Source: an uncultured Pelagibacteraceae bacterium
GTDB lineage: Bacteria > Pseudomonadota > Alphaproteobacteria > Pelagibacterales > Pelagibacteraceae
Length of the DNA stretch: 64,000 bases
Reading direction: 5' to 3'
NCBI GenBank assembly: GCA_902543575.1
Contig: CACBYV010000001.1
Location: 1-64,000, forward strand
Position numbers and translations under genes: made by a program. Positions 1 through 64,000 of the stretch are shown piece by piece. A model generated the notes under the pieces. That model did no database searches. It was not told the origin of the DNA and was given only the letters and a program-made list of their open reading frames with translations. Position 1 is the first letter of the stretch; every line of letters starts with the position of its first letter.

Positions 1-891
1 TTTTTCTATCAAATTTTTAAAAGTGATGTTATTAAATTTTGCAATTTCCGGCACGAGAGATAGTGATGTCATTCCTGGCTGTGTATTTGTCTCCAGCAAA
101 TAAAATTTATTTTTGTGAAATCTAAAATCTGATCTTGTTACGCCTCTACAATTAAGTAATTTGTGAGCTTTTAGAGCAATTTGACAAACTTTTTTGTAAT
201 TTTTTCTGCTCATTTTGACTGGAATAATATGTTCTGTTTTAGCTTTAGGATTATACTTTGCCTCATAATCGTAAAATTTTCTTTTAGGTTTTAGTTCAAT
301 TGCTCCAAGAATTTTTCCAGATAAAATTGCAACCTGTATTTCTCTTCCTGAAATGTATTTTTCAATTAAAATTTCACTGTAATCTTTTAGTTTATTGAGG
401 TTTTTAAAAAAATTTTCTAAATTACAAATATAAACGTTAACGCTGGAGCCTTCATTAACTGGTTTAATAACAAGTGGAAAACCAATTTTGTTGATTAGCA
501 TTTTTAAAAATTTCATTTTGTTTATTTTTTTTTTTGTTTTAAACTTTATGTATTTAGGTGTTAAAATATTATTTTTTATATAAATTTTTTTTGAAATATC
601 TTTATCAATAGCTAAAGATGAGGACAAAACCCCTGAATGTGTATATTTTATTTTTTCAGACTCTAAAATAGCTTGAATATATCCATCTTCTCCATACCTT
701 CCATGCAATAGATTAAATACTATATCAGGCTTGAAATTTCTCAGATCTTTTACAAAATTGCCGTTAGGATCCAAAGTTTTAATTTTATATTTTTTAATTT
801 TATTTAATTCTGTAAAAACTGATTTTGCTGTTTTTAAACTAACCTCTCTTTCTTTTGAATAACCTCCTGCTAAAATTATTATTTTTTTCAT
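1..891 (-). CDS. ddl: D-alanine--D-alanine ligase, 3' end outside window
   Basis: Joins two D-alanines with ATP to make the dipeptide that MurF adds to the peptidoglycan stem. 297 codons are visible from ATG at 891, with no stop before the left edge. The family is usually about 300-310 residues, so only the extreme C-terminus is missing. Visible ATP-grasp features are the N-terminal ILAGGYSKEREVSL, FNLLHGRYGEDG, the ATP lysine region PLVIKPVNEGSSVNVY, and LLETNTQPGMTSLSLVPEIA near the end. The start shares its A with the murB stop (TAATG), so the two are translationally coupled. Last visible gene of the dcw operon; ftsQ and ftsA would usually follow. Confidence 0.95.
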   Translation of the reverse strand, partial: MKKIIILAGGYSKEREVSLKTAKSVFTELNKIKKYKIKTLDPNGNFVKDLRNFKPDIVFNLLHGRYGEDGYIQAILESEKIKYTHSGVLSSSLAIDKDISKKIYIKNNILTPKYIKFKTKKKINKMKFLKMLINKIGFPLVIKPVNEGSSVNVYICNLENFFKNLNKLKDYSEILIEKYISGREIQVAILSGKILGAIELKPKRKFYDYEAKYNPKAKTEHIIPVKMSRKNYKKVCQIALKAHKLLNCRGVTRSDFRFHKNKFYLLETNTQPGMTSLSLVPEIAKFNNITFKNLIEK

Positions 892-1799
892 TAATCTACT
901 ATTTGAATTTCTAATGTAATATTTATGCCAGTTTTTTCTTTTACACATTTTTTTACAAAATTTATTAAGGAGTTCATTTGTTGGAAAGTAGCATTATTTT
1001 TATTTACAAAAAAATTCGAGTGCATCTTAGATATAGTAGCATCTCCAAAATTAATATTTTCTGGAACTGATAATTTAATTAATTCCCATACTTTTTTCTC
1101 AGTTTGTTCAATTGGATTTTTAAATGTGCTTCCGCCAGTTTTTATTTTTGATGGTTGAGTATTATTTTTTTTTTCAATTAATTCATCAATGCAAGATTTT
1201 ATCTTTAGTTTTTCTGACAAATTCCCCTTGAATGTAGCGCTTAAAAATATCAAATCTTTATCTAATTCTGTATTTCTATAATTAAACTTTATTTTCTCAG
1301 ATGGTATGACTTTTATATTTCCGTAATAATCAATACATTGTATTGAAACTATTAAATCTTTAAATTCTTTACCAAAACACCCAGAATTCATTTTAATTCC
1401 CCCTCCGATAGATCCAGGAATACAATACATAAACTCAAATCCACCAATATTATTTTTCATCGCAAAATCTGAGACTTTCTTTTGAGAACAAGATGATCCT
1501 GCGATTATAGTTTCGTTATTTAATTTTGATATTGAAGAAAAATTATTACTTAATTTTATGACTACACCATTGTATGTTTCATCTTTAAATAATACATTAG
1601 AACCAAGTCCCAAAACAAATATTTTTCCTCTATTTGAGTATAGTAATAAAAATTCTTTTAATTCTTTTAAATTTTTTGGCTTGAAAAATATTTTAGATTT
1701 ACCACCAATGTTAAACCAATTTAGTTTTTTTATATCAAAATTAAAAAAAAGTTCAGAATGATTTTTGTTTTTAAAATTTTCAAGATCCTTTATATTCAT
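891..1799 (-). CDS. murB: UDP-N-acetylenolpyruvoylglucosamine reductase
   Basis: FAD/NADPH enzyme that reduces UDP-GlcNAc-enolpyruvate to UDP-MurNAc, the second committed step of cytoplasmic peptidoglycan synthesis. 302 residues, a normal size. FAD-binding motifs GLGSN (64-68) and IPGSIGG (127-133), YRN (174-176), and the catalytic serine in GGSTFKNP (222-229) are present; the C-terminus keeps the conserved glutamate region (ITLEIQ). It begins one base after the murC stop and overlaps the ddl start by one base. The order murC-murB-ddl is the standard alphaproteobacterial one. Confidence 0.97.
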   Translation of the reverse strand: MNIKDLENFKNKNHSELFFNFDIKKLNWFNIGGKSKIFFKPKNLKELKEFLLLYSNRGKIFVLGLGSNVLFKDETYNGVVIKLSNNFSSISKLNNETIIAGSSCSQKKVSDFAMKNNIGGFEFMYCIPGSIGGGIKMNSGCFGKEFKDLIVSIQCIDYYGNIKVIPSEKIKFNYRNTELDKDLIFLSATFKGNLSEKLKIKSCIDELIEKKNNTQPSKIKTGGSTFKNPIEQTEKKVWELIKLSVPENINFGDATISKMHSNFFVNKNNATFQQMNSLINFVKKCVKEKTGINITLEIQIVD

Positions 1800-1800
1800 A

Positions 1801-3183
1801 TTAGTTTAATTTTCTAACCCAAGATGAAATAGTTCCTGCACCCATTGCTATAAAAATTTTATTTCCAAAAGCTAAATTATTAGTAATTTTTTTTAATTCT
1901 ATCTCATCTTTTAACATAATTAATTTAACTTTTGAATTTTTTGCGATTAATGAAGCAAAAGATGTATACGAAAAATTTAATTTAATATTTTCTCCAGCTT
2001 TATAAATGGGGCAGAGTAAAACTGTGTCAGCTTTTCTAAAACAATTTGAAAATTCAACTTTTAGACTGTTTACTCTAGAAACCCTATGTGGTTGAAAGAT
2101 GCAAACAATTTCCTCATTTTTATAAACTTTTCTTACTCCATCCAATACTGAAAGAATCTCAGTTGGGTGATGTGCGTAATCATCAAAAAAAGGCACACTG
2201 TTTTTTTTGAACAAATAATCGAATCTTCTTTGAACTCCTTTGAAACTTTTTAAACCTAATTTAATTAGGCTATCAGGTACACCTATTGAAAATGCAACAG
2301 CTAATGCTGAAGTAGCATTTTTAATATTATGCAATCCAAGTAAAGGAATTATTATATTTTTAATAGCTTTTATTTTTCCAGGTATTTTAATCTTAACATC
2401 AAATTTTGAGTAACTTTTATTTTGTAAGATATTTTCAATCATAAAATTTGACTTTTTATCTAAGCCGTATGTATAAAAATTTTTATTTTTAATTTTTGAC
2501 AAGGTGCTTTTTAAAATTTTATCATCTAAACAAATAAATGCTTTTCCAACTGATGGCGTTTTGTCAATAAACTCAATAAACTTACTTTTTAGATTTCTTA
2601 TACTCTTATAAAAGTCCAAATGTTCATGATCTATGTTAGTTATTATTGAATATTGAAAAGGTATTTGAAGAAAGCTTCCATCGGACTCGTCTGACTCAAT
2701 CAAGCTCCAATCACTTTTTCCTAATTTAGCTGAACTACCTATTGAATTTAAAACACCACCATTAATTATTGTAGGGTCTAATTTAGCAAAATTTAAAATA
2801 GTTGATAAAATAGATGTTGTTGTTGTTTTTCCATGTGAGCCTGTAACAACAATATTTTTCATCAGAGAAACAATATGCCCAAGTAATTCACCTCGTTTAT
2901 AAATCGGTAAATTTAATTTTTTTGCCTGTTTATACTCAGGATTTGATTTTTTAATTGCTGAAGAAATTACTAAAATTGTGCAATTTTTAATATTATTTTT
3001 ACTGTGTTTTAAATATATAGGAATTTTTTTTTTTCTTAAATTATTTAAATATTTATTATTGGCAATATCACTGCCTTGAATTTTAAAACCAAGGCTATTC
3101 ATTATTAGTGCTAATCCACTCATGCCAATGCCCCCAATGCCTACAAAATGAATTAACTCTGTTTTTCCTAAATTAATTTTCAT
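1801..3183 (-). CDS. murC: UDP-N-acetylmuramate--L-alanine ligase
   Basis: ATP-dependent Mur ligase that adds the first amino acid, L-Ala, to UDP-MurNAc in the cytoplasm. 460 residues, as expected. The N-terminal Rossmann-like motif HFVGIGGIGMSG (about 12-23) is the MurC UDP-binding signature. The P-loop GSHGKTTT is at 115-122, followed by DESDGSF, NIDHEHLDFY, the DDYAHHPTEI region and FQPHRVSR of the C-terminal domain. The start overlaps the murG end by 11 bases. All Mur-ligase domains are complete. Confidence 0.97.
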   Translation of the reverse strand: MKINLGKTELIHFVGIGGIGMSGLALIMNSLGFKIQGSDIANNKYLNNLRKKKIPIYLKHSKNNIKNCTILVISSAIKKSNPEYKQAKKLNLPIYKRGELLGHIVSLMKNIVVTGSHGKTTTTSILSTILNFAKLDPTIINGGVLNSIGSSAKLGKSDWSLIESDESDGSFLQIPFQYSIITNIDHEHLDFYKSIRNLKSKFIEFIDKTPSVGKAFICLDDKILKSTLSKIKNKNFYTYGLDKKSNFMIENILQNKSYSKFDVKIKIPGKIKAIKNIIIPLLGLHNIKNATSALAVAFSIGVPDSLIKLGLKSFKGVQRRFDYLFKKNSVPFFDDYAHHPTEILSVLDGVRKVYKNEEIVCIFQPHRVSRVNSLKVEFSNCFRKADTVLLCPIYKAGENIKLNFSYTSFASLIAKNSKVKLIMLKDEIELKKITNNLAFGNKIFIAMGAGTISSWVRKLN

Positions 3184-4249
3184 TAATAATTTCCATAATA
3201 CGATTATTTATATTATTCCAAGTATTTTTTTCATTTAATTTTTCCATATGATCAATTTTTTTAATGTAATATTCATCATTTTTAAATATTTTAGAAATTA
3301 AACTTGATAACTTCCCAATTTCAAATTCGTCTTGATTAATAATCCAGCAACAATTTTTTTGATAATAATAATTTGAATTATAAAATTGATGATTATCTTT
3401 TGCAGTCGGTAGAGGTATTGCAATAAATGGTATATTTAAGTACGAAAGTTCACTTAAAGTACTCGCCCCACCCCTGGTTATTGCTAAATCAATTCCATCA
3501 TAAATATTTTTACTTTCATTAGTAAAATTAAAAATTTTGAAGTTTATTTTAGCTTTTTCATATTTTTTGCTTACTAAAGTATTCATATTTTTATCTGATA
3601 CTTGTTGAAGAATTTCAATTTGGAATAAGTTTGAAATATTGACTATAAAATCAGTAATTTTATGATCAAAAAAAGATGCTCCTTGACTTCCTCCAATAAT
3701 AAGAATTTTTTTTGTTTTTTTTGAATTAGATTTAGAATTTTTTCTTAATTTATAAATTTGATTTCGAAGAATTGGGTCAATTGTTATTTTTTTTGAAACA
3801 TATTTATCTGGAAAATTTTTAAGATTTCTATCATAACAAATAATTTTATTTGAAAATTTTAACATTATTTTGTTTGATCTTCCCAATACACTATTTGGTT
3901 CAAATAAAATAATTTTTTTTTTTTTTAAGTATGCAGCGATACAAAATGGGATAGACATATATCCACCCATGCTAATCACAATGTTAATTTTATTGTTTTT
4001 TAAAAAATTTAATGATTTTATTATATTAAAAATATATTTTATTAATTTTAATGGAAAAAGATAAGGGTTTGAAAATAAATGAGGTACGTCTAAAATAACA
4101 TATTCGTAATTATTTTGATCAATAAACTTACTACCCCTAATATCAGAAACAATTTTAACATTAAAATTTCTTTCTAAATGTTCGAGTAATGAAATGGCTG
4201 GTATTACATGTCCACCAGATCCTCCTGTTACTAACAGTACATTCTTCAT
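3173..4249 (-). CDS. murG: Undecaprenyldiphospho-muramoylpentapeptide beta-N-acetylglucosaminyltransferase
   Basis: Membrane-associated GT28 glycosyltransferase that transfers GlcNAc to lipid I to give lipid II on the inner face of the cytoplasmic membrane. 358 residues. The glycine-rich N-terminal loop TGGSGGHVIPA (8-18), the second G loop GGSQGA and the donor-binding TRGGASTLSEL are all present. ATG follows directly on the ftsW stop (adjacent bases), and the end overlaps murC. Unusually Lys/Asn-rich, as are all genes here. Confidence 0.96.
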   Translation of the reverse strand: MKNVLLVTGGSGGHVIPAISLLEHLERNFNVKIVSDIRGSKFIDQNNYEYVILDVPHLFSNPYLFPLKLIKYIFNIIKSLNFLKNNKINIVISMGGYMSIPFCIAAYLKKKKIILFEPNSVLGRSNKIMLKFSNKIICYDRNLKNFPDKYVSKKITIDPILRNQIYKLRKNSKSNSKKTKKILIIGGSQGASFFDHKITDFIVNISNLFQIEILQQVSDKNMNTLVSKKYEKAKINFKIFNFTNESKNIYDGIDLAITRGGASTLSELSYLNIPFIAIPLPTAKDNHQFYNSNYYYQKNCCWIINQDEFEIGKLSSLISKIFKNDEYYIKKIDHMEKLNEKNTWNNINNRIMEIINEN

Positions 4250-5359
4250 TTAAATTAATTTTCTTTTAGTTAGATTTAAAATTATTCCAGTTAATATAGA
4301 CGTACCAATAATTGATGATCCTCCATAACTTAAGAAAGGCATAGTCATGCCTGTTGTAGGAAGCATTCTTATATTTACACCAATATGAATAAAAGTTTGT
4401 AATAATATTATTGAAATACTACCAACTAATATAAGTTTAAAATTATTATTTTTTGTTAAATTTATTTTTTTTAAAACTCTATAAGATAAGACTAAATAAA
4501 GTAATATTATACCTATTAAGATAATTACTCCAAATTCTTCAGCAATTACAGAAATTATATAATCTGTATGTGCTTCTGGTATTCTTGAATTTAAAGTTCC
4601 TTCACCTATTCCTTTTCCAAAAAAACTTCCACTGGATATTGCATCGCTTGCTTTATCAGCCTGGTAATTATTACCGCTAGAATTATCTAAAAATGACATT
4701 AATCTTATTCTTATGTATTCAAACTTTGGCACCAAAAAGACTAAAAATAGAGTTAATGAACTTACAGCTAATAATGAGATTGCAAAAAGTAATAAATTTA
4801 TTCCTGAAACAAAAATAATGGCAAGCCAAACAGATATTATTAATAATGTTTGTCCTAAGTCTGGTTGAGATAAAAGTAAAATAATAATTGGAACTAAAAT
4901 GACTGAACTAAAGAGATATTTTATGTAAAGATTTTTTTTTTCTAATGAAATTATTAGTGAAATAACAATAACAAAAAAAGGTTTTAAAGTTTCAATAGGT
5001 TGAAACCTAGGTAATGATCCAATATCTAACCATCTCTTTGACCCTTTGACCTCCACGCCAATTAAAGGAACTAAGAATAAACTTATAAATGTGATAACAA
5101 ATAATACGACTGATAACCTAATTAAAATTTTTTGATCTAGTAGAGATAAAAATAAAATTAAAAATATTCCTATTAAAACAAAAATTAAATGTTTTAAAAA
5201 AAAATAATAAGAATTTGTGTTTAATTTATCTGATGCAATTATTGAAGTTGAAACTAAAGAAAAGAACAAACCTAGTGAAAATAATAGACTTATTATTAAA
5301 AAAATTGTTTTATCGATGTTTTTCCACCAATCATAAAATGTATCAAAATATTTATTCAT
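4250..5359 (-). CDS. ftsW: SEDS peptidoglycan glycosyltransferase, division type
   Basis: Integral-membrane SEDS protein that polymerises lipid II at the septum with its partner transpeptidase FtsI, encoded in the same operon. 369 residues with about ten hydrophobic segments. Conserved SEDS regions include GSKRWLDIG, PDLGQ, EEFGVIILIG and the C-terminal PFLSYGGSS. It overlaps the murD end by 4 bases (ATGA) and abuts murG. Position between murD and murG and the sequence pattern favour FtsW over RodA. Confidence 0.93.
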   Translation of the reverse strand: MNKYFDTFYDWWKNIDKTIFLIISLLFSLGLFFSLVSTSIIASDKLNTNSYYFFLKHLIFVLIGIFLILFLSLLDQKILIRLSVVLFVITFISLFLVPLIGVEVKGSKRWLDIGSLPRFQPIETLKPFFVIVISLIISLEKKNLYIKYLFSSVILVPIIILLLSQPDLGQTLLIISVWLAIIFVSGINLLLFAISLLAVSSLTLFLVFLVPKFEYIRIRLMSFLDNSSGNNYQADKASDAISSGSFFGKGIGEGTLNSRIPEAHTDYIISVIAEEFGVIILIGIILLYLVLSYRVLKKINLTKNNNFKLILVGSISIILLQTFIHIGVNIRMLPTTGMTMPFLSYGGSSIIGTSILTGIILNLTKRKLI

Positions 5360-6645
5360 TTAATTGGTAAATATCTTTTAATTAACATATTGAATTGTCT
5401 ACCTCTTTCTTCAAAATTTTTGTATTGATCAAATGATGCGGCCGATGGGCTGAATAAAACTGTAACTTTTGTTTTTATATCCTTAAGGTTTGGAATTAAT
5501 TTAAGAGTATTTCTCAGATCTTTTGATAGATTAACTTTAATTTTATTTTTAAATAGTTTGAAAAAAACATGTCTATCTTTCCCGTAAATATATGCTTCTA
5601 AATTTTTAAAATACTTTTTATTTAAATTAAATTTGTCACCCTTTTTAAATAATCCTCCCAAGATCCATAAAATTTTTTCATTAGTTTCTAAAAATGGAAT
5701 AGTAGAAGATAATGTTGTTGACTTAGAGTCGTTTATTATTTTTAAATATTTTGATTGATAGATAACTTCTTGTCTAAACTTTAAAGGTTTAAATTTATTT
5801 ATAGTTTTTATTACAGTTTTTAAATTAAGCTTCATTTGTTTCGATAACTCAAATAGAAAATTTAAATTTTGAAAATTTGCTGAATTTTTAAAATTGTCAT
5901 TACTTAATTTATTTTTTAAATATGCATACTTATTTTTACTTACATATATTATTTTAGATTTTATATTTTTAGGTCTTAATAAGTCTTTCAATAAATTAGT
6001 GTTTGTTATTATTGCTATATCATTTTCGTTTTGTCTTATTACACACTTTAATTTTGATAATACATAATTCTTCATTGTATTATGCCTTTCTAAATGATCT
6101 GGGGAAATATTAATGATTATAGAAAATTTTGATTTGAAATATTTACTATAAGCTAGCTGATAAGAAGAAGCCTCAATAACAAAGATGGTATTTTTAGTGA
6201 TTTTTTTTTCATCTAAAATAGGATTTCCGATATTTCCAGTTAACCTAGTATCATAGTGGTGGTTCTTTAAAATATCATAAAGCAACTTACTTGTAGTTGA
6301 CTTTCCATTCGTGCCAGTAATCGTAATTGTTAAAACTTCAGGGTTAAATTTATAAAAAATATCAAAATCAGTAATAACTTTTTTTTGGTTCTTTTTTAAA
6401 TAATTTGATAACTGGCATCTATTTATATTAATACCGGGACTTATAATTATATAATCAAAATTATAATTTAATAATTTTGATTTAGAAATAAAAAATTTTT
6501 TATATTTATTTTTTATTTTTTTCTTATCATCGTCGAAAATAAAACACCTATTTTTCTTTTTTAAATATTTTAATGATGAAATTCCAGATTTTGCAAAACC
6601 ATAAATTAAAAAATTTTTACTTAAAATTTCATTTTTTAATTTCAT
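5356..6645 (-). CDS. murD: UDP-N-acetylmuramoyl-L-alanine--D-glutamate ligase
   Basis: Mur ligase adding D-Glu to UDP-MurNAc-L-Ala. 429 residues. N-terminal nucleotide-sugar domain with a GFAKSGISS loop (16-24), P-loop GTNGKSTT (111-118), NISPDHLERH, and the C-terminal signature SPSAASFDQYKNFEERG. It begins on the last base of the mraY stop (TAATG) and overlaps ftsW by 4 bases. Sequence identity to the family looks low outside the motifs because of Lys/Ile/Asn enrichment, but no key motif is missing. Confidence 0.95.
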   Translation of the reverse strand: MKLKNEILSKNFLIYGFAKSGISSLKYLKKKNRCFIFDDDKKKIKNKYKKFFISKSKLLNYNFDYIIISPGININRCQLSNYLKKNQKKVITDFDIFYKFNPEVLTITITGTNGKSTTSKLLYDILKNHHYDTRLTGNIGNPILDEKKITKNTIFVIEASSYQLAYSKYFKSKFSIIINISPDHLERHNTMKNYVLSKLKCVIRQNENDIAIITNTNLLKDLLRPKNIKSKIIYVSKNKYAYLKNKLSNDNFKNSANFQNLNFLFELSKQMKLNLKTVIKTINKFKPLKFRQEVIYQSKYLKIINDSKSTTLSSTIPFLETNEKILWILGGLFKKGDKFNLNKKYFKNLEAYIYGKDRHVFFKLFKNKIKVNLSKDLRNTLKLIPNLKDIKTKVTVLFSPSAASFDQYKNFEERGRQFNMLIKRYLPIK

Positions 6646-7730
6646 TATCTAAGTTTCAAAGTTGCTAATCCAATCATCGCTAGAATAATAGAAATTATCC
6701 AAAATCTAATTACAACCGTTGACTCTGGCCATCCTTTTTTTTCAAAATGATGATGTATTGGAGCCATTTTAAATACTCTTTTACCTGTTAATTTATAGGA
6801 AATAACTTGAACTATTACAGAAATAGCTTCTAAAACAAACAATCCACCTGTTATTGCTAACACAATTTCGTGCTTAGTTATTATACCAACCGCTCCCAGT
6901 GAACCACCTAATGATAAAGATCCAGTGTCTCCCATAAAAATTTTTGCTGGTGGTGCATTAAACCATAAAAAACCTAAACAAGCCCCGATTATTGATCCAC
7001 AAAATATCGAAGCTTCTCCAACACCCTCTATATATGCAATCTGAAGATAATCAGAAAAAATTATGTTACCAGAGACGTAACTAATAAATGCAAAACAAGC
7101 AGCAACTAACATCACAGGAACTGTTGCTAATCCGTCCAAACCATCTGTTAAATTAACTGCATTTGAAGCTCCAACTAATATGAACATATAAAAAGGTATA
7201 AAAAACCAGCCAAGATTGATTACTAAGTTTTTGAAAAAAGGAAAATATAGATTGTTTATTTGATCAGAATTACTTGTGATATAAAGTATAAATATACCAA
7301 TCAAAGCTAAAATAATTTGTAGAGAGAACTTTAGTTTAGAAGAAATTCCATTCGAACTTTTTAACTTTATTTTTTTATAATCGTCATAAGCTCCCAATAA
7401 TCCAAAAGAAGCTGCAATAAATATTAAAAACCAATTGTAAGGATTTGATAAGTCACCCCATAGTAATACTCCTGAAAAAACACCTAGTAAAATTATTAGT
7501 CCTCCCATTGTAGGTGTTCCAATTTTTCTAATTATATGATCGCTAGGTCCATCTTCTCTGATTGGATTATGAATCTGTTTTGAAGAAAAAAAATTAATTA
7601 ATGGGTTTCCAACTAAAAAAACAACAACCATAGCTGTAAACATAGCAAGACCAGTTCTTACTGTTAAATATTTAAAAACATTCAAAAAGCTAAATTGATC
7701 TACTAGAATTGAAAAAAGTTCAAACAACAT
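6645..7730 (-). CDS. mraY: Phospho-N-acetylmuramoyl-pentapeptide-transferase
   Basis: Polytopic membrane enzyme that transfers phospho-MurNAc-pentapeptide to undecaprenyl phosphate, giving lipid I. 361 residues, about ten membrane segments. Catalytic acidic motifs are present: the cytoplasmic DDYKK, NLTDGLDGLA and GDTGSLSLGG, plus the PIHHHFEKKGW histidine loop near the C-terminus. It shares one base with murE-murF upstream and with murD downstream. One of the most conserved proteins in the window. Confidence 0.97.
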   Translation of the reverse strand: MLFELFSILVDQFSFLNVFKYLTVRTGLAMFTAMVVVFLVGNPLINFFSSKQIHNPIREDGPSDHIIRKIGTPTMGGLIILLGVFSGVLLWGDLSNPYNWFLIFIAASFGLLGAYDDYKKIKLKSSNGISSKLKFSLQIILALIGIFILYITSNSDQINNLYFPFFKNLVINLGWFFIPFYMFILVGASNAVNLTDGLDGLATVPVMLVAACFAFISYVSGNIIFSDYLQIAYIEGVGEASIFCGSIIGACLGFLWFNAPPAKIFMGDTGSLSLGGSLGAVGIITKHEIVLAITGGLFVLEAISVIVQVISYKLTGKRVFKMAPIHHHFEKKGWPESTVVIRFWIISIILAMIGLATLKLR

Positions 7731-10558
7731 TAAGATTTTGATCCAATTTGTTTAGTTATTTGGTTTAGTCCTGTAGAATTTGAGCCCTTTATCATTAAAA
7801 AATCACCATTATTTAAATCATTTTTTATTATATTAAGAATTTCACTGGTTGATTTAAGTATTTTTCCTCTTTTTTGTGTTCTAATTTTGTTAAATGTTTC
7901 TATGATATAATTCCCATAAACAAACAACTTTTTGAACTTTGCCTTATTGATATCTTTTGCAGCTTCAAAATGGAGTTTTTTTGAAAATTTTCCTAATTCT
8001 AACATGTCACCTAGTAGTATAAATTTTTTATTTGGATTTACTTTTAAATTATCAAATTTCTTAATTGAGAAATTAAGAGATAATGGATTTGAGTTATAAC
8101 TTTCATCTATTATATTAACTTTTTTAGAGCCGACAGTGAATTTTTTTATGTTTCCTCTACCACTTGGTATTTTATAATTAGAAAAAAAGTTACTTTTTAT
8201 TTTATCAATGATATTTAAACTTTTACAAACTGCTATGGAAGCCAATATATTATCCAAATAATGTAATAAGTTATTATTAATTTTAAATTTAAAAGTTTTA
8301 GAAGCTACGTCAATATAAATGATATAAGATTTCTTAGATTTTTTTAATTTAGATAATCTAATATTAGAGTTTTTGTGTTTACCAAAAGAAATGATATTTA
8401 AATTATTTTTGTTTGCTAAATTTGAAAAAAAATTAAAAAATTTATCATCTTTATTCAATACAATTGTACCATTTTTTTTTATGTTGAAAATAATCTCTGA
8501 TTTGGCTTTAGCTATATCCAATAAAGATTTAAAATTTTTGGCGTGCGCATAACTAATATTTGTAATAACTCCAACGTCTGGTTTAATTATTTTGGATAAA
8601 TAGTCTATTTCTCCCTTTTTATCCATTCCAATTTCAAATATTCCATAAGTCGTATTCTTATTTAAATTTATTAATGAAATCGGTAAACCGAATTTATTAT
8701 TGAATGAATTTTTTGAAAATGTTGTGGAATAATTTTTTTGAAGACATTGTCCTAACAATTCCTTCAGCGAAGTTTTACCTGAGGATCCTGTAATTGCAAC
8801 TTGAGATGCATTAGAAGAAATTCTTATCTTTTGTGAAAATTTAATTAATAATTCTTGAGTACTTTTAACATTAATCTTTTTTTTACTATCTTTTTTGTTA
8901 TTTTGAAGTATTGCTAATTTTGCTCCATTTTTTAGAGCCTCGTCTGCAAAATCATTTCCATTAAAAGATTTCCCCTTAATTCCAAGGAAAATTTTACCTT
9001 TATTCTGTTCTTTCGAATTAGTGCTAATTTTTAAATTTTTTAATCTATCTAATTTTTTGTTATTTATAATTTCTTTAAGTATATTTAATTTCCAATCATT
9101 TGATAAAATTCTATTTTTTAAAATTATTGATTTTTTTATATTGTCTTTGTCAGAAAATTTATTTTTCTTAATATATTCTTGAATGTTTTCATGTCCCTTT
9201 CCTGCAATAATTAAAACCTCATCAGACTTACTATTTAAAATTGCTTTTTTTATAGCTAATTTTCTTGATGGTATTTCAATCATTTTAGAGGGTAAAATTG
9301 ATTTCTTAATACTTGCTCTGATATTTTCTGGATTTTCACTTCTAGGATTATCGTCTGTAAGATAAATATAATTACATAGTTTGTTAGCAATTTTGCCCAT
9401 TATTGGTCTTTTTTCTTTATCTCTGTCACCACCACATCCAAATACAATATTAATTTTTCTTAAACCAAATTGATCTTTAATATTTTCTATACTTGTTTTA
9501 AGAGCCTCTGGAGTATGAGCATAGTCTAAAATAAAAATTGAATTATCTTTTGTTGTTCCGATTATCTCTAGTCTTCCTTTTGCGGGTTTAATATACTTAA
9601 GTTTTTTAACAATATCATCAATTTTTAGATTACTTTTAATTGCTGCTGCAATAGCCATCATCAAATTCTTAATTTGTATTTTTCCAATTAGGCTTGTTTT
9701 AAATTGGTATGCCTTATTTTGAAAAGTAAACTTTATATGTTGGTAATTATTTAAAATTTTAATTGAATTAATTTTTAAATGACTATCTGATGTACCAATG
9801 TTTAATAAATTTAGTTTTTTTCTTTTGGCTATTTTTTTAAAGGTCAGTGAATATTTTAAATCATTATCAAATATCAAATTTCCATTTTTCTTAGTCAACT
9901 CATTGAATAAGACTAATTTTGAATTAAAATAATTTTTATAATTTTTGTGATAATCCAAATGATCTCTGCTTAAATTAGTGAATATAGATGTGCTAAATTT
10001 AATACCATGTAATCTTTTTTGATGAAGGCCATGACTTGATGCTTCTAAAATTACATTTTCAATTTTTTTTTTCTTTAAATTTGCAAGTATTTTATTAATT
10101 GTAATAGCATCAACGGTTGTATTATTAAGTTTTGAATTAACGCCATTTGATTTGACGCCTAAAGTTCCAATTGAGGCTACTCTTTTTTTATTAAGTTTTA
10201 ATATCTGGTAATAAAAATTGACTATAGATGATTTACCGTTTGTACCAGTTACAGCAATTATATTATTTGGTTTTTTATTGTAATATTTATTTGCAAAACT
10301 TGATAAGGCTAATCTAGGATCACTTACTTTTATATATAATACGCCTTTATTGATTCCAGTTTTAAACTTATTTGATACAATTATTCTGGCACCTCTTTTA
10401 ATGGCGTCATTTATGAAATTATTTCCATTGAATTTACTACCCTGTATTGCAAAAAATATATAATTTTTTTTTATTTTTTTTGAATTAAATTCAAATCCAT
10501 TAAAAATTTTATTATTAAAATCTTTTTTAAGATTTTTAAAAAAGCTTTTTAATATCAT
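7730..10558 (-). CDS. murEF: Fused MurE-MurF peptidoglycan peptide ligase
   Basis: One 942-residue ORF carrying two complete Mur ligases. Residues 1 to about 483 are MurE: P-loop GTNGKSS (105-111), LSRDHLDYH (about 196-204), and DDNPRSENP (402-410), the motif associated with meso-diaminopimelate as substrate. From about 495 the MurF domain starts again with its own N-terminal domain, P-loop GSSGKTS (591-597) and DESYNSNP (818-825). The joint is only about a dozen residues. It adds meso-DAP and then D-Ala-D-Ala to the stem peptide, consecutive steps. No stop or frameshift occurs between the halves. It lies 11 bases after ftsI and overlaps mraY by one base. Fused MurE/MurF is known in some other bacteria. 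Confidence 0.96.
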   Translation of the reverse strand: MILKSFFKNLKKDFNNKIFNGFEFNSKKIKKNYIFFAIQGSKFNGNNFINDAIKRGARIIVSNKFKTGINKGVLYIKVSDPRLALSSFANKYYNKKPNNIIAVTGTNGKSSIVNFYYQILKLNKKRVASIGTLGVKSNGVNSKLNNTTVDAITINKILANLKKKKIENVILEASSHGLHQKRLHGIKFSTSIFTNLSRDHLDYHKNYKNYFNSKLVLFNELTKKNGNLIFDNDLKYSLTFKKIAKRKKLNLLNIGTSDSHLKINSIKILNNYQHIKFTFQNKAYQFKTSLIGKIQIKNLMMAIAAAIKSNLKIDDIVKKLKYIKPAKGRLEIIGTTKDNSIFILDYAHTPEALKTSIENIKDQFGLRKINIVFGCGGDRDKEKRPIMGKIANKLCNYIYLTDDNPRSENPENIRASIKKSILPSKMIEIPSRKLAIKKAILNSKSDEVLIIAGKGHENIQEYIKKNKFSDKDNIKKSIILKNRILSNDWKLNILKEIINNKKLDRLKNLKISTNSKEQNKGKIFLGIKGKSFNGNDFADEALKNGAKLAILQNNKKDSKKKINVKSTQELLIKFSQKIRISSNASQVAITGSSGKTSLKELLGQCLQKNYSTTFSKNSFNNKFGLPISLINLNKNTTYGIFEIGMDKKGEIDYLSKIIKPDVGVITNISYAHAKNFKSLLDIAKAKSEIIFNIKKNGTIVLNKDDKFFNFFSNLANKNNLNIISFGKHKNSNIRLSKLKKSKKSYIIYIDVASKTFKFKINNNLLHYLDNILASIAVCKSLNIIDKIKSNFFSNYKIPSGRGNIKKFTVGSKKVNIIDESYNSNPLSLNFSIKKFDNLKVNPNKKFILLGDMLELGKFSKKLHFEAAKDINKAKFKKLFVYGNYIIETFNKIRTQKRGKILKSTSEILNIIKNDLNNGDFLMIKGSNSTGLNQITKQIGSKS

Positions 10559-10569
10559 TATGAAATTTC

Positions 10570-12201
10570 TTAATATTTTATGGCTAAAATAGGCCCGATT
10601 TTTTCAATTATATTTTTGGCAACCTCAACGGAAGTCCAGCCAGCAGTATTAAAAGGTGTACCTATTATCTTCCTCTTTTTACCATCATTATATTCATAAA
10701 TATAAGTTTCACTCAATTTTGGTTCATCTAACAATACAATTAAAACGTATTTTGGAGAAGATATTGGAAAAATTGAAGCAAAAGTATTTATTTTTTTTTT
10801 AGAATATTTACCCTTTATAGATTTTTGAGCTGTTCCTGTTTTTCCAGCAATTTCATAACCAGCAATATTTGCTAAATTAGCTGTGCCCTGTTCGGATGTT
10901 ACAATTTTTCTCAATATTTCATTAATTTTATTCGAATTTTCTTGTGTAATTATTTGCTCACCTCTTTTCTGATTTTTCTCTTGTTTAATTAAGGTTGGTT
11001 TTATTTTATATCCACCATTTGAAATTATCGCGTAAGCATTTGCAAGTTGAAGTGGTGTGGTTGTTATACCATGCCCATATGCTGATGTAGCTAATTTACA
11101 TTTTCCCCATTTAAAAGGAATTGGATTTCCAACTTCTTCAATATCAAATTGTATTTTGTTCAATAAATCTAAATTTTCTAGAAAATCTTTAAAATTTTCT
11201 AAACCGACTTTCTGAGCAATTTTGATTGAACCAATATTTCCAGATCTAATTAATATTTCTTCTGCAGTAAGACTAGATGGAATATCCATATCATATTCAG
11301 AGATTGATCTTCCAGCACATTTTATTTTTTTTGGTAAATTTTTAAAAAGTGTATCTTCTTGGATAACATTTTTTTGAAGCCCAGCAGCCAGTGTAAATGT
11401 TTTAAAAACTGATCCAAGTTCATAGACACCTGATGTTGATCTATTGATAAATTTTTTATCAGAAATATCTTCTCTTTTATTTAAATCGAAATCTGGTAAA
11501 GAAACCATTGAAAATATCTCACCACTGTTAACATTCATTAAAATAGCTGCACTTCCATAACTATTAAAAATTTCTTGAAATTTTAACAATTCTTCTCTTA
11601 TCAAATATTGTATCTCTGTATCCAAAGTAAGTTTTAACGGTTTATTAGAAGTTGTTAATTCATAGTCATAAGATTTTTCTATACCAGATACACCGTTGTT
11701 ATCTGTATCAATCTGTCCTAATATATGACTGAATAGATTGCCGTTAGGATAAACGCGAGCAATGTTTTCTTCCTCTTTAAATGATTTTTCTCCCAATAAT
11801 TTAATTTTTTCAAGTTTTTCTGGAGATATTTTCTTTTTGACATAAAAAAATTTTTTTCCATTTATTTCTTTTTCAAAATTCTTGTCAGGAAATATTAATT
11901 TTAAAGAAATTAATAATTTATCTTTGTTAATTAATTGATTTGGATTTATGCCTAAATTGGTAACACGAACTGTTTTAGCAATAATATTTCCATTTCTATC
12001 CATGATAGATGCTCTATATTTCTCTTTTTCTTTTACGCTTTGATTTTGATATGTTTTCTTAAATCCTAAATAGATAGTTTTAGACGTAAAAATTATTGTT
12101 ATTATAAAAAAGATAAAGAAAATAAACGATATTCTTTCAAAAGATATTTTTAAATTTGATCTATTTTCTTCAAATTTGAAATTTTCATCAATATTATTCA
12201 T
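10570..12201 (-). CDS. ftsI: Division transpeptidase (penicillin-binding protein 3 type)
   Basis: Class B PBP that cross-links septal peptidoglycan in the periplasm. 543 residues: short cytoplasmic tail, one membrane anchor (about 24-45), pedestal domain, then transpeptidase. Catalytic motifs are SVFK (264-267, nucleophile Ser264), SGN (320-322) and KTGTA (454-458). The start overlaps the ftsL end by 8 bases, consistent with coupled synthesis of FtsL and FtsI. No extra C-terminal PASTA domain is seen. Confidence 0.95.
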   Translation of the reverse strand: MNNIDENFKFEENRSNLKISFERISFIFFIFFIITIIFTSKTIYLGFKKTYQNQSVKEKEKYRASIMDRNGNIIAKTVRVTNLGINPNQLINKDKLLISLKLIFPDKNFEKEINGKKFFYVKKKISPEKLEKIKLLGEKSFKEEENIARVYPNGNLFSHILGQIDTDNNGVSGIEKSYDYELTTSNKPLKLTLDTEIQYLIREELLKFQEIFNSYGSAAILMNVNSGEIFSMVSLPDFDLNKREDISDKKFINRSTSGVYELGSVFKTFTLAAGLQKNVIQEDTLFKNLPKKIKCAGRSISEYDMDIPSSLTAEEILIRSGNIGSIKIAQKVGLENFKDFLENLDLLNKIQFDIEEVGNPIPFKWGKCKLATSAYGHGITTTPLQLANAYAIISNGGYKIKPTLIKQEKNQKRGEQIITQENSNKINEILRKIVTSEQGTANLANIAGYEIAGKTGTAQKSIKGKYSKKKINTFASIFPISSPKYVLIVLLDEPKLSETYIYEYNDGKKRKIIGTPFNTAGWTSVEVAKNIIEKIGPILAIKY

Positions 12202-12469
12202 TTTTAAATTTTAAAATTTGTAGATCTGTGATTTCCTTTTTTTTTAATTCATTATCAAAATATATTTTAGAATATTCCATTAACTTGTTTGGCGATGTAA
12301 GATAGTTGTAATCAAATAAAACTAACTCATAAATATCATTAAGAACTCTATTTTCTTCTTGAATTTCAAAAATTTTTTTATCAAGCCTTTTTGTAGAATT
12401 TTTTGTAAGAGCTGTTGAAATTATAAGGATAATAATTGGTATAAATAAAAAAATTTTTTTATGCATCAA
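12194..12469 (-). CDS. ftsL: FtsL-like small divisome protein
   Basis: 91 residues: a short cytoplasmic start, one membrane segment (about 4-22), then a charged helix able to form a coiled coil (about 25-50). This is the bitopic FtsL architecture. Sequence conservation of FtsL is weak, so the call rests mainly on size, topology and position between rsmH and ftsI, where ftsL is found in most dcw clusters. It overlaps rsmH by 11 bases and ftsI by 8. Its likely role is to bridge FtsQ/FtsB and FtsW/FtsI at the septum; no ftsQ is in the window. Confidence 0.8.
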   Translation of the reverse strand: MMHKKIFLFIPIIILIISTALTKNSTKRLDKKIFEIQEENRVLNDIYELVLFDYNYLTSPNKLMEYSKIYFDNELKKKEITDLQILKFKNE

Positions 12470-13451
12470 AGTTTAAATTTTCTATATCTTTTAAGTAATT
12501 AAAATTACTAACAAATTTTTTAAAATTACATCCATTATCTAATTTATAAGCAAATCTAAGTTTTGCTGACCTTGAGGGAGGATTAATATTAATCTCACTA
12601 AGTGATGGAATTATTGGTTTCTTTTTGGTTAAATTAAAATACTTTTTAGTTGAAATACTTTTCGGTAAATACCTAGAAGAATTTTTTACTTCTGAGTATT
12701 CTTTAAAAAAAAACTTAACTATTTTATCTTCGATTGAGTGAAAAGTGACAACTGCTATTATTCCACCAATTGGCAAAATATTATAAGCATTTATTAAGCC
12801 ATTTATGAGCTCAGTTATCTCTTTATTAACGAAAATTCTAAGTGCTTGAAAAATTTTAGTTGATTTATTTTTTCCGGTCTTCTTTTTTTTGATTCCTTCT
12901 ATGATTTCTACTAAATTTTCAGTTTTTATTTTTTTATTTTCTCTTAATTGTACTATTTTCTTTGATATTGGTTTTGCATATTTTTCATCACCAAAATACT
13001 TAAAGATTTTGAAAAGACTTTTTTGACTCATTTTTGAAATTACATCATCACAAGAAAAATCATTTATTCCCATTCTCATATCTAGTTTACCTTTACTATG
13101 AAAAGATATTCCTCTATTAAGATCAGAAATTTGATTTAATGAATAGCCCAGATCAAAAATAATTGCTTTAATATTATCCTCTTTGATTTGGTCGATATTT
13201 GAAAATTTTTTGTTATAAAATTTAAACCTATTTTTATACTTTTTTTGGAATTGAGTGGCTATACTATTGACAGAATTATCTCTATCAATTGCTATTATAT
13301 TATTTATATTTTTTTCTAATATTTTTTTTGAATAACCACCTGCTCCAAATGTGCAATCGATAAATGTGCCACCATAAAGAGGGGAAATAATACTAATTAA
13401 TTCGTTTAGTAATACTGGAAAATGTTTTTCCAGATTTATGGTGGCATTCAT
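12459..13451 (-). CDS. rsmH: 16S rRNA (cytosine(1402)-N(4))-methyltransferase
   Basis: SAM-dependent enzyme (formerly MraW) that methylates C1402 of 16S rRNA in the ribosomal P site. 330 residues. SAM motif DCTFGAGGYSKKIL (about 33-46), FDLGYSLNQ, the LDMRMG signature, VTFHSIEDKIVK and the C-terminal NPPSRSAKLRFA are all family hallmarks. It follows ftsZ by 18 bases here, whereas it normally follows mraZ directly. The end overlaps ftsL by 11 bases. Confidence 0.96.
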   Translation of the reverse strand: MNATINLEKHFPVLLNELISIISPLYGGTFIDCTFGAGGYSKKILEKNINNIIAIDRDNSVNSIATQFQKKYKNRFKFYNKKFSNIDQIKEDNIKAIIFDLGYSLNQISDLNRGISFHSKGKLDMRMGINDFSCDDVISKMSQKSLFKIFKYFGDEKYAKPISKKIVQLRENKKIKTENLVEIIEGIKKKKTGKNKSTKIFQALRIFVNKEITELINGLINAYNILPIGGIIAVVTFHSIEDKIVKFFFKEYSEVKNSSRYLPKSISTKKYFNLTKKKPIIPSLSEININPPSRSAKLRFAYKLDNGCNFKKFVSNFNYLKDIENLNFDA

Positions 13452-13469
13452 TTATTTTTTTGAAGACCA

Positions 13470-14915
13470 TTAATTCTTTTGTCTTCTCAAAAATGCTGGT
13501 ATTTCTAAATCTTCTTCTTCCTCAGAGTTTATCTCTTGTGGTGAAGTTGATAACTCCTCGTTAGCATCTGAATTAAATAGCTCGGGAGCATCATCATCAC
13601 TCAACTCAAAATTCTCCAAACCATTATTTTCAGATACTTGCTCATCTATATTGCTTTCAAATTCAGAGTTTACTGAGCTAGCTACATGTGCTTCGGTTTG
13701 CTCTAAATCCGCACTATTTATAGTGCTTGATGATTCATTTGCATAATTAGTATCTATACTTTTAGAACTCAATTCTACATTTTTCTCTTCTTCCTCTATT
13801 TTAAGAGCGTTAGCTCCATTAGTAATTATTGAGTTGTTATTTGTAAATTGGAAAGATTGAGTTGATGCAGAATTTGAAAACTCAGAATAACCTGGATTTC
13901 TATTTTGAATTCTATGTACCATGTTAATTACCGATTTAGGTTCAGGTTGTTGTCCATCTAGTGCCGTAGCAACAATTGAAACTCTCATTAACCCGTCCAA
14001 ATTATCATCAGTTATTGCTCCTATAATTAATTCTGCCTCTGGATCAACTTCGGCTCTTACTTTATTCACAGCTTCATCTACTTCAAATAATTTTAAATCT
14101 TTACCTCCAGTGATATTGACCAAAAGTCCTTTTGCTCCTTTTAAAGAATAATCGTCAATTAATGGATTATTAATTGCTGACTCAGCAGCTTTGACTGCTC
14201 TGCCTTCTCCTTCAGCTTGACCTGTGCCCATCATAGCTTTGCCCATCGAACTCATAACAGTTTCAACATCAGCAAAATCTAAATTAATAAGTCCCGGTCT
14301 AACCATTAAATCAGTTATACTTTGAACACCATGAAGCAAAACATCATTTGATAAAGCAAAAGATTCTTCAAAAGTTGTTTGTTCACTTGCAATCTTGAAT
14401 AAATTTTGATTTGGAACAACTATAATAGTATCAACGTGTTTTCGCAGTTCTTCTAAGCCTTGTTGAGCTTTTCTCATTCTTGAAGGACCCTCATATAAGA
14501 AAGGTAGAGTTATAACCCCGACTGTTAGGATATTAAGTTCTTTTGCAGCTCTAGCAATTACATGAGCAGATCCAGTTCCAGTCCCACCACCCATTCCGGC
14601 TGTAATGAAAACCATATTTGCACCTTGCAATATATTTACAATTTCATTTAAAGACTCGTCTGCAGCAGCTTGGCCTATATCTAGTTTTGCACCTGCTCCT
14701 AGCCCTTTAGTTAAATTTAATCCCATTTGTATTTTTGTTTGTGCCTTACTTAATCTTAAATCCTGAGCATCAGTATTGACTGCAATAAACTCAACACCCT
14801 GGAGGCCCGCATCAATCATTCCATTGATTGCATTTCCACCCGCTCCTCCTACTCCTAATACTAGAATTCTAGGTTTTAGCTCTTTTATATCTGGTGTTTT
14901 AAAGTTTATTGTCAT
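13470..14915 (-). CDS. ftsZ: Cell division GTPase FtsZ, displaced to second position of the dcw cluster
   Basis: Tubulin-like GTPase that forms the Z ring. 481 residues: N-terminal GTPase core with [11 protein letters not shown] (21-31) and the tubulin signature GGGTGTG (109-115), C-terminal core to about 330, then a long acidic Ser/Asn/Glu-rich linker, ending in the conserved C-terminal peptide EIPAFLRRQ that binds FtsA/ZipA-type partners. Preceded by a strong Shine-Dalgarno sequence. In most proteobacteria ftsZ ends the cluster after ftsA; here it lies between mraZ and rsmH. The ORF is intact and shows no sign of being a second, degenerate copy. Confidence 0.97.
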
Positions 14916-14919
14916 ATTT

Positions 14920-14927
14920 CTCCCCTT
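14920..14927 (-). promoter_or_regulatory. Strong ribosome binding site of ftsZ
   Basis: On the minus strand AAGGGGAG lies 4 to 12 bases before the ftsZ ATG, in the 12-base mraZ-ftsZ gap. It is a better Shine-Dalgarno sequence than those of most genes in this window, many of which have none, and fits the high FtsZ level cells need. Confidence 0.6.
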
Positions 14928-15383
14928 TTAGTTATTAAATTGCTTTTCCCATTTAAGACTTGCTCGATTAATATTAGATTTTTTTCTAGCGTTTGCCCTA
15001 AATTTTTCAAAATATGTTGGTTCCCAAATTTGAAATGTTTTGCCTTGACCAACAAATAACATGCTGCTTTTAATTCTTGCATGTTTTAGTAATTTTTTCG
15101 TTATTTGAACTCTACCCTCACTATCAAATTGTAAATTTATACTTTCTGATAATATAGATGTTGCAAAATAATCTTTCTTCTCTTCAAATGGATTTAATGA
15201 GTCTATTGCATTAGATATTTTTTCAATTCGATCTTGTGGCCATGCCTCAATACATAAATTGTTAAATGATGGGTAACAAATTATTCCATTATAACCAATG
15301 TTTGATAAATATGATCTATACGATGCAGGCACCGAAACCCTTCCCTTTTTGTCCAATTTGTTTTCGTAGGTTGATAAAAACAT
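14928..15383 (-). CDS. mraZ: Transcriptional regulator MraZ
   Basis: First gene of the dcw cluster; a ring-forming AbrB-fold DNA-binding protein that represses its own operon in other bacteria. 151 residues with two tandem SpoVT/AbrB-like motifs: LDKKGRVSVPASYR (about 10-23) and FDSEGRVQITKKL (about 86-98). Length is normal. It lies 12 bases before ftsZ and just downstream of three TGGGN repeats, its known type of target, so autoregulation of the whole cluster including ftsZ is likely. Confidence 0.95.
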   Translation of the reverse strand: MFLSTYENKLDKKGRVSVPASYRSYLSNIGYNGIICYPSFNNLCIEAWPQDRIEKISNAIDSLNPFEEKKDYFATSILSESINLQFDSEGRVQITKKLLKHARIKSSMLFVGQGKTFQIWEPTYFEKFRANARKKSNINRASLKWEKQFNN

Positions 15384-15404
15384 AAACCATAATTTCCTAA
15401 ATTT

Positions 15405-15429
15405 TGGGTTTTTATGGGATATTATGGGT
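15405..15429 (+). promoter_or_regulatory. MraZ operator: three TGGGN repeats at 10-base spacing
   Basis: On the + strand TGGGT (15405-15409), TGGGA (15415-15419) and TGGGT (15425-15429) are separated by exactly 5 bases each, the repeat arrangement bound by MraZ in other bacteria. They lie 22-46 bases before the mraZ start and overlap the predicted -10 region, as expected of a repressor site. Confidence 0.8.
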
Positions 15430-15447
15430 TTTATTTGTTAGCGTCAA
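15419..15447 (-). promoter_or_regulatory. Predicted promoter of mraZ and the dcw cluster
   Basis: On the minus strand, -35 TTGACG (15447-15442) is followed after 17 bases by TAATAT (15424-15419); an alternative -10 is CATAAT (15426-15421) at 15 bases. Transcription would start about 30 bases before mraZ. The MraZ repeats overlap the -10 and its downstream flank. Confidence 0.5.
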
Positions 15448-15508
15448 TAGCTAAAATAATAGAACTCTAATGTAAAAATTAATAATTATTTGGATTTATT
15501 TTAATGAA

Positions 15509-15866
15509 ATGCCAGATAAACTATAAGCCGGGTTCTGTCTTCTAAACTTATCATTTATCTAGGCTTTAAATCACTTTAAAGCTCAAGCAACTAACCCTGA
15601 TGACTAGCCAAAGACTGCTTTTAGTTATTTCTAACAATGTCATCTCTACTCAGTCTTGCTCCCAGTGGGGTTTTCCATGCGCTAGTTGTTACCAACTTAG
15701 CCGGTGTGCTCTTACCACACCTTTTCACCCTTGCCTTGATAAGGCGGTTTATTTTCTGTGGCACTATCCCTAGGGTTTCCCCCGCCAGCTGTTAACTGGC
15801 ACTGTGTCTTTGTAGAGCCCGGACTTTCCTCTTTAAAATTAAAGCGATAAGTCATTTATCTGGCAT
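15509..15866 (-). ncRNA. rnpB: RNase P RNA, bacterial type A
   Basis: Catalytic RNA that trims tRNA 5' ends. Conserved core elements are readable on the minus strand: GAGGAAAGUCCGGGCU near the 5' end, ACAGUGCC, GGGAUAGUGCCACAGAAA, the GGUGAAAAGGUG...GGUAAGAGC block, and ACAGAACCCGGCUUA near the 3' end. The ends pair as helix P1 (AUGCCAGAUAAA with UUUAUCUGGCAU), which sets the boundaries at about 358 bases. It lies between mraZ and the amidase gene on the same strand and fills what would otherwise be the largest gap in the window. Confidence 0.97.
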
Positions 15867-15913
15867 TTAAAAAATATTCTTTTTTTTTTAAATTTCAACT
15901 AAATTTTATTCAA

Positions 15914-16645
15914 TTAAATCAAGGATTTTAGAATCTCATAAGACTCTTGATCAACAGTGCTGCTAATTAATTTTGGCCTGAATCTTCTTTGAAAGCTTTT
16001 ATATATTTTGATTTTTTCTTTATTATTTTTTGATGCTTTATAACCAAATTTAAATAGCAATTTATAAAAATTTTTATTGTCTGTCAGTTTTTTTTTTCTT
16101 AGATTTTTACATTTTTTTTTATTTAAATTGTGCCATAAAGCTATTTTTTTTTTATTCAGTAATTTCCAGGGAAATTTTTCTCCTGGATCTTTTTTTCTTA
16201 ATGGAGCAATATCAGAGTGTCCTAAAATATTTTCATTTTTTATTTTATATTTTTTTTTTAATTGTTTAGACAAACTTAAAATTGATAAAATCTGTTTATT
16301 ATTAAAATTCCTATAACCATATCCGTGTCCAGGATTTGAAATTTCAATTCCTATTGAATTTGAGTTCAGAGATACATCTTTTTTCCAAGATGAAATTCCA
16401 GCATGCCAAGCGACATATAAATCTGGAACCATTTTCACAATTTCTCCATTAATCTTAATTAAGTAATGACAACTCACTTTAGAGTTGAGGTTTGTTAATC
16501 TTTTTATAGCTGCGCTCTCAGATTTCATTCCTGTATAATGATAAATTAGGTATTTTATCTTTGATCTACTTCTTTTTTTTGTATTAAAATTAGGAGAGTA
16601 ATTTATGGACATTTTTTCAACATTTTTCTGCATAAATTCAAACAA
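15914..16645 (-). CDS. N-acetylmuramoyl-L-alanine amidase (AmiD/AmpD-like, amidase_2)
   Basis: Zinc amidase that cleaves the MurNAc-L-Ala bond. 243 residues: amidase_2 domain at about 28-160 with the zinc histidine in IYHYTG, the HAG motif (WHAGISSWKK), IGIEISNPG and the second zinc site GHSDIAPLRKKDPGEKF; the C-terminal third is a small helical, possibly peptidoglycan-binding, region. No convincing signal peptide, so either a cytoplasmic recycling enzyme or a later start; Met at residues 5 and 12 are alternatives. Divergent from mlaA with about 40 bases between. Confidence 0.88.
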   Translation of the reverse strand: MFEFMQKNVEKMSINYSPNFNTKKRSRSKIKYLIYHYTGMKSESAAIKRLTNLNSKVSCHYLIKINGEIVKMVPDLYVAWHAGISSWKKDVSLNSNSIGIEISNPGHGYGYRNFNNKQILSILSLSKQLKKKYKIKNENILGHSDIAPLRKKDPGEKFPWKLLNKKKIALWHNLNKKKCKNLRKKKLTDNKNFYKLLFKFGYKASKNNKEKIKIYKSFQRRFRPKLISSTVDQESYEILKSLI

Positions 16646-16685
16646 TTTACCTTTATATTACACTCATTTATAATATAAGTAATTC

Positions 16686-17483
16686 ATGAGTAGACAACTA
16701 TCCATTTTAATATTTATTATCTTTGCATTTGTTAATAGTTATGCAAATGCTGGGGATGATGGCAAACTTAAATTAAATGAAAATAAAAATGGATACAAAG
16801 AAATTGGTGATTGTTTTGAAAAAGTTAACAGGGGAATTTTTGCGTTCAACCAAACACTAGACAAAATAATTTTTAAGCCATTAGCAAAAGGTTACAGAAT
16901 GTTTCCTCAACCTATTAGATCTGGCACAAGCAATGCATTAAGTAATATTGGTAATGTTGTAACTATTCCTAACAATGTACTTCAAGGTCAATTCAAAGAT
17001 GCAGGATTAAACTCAGCAAGATTTGTTATTAATTCAACTCTTGGAATTGCAGGAATATTTGATGTAGCTTCATATTATGGTTTAAAAAAACGTGATAAAG
17101 AAGACTATGGGCAAACACTAGGAGTTTGGGGAGCCGGTCCTGGTTGTTATTTTGTCTTGCCTGTTTTAGGTCCAACTACTGTAAGGGATTCAATTGGATC
17201 CGTGGTTAATATTATAGGTGGGGATGCGTGGTATAATGTTACAGTAGCTAATGACACTCAATACTTTTCCGAAGCAGATTATTATGCATCAAGATTATTA
17301 AGTGGAGTTGATTTTAGAGCAAAAAATTTAGAATCATTCGATAGTCTTGAAAACAGTTCTGTTGATCTTTATGCATCAGTTAGAAGTTTATATTTGCAGG
17401 ATAGATACAGAAAAATTAGAAATATAGATAAAACTACTGATACACTCAGCGATGATGACTGGGAAGAACTAGATACCCAATAA
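16686..17483 (+). CDS. mlaA: MlaA/VacJ family outer-membrane lipid asymmetry protein
   Basis: Removes phospholipids from the outer leaflet of the outer membrane and passes them to MlaC. 265 residues: signal peptide about 1-22 (cut near ANA-GDD), then a MlaA domain with CFEKVNRGIFAFNQ, LAKGYRMFPQPIRSG, ARFVINSTLGIAGIFD and DYGQTLGVWGAGPGCYFVLPVLGPTTVRDS. Unlike typical MlaA, no lipobox cysteine follows the signal peptide, so it may not be lipidated. Followed 11 bases later by mlaC; the mlaFEDB transporter genes are not in the window. Confidence 0.92.
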   Translation: MSRQLSILIFIIFAFVNSYANAGDDGKLKLNENKNGYKEIGDCFEKVNRGIFAFNQTLDKIIFKPLAKGYRMFPQPIRSGTSNALSNIGNVVTIPNNVLQGQFKDAGLNSARFVINSTLGIAGIFDVASYYGLKKRDKEDYGQTLGVWGAGPGCYFVLPVLGPTTVRDSIGSVVNIIGGDAWYNVTVANDTQYFSEADYYASRLLSGVDFRAKNLESFDSLENSSVDLYASVRSLYLQDRYRKIRNIDKTTDTLSDDDWEELDTQ

Positions 17484-17494
17484 TTTTTCAATAG

Positions 17495-18085
17495 ATGAAA
17501 TTTCTTAGATATTTAATTATATTTTTATTTTTTTCCAATTTTTCAAACGTATCTCTTGCAAAAGATCCTAGCTCTTTAATAAATGAAATAGTTGATGAAG
17601 CAGCCTCGGTATTGTCCAGTGAAGATCCAGTTGAATCAAAAATAATTAAATTAAATGCTATTGCAGAAAGAAGTGTAGATATAAATGGAATAGGCATGTA
17701 CACCTTAGGAAAATATAGAAAATCTATTGATGAAGAGCAAAAATCCAAATATCAAAAACTATTTAGAAGTTATTTTTTAAAAAGTTTCTCAAGTAGATTG
17801 GTTGATTATACAAATCCGAAAATTAATGTAGTATCACAAAAAAAAATTAATGATAAATATACTATAGTTAATAGCGTATTAGAGGCGACAAAAAAGAGAC
17901 CTCAAGTAAAAATAGATTGGAGAATTTATACAAAGAATTCTGATAGACCTTTAATAAGGGATTTAATTGTAGAGGGATTAAGTTTAGCTAGAACACAAAA
18001 AGAGGAATTTAACTCTATTATACAAAACAATGATGGCGATATAAATGCATTGTTCAAAACGCTTGAGGAATATTTGATTAAGTAA
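17495..18085 (+). CDS. mlaC: MlaC/Tgt2 family periplasmic phospholipid-binding protein
   Basis: Periplasmic shuttle that carries phospholipid between MlaA and the MlaFEDB transporter. 196 residues: signal peptide about 1-22 (VSLA-KDP), then the NTF2-like MlaC fold with GKYRKSIDEEQKSKYQKLFRSYFLKSFSSRL, VKIDWRIY and IRDLIVEGLSLARTQKEEFNSII. The LIVEGLSLA(x)TQ(x)EF element is diagnostic. Forms a two-gene unit with mlaA and converges on the CIA30 gene with a single base between stops. Confidence 0.9.
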   Translation: MKFLRYLIIFLFFSNFSNVSLAKDPSSLINEIVDEAASVLSSEDPVESKIIKLNAIAERSVDINGIGMYTLGKYRKSIDEEQKSKYQKLFRSYFLKSFSSRLVDYTNPKINVVSQKKINDKYTIVNSVLEATKKRPQVKIDWRIYTKNSDRPLIRDLIVEGLSLARTQKEEFNSIIQNNDGDINALFKTLEEYLIK

Positions 18086-18086
18086 T

Positions 18087-18647
18087 CTAGTAAAATCCAA
18101 TTTCACTTAAACAAATATCTGATTTGAAATCATAAAAACCTGCAACCAAACCTACTGACTTTATATTCTGTCCCACTATACTTTTTGGTTGATAAAAATT
18201 AGATTTTTTAAATTGTTCAAATGGTGCCCTAATTTCAATCCAATTTTTTGTTGTCGTAAAAGTGAAACTGTAATACTGCCATGGAGCTAATGTTAAACCA
18301 GTTCTTAAATGAAGGTTATAATTTTTCTCATTACCGTAAACTTTAACGTATACTCCTTCATAATCTTTACTATTAATTTCTGGATTTAATTTTGCTCTGA
18401 TTTGTATAAATCCACCATTGTTTTTAGTGGATACATCCCCTGTCATTCTATAACACATCTCACCATCAACTTTCTCAACTATAAATTTTCCTGTAGAAAC
18501 ACCCCCCATTACTTGATCGGTAATAAAATTCCACTTTTGAAATTGATTTGTTATTTTGGGGTTTTTTAACTGATCTAAAATCATTTCTTCAGAATAAACA
18601 ATACTTTGATAAAATAAAAAAAAAATTAAAAAAATTATTTTTTTCAA
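18087..18647 (-). CDS. CIA30-domain protein with signal peptide
   Basis: 186 residues: signal peptide about 1-19, then one CIA30 (complex I intermediate-associated protein 30) jelly-roll domain, recognised by WNFITDQVMGGVSTGKF, NNGGFIQIRAKLN, GVYVKVYGNEKNYNLHLRT, WQYYSFTFTTTKNWIEIRAPF and IKSVGLVAGF. The family occurs in mitochondria and many bacteria, where its role is unclear; export here argues against a cytosolic complex I assembly role. Probably co-transcribed with the preceding membrane-protein gene (7-base gap). Confidence 0.85.
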   Translation of the reverse strand: MKKIIFLIFFLFYQSIVYSEEMILDQLKNPKITNQFQKWNFITDQVMGGVSTGKFIVEKVDGEMCYRMTGDVSTKNNGGFIQIRAKLNPEINSKDYEGVYVKVYGNEKNYNLHLRTGLTLAPWQYYSFTFTTTKNWIEIRAPFEQFKKSNFYQPKSIVGQNIKSVGLVAGFYDFKSDICLSEIGFY

Positions 18648-18654
18648 AACAGAG

Positions 18655-19110
18655 CTACTTTTTTTTTGCGAGTTGTTGCAGAAGGTAAATTTCTTTTTCT
18701 GTAAGGGTATTTTTTTCTTCTTTAATTTGGTCCTCTAAACTGAACAAAGTAATTAATGAAAAAAAAGAAACTATTCCAGTTAATAAAATAAAATAAATTG
18801 AACTCAAATTAACAATCACAAGTATTATAAAAACACTTGTCCATCCGATAAAGACTCCTCTTAAAATTGTACGATGACTTTTTAAGTCTGGTATTTTTAT
18901 AAACTGTATAAATAAAAGTATTAAAAGAAGCATTATTCCTGAAATAGATACTCTTAATAAGACCAATGTATCTAATCCACCGCCATATAATTCTCGATGA
19001 ATTAAGTATGCTACAACTCCTTTATATGCAAAGTAAAGAAGAATTGCTGAAGAGACAAATATTGAAACATAGTATGATATTTTAGGTTTAATTTTTATTT
19101 TGAACTTCAT
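18655..19110 (-). CDS. Small four-helix membrane protein of unknown function
   Basis: 151 residues with four hydrophobic segments (about 14-32, 46-68, 83-103, 104-124) and a charged, possibly coiled-coil C-terminal tail rich in Glu and Lys. I do not recognise the family. It lies just downstream of the tRNA-Met/Ile gene and upstream of the CIA30 gene on the same strand, so it may be read from the tRNA promoter or from a weak promoter in the 76-base gap. Confidence 0.7.
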   Translation of the reverse strand: MKFKIKIKPKISYYVSIFVSSAILLYFAYKGVVAYLIHRELYGGGLDTLVLLRVSISGIMLLLILLFIQFIKIPDLKSHRTILRGVFIGWTSVFIILVIVNLSSIYFILLTGIVSFFSLITLFSLEDQIKEEKNTLTEKEIYLLQQLAKKK

Positions 19111-19186
19111 TTTATTTATAATGATAATACAATTTTTAATTAATTATTGAAAAACTATAATTTATAAACATTGATTTTGCTTAATT

Positions 19187-19263
19187 TGGTGGGCCCGCCA
19201 GGACTCGAACCTGGGACCAATACATTATGAGTGTACTGCTCTAACCAACTGAGCTACAGGCCC
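19187..19263 (-). tRNA. tRNA with CAT anticodon (elongator Met or Ile2)
   Basis: A complete cloverleaf of 77 bases with an encoded CCA. The acceptor begins GGGCCTG and pairs with CGGGCCC; the D-loop (AGTTGGTTA) and T-loop (TTCGAGT) are canonical; anticodon loop CTCATAA gives anticodon CAT. It is not the initiator type, because the first base pair is G-C. Elongator Met and lysidine-modified Ile2 cannot be separated by eye. Confidence 0.93.
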
Positions 19264-19278
19264 AAATTTGAACTATTA

Positions 19279-19287
19279 ATTATACCA
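19279..19287 (-). promoter_or_regulatory. Extended -10 promoter of the CAT tRNA
   Basis: The minus strand reads TGGTATAAT, a perfect -10 with the extended TG element; a weak -35 (TTGCTT, 19305-19300) is 15 bases upstream. The predicted start is about 9 bases before the mature tRNA 5' end. It lies in the 60-base gap after tRNA-Val, so this tRNA need not depend on rpoD transcription. Confidence 0.65.
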
Positions 19288-19323
19288 TTTTTTTTATGTA
19301 AGCAATTAAAGATAATTTAATAT

Positions 19324-19398
19324 TGGTGGGCCGTGTTGGTTACGCTCCAACTACCCCTGCAATGTCAATGCAGTACTCTACTATTGAGCTAACGGCCC
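19324..19398 (-). tRNA. tRNA-Val(GAC) with atypical D- and T-loops
   Basis: Acceptor GGGCCGT pairs perfectly with ACGGCCC, the anticodon stem CTGCA/TGCAG is perfect around loop TTGACAT (anticodon GAC), and CCA is encoded. The T-stem GTTGG/CCAAC is perfect but the loop is AGCGTAA instead of TTCRANN, and the D-loop is AATAGTA, with A where G18 should be. Its first base is the last base of the rpoD stop codon. Stems and CCA argue for a functional gene rather than a relic. Confidence 0.85.
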
Positions 19399-21224
19399 TA
19401 ACTTTCTAAGAAACTTTTTAGTTGTTTAGATCTACTTGGATGTTTTAATTTTCTTAGAGCTTTAGCTTCTATTTGTCTAATTCTTTCTCTAGTTACCGAA
19501 AACTGAAGTCCAACTTCTTCAAGTGTATGATCGGTATTCATTCCAACACCAAATCTCATCCTTAAAACCCTTTCTTCTCTTGGTGTTAGAGTTGATAATA
19601 TTTTTGTAGTAGCTTCACTTAAATTTGATTTAATTGCCTGTTCTAATGGTGCCAAAGCTTTTGTATCTTCAATAAAATCTCCTAAACTACTATCTTCTTC
19701 ATCTCCAACTGGTTTTTCAAGTGAAACAGGTTCTTTTGAAATTTTCAGTACTTTTCTGACTTTTTCTAAAGGCATGCGTAGTTTGTTTGCTAGCTCCTCT
19801 GGAGTCGCTTCCCTACCAAATTCACTAAGTATCAATCTTTGAGTTCTAACAATTTTATTTATAGTTTCAATCATGTGAACTGGGATTCTAATTGTTCTAG
19901 CTTGATCAGCTATAGATCTTGTTATTGCTTGCCTTATCCACCATGTTGCATATGTTGAAAATTTATATCCTCTTCTGTATTCAAACTTATCTACCGCTTT
20001 CATTAAACCAATATTACCCTCTTGGATTAAATCTAAAAACTGTAAACCTCTATTAGTATATTTTTTTGCAATTGAAATTACTAATCTCAAATTTGCTTCA
20101 ACCATTTCTTTTTTTGCAATTCTTGACTCCTTTTCACCTTTTTGAATACGGCTTACTAGTTTTTTATATTCTGTTACAGATATTCCAAGCTTGTTGCTTA
20201 TCTCAACTAATCTATCTCTAATATTTTTAAATTCACTTTTATTTTTTTGGAAAAATTTTTTCCAAACTTCATTGGTATCTAAGAATTCCTTTAAATTAGG
20301 ATTAATTTCATTACCAATGTAGAACTTTATAAATTCATCTCTGGATATTTTTGACTCCATAGCGAGCCTTAATAGATTTCCCTCAAGCGAGATAATTTTT
20401 TTATTTTCAGAATAATGTTTCTGAACTAATTCCTCTAAAACTGATGGCGATAATTGAAGTGATTTTATATGTTCAATAATATCATCGACGATTTTTTTAT
20501 AGTTCTTTTCTTTTGAGTTTGAAAACTTTTGTGACTTTAGCACACATTCAAGCTTTTCTTTTTGGTATTTGGTAAGTTTATTGTATTCTTTAGTTAAATT
20601 ATGAACAGTTTGTAAAACTTTAGGCTTGATTTCTGTTTCCATTGCAGCCAAAGTAGGATTAAATTCATCATCATCAGTATTATTTGTCTCCTCAGATGAT
20701 TGTTCCTCGTCTTGTTTTTTTTGTTTTGTCCCATTATTTCCATCATCATCTTCCATATAATTTGTATCAATATCAATAATTTCTCTAACTAGAATTTCAT
20801 CATTCTGTAGCTTAACGTCCCAATCAGAAAATTGTTGCGCAGTAATAGGACTTTGAGATAAAGCATTGAGCATTACATCTTTTCCTGCCTCAATTCTTTT
20901 TGCAATTGCAATTTCTCCTTCTCTAGATAATAGCTCTACACCACCCATTTCTCTTAAATACATTCTTATAGGGTCGTCACTTTTCTCTAAAGTTTTTCCT
21001 TCTTCTTTAGATGATGCATCTTTTTTTCTTAAAACTTTATAATCAGATTTTTTTTCAACTAAGATGATATTTTCATCAAGTATATGAATAAATGCTTGTG
21101 CTAAATTTTCGCTTGATAAATTTCTTTTTCCCAGCGATTTGTTCAATTCCTCATGAGTGATGAAACCACGATGAATTCCTCGACCCATTAATCTTGCAAA
21201 TGATTTTGTTATTATACGTTCCAC
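19398..21224 (-). CDS. rpoD: RNA polymerase primary sigma factor RpoD (sigma-70)
   Basis: Housekeeping sigma factor. 608 residues starting from GTG. N-terminal region 1.1 (1-60), region 1.2 ([21 protein letters not shown]), an acidic non-conserved insert around 165-190, regions 2.1-2.4 ([19 protein letters not shown] through [18 protein letters not shown]), region 3, and region 4 with the helix-turn-helix [21 protein letters not shown]. Third gene of yqeY-dnaG-rpoD, 67 bases after dnaG. Its TAG stop shares the G with tRNA-Val base 1. Confidence 0.97.
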
Positions 21225-21291
21225 AATTTAAAATGTTTGAAGGACTTATATAATGTCTAATACAAAAAAATCTATGTGATTTTTTTTAATT

Positions 21292-23067
21292 TTAGTTGAA
21301 TTTTTGTTGTTTTTTTAACTCTTTTATCTGATTAAATGTGCTTTCGCTCATATCTTTTGAAAACTTTGATTCTAATTCAGATATTCTTTGCTCTAATTCG
21401 TAGTTTTTAAGATCTTGTATAATCTCAATAAAAATTTCTAAAATTTTTTCATCATCATTTAAGTTTTTTGAAATTATATGTTTAACTGAAGCATAATTCA
21501 TAACTCTATTAATAAGATTTTTATCCACATTTAATTTTTGTAAGTCTAAGTTCAATAAATTTTCCGATTGATTTAAAATCTCGTCAAATAATTGCTTATT
21601 TTCGTCACTATATAATTTGACATTATCAATTAGATGAAAGTTTTCATAAATTAATTTAGGTTTAGCAATTAATACATATAAAAAAGAAAATTCTTTAATT
21701 TCAAAAGATTTTAATGATTTTGTCTCGTTGTAATAACTTTTAGTTTTGGCAAGAGATTTTGCAAATGTTTTATAATTTTTTCTAATTTTTGAATTAATAT
21801 TTGGTGTTAACTCTGAAATTTTCTCAAGAAAATACTCTAAAGTATATTTTTTTACGAAACCATCTTTAATATTTGATGCAATCTCTCTTAGTTTTTTTTC
21901 GAAAATTGCTCTTGAACTAGGACTTTCAGTTGTTTGACTCATATAATGTTCAAAAATAAATTTATGTATAGGTATAGTTTCCTGATTTGAAATTTCTAAA
22001 AATTTCTCTTTACCAAATTTATTTACATAATTGTCAGGATCTAAATTGTCTTTTAATAGTAAAAAAGAAATTTTTTTATCAGGTTTTAATTCATCTATAA
22101 TGCTCTCTGCAGCTCTTAATGCAGCTTTATAGCCACTTTGATCACCATCAAAACATATTATTATATGATTATAAAATTGATTTAAAATTTGTATCTGTTT
22201 GCTTGTCAAAGCGGTTCCTAAGTTTGCAACAGTATTTTCTATGCCATATTTTGATAAACCAATAACATCCATATAACCCTCTACCAAATAAACATCTTCT
22301 AATTTGTTTGATAACTTTCTTGCTTTATCAAGATTATACAAATTTGATCCTTTTTTAAAAAAAGGTGTCTCAGGTGAATTAATATATTTAGCTAAGTTTT
22401 TATTATCGTCTACAATTCTTCCTCCAAAACCTATTATATTTCCTGATATGTTATTTATTGGAAAAATTATTCTGTTTCTAAATCTTGATATATATTTTTT
22501 TTTCTTCTCATCAAAGTAATACAAACCTGTATCTTTGATAATTTCTTCATCAAAATCCTTTTTTAGGATTTCATAGTAATCTAAATCCTCTGTAACAAAG
22601 CCAAGATTAAAATTTTTCACATCAACACCAGATAGTCCTCTTGCTTTAAGGTAATTTTTTGCTTTATTTGAGTTCTCGTTTTTAAACAATTCATTTTTAT
22701 AAAATTCAGAAAAATTACTACATATAGATTTATATAATTTCCATTTATTCTCTCTTTCCTCATCTTGTTTTGAAAACATATAAGGTTGCATACCTGCAAG
22801 ATTTGAAAGCATTTTAACTGCTTCACTAAATCTAAGGTTTTGGGTTTTCATTACAAAATCAAAAATATTTCCATGTTCACTTGTGCTAAAACAATGGTAA
22901 AATTCTTTTTCGTCATTAACCGTAAATGATGGAGTTTTCTCTGTTTTAAATGGAGACAAACCAACAAACTCTTTACCTCTTTTTTTAAGTTTAACAGTTT
23001 TAGAAACAACTGTTGAAACTTTTAACCTATTTTTAATTTCGTCTAAATATTCCTTTGGATATTTCAT
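21292..23067 (-). CDS. dnaG: DNA primase with degenerate zinc-binding site
   Basis: Synthesises RNA primers for replication. 591 residues: N-terminal CHC2-type domain (about 1-100), TOPRIM core with VYLVEGYMDVIGL and CFDGDQSGYKAALRA, and a helicase-binding C-terminal domain. The zinc site normally CPFH...HCFGC reads SPFK (38-41) and HCFST (58-62), so three of four zinc ligands are replaced; the surrounding EKTPSFTV and HGN remain. Overlaps the yqeY stop as TAATG. The catalytic core looks intact. Confidence 0.95.
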   Translation of the reverse strand: MKYPKEYLDEIKNRLKVSTVVSKTVKLKKRGKEFVGLSPFKTEKTPSFTVNDEKEFYHCFSTSEHGNIFDFVMKTQNLRFSEAVKMLSNLAGMQPYMFSKQDEERENKWKLYKSICSNFSEFYKNELFKNENSNKAKNYLKARGLSGVDVKNFNLGFVTEDLDYYEILKKDFDEEIIKDTGLYYFDEKKKKYISRFRNRIIFPINNISGNIIGFGGRIVDDNKNLAKYINSPETPFFKKGSNLYNLDKARKLSNKLEDVYLVEGYMDVIGLSKYGIENTVANLGTALTSKQIQILNQFYNHIIICFDGDQSGYKAALRAAESIIDELKPDKKISFLLLKDNLDPDNYVNKFGKEKFLEISNQETIPIHKFIFEHYMSQTTESPSSRAIFEKKLREIASNIKDGFVKKYTLEYFLEKISELTPNINSKIRKNYKTFAKSLAKTKSYYNETKSLKSFEIKEFSFLYVLIAKPKLIYENFHLIDNVKLYSDENKQLFDEILNQSENLLNLDLQKLNVDKNLINRVMNYASVKHIISKNLNDDEKILEIFIEIIQDLKNYELEQRISELESKFSKDMSESTFNQIKELKKQQKFN

Positions 23068-23528
23068 TAGCTATTAAGTAAATTTTTAATAATCTGACCT
23101 GCCTTAGAAAAATCAATTGTATCAGAATAGTTTTTTTTTAATTCACCCATTACTTTACCCATATCCTTAATTGAAGATGCTCCAGAACTTTTTATAATTT
23201 CTTCACATATTTTTTTTGTATCTGCCTCAGATAATTGCTTAGGTAAATATTCGGATAAAACATCAAGCTCTCCTTGTTCAATTTCTAATAAATCTGACCT
23301 GTTATTTTTTTTATATATTTCAATTGATTCGGATCTTTGTTTGATCATTTTTTTTAGGAGTTTTTTTATATCCTCGTCATCTGTCTCCTTTTTATTTGGG
23401 CCAGATCTGTTATTAATATCTAAGTCCTTAACTCCAGATAAAATTAACCTATAAGTTGATATCTTATTCTTATCTTTTGATTTTAAAGCATTTTTGTAAT
23501 CGCTATCTATTTTATCTCTCAGGGACAT
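23067..23528 (-). CDS. yqeY: GatB/YqeY-domain protein
   Basis: 153 residues matching the YqeY family, which resembles the C-terminal tRNA-binding domain of GatB; the exact role is unknown. Visible: LRDKIDSDYKNALKSKDKNKISTYRLILSGVKD, SEYLPKQLSE and MGKVMGELKKNY. I chose ATG at 23528 because the family begins there (SLRDKI); an upstream in-frame start at 23690 would add 54 unconserved residues and overlap carA. First gene of the yqeY-dnaG-rpoD unit, a common alphaproteobacterial order. Confidence 0.92.
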   Translation of the reverse strand: MSLRDKIDSDYKNALKSKDKNKISTYRLILSGVKDLDINNRSGPNKKETDDEDIKKLLKKMIKQRSESIEIYKKNNRSDLLEIEQGELDVLSEYLPKQLSEADTKKICEEIIKSSGASSIKDMGKVMGELKKNYSDTIDFSKAGQIIKNLLNS

Positions 23529-23650
23529 GCTAGAATGTACTTCAAAGACAAAATTGTTCAAAAGAAAAAATTGTATTTTTAAAAAATTATTATAGATCTG
23601 TTGCGGATAAATACGTTTTATTGTATTAACCTTTAACTCATGAGTTGTAA
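23529..23650. other. Divergent intergenic region yqeY/carA
   Basis: 122 AT-rich bases between two divergent operons, one of the longest gaps here. It must hold the promoters of yqeY-dnaG-rpoD and carAB, but I see no convincing -35/-10 pair and no recognisable riboswitch or attenuator. Confidence 0.5.
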
Positions 23651-24844
23651 TTGACTTTAAAACGAAAAAACAAAACCTCACATATCTCAAATTTTAATAC
23701 AGCTATTTTGGTTCTCGAAAATAAATCAGTCTTTAAAGGAATTGGACTAGGATATATGGGAGAGGCAACAGGAGAGGTATGCTTTAACACGTCATTAACT
23801 GGCTATCAAGAAATCATATCTGACCCATCTTATGCTGGACAAATAATAAATTTTACATTTCCTCATATTGGTAATGTAGGAGCTAATAATGAAGACATAG
23901 AATCTGATAAAATATGGACTAGAGGAGTTATTTTTAATTCAGAAATAACAAATCCTTCTAATTATAGGTCTCTTCTAAATTTAGATAAATGGCTTAAAAA
24001 AAATAAAATAGTAGGCATATCTGGTCTAGATACTAGAAGTTTAACAAATTTTATAAGAGATAAAGGAGCTCCAAAAGGAACAATATCAAACAATAAAAAT
24101 GGTAAATTTAATATTAATAAACTTATAAATAAATCAATAAAATGGCCTGGTTTAAACGGGATGGATCTTGCTCAAGAGGTAACAACTAATAAAACATATA
24201 TTTGGAAAGGATATAAAACTTGGAAAAAAAATAAGGGTTATGAAAAGAATAAAAAGAAAAAATTAAGAGTTGTGGCAATAGATTATGGAATTAAAAAAAA
24301 TATACTTAGGTATTTTTCTGATTTCGATTGTGAAGTTAAAGTTGTTTCCTGTAAAGAAAATGCAAATAATATACTTAATCTAAAACCTCACGGAATTTTT
24401 TTGTCAAATGGTCCTGGAGATCCTGCTGCAACAGGAAAATATGCAATTAAAGTTGTAAAAAATTTAATAAAAAAAAATATTCCATTATTTGGGATATGTT
24501 TGGGTCATCAAATATTAGCTTTAGCTTTAGATGCAAAAACTAAAAAGATGAAGTTGGGACACAGAGGCGCAAATCATCCAGTCAAAAACTTAATTACCAA
24601 GAAAGTTGAAATTACTAGTCAAAATCATGGATTTGAAGTTGTTAAGCAAAGTTTAAAAAAAAATACAGAAATAACGCATCTGTCATTATTTGATAATTCT
24701 ATAGAAGGAATAAGATTAAAAAATAAACCAGTTTTCTCAGTTCAATATCATCCTGAAGCTAATCCTGGACCACAAGATAGTAAATATTTATTTAGTAATT
24801 TTATTAAAGACGTAAAAAAATATGCCAAAAAGAAAAGACATTAA
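23651..24844 (+). CDS. carA: Carbamoyl-phosphate synthase small (glutaminase) subunit
   Basis: Hydrolyses glutamine and channels ammonia to CarB for carbamoyl phosphate, used for pyrimidines and arginine. 397 residues: N-terminal CarA domain ([37 protein letters not shown]) and a class I glutamine amidotransferase domain with nucleophile Cys in GICLGHQ and [10 protein letters not shown]. The start is TTG, with about 15 residues before the conserved block; no ATG is available in that region. Overlaps carB by 23 bases. Confidence 0.95.
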
Positions 24845-27800
24845 AAAAATTTTAGTTATTGGAGCTGGCCCAATTATTATTGGTCAAGCATGCGAATTTG
24901 ATTATTCAGGTACACAAGCATGTAAAGCATTGAAAGACGAGGGTTATAAAGTAATATTAATCAACTCAAATCCAGCAACTATAATGACTGATCCTGGTAT
25001 TGCTGACAAAACTTATATCGAACCAATATCTTTGGAAGTACTTGAGGAAGTCATCAAAAAAGAAAGGCCTGATGCTATTCTACCTACAATGGGGGGTCAA
25101 ACAGCATTAAATCTTGCAATTAATGCAGAGAAAATTGGTTTCCTTAAAAAGTATAAAATTGAACTTATCGGAGCAAACTCTAAGGCAATAGCTAATGCTG
25201 AAGATAGAAAAAAATTTAGAAAGAATATGTCTGATATTGGTATTGATTTACCAAAGTCTGAGGTTTTGAATAAATTTTCAAACGCAAAAAAATGTTTAAA
25301 AATAATTGGTCTTCCTGCAATTATAAGACCTTCATTTACATTGGGTGGATTAGGTGGAGGAATTGCAAGAACGAAAAAAGATTTTTTTAAGATTGTTAAA
25401 GAAGGAATGAACGAGTCTCCTCAAAATCAGGTACTAGTTGAAGAATGTTTGGATGGTTGGAAAGAATTTGAGATGGAGGTTGTTAGAGATAGAAATGATA
25501 ATTGTATAATTATCTGTTCAATAGAAAATGTTGATCCAATGGGAACTCATACGGGTGACTCTGTTACTATAGCACCAGCATTAACATTGACAGATAAAGA
25601 GTATCAAGTAATGAGAAATGCATCAATTGCTTGCTTAAGAAAAATTGGTGTTGAAACAGGGGGTTCAAATGTTCAATTTGCCATAAATCCAAAAAATGGA
25701 AGAATGGTAATTATTGAAATGAACCCCAGAGTATCAAGATCATCTGCATTAGCTTCTAAAGCAACAGGCTTTCCCATTGCAAAAGTAGCCGCAAAATTAG
25801 CAGTTGGTTATACTCTAGATGAACTACAAAATGAAATAACAAAAGTAACACCAGCTTCTTTTGAACCAACAATTGATTATGTTGTTACAAAAATTCCAAG
25901 GTTCACGTTTGAAAAATTTTCTGACACTGAAGCAATTTTAGGAACTTCAATGAGATCTGTTGGTGAAGCAATGGCAATTGGGAGAAACTTCAAAGAATCT
26001 TTTCAAAAAGCTTTGGTTTCACTTGAAACCGGCTTATCAGGATTAGATAATATTTTTAAATATTCAAAAAAAGAAATCTTAAAAAATTTAAAAATCAATA
26101 TTCCAAATAAATTATTATTAGTCGCTGAGGCTTTTAGAAAAAAAATATCTTTAAATGTCATATATAAATTATCAAAGGTAGATCCTTGGTTTCTAAATCA
26201 AATTAAGGAAATAATTGATGAAGAAAAAATATTAAATTCAAAAGGACTGCCCAAAACTTTTGAGGAATTTAATAGAATAAAATCAATAGGCTTTTCTGAC
26301 AAAAAGATCTCACAATTAACTGGTCAAAAAGAAACAATTGTCAAATCAAGAAGAAAAGGGCTAAAAGTTATGCCTGTTTTTAAGAAAGTTGATACCTGTG
26401 CTGCTGAATTCAAATCTTTCACACCTTATATGTACTCTACGTATCAAAGAAATTTCTCTATTAAAACTGAATGCGAAGCTGAGCCAAGTAATAAAAAGAA
26501 AATAATAATTTTAGGTGGGGGACCAAATAGAATTGGTCAAGGTATTGAGTTTGATTACTGCTGTTGTCAGGCTAGCTTTTCTTTGAAAGAAGCAGGATTT
26601 GAAACAATAATGATAAATTGCAATCCTGAAACTGTTTCTACAGATTACGACACAAGCAATAGATTATACTTTGAACCTTTGATTGAAGAGTATGTTGAGA
26701 ATATAATTTTAAAAGAAAAATCAAAAGGAAATCTAATTGGTATTATTGCACAATTTGGAGGCCAAACTCCTATCAAATTAGCTAAATTTTTAGACGAAAA
26801 TAAATTACCTATTTTAGGGACACAATATAAATCGATTGATCTTGCAGAAGATAGAGACAGATTTAGAGAGTTACTTATAAAACTTAAATTAAAGCAAGCA
26901 GAAAGTGGAATAGCCTACAATTTTAATCAGGCTATTAATGTTTCTGAAAAAATTGGATTGCCTGTAGTTGTAAGACCTTCTTATGTTTTAGGAGGTAGGG
27001 CAATGGAAATTGTTCATGACAAAAGCCAATTGAATCAATTTATTAATGAGGCCTTCAAAGCTTCGGATCAAAATCCAATCTTAATTGACAAATTTATTGA
27101 TAGTGCAATGGAAGTGGATGTGGATGCAATTTCTGACGGAAAAGATGTTTATGTTGCTGGAATAATGCAACACATTGAAGAAGCAGGAATTCATTCTGGG
27201 GACTCTGCTTGCTGCTTGCCACCGGTATCAATAAAGACAAATCTTTTAAAAGAACTTAAAATACAAACAAGAAAATTAGCTTTGGCTTTAAAAGTTAAAG
27301 GATTTTTAAATATTCAATTCGCAATTAAAAATGATGAAATTTTTGTCATTGAAGTTAATCCTAGAGCAAGCAGAACTGTTCCCTTTGTTTCAAAAGCAAA
27401 TGGTATTCCGCTTGCAAAAATTGCATCAAGAATAATGTCTGGAGAAAAGTTAAGTAAATATAAATTAAAATATAAAACCAATAAAAAATTTGCTGTTAAA
27501 GAAGCTGTATTTCCATTTAATAAATTCCCAGATAGTGATTTATTACTTGGCCCTGAGATGAAGTCTACTGGTGAGGTAATGGGTTTTGATGATGATTTTG
27601 GAATGGCTGTTGCAAAAAGTCAAATTGCTGCTTCTAATTCATTGCCAACTAAAGGAATGGCATTCTTATCAGTAAAAGACTCTCACAAGCAAGAAATAAT
27701 AGGTATTGCACAAAGATTAATAAAACTTGGATTCACACTTTCTGCAACCAAAGGAACTTCAGAGATTTTAAAACAAAATGGAATGAAATGTAAAAAAATT

Positions 27801-28046
27801 AATAAAGTGAGCAGTGGTAGACCACATATAGTAGATGTTTTAAATTCTAAAAAAATATCTTTGGTAATAAATACTGGAGGTGGAAATTCTGAACACAGGA
27901 TTAGTGATGCAAGAGCATTAAGAAGAGGAACTCTTGCAAACAAAATCCCTTATTGTACGAATATGTCTACAGCCTATTCATTTTTAGAAGCAATAAAATC
28001 TTTAAAAACAACAAAGTTAAGAGTTAAATCTTTGCAAGATAATTAA
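24822..28046 (+). CDS. carB: Carbamoyl-phosphate synthase large subunit
   Basis: 1074 residues, full length. Two homologous ATP-grasp halves (first from [17 protein letters not shown], second from [21 protein letters not shown] at about 560), each with its GGQT motif, an oligomerisation region between them, and an MGS-like allosteric domain at about 950-1074 (TKGTSEIL...NTGGG...RRGTL). Forms carbamoyl phosphate from bicarbonate, ammonia and two ATP. Its start lies inside the carA end, so translation is probably coupled. Confidence 0.97.
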
Positions 28047-28048
28047 TT

Positions 28049-28711
28049 TTAATTAACTTTCCAATCTGTCTCAAATGTAACATAATTCACTTGAAGACAT
28101 CTTCTTTCTTTTACTATTTCTTTTTTTTCCATACCATGCCAAGTGTTAGGACCACTTGAAAAGAAATAACCATAATTATCTTTGTATGGAACAGTTTTTG
28201 CTAATTTTAAATTTTCATCATAAAAATCTGTGCCTAAATCTTCTTTTTCATTATGTTTGTTTACGAATAATAAACATGACATCAGTTTTTCTTTAATATC
28301 GCAATGTGGTTTTAACCAGAATCCTTTTCTATCACAGATAACTTCAACTCTTACATATGAATTAGAAAGATCTTTATTTATCATTTCAGAAATTTTTTTG
28401 TAAGTCGATGGATTTTGAAGTTCTTTAATAAATTCAACAAGATTAGGAAATTGATTTGAATTTTCTTTTGTAACAAAACATCTAAATTTTAATGCTTTGC
28501 CTCCGTCTGATATGCCTTCTCTAAACTTACCTTCACCTCCATCAATTGCTCTTGTGCCATCATAGTTTAAATTATGTTCTATCGGATTAGCTATATCAGC
28601 ATTTACAATTTCCTGAACTTGGCCTTCAGTTAGTGGTTGATTTAATTCCCAATGTTCAAAAGGAGTTTTGTGATTTGACGAATTTTTTAATATTGAATTT
28701 AAAAATGCCAT
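28049..28711 (-). CDS. 2OG-Fe(II) oxygenase-like protein, substrate unknown
   Basis: 220 residues. The C-terminal half shows the cupin iron triad pattern: His136-x-Asp138 in KPHCDIKEK and distal His192 in NTWHGMEKKE, followed by Arg203/Arg204 that could bind 2-oxoglutarate. This is the order and spacing of the Fe(II)/2-oxoglutarate dioxygenase fold. No signal peptide or membrane segment. It starts at the base where the ELM1-family gene ends, so the two are coupled. The substrate cannot be told; sugar or lipid hydroxylation is possible given the neighbour. Confidence 0.7.
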   Translation of the reverse strand: MAFLNSILKNSSNHKTPFEHWELNQPLTEGQVQEIVNADIANPIEHNLNYDGTRAIDGGEGKFREGISDGGKALKFRCFVTKENSNQFPNLVEFIKELQNPSTYKKISEMINKDLSNSYVRVEVICDRKGFWLKPHCDIKEKLMSCLLFVNKHNEKEDLGTDFYDENLKLAKTVPYKDNYGYFFSSGPNTWHGMEKKEIVKERRCLQVNYVTFETDWKVN

Positions 28712-29658
28712 TATAAATGAATTTTATCTTTAATGATATTTGCTACTCTATTCGTTTCATCTAATTTTTCATAGTTCCAATTTTCTAATTTTTCTCCTAA
28801 TTCTCTTACAATTTTCATTTCTTGAAATAATTTTCTAAAATTTTTAAATCTTTTATCGCTTTTTTTAGGTGGAATAGTGGCAATATAAATTGGCTTACCT
28901 GTTAAAGCTGCTTCTGAAATCATAGAGCTTGAATCGCACGTAATAACTATATGTTTTGATATTCCAAGCGCACTTAAATAGGCCTTTTTATCAACACCAT
29001 CTAATACTAAATGATCGTTTCCAAAATATATTTTTGCATGTTCTATAGTTCCCTTTGGCGTTCTCATAGAAGGTATGACCACTAAATTAAGATTATTTTC
29101 TTTAACTAAATAATTTACTTTTGAAAAAATTTCTTGGATATTTCTATCTGAGTAATCATAATACTGGGTAGGACCACCAATAATTAAAGAAATTATATTT
29201 TTATCCCTCAATTTGCTTGAAATACTAAACAAATATTCTTTGTCTTTTTCAATTTCTTCACTTGTTAAATAATGAATAGCTCCTTTTGTTTTCAATACAT
29301 TATGTCCATCAAGATTATCGTGCTCAGGCACTACAACTAAATCAAAATTATCAAGTTTTATCATTGGGTTTTGAATATGAATGTTAAATACTTTTTTCTT
29401 TGAATTTTTTTTCAAGAATAATGATGGAATAATACTTTTTCTTCCACATGAAATTATTAAATCAACATCTTCGCATTCAATTTTTTTAAAAACTGAGTCG
29501 GATATAGGAGTGAATTTTGGTGGTATAACTTTCCAGAAACCTTTTGTTTCAACTGTGTGGTGAGAATAATTTAAATCTAAAGCTTTAGCCAAACCTTCTA
29601 CTTGGCTAATCATCCCATGCATACCTTCTGTTAATAATATACCTTTCAATTTAGTCAT
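28711..29658 (-). CDS. ELM1 / glycosyltransferase-like family protein
   Basis: 315 residues resembling the family of plant mitochondrial-fission protein ELM1, common in alphaproteobacteria: EGMHGMISQVEGLAKAL at the N-terminus, IISCGRKSIIPSLFLKK, NIHIQNPMIKLDNFDLVVVPEHD, LIIGGPTQYY and ITCDSSSMISEAALTGKPIYIATI. The fold resembles GT-B glycosyltransferases (the last motif looks like a nucleotide-sugar site). The bacterial function is not settled. Divergent from trxB with 21 bases between. Confidence 0.8.
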   Translation of the reverse strand: MTKLKGILLTEGMHGMISQVEGLAKALDLNYSHHTVETKGFWKVIPPKFTPISDSVFKKIECEDVDLIISCGRKSIIPSLFLKKNSKKKVFNIHIQNPMIKLDNFDLVVVPEHDNLDGHNVLKTKGAIHYLTSEEIEKDKEYLFSISSKLRDKNIISLIIGGPTQYYDYSDRNIQEIFSKVNYLVKENNLNLVVIPSMRTPKGTIEHAKIYFGNDHLVLDGVDKKAYLSALGISKHIVITCDSSSMISEAALTGKPIYIATIPPKKSDKRFKNFRKLFQEMKIVRELGEKLENWNYEKLDETNRVANIIKDKIHL

Positions 29659-29679
29659 TAATCATTATATAGCTTTCAT

Positions 29680-30624
29680 ATGAGTGAAAATCCAACTAAA
29701 CACACAAAAGTGTTAATAATTGGGTCAGGTCCCGCTGGATATACAGCAGCAATTTATGCTGCAAGAGCAATGTTAAAACCAATATTAGTTCATGGTATGG
29801 AACCTGGTGGCCAATTAACAACAACAACTGATGTTGAAAATTTTCCTGGATTTAAAGATGTAATACAAGGGCCGTGGCTTATGGATCAAATGAAAGGTCA
29901 GGCAGAAGTAGTTGGAACTGAAATGATACAAGATCATATTGCATCAGTGGACTTAAAATCTAAGCCATTTAAAGCTGTTGGAGATAGCGGCCAAATTTAT
30001 GAAGCAGACTCAATAATTATTTCAACAGGAGCTCAAGCTAGATGGTTAAATATTGACTCAGAACAAAACTTCAGAGGTTTTGGTGTATCTGCATGTGCAA
30101 CATGTGATGGATTTTTCTTTAAAGACAAAACTGTAGCAGTTGTTGGGGGTGGAAATGCTGCAGTTGAAGAAGCTATGTTTTTAACAAAATTTGCTTCAAA
30201 AGTTCAACTTATACACAGAAGAGATAGTTTGAGAGCAGAAAAATTACTTCAAAAGAAATTAATGGAAAATAAAAAAATTGAAATAATTTGGGACTCTGTT
30301 GTTGATGAAGTTATTGGAGATAATGATCCTAAAAATGTAACTGGATTAAAAATTAAGAATGTTAAAACAAATAAAATAGACGAATTAAAAATTGATGGAT
30401 TGTTCATAGCTATAGGGCATGATCCAGCAACCTCATTATTTAAAGACCAACTAGAAATGGATAATGAGGGTTATTTAATAACAAAACCAGAGTCTACGGA
30501 AACAAATATACCAGGAGTTTTTGCTGCTGGTGATGTGAAAGATAAAGTATTTAGACAGGCAGTTACAGCAGCTGGTATGGGATGTATGGCAGCATTAGAG
30601 GCTGAAAAACATTTATCCGAATAA
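29680..30624 (+). CDS. trxB: Thioredoxin-disulfide reductase
   Basis: FAD/NADPH flavoenzyme that keeps thioredoxin reduced. 314 residues: FAD-binding GSGPAGYTAAIYAARA (15-30), redox-active CATC (139-142), NADPH motif VVGGGNAAVEEA (155-166), and the C-terminal GVFAAGDVKDKVFRQAVTAAGMGC. Length and motifs are standard for the low-molecular-weight bacterial enzyme. The next gene begins on the base after its stop, suggesting one transcript. Confidence 0.97.
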   Translation: MSENPTKHTKVLIIGSGPAGYTAAIYAARAMLKPILVHGMEPGGQLTTTTDVENFPGFKDVIQGPWLMDQMKGQAEVVGTEMIQDHIASVDLKSKPFKAVGDSGQIYEADSIIISTGAQARWLNIDSEQNFRGFGVSACATCDGFFFKDKTVAVVGGGNAAVEEAMFLTKFASKVQLIHRRDSLRAEKLLQKKLMENKKIEIIWDSVVDEVIGDNDPKNVTGLKIKNVKTNKIDELKIDGLFIAIGHDPATSLFKDQLEMDNEGYLITKPESTETNIPGVFAAGDVKDKVFRQAVTAAGMGCMAALEAEKHLSE

Positions 30625-31644
30625 ATGAATGAAACAGTATTGTTAACGGGTATAAGTGGATGGATCGCTAAACACACTGCAATTGAATTATTAAAATCGG
30701 GATATAAAGTTTTAGGCACTGTTAGAGATTCTGGCTTAATAGAGCAAACAAAAAAAACGATAAATGAATATGCATCAATTGATAAATTATCATTTGTAGA
30801 ATTAGATCTTTTAAAAGACGAAGGTTGGGATGATGCATTAAAAGGCTGTAAGTATGTAATGCATGTGGCTTCTCCTTTCCCTTTAAAGACCTCTAGAGAT
30901 CGTGAAAGTCTTGTTCCAACAGCTAAAGATGGAACTATAAGAGTTTTAAAAGCTGCTGTTAATGCGGGAGTTGAACGTATTATTAAAACTTCTTCAATTG
31001 CAACAATGTTTAGAAAACCTAATAGGACAAATCCATATACATTTGGTGAAAATGATTGGAGTGATGCTAATTGGAAAGGTTGTAATGATTACTTTGTTTC
31101 AAAAATCAAGGCTGAAAAAGCAGCTTGGGAATTTATGGAGAATAAAGGTTTAAAGAATAAGTTGGTATGTATATGTCCTGGAGGTGTATTTGGAGACGCT
31201 TTAGATACTAAAGAAAAAACTTCGATAAGTTATGTTAAATTATTTCTAGAAGGTAAATATCCAGGTGCTCCGGATTTTAGTATTTTAGTCTCAGATATGA
31301 AAGATGTAGTGAAAGCTCACATTAATTCTTTAACAAGACCAGATGTTGGTGGAAGACGACTAATAATTGGCTCTGAGGTCAAAAGAATGATAGATTTTTC
31401 TAATATTATGGCTGAAGCATTACCTAAATATTCAAAAAAACTTCCAAAAAGAGTGTTGCCAAACTTTTTAGTAAGAATAATTAGTCATCTAGATACGAGT
31501 GCAAAAATGATGGTTCCAGATTTAGGGATACAAATGCAAACTGATGCTTCGTATGCTGAGGATTTATTGGGATTTAAATTTCAGCCGGCTAGAGGATGTA
31601 TTGAGGATGCAGCAAAATCAGTAGTTAGACTTGGATTAGTATAA
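30625..31644 (+). CDS. NAD(P)-dependent epimerase / dihydroflavonol-reductase-like protein
   Basis: 339 residues of the extended short-chain dehydrogenase family. N-terminal Rossmann motif LLTGISGWIAKHTAIELLKSGY (the usual GxxGxxA/G appears as GISGWIA), VMHVASPFP, and catalytic YFVSKIKAEK (YxxxK). The overall pattern is closest to dihydroflavonol-4-reductase/cinnamoyl-CoA reductase relatives, which in bacteria act on assorted ketones or aldehydes. Immediately after trxB (ATG on the base after its stop). The substrate is not predictable. Confidence 0.85.
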   Translation: MNETVLLTGISGWIAKHTAIELLKSGYKVLGTVRDSGLIEQTKKTINEYASIDKLSFVELDLLKDEGWDDALKGCKYVMHVASPFPLKTSRDRESLVPTAKDGTIRVLKAAVNAGVERIIKTSSIATMFRKPNRTNPYTFGENDWSDANWKGCNDYFVSKIKAEKAAWEFMENKGLKNKLVCICPGGVFGDALDTKEKTSISYVKLFLEGKYPGAPDFSILVSDMKDVVKAHINSLTRPDVGGRRLIIGSEVKRMIDFSNIMAEALPKYSKKLPKRVLPNFLVRIISHLDTSAKMMVPDLGIQMQTDASYAEDLLGFKFQPARGCIEDAAKSVVRLGLV

Positions 31645-31709
31645 TATCAATAATTACAAGCTATTTCAGTATAGAATAAAAAGTTATTTTAAATTATAAA
31701 AGAATATAA

Positions 31710-32084
31710 ATGGAAAACATTGTAAAGCAAATCCAGCTTGTAGCATTAGTAATCATTTTAGTTAGTACAGTTATTGCTTTTGGGCAAGAAATGTACCAGA
31801 TGATACTCGTGCAAAGAGTTACTTTAGCCGATCTGCTTTTACTTTTTTTATATCTTGAAGTCCTTGCAATGGTTAGGGTATTTTGGGAAAGCCAATCAAT
31901 TCAAATTACACTACCGTTATTTATTGCTATAACTGCACTTGCTAGATTTATTATTTTACAAGGAAAATCTCTAAATCCAGAGATATTACTATATGAAGCA
32001 GGTGCTATTGTTTTAATTGCTTTAGCAATTGTAATTTTAAGATTTAGAAATTCTTCACTAATTGGACTAAATAAAAAAAAATAG
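31710..32084 (+). CDS. PsiE-like inner membrane protein
   Basis: 124 residues with four hydrophobic segments. LADLLLLFLYLEVLAMVRVFWES and the following LFIAITALARFIIL match the phosphate-starvation-inducible PsiE family, whose function is not established. The 65-base gap upstream holds no recognisable Pho box. It converges on the aminotransferase gene with 2 bases between stops. Confidence 0.75.
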   Translation: MENIVKQIQLVALVIILVSTVIAFGQEMYQMILVQRVTLADLLLLFLYLEVLAMVRVFWESQSIQITLPLFIAITALARFIILQGKSLNPEILLYEAGAIVLIALAIVILRFRNSSLIGLNKKK

Positions 32085-32086
32085 GT

Positions 32087-33274
32087 TTATCCTAAATCCT
32101 CACAAAACTTTTTAATTCTAGACATTGCTATTTTAAGTTTTGCCATTGAAGTCGCATATGAAATTCTAAAATATCCATCTAAACCAAATGCTGAGCCCTG
32201 AACAGCTGCAACATTTTGTTTTTCTAAAAGCTTTTGGACAAAATCAGTATCTTTTTTAAGTTTAGTTCTTTTATTTAAAAGTTTTTTACAATTCGGAAAT
32301 ACGTAAAATGCACCATTAGGTTTTATACAGCTAATACCATCAATATTATTTAAACTTTTTACAACAAAGTCTCTTCTTTCTTTAAATGATTTTGCTCTTT
32401 TCTTAATAAAGTCTTGTTTTCCATTCAAAGCTTCAACAGCTGCTGCTTGACTAATTGACGAGGGATTCGAAGTTGACTGAGATTGAATTTTTCTAATTGC
32501 AGAAATTATTTCTTTTGGTCCAGCTGCATAACCAATTCTCCACCCAGTCATTGCATATGACTTGCTCACCCCATTCATTGTTAATGTTCGCGATTTTAAT
32601 TTTGAAATTTGTGCAATAGTAAAGAATTTAAAATTATCATATTTAACATGCTCATAAATATCATCGCTCAAAATATGAACTTTTTTGTTTTTGATTAAAA
32701 CCTTAGCTAATTTTTGAATTTCTGATTTGCTGTATCCAGATCCAGTTGGATTAGATGGTGAGTTAAGGATTATCCATTTAGTTCTTTTTGTAATTGCAGC
32801 TTTTAATTTTGCAGGTGTAATTTTAAATCCATCTTTTTCATCACATTTTACTATTTTTGGTTTTCCTCCTGCTAAGAGAACCATATCCGGATATGAAACC
32901 CAGAATGGAGCAGGAATAATAACTTCATCTCCTTTATTTAAAGTTGCCATAAAAGTGTTATAGAGAACTTGTTTCCCTCCAGTTCCAACTGTGATTTCAT
33001 CTAGTTTATAATTTAGTTTATTTTCTCTTTTAAATTTTTTTAAAATTGCTTTTTTTAATGCTGGAGTTCCATCAACTGCTGTATACTTTGTATCTCCGTC
33101 TCTTATTGCTTTAATAGCTGCATTTTTAACACTGATAGGAGTATCAAAATCTGGTTCCCCTGCCCCAAGTCCAACTACGTCTTTTCCTGCAGCTCTTAAT
33201 TCTCTTGCCTTTTGAGTAACTGCAATAGTTGGAGATGGTTTAATTCTTTTTAAATTATTAGATATTATGCTCAT
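32087..33274 (-). CDS. aspC: Pyridoxal-phosphate aspartate/aromatic aminotransferase (class I, Ib type)
   Basis: Transfers the amino group between glutamate and oxaloacetate, and possibly prephenate or aromatic acids. 395 residues: GLGAGEPDFDTP near the start, APFWVSYPDMV, NSPSNPTGSGYS, SDDIYEHVKY and the PLP lysine in SKSYAMTGWRIGYAAGP; C-terminal FRISYATS. The pattern is that of the alphaproteobacterial AatA-type enzyme. Divergent from uvrB across 36 bases that contain an inverted repeat. Confidence 0.9.
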   Translation of the reverse strand: MSIISNNLKRIKPSPTIAVTQKARELRAAGKDVVGLGAGEPDFDTPISVKNAAIKAIRDGDTKYTAVDGTPALKKAILKKFKRENKLNYKLDEITVGTGGKQVLYNTFMATLNKGDEVIIPAPFWVSYPDMVLLAGGKPKIVKCDEKDGFKITPAKLKAAITKRTKWIILNSPSNPTGSGYSKSEIQKLAKVLIKNKKVHILSDDIYEHVKYDNFKFFTIAQISKLKSRTLTMNGVSKSYAMTGWRIGYAAGPKEIISAIRKIQSQSTSNPSSISQAAAVEALNGKQDFIKKRAKSFKERRDFVVKSLNNIDGISCIKPNGAFYVFPNCKKLLNKRTKLKKDTDFVQKLLEKQNVAAVQGSAFGLDGYFRISYATSMAKLKIAMSRIKKFCEDLG

Positions 33275-33295
33275 TGAATTATGAAATTATTCAAT
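33273..33295. repeat. 7-bp inverted repeat between aspC and uvrB
   Basis: Arms ATTGAAT (33273-33279) and ATTCAAT (33289-33295) with 9 bases between, touching the aspC start codon. It could be an operator or a hairpin in the aspC leader. It does not match the alphaproteobacterial LexA motif (GTTC repeats). Such repeats arise by chance in AT-rich DNA. Confidence 0.35.
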
Positions 33296-33310
33296 TACGT
33301 TGTTTAATAT

Positions 33311-35485
33311 ATGGAGAATACATATCAAGACCTAATTACAGACATTCAGAGTAAAAACCCAAAAATCGGTGGAAAACTCGAAGGTGGAAAAAAATTCAAA
33401 ATAAAGTCAGATTTTACCCCGGCTGGTGACCAGCCAGATGCAATTAAAAGGCTTGTCCAAGGAGCTAAAAAAAATGAGTTTAATCAAGTATTATTAGGAG
33501 TAACTGGATCTGGAAAAACTTTTACAATGGCAAAAGTAATAGAAGCTACGAATAGACCAGCGTTAATATTGGCACCAAATAAAACTTTGGCAGCTCAACT
33601 TTACGGTGAGATGAAAACTTTTTTTCCAGATAATGCTGTTGAGTATTTTGTATCTTACTATGATTATTACACTCCAGAAGCTTACGTACCAAGATCAGAT
33701 ACTTACATCGAAAAAGAAGCTTCTATAAACGAGCAGATTGATAGAATGAGACACTCGGCAACAAGATCTCTTCTTGAAAGAGACGATGTTTTAATAGTTG
33801 CAAGTGTTTCTTGTATTTATGGTTTGGGATCAGTTGAAGCTTACAGCAAAATGACTTTAACTCTTCAGAAAAACTATGAATATAATAGAGAACAAATAAT
33901 AAAATCTCTTGTTGCTCTTCAGTATAAGAGAAATGATCAAAATTTTTTTAGAGGAACATTTAGAGCAAGAGGAGAATATTTAGAAATATTTCCATCTCAT
34001 CTAGAGGATAGAGCATGGAGACTAAGTTTATTTGGTGATAAACTAGAGAAGATTGAAGAATTTGATCCTTTGACAGGAGACCAGGTTAGAGATCTTAGTC
34101 TAGTAAAAGTTTATGCTAACTCTCATTACATCACTCCTAAACCGACTGTAGAGCAAGCAATTATAAAAATAAGAAGAGAATTAGAAGAAACTTTAAAAAA
34201 ACATAAAGCAGAAAATAAATTATTAGAAGCGCAACGATTAGAGGAGAGAACTAAATTTGATTTAGAAATGATTGAGGCAACTGGATCTTGTGCGGGAATT
34301 GAAAATTATTCAAGATTTTTATCTGGTAGAAAACCAGGAGAGCCACCACCTACTCTTTTTGAATATTTTCCTGATAACACATTAGTTTTTGTAGATGAAT
34401 CTCATGTTACAGTTCCCCAACTTAATGGGATGTTTAAGGGAGACAGATCTCGAAAAAGCACATTGGCTGAGTACGGTTTTAGATTGCCATCTTGCATGGA
34501 TAATAGACCTTTAAAATTTGAAGAGTGGGATTTGATGAGAACACAAACTGTATTTGTTTCAGCAACTCCTGGCCCATGGGAATTGGAACAGACTAAAGGT
34601 AAGTTTATTGATCAAGTCATAAGACCTACAGGCTTAATTGATCCACCAGTTGAGATTAGACCAGCTAAAAATCAAGTAGATGACCTTATGCATGAATGTA
34701 AAAAAGTAGTTGAAAATAATTATAGAGTTTTGGTTACAACACTTACAAAAAAAATGGCAGAGGATTTAACTGAGTATCTTCATGAAAATGGGATAAAAGT
34801 AAGATACCTTCATTCTGATATAGATACACTTGAGAGAATAGAGATTATGAGAGATCTTAGAATGGGTGTATTTGATGTTCTAGTTGGAATAAATTTATTA
34901 AGAGAAGGTTTAGATATTCCAGAATGCGCATTAGTTGGAATACTAGACGCTGATAAGGAAGGATTTTTGCGATCAGAAACTTCACTAATTCAAACAATAG
35001 GAAGAGCTGCAAGAAACGTGGATGGAAAAGTTATTCTTTATGCCGATAAGGAAACAAAAAGTATAAAGAAAGCAATTAAAGAAACTGAGAGAAGAAGAAA
35101 GATTCAATTAGAGTACAATAAGAAAAATAAAATCGATGCTAAATCTGTAAAAAAAGAAATAAGTGATATTTTAGAAAGTGTTTACGAGAAAGATTACGTT
35201 AAAATAAGTGAGGGTTCCAATATTGGTGGTAACCTTAAAAAACATTTAAAAGGATTAGACAAAAAGATGAAAGAAGCCGCATCTAATTTGGAATTTGAGG
35301 AAGCCGCTAAAATTAGAGATGAGATGAGAAAACTTCAAAGTACTGAATTAGAAATTACTTTAAACCCCAAAATTAGACAGTACGATGTTAAAAATAAAAT
35401 TTATCCTAAAGGTAGATCAACACTAGGTATGCCTGGCACAAGGGTCACAAAAAAAAGAGATAAAAAATGGAAGCACGGAAGATAA
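33311..35485 (+). CDS. uvrB: Excinuclease ABC subunit B
   Basis: Damage-verifying helicase-like subunit of nucleotide excision repair. 724 residues: Walker [11 protein letters not shown], beta-hairpin region [29 protein letters not shown] (Walker B type), motif V/VI region [32 protein letters not shown], and a C-terminal UVR domain ([17 protein letters not shown]) that contacts UvrC. uvrC lies 2 kb downstream on the same strand. Overlaps the next gene by 19 bases. Confidence 0.97.
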
Positions 35486-36222
35486 TAATTACTGGAGCAG
35501 CAACTCGTATGGGGGCTGCGATAGCTAAAAAATTATCTGGGCCTAATATTGAAATTGTTATCCATTATAACAAATCAAAGTCCAAAGCAGAAAGTCTTAA
35601 AAAAGATTTAAATAAAAGTGGTACAAAAATTTATTTGGTAAAAGCAGATTTAACTAAAGAAAAAGAAATAGAAAGAATGCTTAAATTTTCAAAATCAAAA
35701 TTGAAGTATTTTGATTGTTTAATTAATAATGCTTCATTATTTGAGAACGATAAACTTGAAAATTTCACAACAAAAAGTTGGGAAAGCCATTTAAAAGCTA
35801 ATTTAAAAGCGCCAGCTTTATTATCAAAGGGTTTTGCTAAAAATGCTAGAGGCAAAAACAATAATATTATTAATATAATTGATCAAAGAATATTCAAGTT
35901 AACTCCATATTTTTTTTCATATACATTAAGTAAAACTGGTCTTTATACTTTAACAAAAACTAGCGCCATGAGTCTTGCTCCAAATATTAGAGTGAATGGA
36001 ATTGCTCCAGGTCCAACTATTAAAAATAAAAGACAGTCTGACAAGCATTTTAAAAAACAATACATGGCAACACCTCTTAAAAGACAGACAAATGTAGAAG
36101 AAATCTGCAATGCTGTTGACTTTTTTATTAAAAATAGATCTATTACCGGTCAAGTTTTAGCAATTGATAGTGGCCAAAACTTAAACTGGCAAACTCCAGA
36201 CATAATGGGTGGTAAGGAATGA
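35467..36222 (+). CDS. SDR oxidoreductase of the pteridine-reductase (PTR1/FolM) type
   Basis: 251 residues. The cofactor loop is TGAATRMG (9-16), the TGxxxRxG variant typical of pteridine reductases rather than the usual TGxxxGxG. Catalytic Asp139, Tyr152 and Lys156 sit in IIDQR and YTLSK, again the PTR1/FolM pattern; NGIAPGPT and IDSGQNL follow. It probably reduces dihydro- or biopterin-type folate intermediates with NADPH. Encoded two genes before folB, which supports a folate role. Overlaps uvrB by 19 bases and the next gene by 4. Confidence 0.82.
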
Positions 36223-37229
36223 AAAAATTAATACTTACAATTTCAATATTTTTTACATTAATTTCTTTATCAGAAGCTAGAGAATGTAAAACTGGAGATA
36301 TCAAGGTAGATGCATTTATTTATAGTGATGGAAAAAAAGTAACTGTAATAAAAGGAACTGATATTCCAAATCCAGAAAATAAAATCATAATGATCTATAA
36401 TACAGGAGGATGGACAGTCAAAAAGAAATGGGGAGAATGTAAAGATTTTCTTCCAAAACAATTAGGTCAAATATCTGGAACTAAAATTAAAGGTAAAGAA
36501 CTGGTTTTAATGCTTAATAGAAGGTTACATAAAGCAGGTGGAGATGATGGATATGGTTGTGCATGGAAATTCAAAGGTGCATTTCACAAACCTTGGTATG
36601 ATTGTATTTTAGAAAATTGGGGAATAAGTAAAAGAGTCGATGTAAATAAAGAAATAATTGATGAATTAGTTTCAAAAGGAACTCCAAGAAATCAAATATT
36701 TATGTCTGGATTGTCTTGCGGAGGTATTGATACACTTAGACACAAAGGTCTTTATCCAGAGGACTTTAATGCAACTATTTCCTTCATGCCTAATTGTTGG
36801 GATAGAAATCCAAACACTCCAATTAGAAAAATGCAAATTGACGAACTGAAAAGTTTTAAAAGAATAGATGCTCTAGTTTTTCATAGCCCCGTAGATGGTG
36901 AGGGAGATTGGCGTAGCAATAGTGTCTGGATGAAAAAAGATTTAGGAAATATCTCGGGTATAAAATGGATTGATACACCTGGTCACACAAATAGAAAAAT
37001 TTTTGTCAATGGAAAAAATTGTAAAGTTAAAGAGAAAATGAAAGGTGGATGGGAAGAAGCTTGGCCAGAAGGTAAAGAAAAACTAACAAGTGAAAAAAAA
37101 TTTGTAGTTCTTGATAAGAAATTACAGAAAGAAATGAAAAAGAGTGCTGCAGGCCATCAACTTGTTAAATATAGCTGTTTTAGTTATTACCATCCAGAAA
37201 TTATTAAATTTATAGAATCTAGAATGTAA
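36219..37229 (+). CDS. Exported alpha/beta-hydrolase-like protein, function unknown
   Basis: 336 residues with a signal peptide (about 1-20, cut near SEA-REC). SGLSCGG at 163-169 fits a serine-hydrolase nucleophile elbow (Ser166) of the type seen in polyhydroxyalkanoate-depolymerase relatives; Asp226 (SPVDGEGDW) and His256 or His313 could complete the triad. Nine cysteines outside the signal peptide suggest periplasmic disulfides. It overlaps the SDR gene (ATGA) and precedes folB by 2 bases, an odd place for an exported protein. The family is not recognised. Confidence 0.7.
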   Translation: MKKLILTISIFFTLISLSEARECKTGDIKVDAFIYSDGKKVTVIKGTDIPNPENKIIMIYNTGGWTVKKKWGECKDFLPKQLGQISGTKIKGKELVLMLNRRLHKAGGDDGYGCAWKFKGAFHKPWYDCILENWGISKRVDVNKEIIDELVSKGTPRNQIFMSGLSCGGIDTLRHKGLYPEDFNATISFMPNCWDRNPNTPIRKMQIDELKSFKRIDALVFHSPVDGEGDWRSNSVWMKKDLGNISGIKWIDTPGHTNRKIFVNGKNCKVKEKMKGGWEEAWPEGKEKLTSEKKFVVLDKKLQKEMKKSAAGHQLVKYSCFSYYHPEIIKFIESRM

Positions 37230-37231
37230 AT

Positions 37232-37657
37232 ATGAAAAAAAATAATCTTAAAGTTGTAAAAATAGATAAAAATAAAAGCCTATTTAACTATGAAAAGAAG
37301 GTCTTAATAAAAGAATTAGTGTTAGATTTAAAACTTGGTTATTTTGATTTTGAAAAAGAAAAGCCTCAAAAAGTAAAATTTAATTTAGAAGTAAATTATC
37401 AAGATAAACAGCCATCGAATGATAAAGATATTAAATCGATAGTTAACTATGCTAAAATAGTAAAATTAATAAAAAAACTAGTAAAAAACAAACATTACAA
37501 TTTTCTTGAAACATTGGCAGAAGATGTTTTTGATGAGCTATTCAAAGATAAAAGAATAGATAAAATTACTCTTCAAATCGAAAAATTAGAAATCATGAAG
37601 GATTGCAGCTCAGTTGGGATCCAAATTTCTAAAAAAAGAAGCCATGATCAGCTCTGA
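37232..37657 (+). CDS. folB: Dihydroneopterin aldolase
   Basis: Converts dihydroneopterin to 6-hydroxymethyl-dihydropterin and glycolaldehyde in folate synthesis. 141 residues with [39 protein letters not shown], the substrate-binding FLETLAEDV and [15 protein letters not shown]. The N-terminus is about 20 residues longer than usual. Overlaps uvrC by 14 bases with the start chosen here. Together with the pteridine-reductase-like gene it forms a small folate pair interrupted by the hydrolase gene. Confidence 0.88.
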
Positions 37658-39479
37658 TATAGGTAAAGAAGTAATTAAAAAAGAATTGCCCTTGGTTCCT
37701 AAGTTGCCAGGTGTTTATAGGATGCTAAATTCAAAAGGAGAAATTCTTTATGTGGGTAAAGCAAAAAACCTTCCAAACAGACTTAAAAGTTATGTATCAG
37801 AGAAAAGTCATATCATTAGGACTGAGAGAATGCTCTCTCAGACAAAAAGACTCGAAATTACTACCACCTCAAATGAAAGTGAAGCTTTACTTTTAGAAGC
37901 AAATTTAATTAAAAAATTTAAACCAAAATTTAATATTTTACTAAGAGATGATAAATCTTTCCCTTTTATTTTTATAGGCGACAAAGATAAATGGCCACAA
38001 ATCAAAAGACACAGAGGGAAAAAAGGCAAAGAAGGATTTTATTTCGGACCGTTTGCATCAGCTGGATCTGCAAATTGGACTATAAAAATGATACAAAAAA
38101 TATTTCATCTCAGAATTTGTGATGATACTGTTTTCAAAAATAGAGAGAGACCCTGCATACTTTATCAAATTAAAAGGTGCTCAGGACCTTGCGTTGGTTA
38201 CGTAACTGAGAGTGATTATAAACAAACTGTTGATGATGCTATTGAGTTTGTGTCAGGCAAATCTAGAAAAATTCAGAAAAGCTTATCTAATCAAATGGAA
38301 AAGGCTAGTGAGGATTTAGACTTTGAAAAAGCAGCAATATTAAGAGATCGAATTAAATCATTAAATATTATTCAATCTTCTCAAAGAATTAATGAAGCAA
38401 ATTTAGTCGAAGCAGATGTTATTGCGGGATACAAAGAGTCTGGAAAAACCTGTATTCAGGTTTTTTTCTATAGGTCTAAACAAAATTGGGGTAATCAAGC
38501 TTTTTTTCCAAAGCATGATCCAGAAGAAAATCTAAGTGATATTATTAATTCTTTTGTCTCTCAATTTTATGAAAATAAAAGTGTGCCATCTTCAATAATT
38601 TTATCAAATGAAATTAAAGAAAAAGAATTAATTGAAAAAACACTTACACAAAAAGAAGGTAAACAAATCACAATTACTGTTGCAAAAAAAGGTACGAAAC
38701 TAAAAGTTATTAATCAAGCAATTAATAATGCAAAAGATAGTTTGAATAGAAAACTTTACGAGAGTCAGAACAATAGAGATCTTTTCGATGCAGTATCAAA
38801 AAAATTCAATCTTGAAACTAATATTAATTTAGTTGAGGTTTATGATAATAGCCATATTCAAGGCACAAATAGTGTGGGCGCTTTAATTACTTATGGAGAT
38901 GAAGGGTTCGTTAAAAAAAGGTATAGAAAATTTAATATAAAAATTCAAACAAATGCTCAAGATGATTATGGAATGATGAAAGAAGTTCTTAACAGAAGAT
39001 TTAAAAGAGCAGTTCAAGAGAAAGATAACTATCTAACTTTTCCTGATTTAGTCTTAATTGACGGAGGGAAAGGTCAATATTCAGTGGCAAGAGAAGCGAT
39101 GAATGAGCTTGGTCTACATGAAATTCCTATTATAGCTATAGCAAAGGGAAAGATGAGAAATAGTGGAAATGAAACATTTTTTCATAATGGAAAAGAGTTC
39201 AAGTTCGAAAAAAATGATCCAACATTATTCTTTTTACAAAGATTAAGAGATGAGTCCCATCGATTTGCTATAAGTGCTCATAGAGCAAAGAGAAAAAAAG
39301 GTATAAGCAAATCATTATTAGATCAGATTGATGGTATTGGATCTATTAGAAAAAGGGCATTATTAAATCATTTTGGTTCAGCTAGAGCTGTGGAATCAGC
39401 TAGTTTAGATGAAATAAAATCAGTTGATGGAGTAGAGGAAAAAGTTGCAAAAAAAATATATAACTTCTTTCACGAATGA
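37644..39479 (+). CDS. uvrC: Excinuclease ABC subunit C
   Basis: Makes both incisions in nucleotide excision repair. 611 residues from ATG at 37644; an upstream TTG at 37614 is in frame but adds unconserved residues. GIY-YIG nuclease (PGVYRML...[17 protein letters not shown]), conserved Cys region [18 protein letters not shown] domain ([16 protein letters not shown]), RNase H-like C-terminal nuclease ([28 protein letters not shown]) and helix-hairpin-helix pair at the end. Overlaps pgsA by 4 bases (ATGA). Confidence 0.96.
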
Positions 39480-40060
39480 AATTTAAAATACCTAATTATT
39501 TAACAATTGGACGAATAATAATTGTTCCAATATTTGTTTTTACGTTTTACCTTCCTGGATTTTATGGAGACGTTATACCATTTGCTCTTTTTTTAATTGC
39601 CTCATTTACAGATTTTTTAGACGGCCTTTTGGCGAGGATGTTTAAAGAGGAGTCTAAACTTGGAGAACTTTTAGATCCAATAGCTGATAAGATTATTGTT
39701 GCAACTGCATTAATTTTATTAGTTATGGACCAAACAATAAAAAATTATGAAGTTATTGCAGCTATTATAATTCTTACAAGGGAAATACTAATTTCAGGAT
39801 TAAGAGAGTTTCTAGCTAAAGGGAAAATAAAGCTTCCAGTATCTAATTTAGCAAAACTTAAAACATTCTTGCAGATGTTTTCGATAGCAATACTTTTAAC
39901 TGGGGAAACAGGAAATAAATTAATAAATTTTCAAGATTATAATGCTCAAACAATTGGCATCATTATTTTATGGCTATCCGCATTTTTAACACTTTATACT
40001 GGATATGATTACCTTAGAAAAGGAATAGACCATGCAATATCTGAAGATAATAAGGATTAA
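39476..40060 (+). CDS. pgsA: CDP-diacylglycerol--glycerol-3-phosphate 3-phosphatidyltransferase
   Basis: Integral membrane enzyme making phosphatidylglycerophosphate, the precursor of phosphatidylglycerol. 194 residues with [16 protein letters not shown] at the N-terminus and the CDP-alcohol phosphotransferase signature [23 protein letters not shown] (DG..AR...G...D...D). The uvrC-pgsA pair is common in proteobacteria. Its stop and that of ilvE share the tetranucleotide TTAA. Confidence 0.95.
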
Positions 40061-40938
40061 GCAGCCTTTTTTTGTCTAACTAACTGATCAAAGCTTTTTG
40101 ATAGTCCTAATATAACATCACAAATTTTGTATTTATGATCTGCTATACTTGCAACAGGTGTTATTTCAGCTGCAGTTCCAGTTAAGAAACATCCATCAAA
40201 ATTACCTAGTTCATCTGGAGAAATTTTTCTTTCATGAACTTTAATATTTTTTGATTTGGCTAATTCAATTACAGCTTGTCTTGTAATACCATTTAAAAAT
40301 GAATCTGGTGTTGGTGTATGTAGTTCATTATTTTTATATTTAAAAAAAATATTTGCGCTTGTTCCTTCTGCAACATTACCCTCAAAATCTAACATTAATG
40401 ATTCAGAATACCCTTGTTGTTCAGCTTCGTGTTTTGAAAGAGTGCAAATCATATACAATCCAGCTGCTTTTGCATCCCAAGGAATAGTGTTTGGAGCCGG
40501 TCTTCGCCATTTAGAAATATTTAATCTTATTCCTTCAGCTTTTAATTTTGGATCAAAATATGCGGGCCATTCCCATGTCGCTATTGCTACATTAATTGTA
40601 TTTTTCTGAGCAGACACACCCATCATTTCACTTCCTCTCCATGCAAATGGTCTTACATATCCATTTTGAATATTTTGAACCGCTACTATTTTTTTAGAAG
40701 CTTCATTTATTTCATCTTTTGTATAAGGAATATTAATGTCTAATCTTTTTGCAGAATAAAATAATCTATCTGTATGCTCTTCTAGCTTAAATATTTCTCC
40801 GTCGTATACTCTTTCACCTTCAAAAACTAAACTTGCATAATGAAGTCCGTGACTGATTACATGGCATTTTGCATCTTGCCATTCAACAAGCTCATTATTG
40901 TACCAAATTTTTCCTGATCGTTTATCGAAAGGTATCAT
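40057..40938 (-). CDS. ilvE: Branched-chain amino acid aminotransferase (class IV)
   Basis: PLP enzyme for the last step of leucine, isoleucine and valine synthesis. 293 residues: SHGLHYASLVFEGERVY, WRRPAPNTIPWDAKAAGLYM, SLMLDFEGNVAEGTSANIFF, NGITRQAVIELA and GTAAEITPVASI. The motifs match the fold-type IV branched-chain enzyme rather than D-amino acid aminotransferase or ADC lyase. It converges on pgsA and diverges from the MarR gene across 59 very AT-rich bases. Confidence 0.93.
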   Translation of the reverse strand: MIPFDKRSGKIWYNNELVEWQDAKCHVISHGLHYASLVFEGERVYDGEIFKLEEHTDRLFYSAKRLDINIPYTKDEINEASKKIVAVQNIQNGYVRPFAWRGSEMMGVSAQKNTINVAIATWEWPAYFDPKLKAEGIRLNISKWRRPAPNTIPWDAKAAGLYMICTLSKHEAEQQGYSESLMLDFEGNVAEGTSANIFFKYKNNELHTPTPDSFLNGITRQAVIELAKSKNIKVHERKISPDELGNFDGCFLTGTAAEITPVASIADHKYKICDVILGLSKSFDQLVRQKKAA

Positions 40939-40997
40939 TATTTAATTTTATAAAAAAATATATTTGTATATATAATATGTCAATATAACTTACCAAT

Positions 40998-41441
40998 ATG
41001 AAAAAACTTTTATATTTAAAAGATGAGGATCTTAAACAATATATTGAAAAAATATTTCTTGGCTACAGAGAGACAGTCTCAGATGCTAAAAATGTATTGA
41101 ATAAATACTCCATAGGTGTCGCACATAATAAGGTTATTCACTTAATTTCATTATATGAGGGTATTACAATATCAGACCTCTTAAGAAAGTTGAAAGTTAC
41201 AAAGCAAAGTTTGAATAGGGTTTTGAAAGATTTAATAAATCTAAAAGCTATAAAATATGAAAAAGACCAAGTAGACACGAGAATAAAGCATGTCTACTTA
41301 ACAGAAGAAGGAGAGAAATTATTTAATGAAATTTTCTCGGCTCAAAAAAAAAGAATTTATCAAGCATTCTCCGCATCAAAAGCAAACGAGGTTGTCAGTT
41401 TTGACAATGTTTTAAAAAAAATAATTAATGGAAAAATTTAA
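40998..41441 (+). CDS. MarR-family transcriptional regulator (PetP-like)
   Basis: 147 residues, winged helix: SLYEGITISDLLRKLKVTKQSLNRVLKDLI is the helix-turn-helix and DTRIKHVYLTEEGEKLF the wing. It overlaps the response-regulator gene by 14 bases. The same MarR-plus-OmpR pair is known in Rhodobacter capsulatus as petP-petR beside the petABC genes, and petABC is 6 kb away here. A small-molecule or redox ligand is possible but not visible. Confidence 0.88.
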   Translation: MKKLLYLKDEDLKQYIEKIFLGYRETVSDAKNVLNKYSIGVAHNKVIHLISLYEGITISDLLRKLKVTKQSLNRVLKDLINLKAIKYEKDQVDTRIKHVYLTEEGEKLFNEIFSAQKKRIYQAFSASKANEVVSFDNVLKKIINGKI

Positions 41442-42105
41442 AGCACATATTTTAGTTGTAGATGATGATGATGGTATAAGAGAATTAGTTAAAGAATATC
41501 TTTCTCAAAATAACTATCTCGTAACCAGCTCAAATAGTGCCGAAGATGCTCTTGAAAAAGTTAAGGTTATAAAATTTGATTTAATAGTGCTTGATATAAT
41601 GATGCCAGGCAAAAGTGGTTTAGAGTTTACAAAAGAAAATAAAGACAAAATTTCAACCCCAATAATTCTTTTAACAGCGAAAGGTGAAGCCTCAGAGAGA
41701 ATTGAGGGTTTAGATATTGGTGCAGATGATTACCTTCCAAAACCTTTTGAGCCTAAAGAATTAATACTTAGAATTAATAATATCTTAAACAAAACAAAAT
41801 TTAGAAATACAAAAAGAAAATTTAAATTTGGTAAAATTGAAATAGACCTCAACAAGCAGTTTATTTTGAAAAATGATAAATCAATAAAAATCAATAATAC
41901 AGAAAAAATTATTTTGGATAAAATGGTGAACTCTCCTGGAAAAATTTTTAAAAGAGAAGAGATTGGAAATCTTATAAAAATTGATAAAGAAAGATCAGTT
42001 GACGTAATCATTACAAGACTTAGGAAGAAAATTGAAGAAAACCCTAAAAGCCCAAATTATTTACAAACAATAAGAGGTGAAGGTTATGTTTTATGGATTG
42101 AGTAA
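41428..42105 (+). CDS. OmpR/PhoB-type response regulator (PetR-like)
   Basis: 225 residues: receiver domain with the acidic pocket DDDD (12-15), phospho-acceptor Asp56 in LIVLDIMMPG, Thr in ILLTAK and Lys in YLPKPFEP; C-terminal winged helix ending in RSVDVIITRLRKKIEENPKSPNYLQTIRGEGYVLW. DNA-binding transcriptional regulator. Encoded with its kinase in a three-gene unit with overlapping ends. SAR11 genomes carry very few two-component systems, and one is an OmpR/EnvZ type, which this likely is. Confidence 0.92.
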   Translation: MEKFKAHILVVDDDDGIRELVKEYLSQNNYLVTSSNSAEDALEKVKVIKFDLIVLDIMMPGKSGLEFTKENKDKISTPIILLTAKGEASERIEGLDIGADDYLPKPFEPKELILRINNILNKTKFRNTKRKFKFGKIEIDLNKQFILKNDKSIKINNTEKIILDKMVNSPGKIFKREEIGNLIKIDKERSVDVIITRLRKKIEENPKSPNYLQTIRGEGYVLWIE

Positions 42106-43399
42106 ATATATAAAAAATATTCTACCTAAAAGACTTTTTTATAGAGGTCTACTCATAGTTGCTGTTCCAATAGTTGTTATGCAAATCACTATTTCGCTAG
42201 TTTTTTTTGATAGTCTATGGATCAAAACTAATTCTGGAATGACAAGAGCATTGGTTTCTGAAGTCAAAACTTTTGTAGACGCTTATGATAACGATGAAAC
42301 GAATAAAGATTTTATAATAATTTTATTCAAAGAACATTTGGGTTTTAACATTAAATATGAAAAAGATAAAATCTTACCAAATAAAATACCAGAAAGATGG
42401 TTCAGTCCAGTGGATCGATCACTAAGAAGAGAATTAAAGAAAAAAAATTTAACCTATTGGTTTGATACAACAAACTTCAAAGAAGTTGTTGATTTGAGAA
42501 TAGGATATTCAAAAGGATATTTTCAATTTTATATTCCAAGGGATAGACTAACTACGAGTTCGGCTAGATTATTTGGTCTTTGGATAACATTGCCAGCATT
42601 GCTAATGATAGCTGTAGCAATAATTTTTTTAAAGAATCAAACTAGACCCATAACTAAACTTGCAGAGGCATCTGAAAGATTTGGTCGAGGAGAAGATATT
42701 GATGAATTTAGACCTTCTGGAGCACTTGAAATCCGAAAAGCTGGTTTAGAGTTTGATAAAATGAGAAAAAGAATAATTAGACATCTTAACCAAAGATCTG
42801 AGATGCTATCCGGTATCAGCCACGATTTAAGAACTCCTTTGACAAGGATAAAACTTCAAATAGCGATGATTAAAGATAAAAGCGTTGTAGAGAAACTCTC
42901 AAGAGATGTTGATGAAATGGAAAAAATGTTAAATGAATATCTTCAATTCGCAAGATCTGGAGCAAAAGATAAAACTGAAACATTTGATATCTCTGTTCTT
43001 CTTGAAGATATTTGTAAAAAATATGAGAAACCAAATATAAAATATTTTATAAAAGAGAGGGTTTATTTTGATGGAAGAAAAAATTTAATCAGTAGATGTG
43101 TGAATAACCTTATAGATAATTCTTTAAAATTTGCTGATAATGTTGAATTGTATCTAAAAAAAGGAAGATCAACTATTAGTATTTCAATTGAGGATGATGG
43201 TCCAGGCATACCACAGAAAGAACATCATAATGTTTTAAAACCATTTTATAAAATTGACAAAAGTAGATCAGAAACAAAGTCTAGTGTTGGTCTTGGCTTA
43301 GCTATATCATCAGATGTAGTAAAATCACATGGTGGAAATCTTAAATTTGATAAGTCTAGTTTAGGTGGATTAAAAGTTATTATTTCTTTGCCCGTTTAG
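42086..43399 (+). CDS. EnvZ-like sensor histidine kinase
   Basis: 437 residues from ATG at 42086 (a GTG at 42077 is also possible). Two membrane segments (about 20-41 and 162-182) flank a periplasmic domain of about 120 residues; then a HAMP domain (KNQTRPITKLAEASERFGRGED), the H-box SGISHDLRTPLTR with phospho-acceptor His246, and an ATPase domain with NNLIDNSLKFA, DDGPGIP and VGLGLAIS. Probably phosphorylates the overlapping response regulator. The end overlaps the opposing ubiK-like gene by 20 bases. Confidence 0.92.
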   Translation: MFYGLSKYIKNILPKRLFYRGLLIVAVPIVVMQITISLVFFDSLWIKTNSGMTRALVSEVKTFVDAYDNDETNKDFIIILFKEHLGFNIKYEKDKILPNKIPERWFSPVDRSLRRELKKKNLTYWFDTTNFKEVVDLRIGYSKGYFQFYIPRDRLTTSSARLFGLWITLPALLMIAVAIIFLKNQTRPITKLAEASERFGRGEDIDEFRPSGALEIRKAGLEFDKMRKRIIRHLNQRSEMLSGISHDLRTPLTRIKLQIAMIKDKSVVEKLSRDVDEMEKMLNEYLQFARSGAKDKTETFDISVLLEDICKKYEKPNIKYFIKERVYFDGRKNLISRCVNNLIDNSLKFADNVELYLKKGRSTISISIEDDGPGIPQKEHHNVLKPFYKIDKSRSETKSSVGLGLAISSDVVKSHGGNLKFDKSSLGGLKVIISLPV

Positions 43400-43622
43400 T
43401 TTTTTTTTTTATTTTTTTTTCAGCAATTTTTTTTTCTAACTTTTCAATTCTTTTATTTAACATATCGATTTCATCTTTGCTTACTAAATTCATTTTAAGG
43501 ATAATTTCTTCTTTTTTTGATCGTAAAATATTTACGACTTCATCACTAAAATCCTTGTAGTTGACCAGTCCTTCTTCCAAAAATTTTGCAAATTTATCAA
43601 ATACGAATCTTGATTTTGACAT
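43380..43622 (-). CDS. ubiK: UbiK / BMFP-family (YqiC) small protein
   Basis: 80 residues: N-terminal amphipathic helix, then a coiled coil (MNLVSKDEIDMLNKRIEKLEKKIAEKK) and a polylysine tail. VSKDEIDMLNKRIEKLEKKI is the BMFP signature (usually VxREEFdvqxxvLxrtrekl). In Escherichia coli UbiK is an accessory factor for aerobic ubiquinone biosynthesis. It runs against the kinase gene and overlaps its last 20 bases. Confidence 0.72.
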   Translation of the reverse strand: MSKSRFVFDKFAKFLEEGLVNYKDFSDEVVNILRSKKEEIILKMNLVSKDEIDMLNKRIEKLEKKIAEKKIKKKTKRAKK

Positions 43623-43670
43623 AATAATTTCTTATCAAAGTTTAAGTAATATTTATAATATTACAATTAA

Positions 43671-44447
43671 ATGTTTATTAATAATTTTGACCCAGTTGCT
43701 TTTGAGATCTTTTCATTAGAAATTAGATGGTATTCCTTGTCTTATATATTTGGCTTAGTATTTGGTTGGTATTTTGCGAAAAACAAACTAATCAAAGATA
43801 GCACTCAAAAAGAATACTTCGACGATTATATAACTTATTTAATCATAAGTATCATCCTTGGTGGAAGACTTGGATATGTAATTATTTATGACCCAATTTA
43901 TTTTATTAGTAATCCAGTTGAGATTATAAAAATTTGGCAAGGAGGCATGTCTTTTCACGGTGCACTAATTGGAATTATTATAGGGACTTATTTCTTCTGC
44001 AAAAATAAAAATCAAAATATTTTTAGTTATTTAGATGTGGTTGCTGTTTGTTCTCCTATAGGAATTTTTTTAGGAAGAATATCAAATTTCATAAACTCAG
44101 AACTTTATGGCATAGAATCAAATGTACCATGGTCGGTAAAGTTTATAAAAATTGATAATTTAAATCGACATCCTTCACAAATTTATGAGGCGATATTTGA
44201 GGGAGTTGTTCTATTTATTATTTTAAATATGTTGTTTAATAGATTAAGAAAGACACCTGGGATTATTTCAGGATATTTTTTAGTTTTATACTCATTTTTC
44301 AGATTTGTTATCGAGTTCTTCAGAGAACCAGATCAACAAATAGGTTATTTATTTTTAAATTTGAGTATGGGGCAAATAATAAGTTGTATAGCACTAACCT
44401 GCGGATTAATTATCATCTATTATAAAAATGCTAATAGGACACAATAA
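43671..44447 (+). CDS. lgt: Prolipoprotein diacylglyceryl transferase
   Basis: Polytopic inner-membrane enzyme that attaches diacylglycerol from phosphatidylglycerol to the lipobox cysteine. 258 residues with about seven membrane segments. Conserved GGRLGYVIIYDP, WQGGMSFHGALIG (catalytic His), GRISNFINSELYG and RHPSQIYEAIFEG are present. First gene of a seven-gene plus-strand block; it overlaps the next gene by 20 bases, a common pairing in alphaproteobacteria. Confidence 0.96.
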   Translation: MFINNFDPVAFEIFSLEIRWYSLSYIFGLVFGWYFAKNKLIKDSTQKEYFDDYITYLIISIILGGRLGYVIIYDPIYFISNPVEIIKIWQGGMSFHGALIGIIIGTYFFCKNKNQNIFSYLDVVAVCSPIGIFLGRISNFINSELYGIESNVPWSVKFIKIDNLNRHPSQIYEAIFEGVVLFIILNMLFNRLRKTPGIISGYFLVLYSFFRFVIEFFREPDQQIGYLFLNLSMGQIISCIALTCGLIIIYYKNANRTQ

Positions 44448-45468
44448 AAAAATCTCATTAGATAGATTTATTTATAAATCTTTGTATGACAAAGATAATG
44501 GTTATTACATTAAAAATAATCCTTTCGGAAAAAAAGGTGACTTCATAACATCTCCCAATATTTCTGTTCTTTTTTCAGAAATGATATCTATTTGGCTAAT
44601 TTCATTTTGGGAGAATTTAAAAAAGCCAAAAAAAATTAATATTGTAGAGCTAGGTGCAGGTAATGGTGAGATGATGTCACAAATTATAAAAACTCTAAAT
44701 AATTTTAATGAAATTAATTTATCTGCTAATTTTTTAATTTTAGAAAAAAGCCCATTACTGATAAAAATTCAGAAGGGTAAAATAGATAAGAAAAAAGTAA
44801 GTTGGATTAAAAATTTAAAAGAAATTCCAAAAGCTCCAACTATATTCTTGGCTAATGAGTTTTTTGATGCATTTCCTATCAAACAGTTTTTGAAGAAAAG
44901 CAATAATTGGTATGAAAAATATGTAGAATATAAAAAAAATAAGTTTGAAGTTTGTGATCAAAAAGTACCATCAAAAATAATTGAGAAATATTTAGGTAAG
45001 GATATAAAAAAAGAAAAATTTGTTGAATATTCACCGTCAGCAATGAAATTTGTAAACGAAATAGCGAATTTTATTTTTAAAAATAATGGTGGTTTATTGA
45101 TGATAGATTATGGCTTTACCAGTGGAAAAATGAAAAATACTTTGCAAAGTGTTGAAAAGCACAGAAAAATTAGTTTTTTAGATAATCCCTATAACTCAGA
45201 TATTACTCATTTAATAAATTTTAAAATGTACAAGAAAGAGTTTGCAAATTCTAATTTGAAATCTTTAATAACAACTCAAGGTAATTTCTTAATTAAATTA
45301 GGGATATTAAAAAGAGCTGAGATAATAAGTAGAAATTTACAATTTAGTAAGAAAGCTGACATATTTTATAGAATAAAAAGATTAATTGATGAAAAATATA
45401 TGGGCTCTTTATTTAAAGTATTATTTGTAAGCAAATTCAAAAATAATTTTAATTTGGGTTTTAAGTGA
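44428..45468 (+). CDS. MidA/NDUFAF7-family SAM-dependent methyltransferase
   Basis: 346 residues. GYYIKNNPFGKKGDFITSPNISVLFSEMI at the start, the SAM motif IVELGAGNGEMMSQI, LANEFFDAFPIKQF, and LMIDYGFTSG are family hallmarks. In mitochondria the homologue NDUFAF7 dimethylates an arginine of a complex I subunit, so complex I assembly is a reasonable inference. Sits between lgt and pgeF, a frequent alphaproteobacterial order, and overlaps both. Confidence 0.9.
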   Translation: MLIGHNKKISLDRFIYKSLYDKDNGYYIKNNPFGKKGDFITSPNISVLFSEMISIWLISFWENLKKPKKINIVELGAGNGEMMSQIIKTLNNFNEINLSANFLILEKSPLLIKIQKGKIDKKKVSWIKNLKEIPKAPTIFLANEFFDAFPIKQFLKKSNNWYEKYVEYKKNKFEVCDQKVPSKIIEKYLGKDIKKEKFVEYSPSAMKFVNEIANFIFKNNGGLLMIDYGFTSGKMKNTLQSVEKHRKISFLDNPYNSDITHLINFKMYKKEFANSNLKSLITTQGNFLIKLGILKRAEIISRNLQFSKKADIFYRIKRLIDEKYMGSLFKVLFVSKFKNNFNLGFK

Positions 45469-46217
45469 TTAAATCAAAAATTTTTAGAGATCAAAAAACC
45501 ATTTCGCATTATTTTTTTAATAGATTGGGTGGCACCTCAAAAGGAATCTATAAAAGTTTAAATTGTGGAAAAGGTTCAAAAGATAAAATTGCTAATATAA
45601 ATAAAAATTTAAAAATAGTTTCAAAAAAAATTGGCTGCACAAGTGGAAATCTAGTTTCTCTTAATCAAATTCACAGTAACAAAGTTTACAAAATAAGTGG
45701 TATTCCAAAAAAAAGATTGACTGGAGACGCGATGATTACAAATAAGCGAAATATTGCGATTAGTATACTCACTGCAGATTGTGCACCAATTCTAATTATA
45801 GAAAAAAAGCTAAAATTTGTTGGTGCAATACATGCTGGGTGGAAAGGTGCTTTTAAAGGAATAGTAAAAAAAACAATCCAACTTTTAAAAAAAAATGGAT
45901 GCTCAGAGAAAGATATGATTGCTTGCATTGGGCCATGTATAAAAAAGAATAACTACGAAGTAAAAAATGATTTTTTTAAATTGTTTAAGGATAAAAATAA
46001 AAAAAATGTGAATTTCTTCACATTTAAAAAGAAAAAAATTTATTTTGATTTAAGCAAATATATAAAATCTCAATTTTATGAAAATGGAGTTAAAAAAATA
46101 GATATAATAAGGAAGGATACCTACGCTCTAGAAAATAACTTTTTTAGTTCTAGAAGATCAAAAAAAAATAATCATAACGATTATGGTAGAAATATTTCTG
46201 CAATTATGATTAAATAG
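45465..46217 (+). CDS. pgeF: YfiH/PgeF-family multicopper-oxidase-like (laccase-domain) protein
   Basis: 250 residues from GTG, which overlaps the preceding stop as GTGA. Family motifs: SLNCGKGSKDK, NQIHSNKVY, TADCAPILI, HAGWKGAFKGIVKKTIQLL and ACIGPCIKKNNYEV, including the zinc-binding Cys/His residues. In Escherichia coli PgeF corrects mis-incorporated L-Ser in peptidoglycan precursors; other members act on purine nucleosides. This matches the cell-wall-rich content of the chromosome region. Confidence 0.9.
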   Translation: MIKSKIFRDQKTISHYFFNRLGGTSKGIYKSLNCGKGSKDKIANINKNLKIVSKKIGCTSGNLVSLNQIHSNKVYKISGIPKKRLTGDAMITNKRNIAISILTADCAPILIIEKKLKFVGAIHAGWKGAFKGIVKKTIQLLKKNGCSEKDMIACIGPCIKKNNYEVKNDFFKLFKDKNKKNVNFFTFKKKKIYFDLSKYIKSQFYENGVKKIDIIRKDTYALENNFFSSRRSKKNNHNDYGRNISAIMIK

Positions 46218-46227
46218 GCTATCTCGG

Positions 46228-47160
46228 ATGAAAATTCTCACAGGAAACAGTAATAAACATCTTAGTCAAAAAATATCTAAATTTTTAAAAAATAGACTAG
46301 TAAATTCAAATATAAGAAAATTTGCAGACGGAGAAATCTATATCGAAATTAATGAGAATATTAGAGGCAATAGTATTTTTTTAATTCAATCCGTTTCATC
46401 TCCTGCAAATGACAATTTAATGGAATTACTACTATCGATTGATGCTTTAAAAAGATCATCGGCCAAAAACATAACTGCAGTGATCCCATATTTTGGATAT
46501 GCAAGACAAGATAGAAAGGTGGTTCCTAGAACATCTATATCTGCAAAACTTGTATCTAATCTTATTGAAAAGGCAGGTGCAGATAGAGTCGTTACAGTTG
46601 ATTTACATTCAGGACAAATTCAAGGATTTTTTGATATTCCTGTAGATAACTTATTTGCAACTCCAATATTTGCTAGACATATAAAAAAGAAATTAAAAAA
46701 AAATAATATAATCTGTGTTGCTCCAGATGTCGGTGGCACCGCAAGAGCAAGGGCTTTAGGAAAATTATTAAATGTAGATTTAGCAATAGTAGACAAAAGA
46801 AGACCTGCTCCTGGAAAGTCAGAAGTAATGAATGTAATTGGAAATGTGAAAAATAAAACTTGTATATTAGTTGATGATATAATCGACTCTGGTGGAACAA
46901 TTGTAAATGCAGCTTCTGAATTAAAAAAAAGAGGAGCTAAAGATGTCCATGTGTATGTAACACATGGTGTATTAAGTGGTAATGCTGTTGAAAAAATTAA
47001 GAGATCTTCGATAAAAAATTTAGTTGTAACTGATACAATAGATAATTCACTGAAAGTTAAAAAAGCTAAGAATATTGAGGTATTAACAATCTCTAATTTG
47101 GTTGGAGAAGCTATTAAAAGAATATCAAATTCTACCTCAGTATCAGATCTATTTAAATAA
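46228..47160 (+). CDS. prs: Ribose-phosphate pyrophosphokinase
   Basis: Makes PRPP from ribose-5-phosphate and ATP for nucleotides, His and Trp. 310 residues: RKFADGEIYIEI, the flexible-loop region YFGYARQDRKVVPRTSISAKLV, DLHSGQIQGFFDIPVDNL, and the PRPP-binding ILVDDIIDSGGTI. Full length class I enzyme with no signs of degeneration. Ten bases after pgeF. Confidence 0.97.
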   Translation: MKILTGNSNKHLSQKISKFLKNRLVNSNIRKFADGEIYIEINENIRGNSIFLIQSVSSPANDNLMELLLSIDALKRSSAKNITAVIPYFGYARQDRKVVPRTSISAKLVSNLIEKAGADRVVTVDLHSGQIQGFFDIPVDNLFATPIFARHIKKKLKKNNIICVAPDVGGTARARALGKLLNVDLAIVDKRRPAPGKSEVMNVIGNVKNKTCILVDDIIDSGGTIVNAASELKKRGAKDVHVYVTHGVLSGNAVEKIKRSSIKNLVVTDTIDNSLKVKKAKNIEVLTISNLVGEAIKRISNSTSVSDLFK

Positions 47161-47205
47161 TTTACTTGTAAAATTTAGTTTCATAAGTTAAAAACCCGAC
47201 ACTTT

Positions 47206-47922
47206 ATGAGTTTATTAGCAGCCACAATAAGAGAAACAAAAACTAAGGGTGAAGTAAAATCTCTTAGAAGTAAAGGTATGGTTCCAGGAATAATTTATGG
47301 AGGAGAGGAGCCAAATCAAAAAATCTCTGTCTCTGTTAAAGAAGTAAAAAATTTATTAAATAAAGAAAATATTTTATCAAATATTATTTCAATTAATATT
47401 GATGGGAAAGAACAAAAAGTTTTACCAAGAGTTATTGATTTTGATACAGTTACAGATGAGCCTATACATTTAGATTTTTTAAGAATTGTTAAAGGTGCAA
47501 AAGTAATTTTAGAAATTCCAGTTAAGTTTATAAACCATGAATTATCACCAGGATTAAAAAGAGGTGGAGTTTTGAATATAGTAAGACGAAAAGTTGAATT
47601 AAGATGTCCTACAGAAAACATACCAACAGAGTTAGTTGTAGATTTAAATAACTTAGATATTGGAGCAAGTATTAAAATATCTTTTATAAATTTACCTGAA
47701 AATGTAACACCTACAATTCAAGGAAGAGACTTTGTAATCGCAACCGTCGCAGCACCAACGGTTGTTAAAGAACCTGAAAAACCAGCAGAAGCTGAGGGAG
47801 AAGGTGGAGAAGCTGTGGAGGCAGCTGCGGATGGAGATGCTAAACCTGAAGAAGGTGCAGAAAAAGCTGCAGATGGTGATAAAGGAAAAGAAGAAGGAAA
47901 AGCTCCAGCAGAGAAAAAATAA
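47206..47922 (+). CDS. rplY: 50S ribosomal protein L25/general stress protein Ctc
   Basis: Binds 5S rRNA. 238 residues: N-terminal L25 domain (ATIRETKTKGEVKSLRSKGMVPGIIYGG), C-terminal TL5-type domain to about 185 (LRIVKGAKVILEIPVKFINHE, PTIQGRDFVIATV), then a tail of about 50 residues made almost only of Ala, Glu, Gly, Lys, Pro and Asp. The tail is visibly more GC-rich than the rest. Followed by pth, the usual alphaproteobacterial order (prs-rplY-pth-ychF). Confidence 0.95.
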   Translation: MSLLAATIRETKTKGEVKSLRSKGMVPGIIYGGEEPNQKISVSVKEVKNLLNKENILSNIISINIDGKEQKVLPRVIDFDTVTDEPIHLDFLRIVKGAKVILEIPVKFINHELSPGLKRGGVLNIVRRKVELRCPTENIPTELVVDLNNLDIGASIKISFINLPENVTPTIQGRDFVIATVAAPTVVKEPEKPAEAEGEGGEAVEAAADGDAKPEEGAEKAADGDKGKEEGKAPAEKK

Positions 47923-47950
47923 TAATCTGTGAAAATAATAATAAAATAAA

Positions 47951-48511
47951 ATGTTGTTACTCGTAGGTTTGGGCAATCCAACCCCAAACAGTCATAATAA
48001 TAGACATAATATAGGTTTTAAAGTTGTAGATGCCATAAATCAAAAATTTGGTCTTTCAAAGCAAAAGCCAAAATTTAAGGGTTTACTTACAACAGGTAAT
48101 ATTGGGGAAAAGAAAATTTATGCTATCAAACCTCTGACTTTCATGAACAACTCAGGAATATGTATAAGAGAATTGCTTGAATATTTCAAAATAGATGCAG
48201 AAGATGTCATTGTTTTTCATGACGATCTAGATGTAGAGTTTGGAAAAATAAAGGCAAAATTTGGTGGATCAAGTGCAGGTCATAACGGGGTTGCTTCAAT
48301 AGATAAATTTATTGGAAAAGACTATTCAAGAGTGAGGATTGGGATTGGAAAGCCAGAGAATAAAATGTCAGTATCAGACTTTGTTTTAAATGATTTTTCT
48401 GATGATGAACAAGAACACTTAGAAAAAATTACTCACAATATAATAGACTCTATTGCTATTTTGATAGATAAAAAATTAGATTTATTCTCAAGCAAAGTTA
48501 ACAATAATTAA
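47951..48511 (+). CDS. pth: Peptidyl-tRNA hydrolase
   Basis: Releases tRNA from peptidyl-tRNA dropped by ribosomes. 186 residues: LVGLGNPTPNSHNNRHNIGF with the catalytic His in NRHNIG, PLTFMNNSG, and HDDLDVEFGKIKAKFGGSSAGHNGVASI. Complete. ychF starts on the base after its stop. Confidence 0.97.
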   Translation: MLLLVGLGNPTPNSHNNRHNIGFKVVDAINQKFGLSKQKPKFKGLLTTGNIGEKKIYAIKPLTFMNNSGICIRELLEYFKIDAEDVIVFHDDLDVEFGKIKAKFGGSSAGHNGVASIDKFIGKDYSRVRIGIGKPENKMSVSDFVLNDFSDDEQEHLEKITHNIIDSIAILIDKKLDLFSSKVNNN

Positions 48512-49585
48512 ATGGGTTTTAAGTGTGGTATAGTTGGTTTACCAAATGTTGGTAAATCTACTTTATTTAATGCACTTACAAATTCAAGTAAAGCTCAAGC
48601 AGCAAATTTTCCTTTCTGTACGATAGATCCAAATATAGGCGTAGTTCCTGTACCAGATTATAGGTTAGATGAATTGGTTAAAATTTCAAATTCTAAAAAA
48701 AAAATAAATACTACAATATCTTTTGTTGATATAGCAGGATTAGTCGAAGGAGCCTCTAAAGGTGAAGGATTGGGTAATAAATTCTTATCCCATATAAGAG
48801 AAGTAGATGCTGTTATTCATTTAATTAGATGTTTTGACTCAGATGATATTCAAAATGTAAATCCAACAGTTGATCCTATTAGAGATTTAGAAATAATTGA
48901 AACGGAAATGTCTTTAGCAGATTTGGAATCTATTCAAAAAAGACTAGATAAGAAAAATAAAAAAAATAATGACGAAAATCAAAACCAAATTCTAGAAAGA
49001 GCTCAGAATTTAATTAATGATAATGATGATATAAATAAATTATACGAAGAATTTGACAAAAAGGATGTTAAATTATCAGGATTATTGTCAATAAAACCTA
49101 AATTGTATGTTTGCAATGTTGATGAAAATAGCATTGATAAAGGCAACGATTATACAAAAAGTTTTATTGAAAAATATGGTTCTAAAAACACTCTAACTAT
49201 TTCAGCTGAAATAGAAAATCAATTAAATGAACTAGAAAATGAAGAAAGAAAAAACTATATGAAAATGATCAACGTAGATGATACTGGATTAAATTTATTA
49301 ATCAAAAAAGGATATGACCTTTTATCTTTAGAGACGTTTTTCACTTCAGGAGTTGAGGAGACAAGGGCTTGGACAATTAACAAAAATTGCATGGCGCCTC
49401 AAGCAGCAGGTATAATTCATACAGATTTTGAAAAAGGTTTTATAAGAGCAGAAACTGTGTCTTATCAAGATTTCGTTGGTAGTGGCGGTTGGTTGAAATC
49501 AAGAGAAAACGGCAAAATGAGATTAGAAGGTAAAGATTATATCGTTAAAGATGGGGATGTTCTAAACTTTAGGTTCAACACGTGA
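48512..49585 (+). CDS. ychF: Redox-regulated ATPase YchF (OLA1 family)
   Basis: Ribosome-binding Obg-like ATPase. 357 residues: P-loop GLPNVGKSTLFNAL, DIAGLVEGASKGEGLGNKFLSHIREVDAVIH, coiled-coil insert, and the C-terminal TGS domain (LETFFTSGVEETRAWT, AAGIIHTDFEKGFIRAETVSYQDF). The usual NKxD element reads CNVDE, the YchF variant that favours ATP. Its last 24 bases overlap the opposing petC gene. Confidence 0.96.
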   Translation: MGFKCGIVGLPNVGKSTLFNALTNSSKAQAANFPFCTIDPNIGVVPVPDYRLDELVKISNSKKKINTTISFVDIAGLVEGASKGEGLGNKFLSHIREVDAVIHLIRCFDSDDIQNVNPTVDPIRDLEIIETEMSLADLESIQKRLDKKNKKNNDENQNQILERAQNLINDNDDINKLYEEFDKKDVKLSGLLSIKPKLYVCNVDENSIDKGNDYTKSFIEKYGSKNTLTISAEIENQLNELENEERKNYMKMINVDDTGLNLLIKKGYDLLSLETFFTSGVEETRAWTINKNCMAPQAAGIIHTDFEKGFIRAETVSYQDFVGSGGWLKSRENGKMRLEGKDYIVKDGDVLNFRFNT

Positions 49586-50344
49586 CCATATCTTTTTCAT
49601 TGTAAAATAAACCAATACAGTCAATATTATCAAATAAGCTATAACTCTAAATCCTGTTTTATGTCTTTGCTCTAAATGTGGTTCTGCTGACCACATCAGA
49701 AAATTTGTAACATCTTTAGACATTTGCTCAGCTGTAGCTTTTGTTCCATCTGTATATTCAATTAAATCATCGGATAAAGGAGCTGGCATTTTAATTTTAT
49801 TACCATACATGTACTTATTATAATAAACACCATCATCAAGTTCTACACCCTCTGGTGGTTCAGAATATCCTAACAATAAGGAATAGACATAATCTGCTCC
49901 ACCTTTTCTTGCCTTAACTAGAACAGACATATCTGGTGGATAAGCACCCCCATTAGCAGCTTTAGCTTCTTGCTCATTAGCATATGGCATCACAAATTTA
50001 TCAGATAATTTGGCTGGTCTTACAAACATTTCTCCAGTGCTGTCTGGACCATCTGTTACTTCAAAACTTGCAGCTATTGCTTTGGCCTCTGCTTCAGAAA
50101 ATTCTGGTCCACCCTTTTCTGCCAAATTTCTATAGGTTAAATATTTCATAGAATGGCAAGATGCGCATACTTCTGTATATACTTGATATCCCCTTTGTAA
50201 TGATGATCTATCAAATTTTCCAAATAGACCTTTGAAAGTCCATTTAGTCTCTAAAAAGGGAGGTGATTTTTCAGCAGAGTTAGATGAATTTATTACTATA
50301 ACTGAGAATATTAATACAAAAAAAATATTTTTTAACTTTCTCAC
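49562..50344 (-). CDS. petC: Cytochrome c1 of the bc1 complex
   Basis: Heme c subunit of respiratory complex III. 260 residues: signal peptide about 1-23, heme attachment site CASCH (60-64), Met-ligand region [29 protein letters not shown] and a C-terminal membrane anchor (about 233-250). Stands alone as cytochrome c1, not fused to cytochrome b. The start overlaps the petB end by 4 bases. Third gene of petABC. Confidence 0.96.
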
Positions 50345-51612
50345 TTTATTGATTTTTCTATTTTATCATCACTCCTTGCTGCAGCTAAATTTGGCGAACC
50401 TCCTAAAACTGGCTCTGTAATACTCAAAGGCAGCGGGGTAGTTTTTTCTTTCCATCCTAAAACTGGAAGAATAATTAAAAAATGCGCAAAGTAATACGCT
50501 GTAGCAACTCTTGCTATTAACAAATACAATCCTTCAGCTGGCATCGCCCCCACGTATCCTAGAATTAAAACATCAGCTACCAAGATCCAGTAGAACTGTC
50601 TAAATAACGGTCTGAAAACCGCTGATCTAACTTTTGACGTATCCAACCATGGTAAAGCAGCTAAAATTAAAATAGCTGATAACATTGCAACAACACCCAT
50701 AAGTTTATCAGGAACAGATCTTAAGATCGCATAGAAAGGTAATAAGTACCACTCAGGAACTATATGAGCGGGAGTAACAAGTGGATCCGCCTCGATGTAA
50801 TTATCAGCATGTCCTAAAATATTTGGCTGATAAAATACAAACAACGCAAAAACAATACAAAACATTAATAACGCAAAAGCATCTTTAATTACGATGTATG
50901 GATGAAACGGAACTGTATCTTTAGAAGGTTTTTTAATATCAATACCAACTGGATTGTTATTTCCAGGAACATGTAACGCCCATATGTGAAGTACTACAAG
51001 CCCTAATATTAAAAATGGTATCAAGTAATGAAGAGTAAAAAATCTTGTTAGAGTTGGATTATCAACTGAGTAACCACCCCATAACCAAGTTGTTATACTC
51101 TCTCCCACAAGTGGAATTGCACTAAATAAATTTGTTATTACTGTTGCTCCCCAAAAACTCATTTGTCCCCAAGGAAGAACATATCCCATAAAAGCAGCTG
51201 CCATCATCAGAAGATAAATTATAATTCCAAGTATCCAAATTATTTCTCTAGGAGATTTATATGATCCATAAAATAAAGATCTAAAAATATGAATATAAAC
51301 CGCTAGGAAAAACATGGAAGCACCATTTGCATGAACATATCTTAACAACCATCCATAATTCACATCTCTCATTATATGTTCAACACTGCTGAATGCCATA
51401 TCTGCATGAGCAATGTAGTGCATAGCCAAAACTAATCCTGTAACTATTTGGGTAATTAAGCAAAAAGTTAATATCCCACCAAAAGTCCACCAGTAATTTA
51501 AATTTTTTGGTGTAGGGTAATCTGTTAAGTGATTTGCCAATGTAAGCAAAGGCAGTCTATCATTAAACCATTTACCAAATTTTGAACTAGGTGTGTATTC
51601 GTGATCACTCAT
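50341..51612 (-). CDS. petB: Cytochrome b of the bc1 complex
   Basis: Membrane core of complex III with the two b hemes and both quinone sites. 423 residues, about eight membrane helices. [47 protein letters not shown] (Qo region), the histidines in helices B and D, and the [14 protein letters not shown] loop are present. Three bases separate it from petA upstream. The family gene is also called fbcB/cytB. Confidence 0.97.
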
Positions 51613-51614
51613 AT

Positions 51615-52136
51615 TTATCCAATCTTAATCGTGTTAGTATTTACAAATTCGTATTTGGGTATCTCCATATTAGTTGGAGCTGGTCCTTTTCTAATTCTAC
51701 CAGATGTATCATAATGTGAACCATGGCAAGGACAAAACCAACCATCATAATCACCTTTATCTGTTAATGGAACACATCCTAGATGAGTACAAATCCCAAG
51801 CATCACTAGCCATTCTGGATTTTTTGCTCTATCTTCATCTTTTTCAGGATGCTTAAGATCATTGACGTTAACTGCTCTCGCTTTTTTAATTTCATCATCC
51901 GTTCTTCTTTTTATAAAAACAGGTTTACCTCTCCAAAGAACTGTTAAAGATTGTCCGGGTTGCATTGAACTCACATCTACTTCTGTGCTTGCCAATGCTT
52001 TTACAGAGGCATCTGGGTTCATTTGATCGACTAATGGCCAAACAGCTGCACCTACTCCAACTGCACCTGCGGCGGCAGTAGCAGTAAACAAGAAATCTCT
52101 TCTGTTGGTCTTTTTTTCGTCTTTTTGATCTGACAT
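51615..52136 (-). CDS. petA: Rieske iron-sulfur subunit of the bc1 complex
   Basis: Carries the 2Fe-2S cluster that takes electrons from quinol. 173 residues: a twin-arginine N-terminus ([19 protein letters not shown], about 11-29) serving as signal-anchor, then the Rieske fold with CTHLGC (116-121) and CPCHGSH (135-141). All four ligands and both bracing cysteines are present. First gene of petABC; its promoter must lie in the 60-base gap shared with trmL. Confidence 0.97.
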
Positions 52137-52173
52137 CTTTAATATTTTATAACTTTGGTAATATATGATTTCA

Positions 52174-52179
52174 TATAAT
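52174..52179 (+). promoter_or_regulatory. Perfect -10 box upstream of trmL
   Basis: TATAAT lies 17 bases before the trmL ATG in the petA/trmL divergent gap. No good -35 is seen at 16-18 bases, so confidence is limited; in this AT-rich DNA isolated boxes occur by chance. Confidence 0.35.
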
Positions 52180-52196
52180 AAAAAAGAGATATTTCT

Positions 52197-52673
52197 ATGG
52201 TAACAATGACACAGAAACCTTCAAAACACGGTCTAAAAGTAGCTCTATATCAGCCGGATATTCCTCAAAATACAGCTTCAATAATTCGAACTTGTTCTTG
52301 CTTAGGGGCTAGTTTAGAAATCATTGAACCTTGTGGGTTTTTATTTAGCGATAAAAGGTTCAAGCGGGTTGTTATGGATTATTTAGATTACAGTGAAATT
52401 AAATTTTACAAGAGCCCTAAAGAATTCTTTGATGAAAATAGTAAAAATAGAGTAGTTTTAATGACGACAAAAGCTAGCAAAGTTTATACAAAGTTTAAAT
52501 TTAAGCGTAATGATATATTGCTCTTTGGCAGAGAAAGTGCAGGTGTTCCAGAAGATGTACATTCTAGGGTTAATGAAAGAATTAAGATTCCAATGCTAAA
52601 AAACAAAAGATCGTTAAACATTGCAATATCAGTAGCCATAGGAGCTTCAGAATTTATAAGACAGTTAGGATAA
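52197..52673 (+). CDS. trmL: tRNA (cytidine/uridine-34-2'-O)-methyltransferase
   Basis: SPOUT enzyme methylating the ribose of the wobble base in some leucine tRNAs. 158 residues: [46 protein letters not shown] and [29 protein letters not shown] form the knot-fold SAM site. The short length and IPQNT motif fit TrmL rather than the larger SpoU proteins. hemF follows on the next base after its stop. Confidence 0.93.
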
Positions 52674-53498
52674 ATGGATCAATACATAAAAAAGAAATTA
52701 GCAAAAAATTGGTTCAAAACTTTACAAGAAGTGCTTTGTAGAGAAATTGAGGAAAAAGAAGGTAATAAAACCAAATTTAAAATTAGAAATTGGAATAGAA
52801 GTAAAAGTAATGATGAAGGTGGTGGACAATACAGAATTTTAGAAAATGGTAAAATTTTTGATAAAGTTGGAGTAAATTTTTCAGAAGTTTATGGAAAATT
52901 TTCAAATGAATTTAAAAATAAAGTTCCAGGCACTAAAAAAAGTTCTAAATTTTGGGCATCTGGAATATCTGTTGTTATGCATATGAGAAATCCTCATGTG
53001 CCTGCGATGCATTTTAACACGAGGTATATAGTTACTTCATTTGGTTGGTTTGGAGGTGGAATGGATGTTACACCTTGTATGAAAGATAAGAAATTAGAAA
53101 ATTGGTTTCATTCAGAACTAAAAAAATCATGTGATAAACACAACAAAAATTATTATAAAAAATATAAAAAGTGGTGTGATGAATATTTTTATTTACCACA
53201 TAGGAAAGAGCCAAGAGGTATTGGTGGAATATTTTTTGATTATAAAAAAAATGATTGGGAAAAAGATTTTTCTTTTGTAAGAGAAGTGGGAATAAGTTTT
53301 AAAAATATTTCTAATGAAATAATCGAGAAAAAAAATAAATTAAAATGGACAATTAAAGATAAAGAAATTCAATACATAAAAAGAGGTAGATATGTTGAGT
53401 TTAATTTATTACATGATAGGGGGACAAAATTTGGTTTACAAACTGGCGGAAATGTTGAAGCTATACTTATGTCATTACCACCAACAGCTAAATGGTAA
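52674..53498 (+). CDS. hemF: Oxygen-dependent coproporphyrinogen III oxidase
   Basis: Converts coproporphyrinogen III to protoporphyrinogen IX with O2 in heme synthesis. 274 residues: EGGGQYRILENGKIFDKVGVNFSEVYG, GISVVMHMRNPHVPAMHFNTRYI, WFGGGMDVTPCM, HRKEPRGIGGIFFDY and RYVEFNLLHDRGTKFGLQTGG. Slightly shorter than the roughly 300-residue norm. Lies near petABC, whose cytochromes need heme. Use of HemF fits an aerobic cell. Confidence 0.96.
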   Translation: MDQYIKKKLAKNWFKTLQEVLCREIEEKEGNKTKFKIRNWNRSKSNDEGGGQYRILENGKIFDKVGVNFSEVYGKFSNEFKNKVPGTKKSSKFWASGISVVMHMRNPHVPAMHFNTRYIVTSFGWFGGGMDVTPCMKDKKLENWFHSELKKSCDKHNKNYYKKYKKWCDEYFYLPHRKEPRGIGGIFFDYKKNDWEKDFSFVREVGISFKNISNEIIEKKNKLKWTIKDKEIQYIKRGRYVEFNLLHDRGTKFGLQTGGNVEAILMSLPPTAKW

Positions 53499-53501
53499 AT
53501 T

Positions 53502-53978
53502 ATGGATAAAGAACCAATTACTACTGAAGGATTAGAAAAATTAAAAAGTGAATTAATTTTTTTAAAAGAAAAAAAGAGACCCGAAATTGTTGCAGCCATT
53601 GCTGAAGCAAGATCACATGGAGATTTGAAAGAAAATGCTGAATATCATGCTGCAAAAGAACAGCAATCACATAACGAAGGAAGAATTCAAGAAGTTGAGG
53701 ATTTAATTGCGAGAGCAAATGTAATTGATATCACCAAGATTAGTAATGACGGAAAAGTGATATTTGGATCAACAGTCTACCTACAAAATTTAGATACAAA
53801 TGAAAAAATGAGTTACAAAATTGTTGGTAAAGACGAGGCAGATCTAAAACAAAGGCTTCTTTATTTTCAATCACCAATAGGAAAAGGTCTCATAAGTAAA
53901 AACAAAGGGGATCTTGTTGAGATAAATACACCAGCAGGAACAAAAAATTTTGAGATTGTAGACGTAAAATACGTTTAA
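53502..53978 (+). CDS. greA: Transcription elongation factor GreA
   Basis: Rescues backtracked RNA polymerase by stimulating transcript cleavage. 158 residues: N-terminal coiled coil (about 8-75) with the acidic tip, including [27 protein letters not shown], then the FKBP-like domain ([27 protein letters not shown]). Three bases after hemF. Its stop and the opposing nucleotidyltransferase stop share TTAA. Confidence 0.96.
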
Positions 53979-55246
53979 TTTGACAAAACTTTTTCCATAT
54001 CTTTTTTTGATAAATTAAAATTATTTTCAATCCATTTAATTTCTAAATTTTTTAATTTTTGACCCAATTCCCTTCCCTCCTTCAATCCATAATCATTTAT
54101 TAATAACTGAGCTTTTATTGGAAATTCTGGTTTATCTAATTTTTCAAAGTAAGTTTTTAATTCTGAAAGTTTTTTACTTTGTTTAAAATATAACAAATTG
54201 AAATCAATTAAATCCATTGTGCTAGATTTACCCTCATAATAAAATATTTTTTGTAAATCTTTCTTGTTAAAAATTTTAGTACTATCTTTATTGAGTGAAT
54301 TATTTTTTAGAAAATTAATTTTATCTTTTAACTCATTGGGTAAATTATATTTATATATAAAATAGTCAGAATTGTCGGTTTCATCGATTACAAGAAAAGA
54401 AAGTACGAAATTTAAACTTTTATTTTTTAATATCTTTTCTTGTGGTTTTGATAGCTTGCTCAATTTTTTAAAATTTTTTAGTTGAGGGAAAATCAATGAA
54501 AATAATTCACAAGAGGTTTTATTTTTAAATAACTTTAAAAAGTTATCCAATTTGAGAATTTTTTTTAATTCATTGAATTGTCTTTCTTTTGATATTTTTC
54601 CCAAACCCTCTATATTTTTTTTAATTATTTTTATTATATTAATTTCATGATCGATTTTGCTATATTCAGTATAAAATCTTAAATATCTAATAATTCTTAA
54701 ATAATCTTCTTTTATTCTAGTTTCTGGATCACCTATAAATTTAATCATTCCAACATTTAAATCTTTATGACCAGAATTTGGATCATATAAATTCCCATCT
54801 AAATCTGAATATATTGAATTTATTGAAAAATCTCTCCTTAATGAGTCTTCCTTCCAATTAGTTGTATATTCTACGACTGCACGCCTTCCATCTGTTTTTA
54901 CATCTTTTCTTAATGTTGTAATTTCAAAATTTTGATCATCAATCACTGCTGTGATTGTGCCATGTTCAATACCTGTTTCAAAAAACTTTATTTGGTTTTT
55001 ATCTAAACATTGCTTAACCTGATCAGGAGTTAAATTAGTTGCAAGGTCGATATCATCTGTTTTTTCATCATTTAAAATTTTTCTTACGCAACCACCAACA
55101 TATCTAATCTCGCTAGTTTCATTGTATTTATTTATTGCACCAAATATTTTATTTACTCCCTTATTATTTTTTAAATCTAGAAATTTGAGATCTTTATCGC
55201 TTGAAATTTTTTTGTTTTGAAAAATTTTTTTAAGTAAAGCTTTCAT
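53975..55246 (-). CDS. CCA-adding enzyme / poly(A) polymerase family nucleotidyltransferase
   Basis: 423 residues of the class II tRNA nucleotidyltransferase/PcnB superfamily: [31 protein letters not shown] (GG and DxD active site), the [18 protein letters not shown] and [20 protein letters not shown] motifs, and the [10 protein letters not shown] region. It may maintain tRNA 3' CCA ends; all three tRNA genes here encode CCA, so repair rather than synthesis would be the job. CCA and poly(A) activities cannot be separated by eye. Lies next to tRNA-Gln. Confidence 0.88.
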
Positions 55247-55249
55247 AAA

Positions 55250-55324
55250 TGGCTGGGGTGCTAGGATTCGAACCTAGGAATGGCGGTACCAAAAACCGCT
55301 GCCTTACCACTTGGCTACACCCCA
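55250..55324 (-). tRNA. tRNA-Gln(TTG)
   Basis: 75 bases, with acceptor TGGGGTG pairing CACCCCA (U1-A72, typical of tRNA-Gln), canonical T-loop TTCGAAT, D-loop with GG, anticodon loop TTTTGGT giving TTG, and encoded CCA. Four bases upstream of the nucleotidyltransferase start on the same strand, and therefore probably processed from a shared transcript. Confidence 0.97.
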
Positions 55325-55356
55325 AGATGTTTTTCGTATAACACAAAAAAAAAGCT

Positions 55357-56199
55357 TTATATAGTTTTAGAATAAATACACCAATAGTTTTTATATTTAT
55401 TTTTTAATTTTTTTTGAGCTTTTATTGCCGCATTTTTGGTTAAAAAATAACCAATTATAGTAGAACCCGACCCTGTCATATTTGCAAAGTAAATATTATC
55501 TAAATTATGCAAGTAACTTTTGATCTTTCTTAAAATTGGATATTTTTTAAAAGCTGCTCTCTCTAAATCGTTATTCGAAACTTTTAATAGATCTTGTCTG
55601 TCAATCTTGTTTGATTTATTGAATAGGCTCTTTGAAAATCCTTTGTGTTTTGCATAAATCATCTTAGTAGAACATCCAAAATTAGGCTTTATTATTAACA
55701 AATGAAAATTTAATTTTTTATTAATTTTACTTATATTGTGACCTTGTACGATCATTGGACTCTCATAAAGACCCAAAATTACATCTGAACCAACTTTATT
55801 TGCAATTTTTATTAAATTATTTTTTGCAGTTTTGATTATTCTTTTTTTAAATAAATAGTTCAAAATGGATGCTGCATTCATTGATCCTCCTCCCATACCA
55901 GAGGATTGGGGTATATTTTTTTTTACTTTGATATTGAATTTTTTATTTTGAATATAATTTTGATTATTTAAGATTTTTAGTAGTTTTGAAATTGTATTCG
56001 TATTTGAAATATTTGAGGAAAATTTCCCACTAAACGATATTCTATTTTTTGAACCTTGTATCTCTTTTATTAAAATCTCATCAGCCAAATTGATCTTAGA
56101 TATTAAACTTTCAATTTTATGATAACCATTTGAGTATTTATTTAGAATTTTTAAAGTTAAGTTTACTTTTGCAAATGATTTTATTTTATGAAACTTCAT
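55357..56199 (-). CDS. ispE: 4-diphosphocytidyl-2-C-methyl-D-erythritol kinase
   Basis: GHMP kinase of the non-mevalonate isoprenoid pathway, feeding quinones and undecaprenyl phosphate. 280 residues: KSFAKVNLTLKIL, NGYHKIESLI, the ATP loop PQSSGMGGGSMNAASIL and GSGSTIIGYF. The usual GAGLGGGSSNAA loop reads SGMGGGSMNAA, still compatible with ATP binding. Its ATG follows directly on the stop of the TPR gene. Confidence 0.94.
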   Translation of the reverse strand: MKFHKIKSFAKVNLTLKILNKYSNGYHKIESLISKINLADEILIKEIQGSKNRISFSGKFSSNISNTNTISKLLKILNNQNYIQNKKFNIKVKKNIPQSSGMGGGSMNAASILNYLFKKRIIKTAKNNLIKIANKVGSDVILGLYESPMIVQGHNISKINKKLNFHLLIIKPNFGCSTKMIYAKHKGFSKSLFNKSNKIDRQDLLKVSNNDLERAAFKKYPILRKIKSYLHNLDNIYFANMTGSGSTIIGYFLTKNAAIKAQKKLKNKYKNYWCIYSKTI

Positions 56200-57879
56200 T
56201 TAAGAATTATTGTTTAAGCCATTATATAATTTTTCCTTAACTTTAATTTTTAATTCTTCATCTGCTTCATCGCTATTTAAAGCACTTTTCCAAAAATAAT
56301 TAGCTTGGATTTTTCTATTTAATTGCCAAAGAACATCTCCATAATGATCACTTGCAACAGGATCGCTTGGTAACAATTCAACAGCTTTTCTTAAATATTT
56401 TTCTGCTTCAATATAATTTCCTGTCAAATAGTAACCCCAGCCAACTGAGTCAGTTATGTAAGGGTCTTCTTCTTTTCCTTTATAAGCTTGATTTAACATT
56501 TCTATTGCTTCTTCAATTTTATATCCTCTTTCTAACCAGCTATAAGCAAGATAGTTAAGTGTATACGGTTCGTCAGGTCTAATTTTAATTGAATTTAGCA
56601 AATCCTTATCCGCCAAATCATAATTTTTTAATCTTTCATACGCTCCACCTCTTCGATAAAGAACATCTGCATAAGCCATAGAATCTTTATCCAAATTTTT
56701 TAACGCCAAAGTATAATAATTTATAGCCTCATCATATTTTTTAAAGTTTTTGTAAATATTTGCTAAATCATAAATCATCTTTGTCGATTTATTATTAAAT
56801 TTTTCAAGATTGTTTAATATATAGTTCAAACTTGCATCATAATTTTCTTCCTCTGCGATAATTCTTGCAATCTTCTTTGTTTTGTACCAAAAAAATATTT
56901 CATCTTTATCATCAAATTTTTCAAAAGTTTTTTTTGCTAGATTATAATTATTATTAGACTGATAGTTTTCAGCTATTAGAGATAAATTAAAATAAAATTT
57001 TGGATTTAAATAATTTGAAATATTTAAATATATGTTTGAATAATCAAATCTATTTTGAGACGAATAAAAATTAGATATCAGAAAAAAGAATTCTGCCAAA
57101 ATATCATTTTCATTTTGACATGAGAAATGCTGTGTTAATTTTTTATATTTTTTTTCATCTATCCATTTTTTTACTTGAGAAATAAGCAAACTACTTCTCA
57201 AAGGATCTATTGTATCAGCAAAACTATCAACTGTTGCAAAGTCGTTATTAGACACTTCGTTACTCAAATAAAAAAAAGAATATCTAGAGTAATCACTTTG
57301 AGGATCATTAATTAAATTTAAAAAATAAGGCTCAGTTTTTTTGGAATTCAAATAACAATTTTGAAAAGCCATGTTTATCAAATCTAATTTTCCAAATTGT
57401 TCAACAATGTCAGATTTTTTATATATAAAAAGATCAATGTAACTTTTTAAGCTTGAATAAATTATAAATTTGTATGAGTCGTCCTCTTTGAACTTTTCCA
57501 ATTTTTTTAACTTCAAAGCTGCTTGTTTAAACTTTTTCTTATTAATGCTCTCTAAAATTAACAATAAATTTCCTTCAAAAAAATCTCCTCCTATTGAGGT
57601 ATTAGAATATTTTACCTGTTTAATTGCTTTTTTAACCTGTCCATCCAAAAGTAAAGAAAATACATATTCTTGCAAAAAACTATCATGTGATTGAATTAAT
57701 ATTTTTGAATTTTCAAAAAACTTGAGAGCATCATTATTTTTCTGATTATCAAATGATAATAATGCTGAAAGATAATTTGATAGATACTTCTGGTTGAATT
57801 CTTTTTCATTCGCAGCTTTTGAATAGAGATTTGTTTGATATAGAATTAATATTATAAAACAAAAAATTTTTAAGAACAT
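56200..57879 (-). CDS. Exported tetratricopeptide-repeat protein
   Basis: 559 residues: signal peptide about 1-21, then an all-helical protein with clear TPRs in the C-terminal third (from about 375: ANIYKNFKKYDEAINYYTLAL, RRGGAYERLKNYDLADKDLL, LAYSWLERGYKIEEAIEMLNQA, VGWGYYLTGNYIEAEKYLRKAVEL). The first 350 residues are degenerate helical repeats. A TPR gene next to ispE is common in alphaproteobacteria. Function unknown; probably a periplasmic or outer-membrane-associated scaffold. Confidence 0.88.
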   Translation of the reverse strand: MFLKIFCFIILILYQTNLYSKAANEKEFNQKYLSNYLSALLSFDNQKNNDALKFFENSKILIQSHDSFLQEYVFSLLLDGQVKKAIKQVKYSNTSIGGDFFEGNLLLILESINKKKFKQAALKLKKLEKFKEDDSYKFIIYSSLKSYIDLFIYKKSDIVEQFGKLDLINMAFQNCYLNSKKTEPYFLNLINDPQSDYSRYSFFYLSNEVSNNDFATVDSFADTIDPLRSSLLISQVKKWIDEKKYKKLTQHFSCQNENDILAEFFFLISNFYSSQNRFDYSNIYLNISNYLNPKFYFNLSLIAENYQSNNNYNLAKKTFEKFDDKDEIFFWYKTKKIARIIAEEENYDASLNYILNNLEKFNNKSTKMIYDLANIYKNFKKYDEAINYYTLALKNLDKDSMAYADVLYRRGGAYERLKNYDLADKDLLNSIKIRPDEPYTLNYLAYSWLERGYKIEEAIEMLNQAYKGKEEDPYITDSVGWGYYLTGNYIEAEKYLRKAVELLPSDPVASDHYGDVLWQLNRKIQANYFWKSALNSDEADEELKIKVKEKLYNGLNNNS

Positions 57880-57889
57880 TTTTTACTTT

Positions 57890-58594
57890 ATGACTTTAAA
57901 TGAAAAAAATCAAAATGACATATTAGATAATGATCTATTAAACGAACTAGGTATTGAGTATGAATTTAGTAATGAGCCAATAAATAGATTTAAAAATAAT
58001 GCTCCTAATGAGGAAAAATCTGAGGAATTAGCAAAACTTAGAGTTGAAATAGAAAAGATTGAAGATTGTGAACTAAAAAAAAGTGCAAAAAATCTTGTTT
58101 TCAGTGATGGAAATTCATCTTCAAAGGTAATGATTGTAGGTGAAGGACCCGGACAAAAAGAAGATGAATTAGGAAAACCTTTTGTTGGTGATGCAGGAGT
58201 GCTTTTAAATAAAATGTTGAAAGCTATTAATTTAGATAGAACTAACGTGTATATAACTAATGTTGTAAATTATAGACCTCCAAATAACAGAAAGCCTGAA
58301 ATATCAGAAATAAATAGATACTCTGAATATTTAAGAAAACATATTTCGATTATAAATCCAGAGATACTTATTTTAATGGGAAGCACAGCAATGGAAGCTC
58401 TCTTCGGGAATAAAATTAAAATTTCTAAAGAAAGAGGAAAATGGAAGGAAGTAATAATTAATAATAAGACATATTTAACAATGATAACTTTTCACCCAGC
58501 ATATCTGCTAAGACAAGCAGAGCAAAAAAAATACTCTTGGGCCGATCTTAAAGAAATTAGAAAAAAAATAGACGAAACTGGTTTAGAAATTTAA
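57890..58594 (+). CDS. Family 4-type uracil-DNA glycosylase without iron-sulfur ligands
   Basis: 234 residues. Motif A GEGPGQKEDELGKPFVGDAG (84-103), ITNVVNYRPP (122-131) and motif B TFHPAYLLR (200-208) place it with family 4 uracil-DNA glycosylases, which remove uracil from DNA. The N-terminal 45 residues are low-complexity. The four 4Fe-4S cysteines of the family are mostly gone: only Cys60 remains in the whole protein, with Ile57, Tyr128 and Tyr144 at the other positions. Activity is likely but should be tested. Only 10 bases separate it from the divergent TPR gene. Confidence 0.88.
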   Translation: MTLNEKNQNDILDNDLLNELGIEYEFSNEPINRFKNNAPNEEKSEELAKLRVEIEKIEDCELKKSAKNLVFSDGNSSSKVMIVGEGPGQKEDELGKPFVGDAGVLLNKMLKAINLDRTNVYITNVVNYRPPNNRKPEISEINRYSEYLRKHISIINPEILILMGSTAMEALFGNKIKISKERGKWKEVIINNKTYLTMITFHPAYLLRQAEQKKYSWADLKEIRKKIDETGLEI

Positions 58595-58613
58595 ATTTTT
58601 AATAATATTTTAT

Positions 58614-59189
58614 ATGAAAAAAATTATTGCTGGAGTTGATGAAGTTGGAAGGGGAAGCCTTGTAGGACCAGTTTATGCAGCTGCTGTTATATTAAATAAA
58701 GAAATTAATAGAAAAATTCTTAAAGATTCAAAAAAACTTAACAAAATTCAGAGGGAAACTTTAGCTAAATATATAAAAAAAAATTCAGTTTGGGCGTTAG
58801 GATCTGCATCAATAAAGGAAATTGAAAAAATTAATATTTTAAATGCTAGCCTACTTTCGATGAAAAGAGCAATTAAGAAACTCAAATTGAAACCTAAAAA
58901 AGTTTTAATAGATGGTAATAAACCACCAGACTTAAAAAATTATGTTATTAAAACTATTGTAAAAGGTGATGAAAAAATCCCTGAAATTTCAGCCGCATCG
59001 ATTATTGCTAAAGTTGAAAGAGATAAGCTAATGAAAAAGATGTCTTTTTCTTTTAAAAAATACGGCTGGGATAATAATGCAGGTTATGGAACCAAGGATC
59101 ATATTAAAGCTATTAAAAAATTTGGAGTGACTAGATTTCATAGAAAAACCTTCCAACCAATACACAAGATATTGAGTCTTAAAAAATAA
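58614..59189 (+). CDS. rnhB: Ribonuclease HII
   Basis: Removes ribonucleotides from DNA and degrades RNA-DNA hybrids. 191 residues: IAGVDEVGRGSLVGPVYAAAVIL with the catalytic Asp-Glu pair, LIDGNKPP, ISAASIIAKVERD, and the C-terminal HRKTFQPIH. Full length. 19 bases after the glycosylase gene; rnhB beside ccrM is common in alphaproteobacteria. Confidence 0.96.
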   Translation: MKKIIAGVDEVGRGSLVGPVYAAAVILNKEINRKILKDSKKLNKIQRETLAKYIKKNSVWALGSASIKEIEKINILNASLLSMKRAIKKLKLKPKKVLIDGNKPPDLKNYVIKTIVKGDEKIPEISAASIIAKVERDKLMKKMSFSFKKYGWDNNAGYGTKDHIKAIKKFGVTRFHRKTFQPIHKILSLKK

Positions 59190-59225
59190 TAATAACAATT
59201 ATCAATCAATAAATTCAATCACAGG

Positions 59226-59254
59226 TTGACGTAGACTCCTGACTGGAGTCTAAT
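59226..59254 (+). promoter_or_regulatory. Predicted ccrM promoter carrying two GANTC sites in an inverted repeat
   Basis: -35 TTGACG (59226-59231), 17-base spacer, -10 TCTAAT (59249-59254). An 8-bp perfect inverted repeat (TAGACTCC at 59232-59239, GGAGTCTA at 59245-59252) fills the spacer and enters the -10; it contains GACTC (59234-59238) and GAGTC (59246-59250), both GANTC sites of the CcrM class. Predicted transcription start is about 7 bases before the ATG, so the mRNA would be nearly leaderless. Confidence 0.65.
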
Positions 59255-59267
59255 TCAAAAATATAAA

Positions 59268-60341
59268 ATGATAATTTCAGACATAAAAAATAAAATTATT
59301 AATGGAGATAGTATCAAGGAATTAAAAAAAATTCCGGCTGAAAGTTTTGATCTGATATTTGCAGATCCACCTTACAACCTTCAACTGAAAAAGGAGTTAA
59401 GTCGACCTGATAGTTCTAAAGTCGATGCTGTAGACGATGCATGGGATAAATTTGATAGTTTTAAAAGTTACGATGAGTTTTCAGTTCAATGGCTTAAAGA
59501 ATGTAAAAGAATTTTAAAAAAAAATGGATCTATATGGGTCATAGGAAGTTATCATAATATTTTTAGAGTAGGTTCAAAAATGCAAGATTTAGGTTTTTGG
59601 ATACTAAATGATGTGATTTGGAACAAAAAAAACCCTATGCCAAATTTTAGAGGAACACGTTTTACGAATGCGCACGAAACACTTATATGGGCATCAAAAA
59701 GTGAAGGCTCAAAATATACTTTTAATTATCAATCACTTAAATGTTTAAACGATGATCTGCAGATGAGATCTACATGGAATTTACCTATATGTAATGGAAA
59801 AGAAAGACTTAAAAATAATGGTAATAAAGTTCACTCAACGCAAAAGCCAGAGTCTCTATTGCACAGAATTATATTAGCATCCTCTAATAAGGGCGATTTA
59901 ATATTGGACCCGTTTCTTGGTACGGGAACAACTGCTGTAGTTTCCAAAAAGTTAGGTAGAAATTATTTTGGGGTAGAAAAAGAAAAAAACTATTTTGAAG
60001 CTGCAAGTAAAAGAATTAAAAATACAAAAATTATTGAAGATGAATATTTAGATACTATAAAAAATAATAGATCCAAACCAAGAGTGCCATTTGGATCTTT
60101 GGTTGAATTAGGAATTATTAAACCTGGTACTGAAATTTTTGATCAAAAAAAACAAATCAATGCGAAAATTATGATTGATGGTAGTATAAAATATCGGAAA
60201 TCAGAAGGATCAATTCATAAAGTTGCTGCACAAATATTAGGTGCTGAGAGCTGTAACGGTTGGACTTTTTGGTATTATAAATCAGGTAATTCACTCAAAC
60301 CAATTGATGATTTGAGGCAAAGACTAAGGCCAACTACTTAA
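59268..60341 (+). CDS. ccrM: Cell-cycle adenine DNA methyltransferase CcrM (GANTC)
   Basis: Beta-class N6-adenine methyltransferase: DPPY (33-36) precedes the SAM motif FLGTGT (216-221). 357 residues, including the C-terminal RAMA-like domain (about 270-357, VPFGSLVELGIIKPGTEIF, IHKVAAQILGAESCNGWTFW) that distinguishes CcrM from restriction-linked methylases. No restriction endonuclease gene is nearby. In Caulobacter it methylates GANTC late in the cell cycle and controls transcription. The stop shares TTAA with the opposing monooxygenase gene. Confidence 0.95.
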   Translation: MIISDIKNKIINGDSIKELKKIPAESFDLIFADPPYNLQLKKELSRPDSSKVDAVDDAWDKFDSFKSYDEFSVQWLKECKRILKKNGSIWVIGSYHNIFRVGSKMQDLGFWILNDVIWNKKNPMPNFRGTRFTNAHETLIWASKSEGSKYTFNYQSLKCLNDDLQMRSTWNLPICNGKERLKNNGNKVHSTQKPESLLHRIILASSNKGDLILDPFLGTGTTAVVSKKLGRNYFGVEKEKNYFEAASKRIKNTKIIEDEYLDTIKNNRSKPRVPFGSLVELGIIKPGTEIFDQKKQINAKIMIDGSIKYRKSEGSIHKVAAQILGAESCNGWTFWYYKSGNSLKPIDDLRQRLRPTT

Positions 60342-61462
60342 TTTCTATAAATTTTTCCTAGATAACTCTCTAGAAATTTTTTATTTTTTGATAAAAATTT
60401 CAAAACAATATTTCTAATTAATATTATTATTGGATTAGTTAAATGGAAGGCAAAATGATTTAGTTTAGATCTTTTGTTTACTAGTAATATTTTACTTATT
60501 TTATCTTTATAAACATTATTTGAATTTGTAATATTTTCTAAAATACCATTTGCCGTTTCAATACTTTGAGAAGCACCTTGTGCAAAAGAAGGTGGAAAAG
60601 CAAATAAAGCGTCTCCACTCAAAAAAGTATTTTGATATTTTAGTGAGGGTAGTTCATTGCTCACAAATACGGGAAAACACTTTAAATTTACTAAACTCTC
60701 TAAATTTATAATAGAATTTTTTAAAATAAGGTCTTTTAAAGATTTTATAAATGTTTCAGAATTAAGAATTTTTTTATCTTCAATTTCTTCATTAGTTAGC
60801 TTCTTTTTGATTATAGCAACAAAATTGTATTCGAGTTTTTGATTTACAGGATAAGTTACATAGTGAAAATTTGAACCCATATATACTGAGATATTATCTT
60901 TTTCATGTTGTTTTAAATTTGCCCTTAAAGCAATGTTGCCATTAAAAATTGGATTTAAATGATTATTAGATATTTGGGATTTTAATTTTGAAAAAACACC
61001 GTCAGCAATTACAATATAATCGAAACTTTCATTATTATTATCCCAGGAAATCTTTATTTTTTTATTATATTCAATATTTTGAATATCGGCTTTAAATTGA
61101 ATTTTTTCCTCAGGGATATTATCAATTAAAAACTTTATTAATGTTGATCTTTTAAGTGTTGTGTAACGATCATTTACATTATTGAATTGCTTTAAATCAA
61201 TTTCACAAATCTTTTTAATATTATTAGCCTGGAAAAAATTAACTTTTGTTGGATAATAAACATCTGATGCTGAAATATTTTTAAATCCAATTTTATTCAA
61301 CAAATTAATACTATTTACTGAAAGTTGAATACCATAACCTTCATTTAAATTGAGGTGATCTTTTTTTTCAAATATTTTATAGTCTATTTCTGTATTTTTG
61401 TTTAATTCATTTGCAAGATACAAACCAGATATACCAGCTCCAACAATTGCAACTTTTTTCAT
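60338..61462 (-). CDS. FAD-dependent monooxygenase, UbiH/salicylate-hydroxylase-like
   Basis: 374 residues: N-terminal FAD motif AIVGAGISGLYLANELNK, IVIADGVFSKLKSQ (the DG motif) and GDALFAFPPSFAQGASQSIETANGI (FAD-pyrophosphate site). It could be a ubiquinone-pathway hydroxylase or an aromatic hydroxylase; the sequence does not fit one subgroup clearly. Its start overlaps the mutY end by 4 bases, so the two form a unit. Confidence 0.85.
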   Translation of the reverse strand: MKKVAIVGAGISGLYLANELNKNTEIDYKIFEKKDHLNLNEGYGIQLSVNSINLLNKIGFKNISASDVYYPTKVNFFQANNIKKICEIDLKQFNNVNDRYTTLKRSTLIKFLIDNIPEEKIQFKADIQNIEYNKKIKISWDNNNESFDYIVIADGVFSKLKSQISNNHLNPIFNGNIALRANLKQHEKDNISVYMGSNFHYVTYPVNQKLEYNFVAIIKKKLTNEEIEDKKILNSETFIKSLKDLILKNSIINLESLVNLKCFPVFVSNELPSLKYQNTFLSGDALFAFPPSFAQGASQSIETANGILENITNSNNVYKDKISKILLVNKRSKLNHFAFHLTNPIIILIRNIVLKFLSKNKKFLESYLGKIYRN

Positions 61463-62451
61463 TCAGATTTTGAGATGGTATAAAATATTTTTTTAGTAAA
61501 TGATGGAATTATTTCTGAGCTTAATTTATCTTTTTTAATTAATATCTTATTTTTAATCTTTGGAGGTCTTTTTGAGTTATTTAACAAAATTTTCATTTCC
61601 ATATTAGACAATTTTATATTAATTTTTTTATTATTTGAATATTTATACTTACTTTCTCGAACTTCAGTCATAGGAAAAATTGGCATATTTTTTAAAAATT
61701 TAAATTTATCATTTTTAACCAATAAGTAATTGTTTTGTTTTTTGTAGATAGTCGCTTCAAAATATTTAGTTTTTATTTCTTTATTAATTTTAGTTAATTC
61801 AAAATCATTTTTTTTTAAAGATATACAATTTTTACTTAATGGACATTCTTTACAACTTGGATTTTTTGGTTTGCAAATTAAAGCACCTAATTCCATAATT
61901 GCTTGAGAGTAATCGCTAGCACGATCGGACAGTCCAAAAAAATTAATTTTTGTTTTTAAAAAATCTTTAGATATTTCACCCTGCTTTTTTAAATGTAAAG
62001 TTCTTTTAAGAATTCTCTCTACATTTCCATCTAAAGGGATAGTTTTAATGTTAAATGCTATAGACATTATTGCTTTAGATGTATATTCACCAATACCTGG
62101 TAATTGTATCAACTTTTCATAAGATTTTGGCAACTTACCATCGAAATCTTTAAGAATTTTAATAGCACTTTTTTTTAGATTTCTTGCTCTTGAATAATAA
62201 CCAAGGCCTTCCCAATGTTTCATTAAGATCTTTTCATCAACATCTGCCAATGATTGAAAGGTTGGAATTTGTTTTACAAATTTTTCAAAATAAGGAATAA
62301 CAGTTTTTACTTGAGTTTGCTGCAACATAAATTCACTAACAAAAGTAAAATATTCTTTTTGCTTCTGAGAACCTTTTTTTCTCCAAGGTAAAATTCTTTT
62401 ATTATTATCGTACCAATGTAGAATTTTATTTGATATGTTTTTATTATTCAT
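61459..62451 (-). CDS. mutY: A/G-specific adenine glycosylase
   Basis: Removes adenine opposite 8-oxoguanine. 330 residues from ATG at 62451; an in-frame start at 62496 would add 15 unconserved hydrophobic residues and overlap the opposite gene. Catalytic Glu40 in EFMLQQTQ, helix-hairpin-helix LPGIGEYTS (117-125), catalytic Asp141, and the 4Fe-4S ligands Cys193, 200, 203 and 209 in the proper C-x6-C-x2-C-x5-C spacing. The C-terminal NUDIX-like domain is divergent and short. Confidence 0.93.
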   Translation of the reverse strand: MNNKNISNKILHWYDNNKRILPWRKKGSQKQKEYFTFVSEFMLQQTQVKTVIPYFEKFVKQIPTFQSLADVDEKILMKHWEGLGYYSRARNLKKSAIKILKDFDGKLPKSYEKLIQLPGIGEYTSKAIMSIAFNIKTIPLDGNVERILKRTLHLKKQGEISKDFLKTKINFFGLSDRASDYSQAIMELGALICKPKNPSCKECPLSKNCISLKKNDFELTKINKEIKTKYFEATIYKKQNNYLLVKNDKFKFLKNMPIFPMTEVRESKYKYSNNKKINIKLSNMEMKILLNNSKRPPKIKNKILIKKDKLSSEIIPSFTKKIFYTISKSE

Positions 62452-62934
62452 ATGAGTCAAAAATATAATACTAAGCAGAGATATAATTCCATTCAAGGTT
62501 TAAGATCTTTTAAAGATACTTTACCCACAGAAGCAAAAAGAATAATTATTAAAAAAGGTAAGATTTATAATGAAACTTTAGATAATTGGAAATATTTAGT
62601 AGGTAAAGATTTATTTAAAGTAAGCTTTCCTAAGTCATATAAAAGTTCAAATAAGTTGTCGGGCAGTCGTTTAAATATTTTGGTAAAGAGGGGAAATGAA
62701 GTTGATCTTGAGTATTCTAAAAAAGAAATAATAAAAAAAATTAATGTTTTTTTTGGCTATCATGTTTTAGATGACATTAAATTGAATACATTTGATGGAA
62801 AAATTGAAGAAAGCTATAAAAATACCGCTATTAATGCGACAAAAAATAAACATATAAAGAGCATAAATAATATTAAAAATGACAAAATAAAAAATTCACT
62901 TTTAGAGCTTAGTAAGCACTTTAAGATAAAATGA
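62452..62934 (+). CDS. DUF721 / DciA-like protein
   Basis: 160 residues: the DUF721 core is at about 15-115 (WKYLVGKDLFKVSFPKSYK, LNILVKRGNEVDLEYSKKEIIKKINVFFGYHVLDDIKL), followed by a basic Lys/Asn tail. The family includes DciA, which assists loading of the replicative helicase DnaB; SAR11 has no DnaC. Its ATG abuts the mutY ATG back to back (CATATG). The next gene overlaps by 4 bases. Confidence 0.78.
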   Translation: MSQKYNTKQRYNSIQGLRSFKDTLPTEAKRIIIKKGKIYNETLDNWKYLVGKDLFKVSFPKSYKSSNKLSGSRLNILVKRGNEVDLEYSKKEIIKKINVFFGYHVLDDIKLNTFDGKIEESYKNTAINATKNKHIKSINNIKNDKIKNSLLELSKHFKIK

Positions 62935-63506
62935 AAAAAATAATACTTGTATCAATTTTAATCTTTTTTAATTTCATTAATGCTAATTCTGAAGTTAAAC
63001 CAATTTTAGTAGGGAATGCAGAGTCAAAAGTTAAGTTAATGGTTTTTGAATCTTTAACTTGCAGTTTTTGTGCAAATTTTCATAAAAATATCTATCCTAA
63101 ACTAAAAGAAGATTTTATTGATAAAGGATTGATCTCAATAGAATTTAAAAGCTTTCCATTAGATATCATTGCATTTAATGCAACTAAATTAGCGCATTGT
63201 AGAAATGATGGTGAGCATGAAATTTTGCATCACCTTTATTTAAATCAAGATAAGTGGATCAAGGGAAAAAATGAATTAGAAGCAAATCAAGCAATGAAAA
63301 AATTTATTGATAATACTGAATATAATCTTGATTTTGATAAGTGCTTGGCTGATAAAGAGATAGAGGATCACATTTTAGAAGACCGAATCGAAGGTGTTAA
63401 AAAGTATAAAGTGAATGCTACTCCTACAGTCATAATTAACGGAAAAAAGTTTGAAAATCACTCAAACTACAAAAAATTAAAAAAATACATTGAAAAACTG
63501 ATATAA
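62931..63506 (+). CDS. DsbA-family periplasmic thiol-disulfide oxidoreductase
   Basis: 191 residues: signal peptide about 1-19 (INANS), thioredoxin fold with the active-site CSFC in ESLTCSFCANFH, a helical insertion and the cis-proline NATPTVIINGKKF. It probably oxidises or shuffles disulfides in exported proteins (several cysteine-bearing exported proteins are encoded here). Between dciA and smc, an alphaproteobacterial order. Confidence 0.92.
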   Translation: MKKIILVSILIFFNFINANSEVKPILVGNAESKVKLMVFESLTCSFCANFHKNIYPKLKEDFIDKGLISIEFKSFPLDIIAFNATKLAHCRNDGEHEILHHLYLNQDKWIKGKNELEANQAMKKFIDNTEYNLDFDKCLADKEIEDHILEDRIEGVKKYKVNATPTVIINGKKFENHSNYKKLKKYIEKLI

Positions 63507-63514
63507 GTCAGTGA

Positions 63515-64000
63515 ATGGAATTTAAAAAAATCCAACTAAATGGATTTAAGTCTTTTGCTGAAAAAACAAATTTCCTAATTGAAAAAGGTTTAACTGGGAT
63601 AGTTGGCCCAAACGGTTGTGGCAAATCAAATATAGTGGAGTCGTTGCGATGGTGTATGGGTGAGACATCGGCAAAAAGCATGAGAGGTTCAGGAATGGAA
63701 GACGTTATATTTTCTGGAACTTCAAACAAACCATCAAAAAATATTGCAGAAGTTTTAGTGAGCTTATCAAATGACAACAAGGATGGTCCTCTACAATATA
63801 ATGAGCTCGATGAAATTGAAATAAGAAGAAAAATAGAAAAAGATAAAGGCTCAAAATTTTATATAAATGGGAAAGAAGTTAGAGCTAAAGATGCTCAAAT
63901 GTTTTTTGCAGATTTGTCAACAGGTGCTCATTCACCTTCGATTATTAGTCAAGGTAGAATTGGAGCATTGGTTACCGCAAAACCTTCTGATCGTAGAGCA
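63515..64000 (+). CDS. smc: Chromosome segregation ATPase SMC, 5' part only
   Basis: 162 codons, running off the right edge without a stop. MEFKKIQLNGFKSFAEKT and Walker A GIVGPNGCGKSNIVESLRWCMGE are the SMC N-terminal signature, followed by EDVIFSGTSNKP and SIISQGRIGALV. The full protein is about 850-1,150 residues and forms the condensin complex with ScpA and ScpB. Eight bases after the DsbA-like gene. Confidence 0.96.
   Translation, partial: MEFKKIQLNGFKSFAEKTNFLIEKGLTGIVGPNGCGKSNIVESLRWCMGETSAKSMRGSGMEDVIFSGTSNKPSKNIAEVLVSLSNDNKDGPLQYNELDEIEIRRKIEKDKGSKFYINGKEVRAKDAQMFFADLSTGAHSPSIISQGRIGALVTAKPSDRRA

Follow-up and report, generated by a model that had tools for sequence, protein, structure and literature searches.

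Altered 54-58 pairs were reportedly obtained by Zagryadskaya, Doyon and Steinberg in 2003 in suppressor tRNAs selected in E. coli from an artificial library, and purine-purine pairs at this place, e.g. G54-G58, are said to be able to function. To our knowledge, that library did not contain the combination of A18/G55 with A54/U58 (hereafter full exchange) that is carried by the SAR11 tRNA-Val(GAC) described here; its G54-G58 pair resembles viral A18/G55 tRNAs, in which G54/G58 was seen in 29 of 110 distinct sequences among the matches listed. In the eukaryotic initiator tRNA, the 18-55 contact is not known to be changed. Its 54-58 pair is A54-A58, as given in PMC7912444, and so it presents, like the SAR11 tRNA, a natural departure at position 54, but its position 58 stays A.

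A company of changes is known from eukaryotic cytosolic tRNA-Ala(AGC), in which R15/A48, A54/A58 and R60 occur together; Westhof et al. 2020 (PMC7566577) explain this by the location of 48 and 54 on one strand, and their abstract states that such pairs have not been observed in bacteria or archaea. The SAR11 tRNA-Val shares with this tRNA, as portrayed in that text, purines at 48, 54 and 60 together and a purine-purine 15/48 pair, but differs from it in U58, A18/G55, the anticodon GAC and its bacterial host. It thus presents R15/A48 with purines at 54 and 60 in a bacterium (A15/A48, A54 and A60), but, having U58, not A54/A58. Further departures are tRNA-Pyl and the type II mitochondrial tRNAs, which according to PMC7609411 are without the usual G18 and TPsiC signature that type I mitochondrial tRNAs keep. 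These lose or rebuild the D/T contact, tRNA-Pyl having arms and loops of altered size, whereas the SAR11 tRNA-Val has a normal cloverleaf and G19-C56. Among the titles and abstract openings searched, which cover the RNA literature in part, we found none that deals with A18/G55 or with the elbows of SAR11 tRNAs.

A tRNA-Val(GAC) gene with an exchanged elbow

The window, i.e. the whole stretch of DNA that was analysed (64,000 nucleotides), belongs to a genome of 1.19 Mb in 33 contigs that is 93.6% complete. An earlier note on this DNA had read in it a tRNA-Val(GAC) with a changed D-loop/T-loop elbow, and the same gene and bases were obtained in three ways: ARAGORN called tRNA-Val(gac) over exactly this span and strand, the Rfam tRNA model RF00005 scored 53.6 bits (gathering score 29), which identifies it as a tRNA, and direct reading of the sequence gave the T-loop AGCGTAA with A54-T58 and G55, and A18 beside a retained G19 and C56, just as described (Table 1). 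The stems and CCA had been called perfect; all four stems do pair and the CCA is encoded, but G10-U25 is only a wobble. Three contacts of the canonical elbow are absent, G18-U55 being replaced by A18/G55, U54-A58 by A54/U58 and the Levitt pair R15-Y48 by A15/A48, the last an addition to the changes first noted; G19-C56, U8-A14 and G53-C61 are retained. The proposed loss of the sites for m5U54 and pseudouridine-55 is certain from the sequence, these positions being A54 and G55. The identity elements of valine tRNAs are the anticodon NAC and A73, and both are present (GAC and A73) and invariant in the 13 rewired sequences aligned below.

Table 1. Features of the tRNA-Val(GAC) gene and its neighbours, in window positions
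Feature	Position	Strand	Basis or remark
rpoD (sigma-70), directly upstream of tRNA-Val	19398..21224	-	neighbour, no part in mechanism
tRNA-Val(GAC) gene, encoded CCA, rewired elbow	19324..19398	-	sequence, ARAGORN, Rfam RF00005
D-loop AAUAGUA (14-21): A14 A15 U16 A18 G19 U20 A21; A18 = 19382, G19 kept, A15 = 19384	19379..19385	-	sequence
Anticodon GAC within anticodon loop UUGACAU	19364..19366	-	ARAGORN; invariant in 13 rewired sequences
Variable loop GGGUA: G44 G45 G46 U47 A48; A48 = 19352, Levitt partner of A15	19352..19356	-	sequence
T-loop AGCGUAA: A54 (19346), G55 (19345), C56, G57, U58 (19342), A59, A60 (19340)	19340..19346	-	sequence, Rfam RF00005
tRNA-Met(CAU), canonical elbow, downstream, frequent neighbour of tRNA-Val	19187..19263	-	ARAGORN

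The genome yielded 31 tRNA matches, among them this one Val(GAC) and one Val(UAC). The earlier note had wished to see whether another GAC or a UAC tRNA-Val exists: no second GAC was found among the 31 matches of this 93.6% complete genome, and the single UAC tRNA is canonical. The remaining 30 tRNAs all carry GG in the D-loop, UUC at 54-56 and A58.

The last base of the rpoD stop codon TAG (19400-19398) is G1 of the tRNA; RNase P cleavage would remove the stop codon. We considered this overlap as a regulatory device and rejected it, as the spacing is not conserved (+1 to -32 in genomes with an adjacent rpoD, -252 in G197) and the tRNA-Val of some relatives is located away from rpoD. Two further RNA matches lie in the window, a class A RNase P RNA at 15508-15863 (minus strand, 289.8 bits) and a bablM sRNA of Rfam at 59203-59271 (plus strand, 46.4 bits, gathering score 38).

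Conservation and history among relatives

DNA of the tRNA-Val was found in 20 of 41 genomes (own included), every one of them within the genus, which is represented by 25 genomes; 15 of these 25 (own included) carry the identical 75 bases. A model of the rewired form, built from six sequences and applied with a threshold of 94 bits, reached it in 108 of 117 genus genomes, a count by score with part of the sequences read and with two genomes, G009 and G022, that had supplied sequences to the model. The threshold was also reached in 3 of 27 genomes from other genera of the family and in none of 53 from the sister family, and across the class 3 of 385 genomes pass an E-value of 1e-20, all from the genus.

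Other forms exist within the genus. Four congeners (G067, G069, G179 and G197) have a Val(GAC) with a canonical elbow, which in all four follows rpoD and shares a 3-kb locus with tRNA-Met, as in our genome, and a fifth (G211) carries an intermediate, A18/G55 with U54/A58, in a gene that sits elsewhere than the rpoD locus. In the sister family the tRNAs read (L091-L093) have the D-loop AGUGGUA and the T-loop UUCGAUC/U, and this canonical elbow is presumed to be the ancestral state.

Among the nine genus genomes below 94 bits, an intact Val(GAC) was not found in G081, G132, G149 and G154. Since rpoD was undetected in G081, G132 and G154 too, assembly gaps likely explain the missing gene in some of these three. 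Gene loss in G081 and G055, where RF00005 gave 26 and 25 tRNAs and none of those read (all but several long, class II-sized matches) is Val(GAC), was considered and rejected; other tRNAs are missing there, in G081 rpoD as well, and so assembly gaps may explain the absence. In G132 only the 3' half of a rewired tRNA-Val is present (L313, contig 7 of 4224 bases, near position 2871), adjoining genes that by eye are asparagine-synthetase-like and sugar amidotransferase-like, and in G149 a different gene or genes follow rpoD. The tRNA-Val gene may be an insertion site for islands and, in some species, may be dispensable.

To the alignment we admitted 13 distinct rewired sequences, 12 chromosomal and one viral, leaving out the 76-base sequence of G063; ten of them had been found by overall similarity and three (L172, L193 and L341) by patterns demanding part of the elbow, and related sequences inflate such counts of rewired forms. 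In this alignment 272 of 273 stem cells are paired and 13 of 21 stem pairs have changed on both sides, a number as high as which was reached in 0 of 500 shuffles. Invariant throughout are A14, A15, A18, G19, A21, A48, A54, G55, C56, U58 and A60, and likewise the anticodon loop, the CCA, U8-A14, G19-C56 and G53-C61. With elbow bases fixed while the stems change with compensation, and with canonical, intermediate and rewired forms side by side in one genus, the earlier note's reading of compensating evolution rather than decay is upheld, and the comparison across relatives that it had proposed returned the same changes and no random drift.

Outside the D-loop, our tRNA and the canonical one of G197 agree at 60 of 68 positions, the acceptor, D and anticodon stems being equal; the eight differences fall at position 48, at both bases of pair 52-62 and at five bases of the T-loop. 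As the differences are so confined, the elbow changed as a unit in what is seemingly one and the same gene. Its history is less simple. On a tree of rpoD from 30 genomes, drawn without the sister family and genus g6 and with G061 and G184 labelled by model score, the elbow forms are scattered, with nine changes over five labels. A single origin of the rewired form is thus not borne out, recombination and repeated change being indistinguishable there. The intermediate in G211 suggests that 18/55 changed before 54/58, recombination being the other possibility.

Positions 18 and 55 and their partners in cellular and viral tRNAs

Within the order, 118 distinct tRNAs, a sample biased by the choice of loci, comprise 92 with G18/U55, 24 with A18/G55 and two that are unscorable; neither A18/U55 nor G18/G55 occurs among the 116 scorable ones. 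A tRNA-Phe pattern that accepted A or G at 18 and U or G at 55 matched in 125 of 147 genomes of the order, the 22 others being uninformative; of the 125, 71 have G18/U55, 54 have A18/G55 and none is mixed. The 18-55 covariation that the earlier note had put up for testing is thus borne out in both sets. A18/G55 was seen in Val, Phe and Tyr tRNAs of the order, the Tyr one from another genus, and the tRNA-Phe of the genus member G149 (L104) equals that in named Pelagibacteraceae records. Another exchanged elbow pair seems to exist in the order, in that two Pelagibacteraceae (AG-903-K07 and AG-430-F16; L171 and L229) have a tRNA-Thr(GGU) with the D-loop UAGUGUUA and the T-loop UUAGAUU, which would place U19-A56 where G19-C56 is usual.

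At least 120 stretches of genome contigs match a pattern demanding A18, G55 and U59. Among the matches listed, most are tRNA-Phe of Pelagibacteraceae and tRNA-Gly(UCC) of Streptomyces and its relatives; isolated cases come from Chloroflexi, Verrucomicrobia, Woesearchaeota and, three of them, Micrarchaeota, odd tRNAs come from Nostoc/Calothrix, and a Gribaldobacterium tRNA-Phe has the full exchange (T-loop AGCGUUA). The Streptomyces tRNA-Gly(UCC) (L151, L155, L223 and others) is often multi-copy, and its T-stem as cut pairs, by eye, only with one bulged base.

On viral contigs, the full-exchange pattern with any anticodon matched 31 stretches, of which 30 fold as tRNAs (21 distinct) and one, L357, is no tRNA. 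They carry eight anticodons (UAC, GAC, GAU, GCC, UUU, CAU, GUU and UGG), three CAU cases having only three of five T-stem pairs, and one of them is the tRNA-Met of Acinetobacter phage Ac42. Viral Val(GAC) tRNAs with the same elbow are L272/L341, L367 and the mutually identical L346, L352 and L369; of six viral matches to an earlier Val(GAC) pattern, only L272 looks like a tRNA. L272 belongs to a 210-kb viral record (G597, IMGVR_UViG_3300027807_000001) with 39 tRNA matches, from which 36 distinct tRNAs were read. In this record A18/G55 occurs among the tRNAs for Val, His, Arg and Trp, a Met tRNA of odd build shows what seems to be G18/G55, and one sequence was unparsed.

We scanned viral contigs for combinations of 18 and 55 with one fixed D-stem. 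A18/G55 gave at least 143 matches with 139 good cloverleaves, 110 of them distinct, from 148 loci (full-exchange loci included). Complete scans returned five stretches with G18/G55, four of them good, and 19 with A18, a base other than G at 55 and no G at 20, of which 16 are good, as against at least 100 good A18/G55 cloverleaves under the same restriction at 20. Apparent A18/U55 proved, in 114 of 116 good cases among the matches listed, to be A17 before a normal GG. Since G18/G55 and A18/non-G55 are few beside so many A18/G55, the coupling in viral tRNAs is strong, not absolute.

The 54/58 pair is freer. Among the matches listed, 54/58 in the 110 distinct viral tRNAs with A18/G55 is U/A in 59, G/G in 29, A/U in nine, A/A in seven, C/A in four and C/C in two; without the loci chosen for A54/U58, 99 remain, with U/A in 59, G/G in 27, A/A in six, C/A in four, C/C in two and A/U in one. 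With A54/U58 in a single one of these 99, the full exchange is seldom found in viral tRNAs, common as A18/G55 is among them. In turn, 119 distinct viral tRNAs with G18/U55 and a base other than U at 54, again among the matches listed, have A/U in 69, A/A in 34, G/G in seven and others in nine, and so the idea that the 54/58 exchange requires A18/G55, which fits the sampled tRNAs of the order (13 of 13), was rejected as false in viral tRNAs.

Bases 60 and 48 follow position 54. In the set of 99, base 60 is a pyrimidine in 56 of 59 tRNAs with U54 and a purine in 32 of 34 with A54 or G54, and base 48 is a pyrimidine in 57 of 59 and a purine in 18 of 34, respectively. Among the matches listed with G18/U55, base 60 is a purine in 70 of 104 tRNAs with A54, and base 48 is a purine in 37 of 104 with A54 compared to 28 of 290 with U54. 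On these counts, purine 54 favours purine 60 and, more weakly, purine 48.

Function and origin of the exchanged elbow

The rewired tRNA-Val is real, conserved and covarying, and it is not a new kind of molecule. Its sequence and conservation make it very probable that this is a working, selected and orthodox valine elongator tRNA with an alternative, self-consistent and covarying elbow; function as a valine tRNA is the best-supported reading, with GUU and GUC as the codons that it would be a candidate to read. Its elbow contacts would be A18 with G55, A54 with U58 and purines at 48 and 60, next to the unchanged G19-C56, U8-A14 and G53-C61. Like G18, A18 may lie stacked between 57 and 58, with one hydrogen bond available to G55; A54/U58 may form a flipped pair that closes the T-loop, and the purines at 48, 54 and 60 may adjust the strand. 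A18/G55 and A54/U58 would then stand in for G18-Psi55 and T54-A58 with a geometry that RNase P, ValRS, EF-Tu and the ribosome accept, and the tRNA would work without m5U54 and Psi55.

As a cause, and compatible with this reading of a working valine tRNA, constraint may have been relaxed, the genus having lost its pseudouridine-55 synthase so that U55 became dispensable and A18/G55 reachable. The TruB model (TIGR00431) finds nothing at E<=0.001 in our genome, matches being obtained in 14 of 14 control genomes (10 over the cut-off), and the occurrence of A18/G55 in Val, Phe and Tyr tRNAs of the order fits as well; a genus without Psi55, if it is so, would ease the exchange. The absence, however, is that from one genome, 93.6% complete. 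Of the 1343 kb of the complete relative G012, 600 kb were read; TruB was not found in this part, but neither were its E. coli operon neighbours (pnp, rpsO, rbfA, nusA and rimP absent, the sole infB match weak and probably EF-Tu). Moreover, the 30 other tRNAs of our genome keep U55, and A18/G55 is found also in viral contigs and unrelated bacteria, and so we regard this cause as rather unlikely.

Replacement of the gene by a virus-borne tRNA with this elbow is less likely again. Viral contigs do carry Val(GAC) tRNAs of this kind, and the 3' half in G132 lies beside sugar-related genes as the end of an island would look. Yet our tRNA matches the canonical G197 tRNA throughout the acceptor, D and anticodon stems, the differences being those of the elbow and pair 52-62, and the intermediate form points to a stepwise change within the order. 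In a phage collection, the viral Val(UAC) tRNA L363 has no match and the viral Val(GAC) tRNA L346 has 14 partial matches, 13 of them in Streptomyces phages; the Val(GAC) tRNAs of two of these phages, which were read, have a canonical elbow and so speak against replacement.

That the gene is a decaying tRNA or pseudogene, drifted since all valine codons can be read by tRNA-Val(UAC), is highly improbable: one U34 tRNA may suffice for a four-codon box, since only one Ala (UGC) and one Pro (UGG) tRNA were found in the genome, and G132 has the 3' half only and G149 other genes after rpoD, but the odd elbow bases are fixed while the stems compensate and the gene is identical in 15 of 25 genus genomes. 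Use outside the ribosome as an amino acid donor, as staphylococcal tRNA-Gly serves peptidoglycan, might be thought of for a tRNA with an unusual elbow in a genome with a second valine tRNA; it has equally little to recommend it, as G19-C56, the anticodon loop and the CCA are invariant, GUU and GUC make up 508 of 831 valine codons in the window (43 ATG-started open reading frames of at least 200 codons, any spurious ones included), and viral tRNAs show the same elbow with eight anticodons.

Going beyond a working valine tRNA in SAR11, we tentatively raise the possibility, ourselves doubting it, of a second natural elbow code, with A18/G55 for G18/U55, a freer 54/58 (U/A, G/G, A/A or A/U), mostly purine 60 with purine 54, and need of neither Psi55 nor m5U54. 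Viruses would use it across many anticodons, perhaps evading the T-arm enzymes of the host, and its most complete form would be fixed in an ordinary chromosomal tRNA of SAR11; it is weakened by the scarcity of A54/U58 (1 of 99) in distinct viral A18/G55 tRNAs.

The 18-55 and 54-58 contacts have been treated as near-universal and tied to Psi55 and m5U54, and both are exchanged, recurrently, in a conserved bacterial tRNA. Annotation that takes a UUCRA T-loop for granted would go wrong on such tRNAs. SAR11 strains and the tRNA-Met of Acinetobacter phage Ac42 offer natural test objects for asking which elbow contacts translation needs and what purpose the T-loop modifications have. The conservation of the exchanged elbow in relatives and its recurrence in viral tRNAs suggest that the corner of a tRNA can be built in a second way that works.
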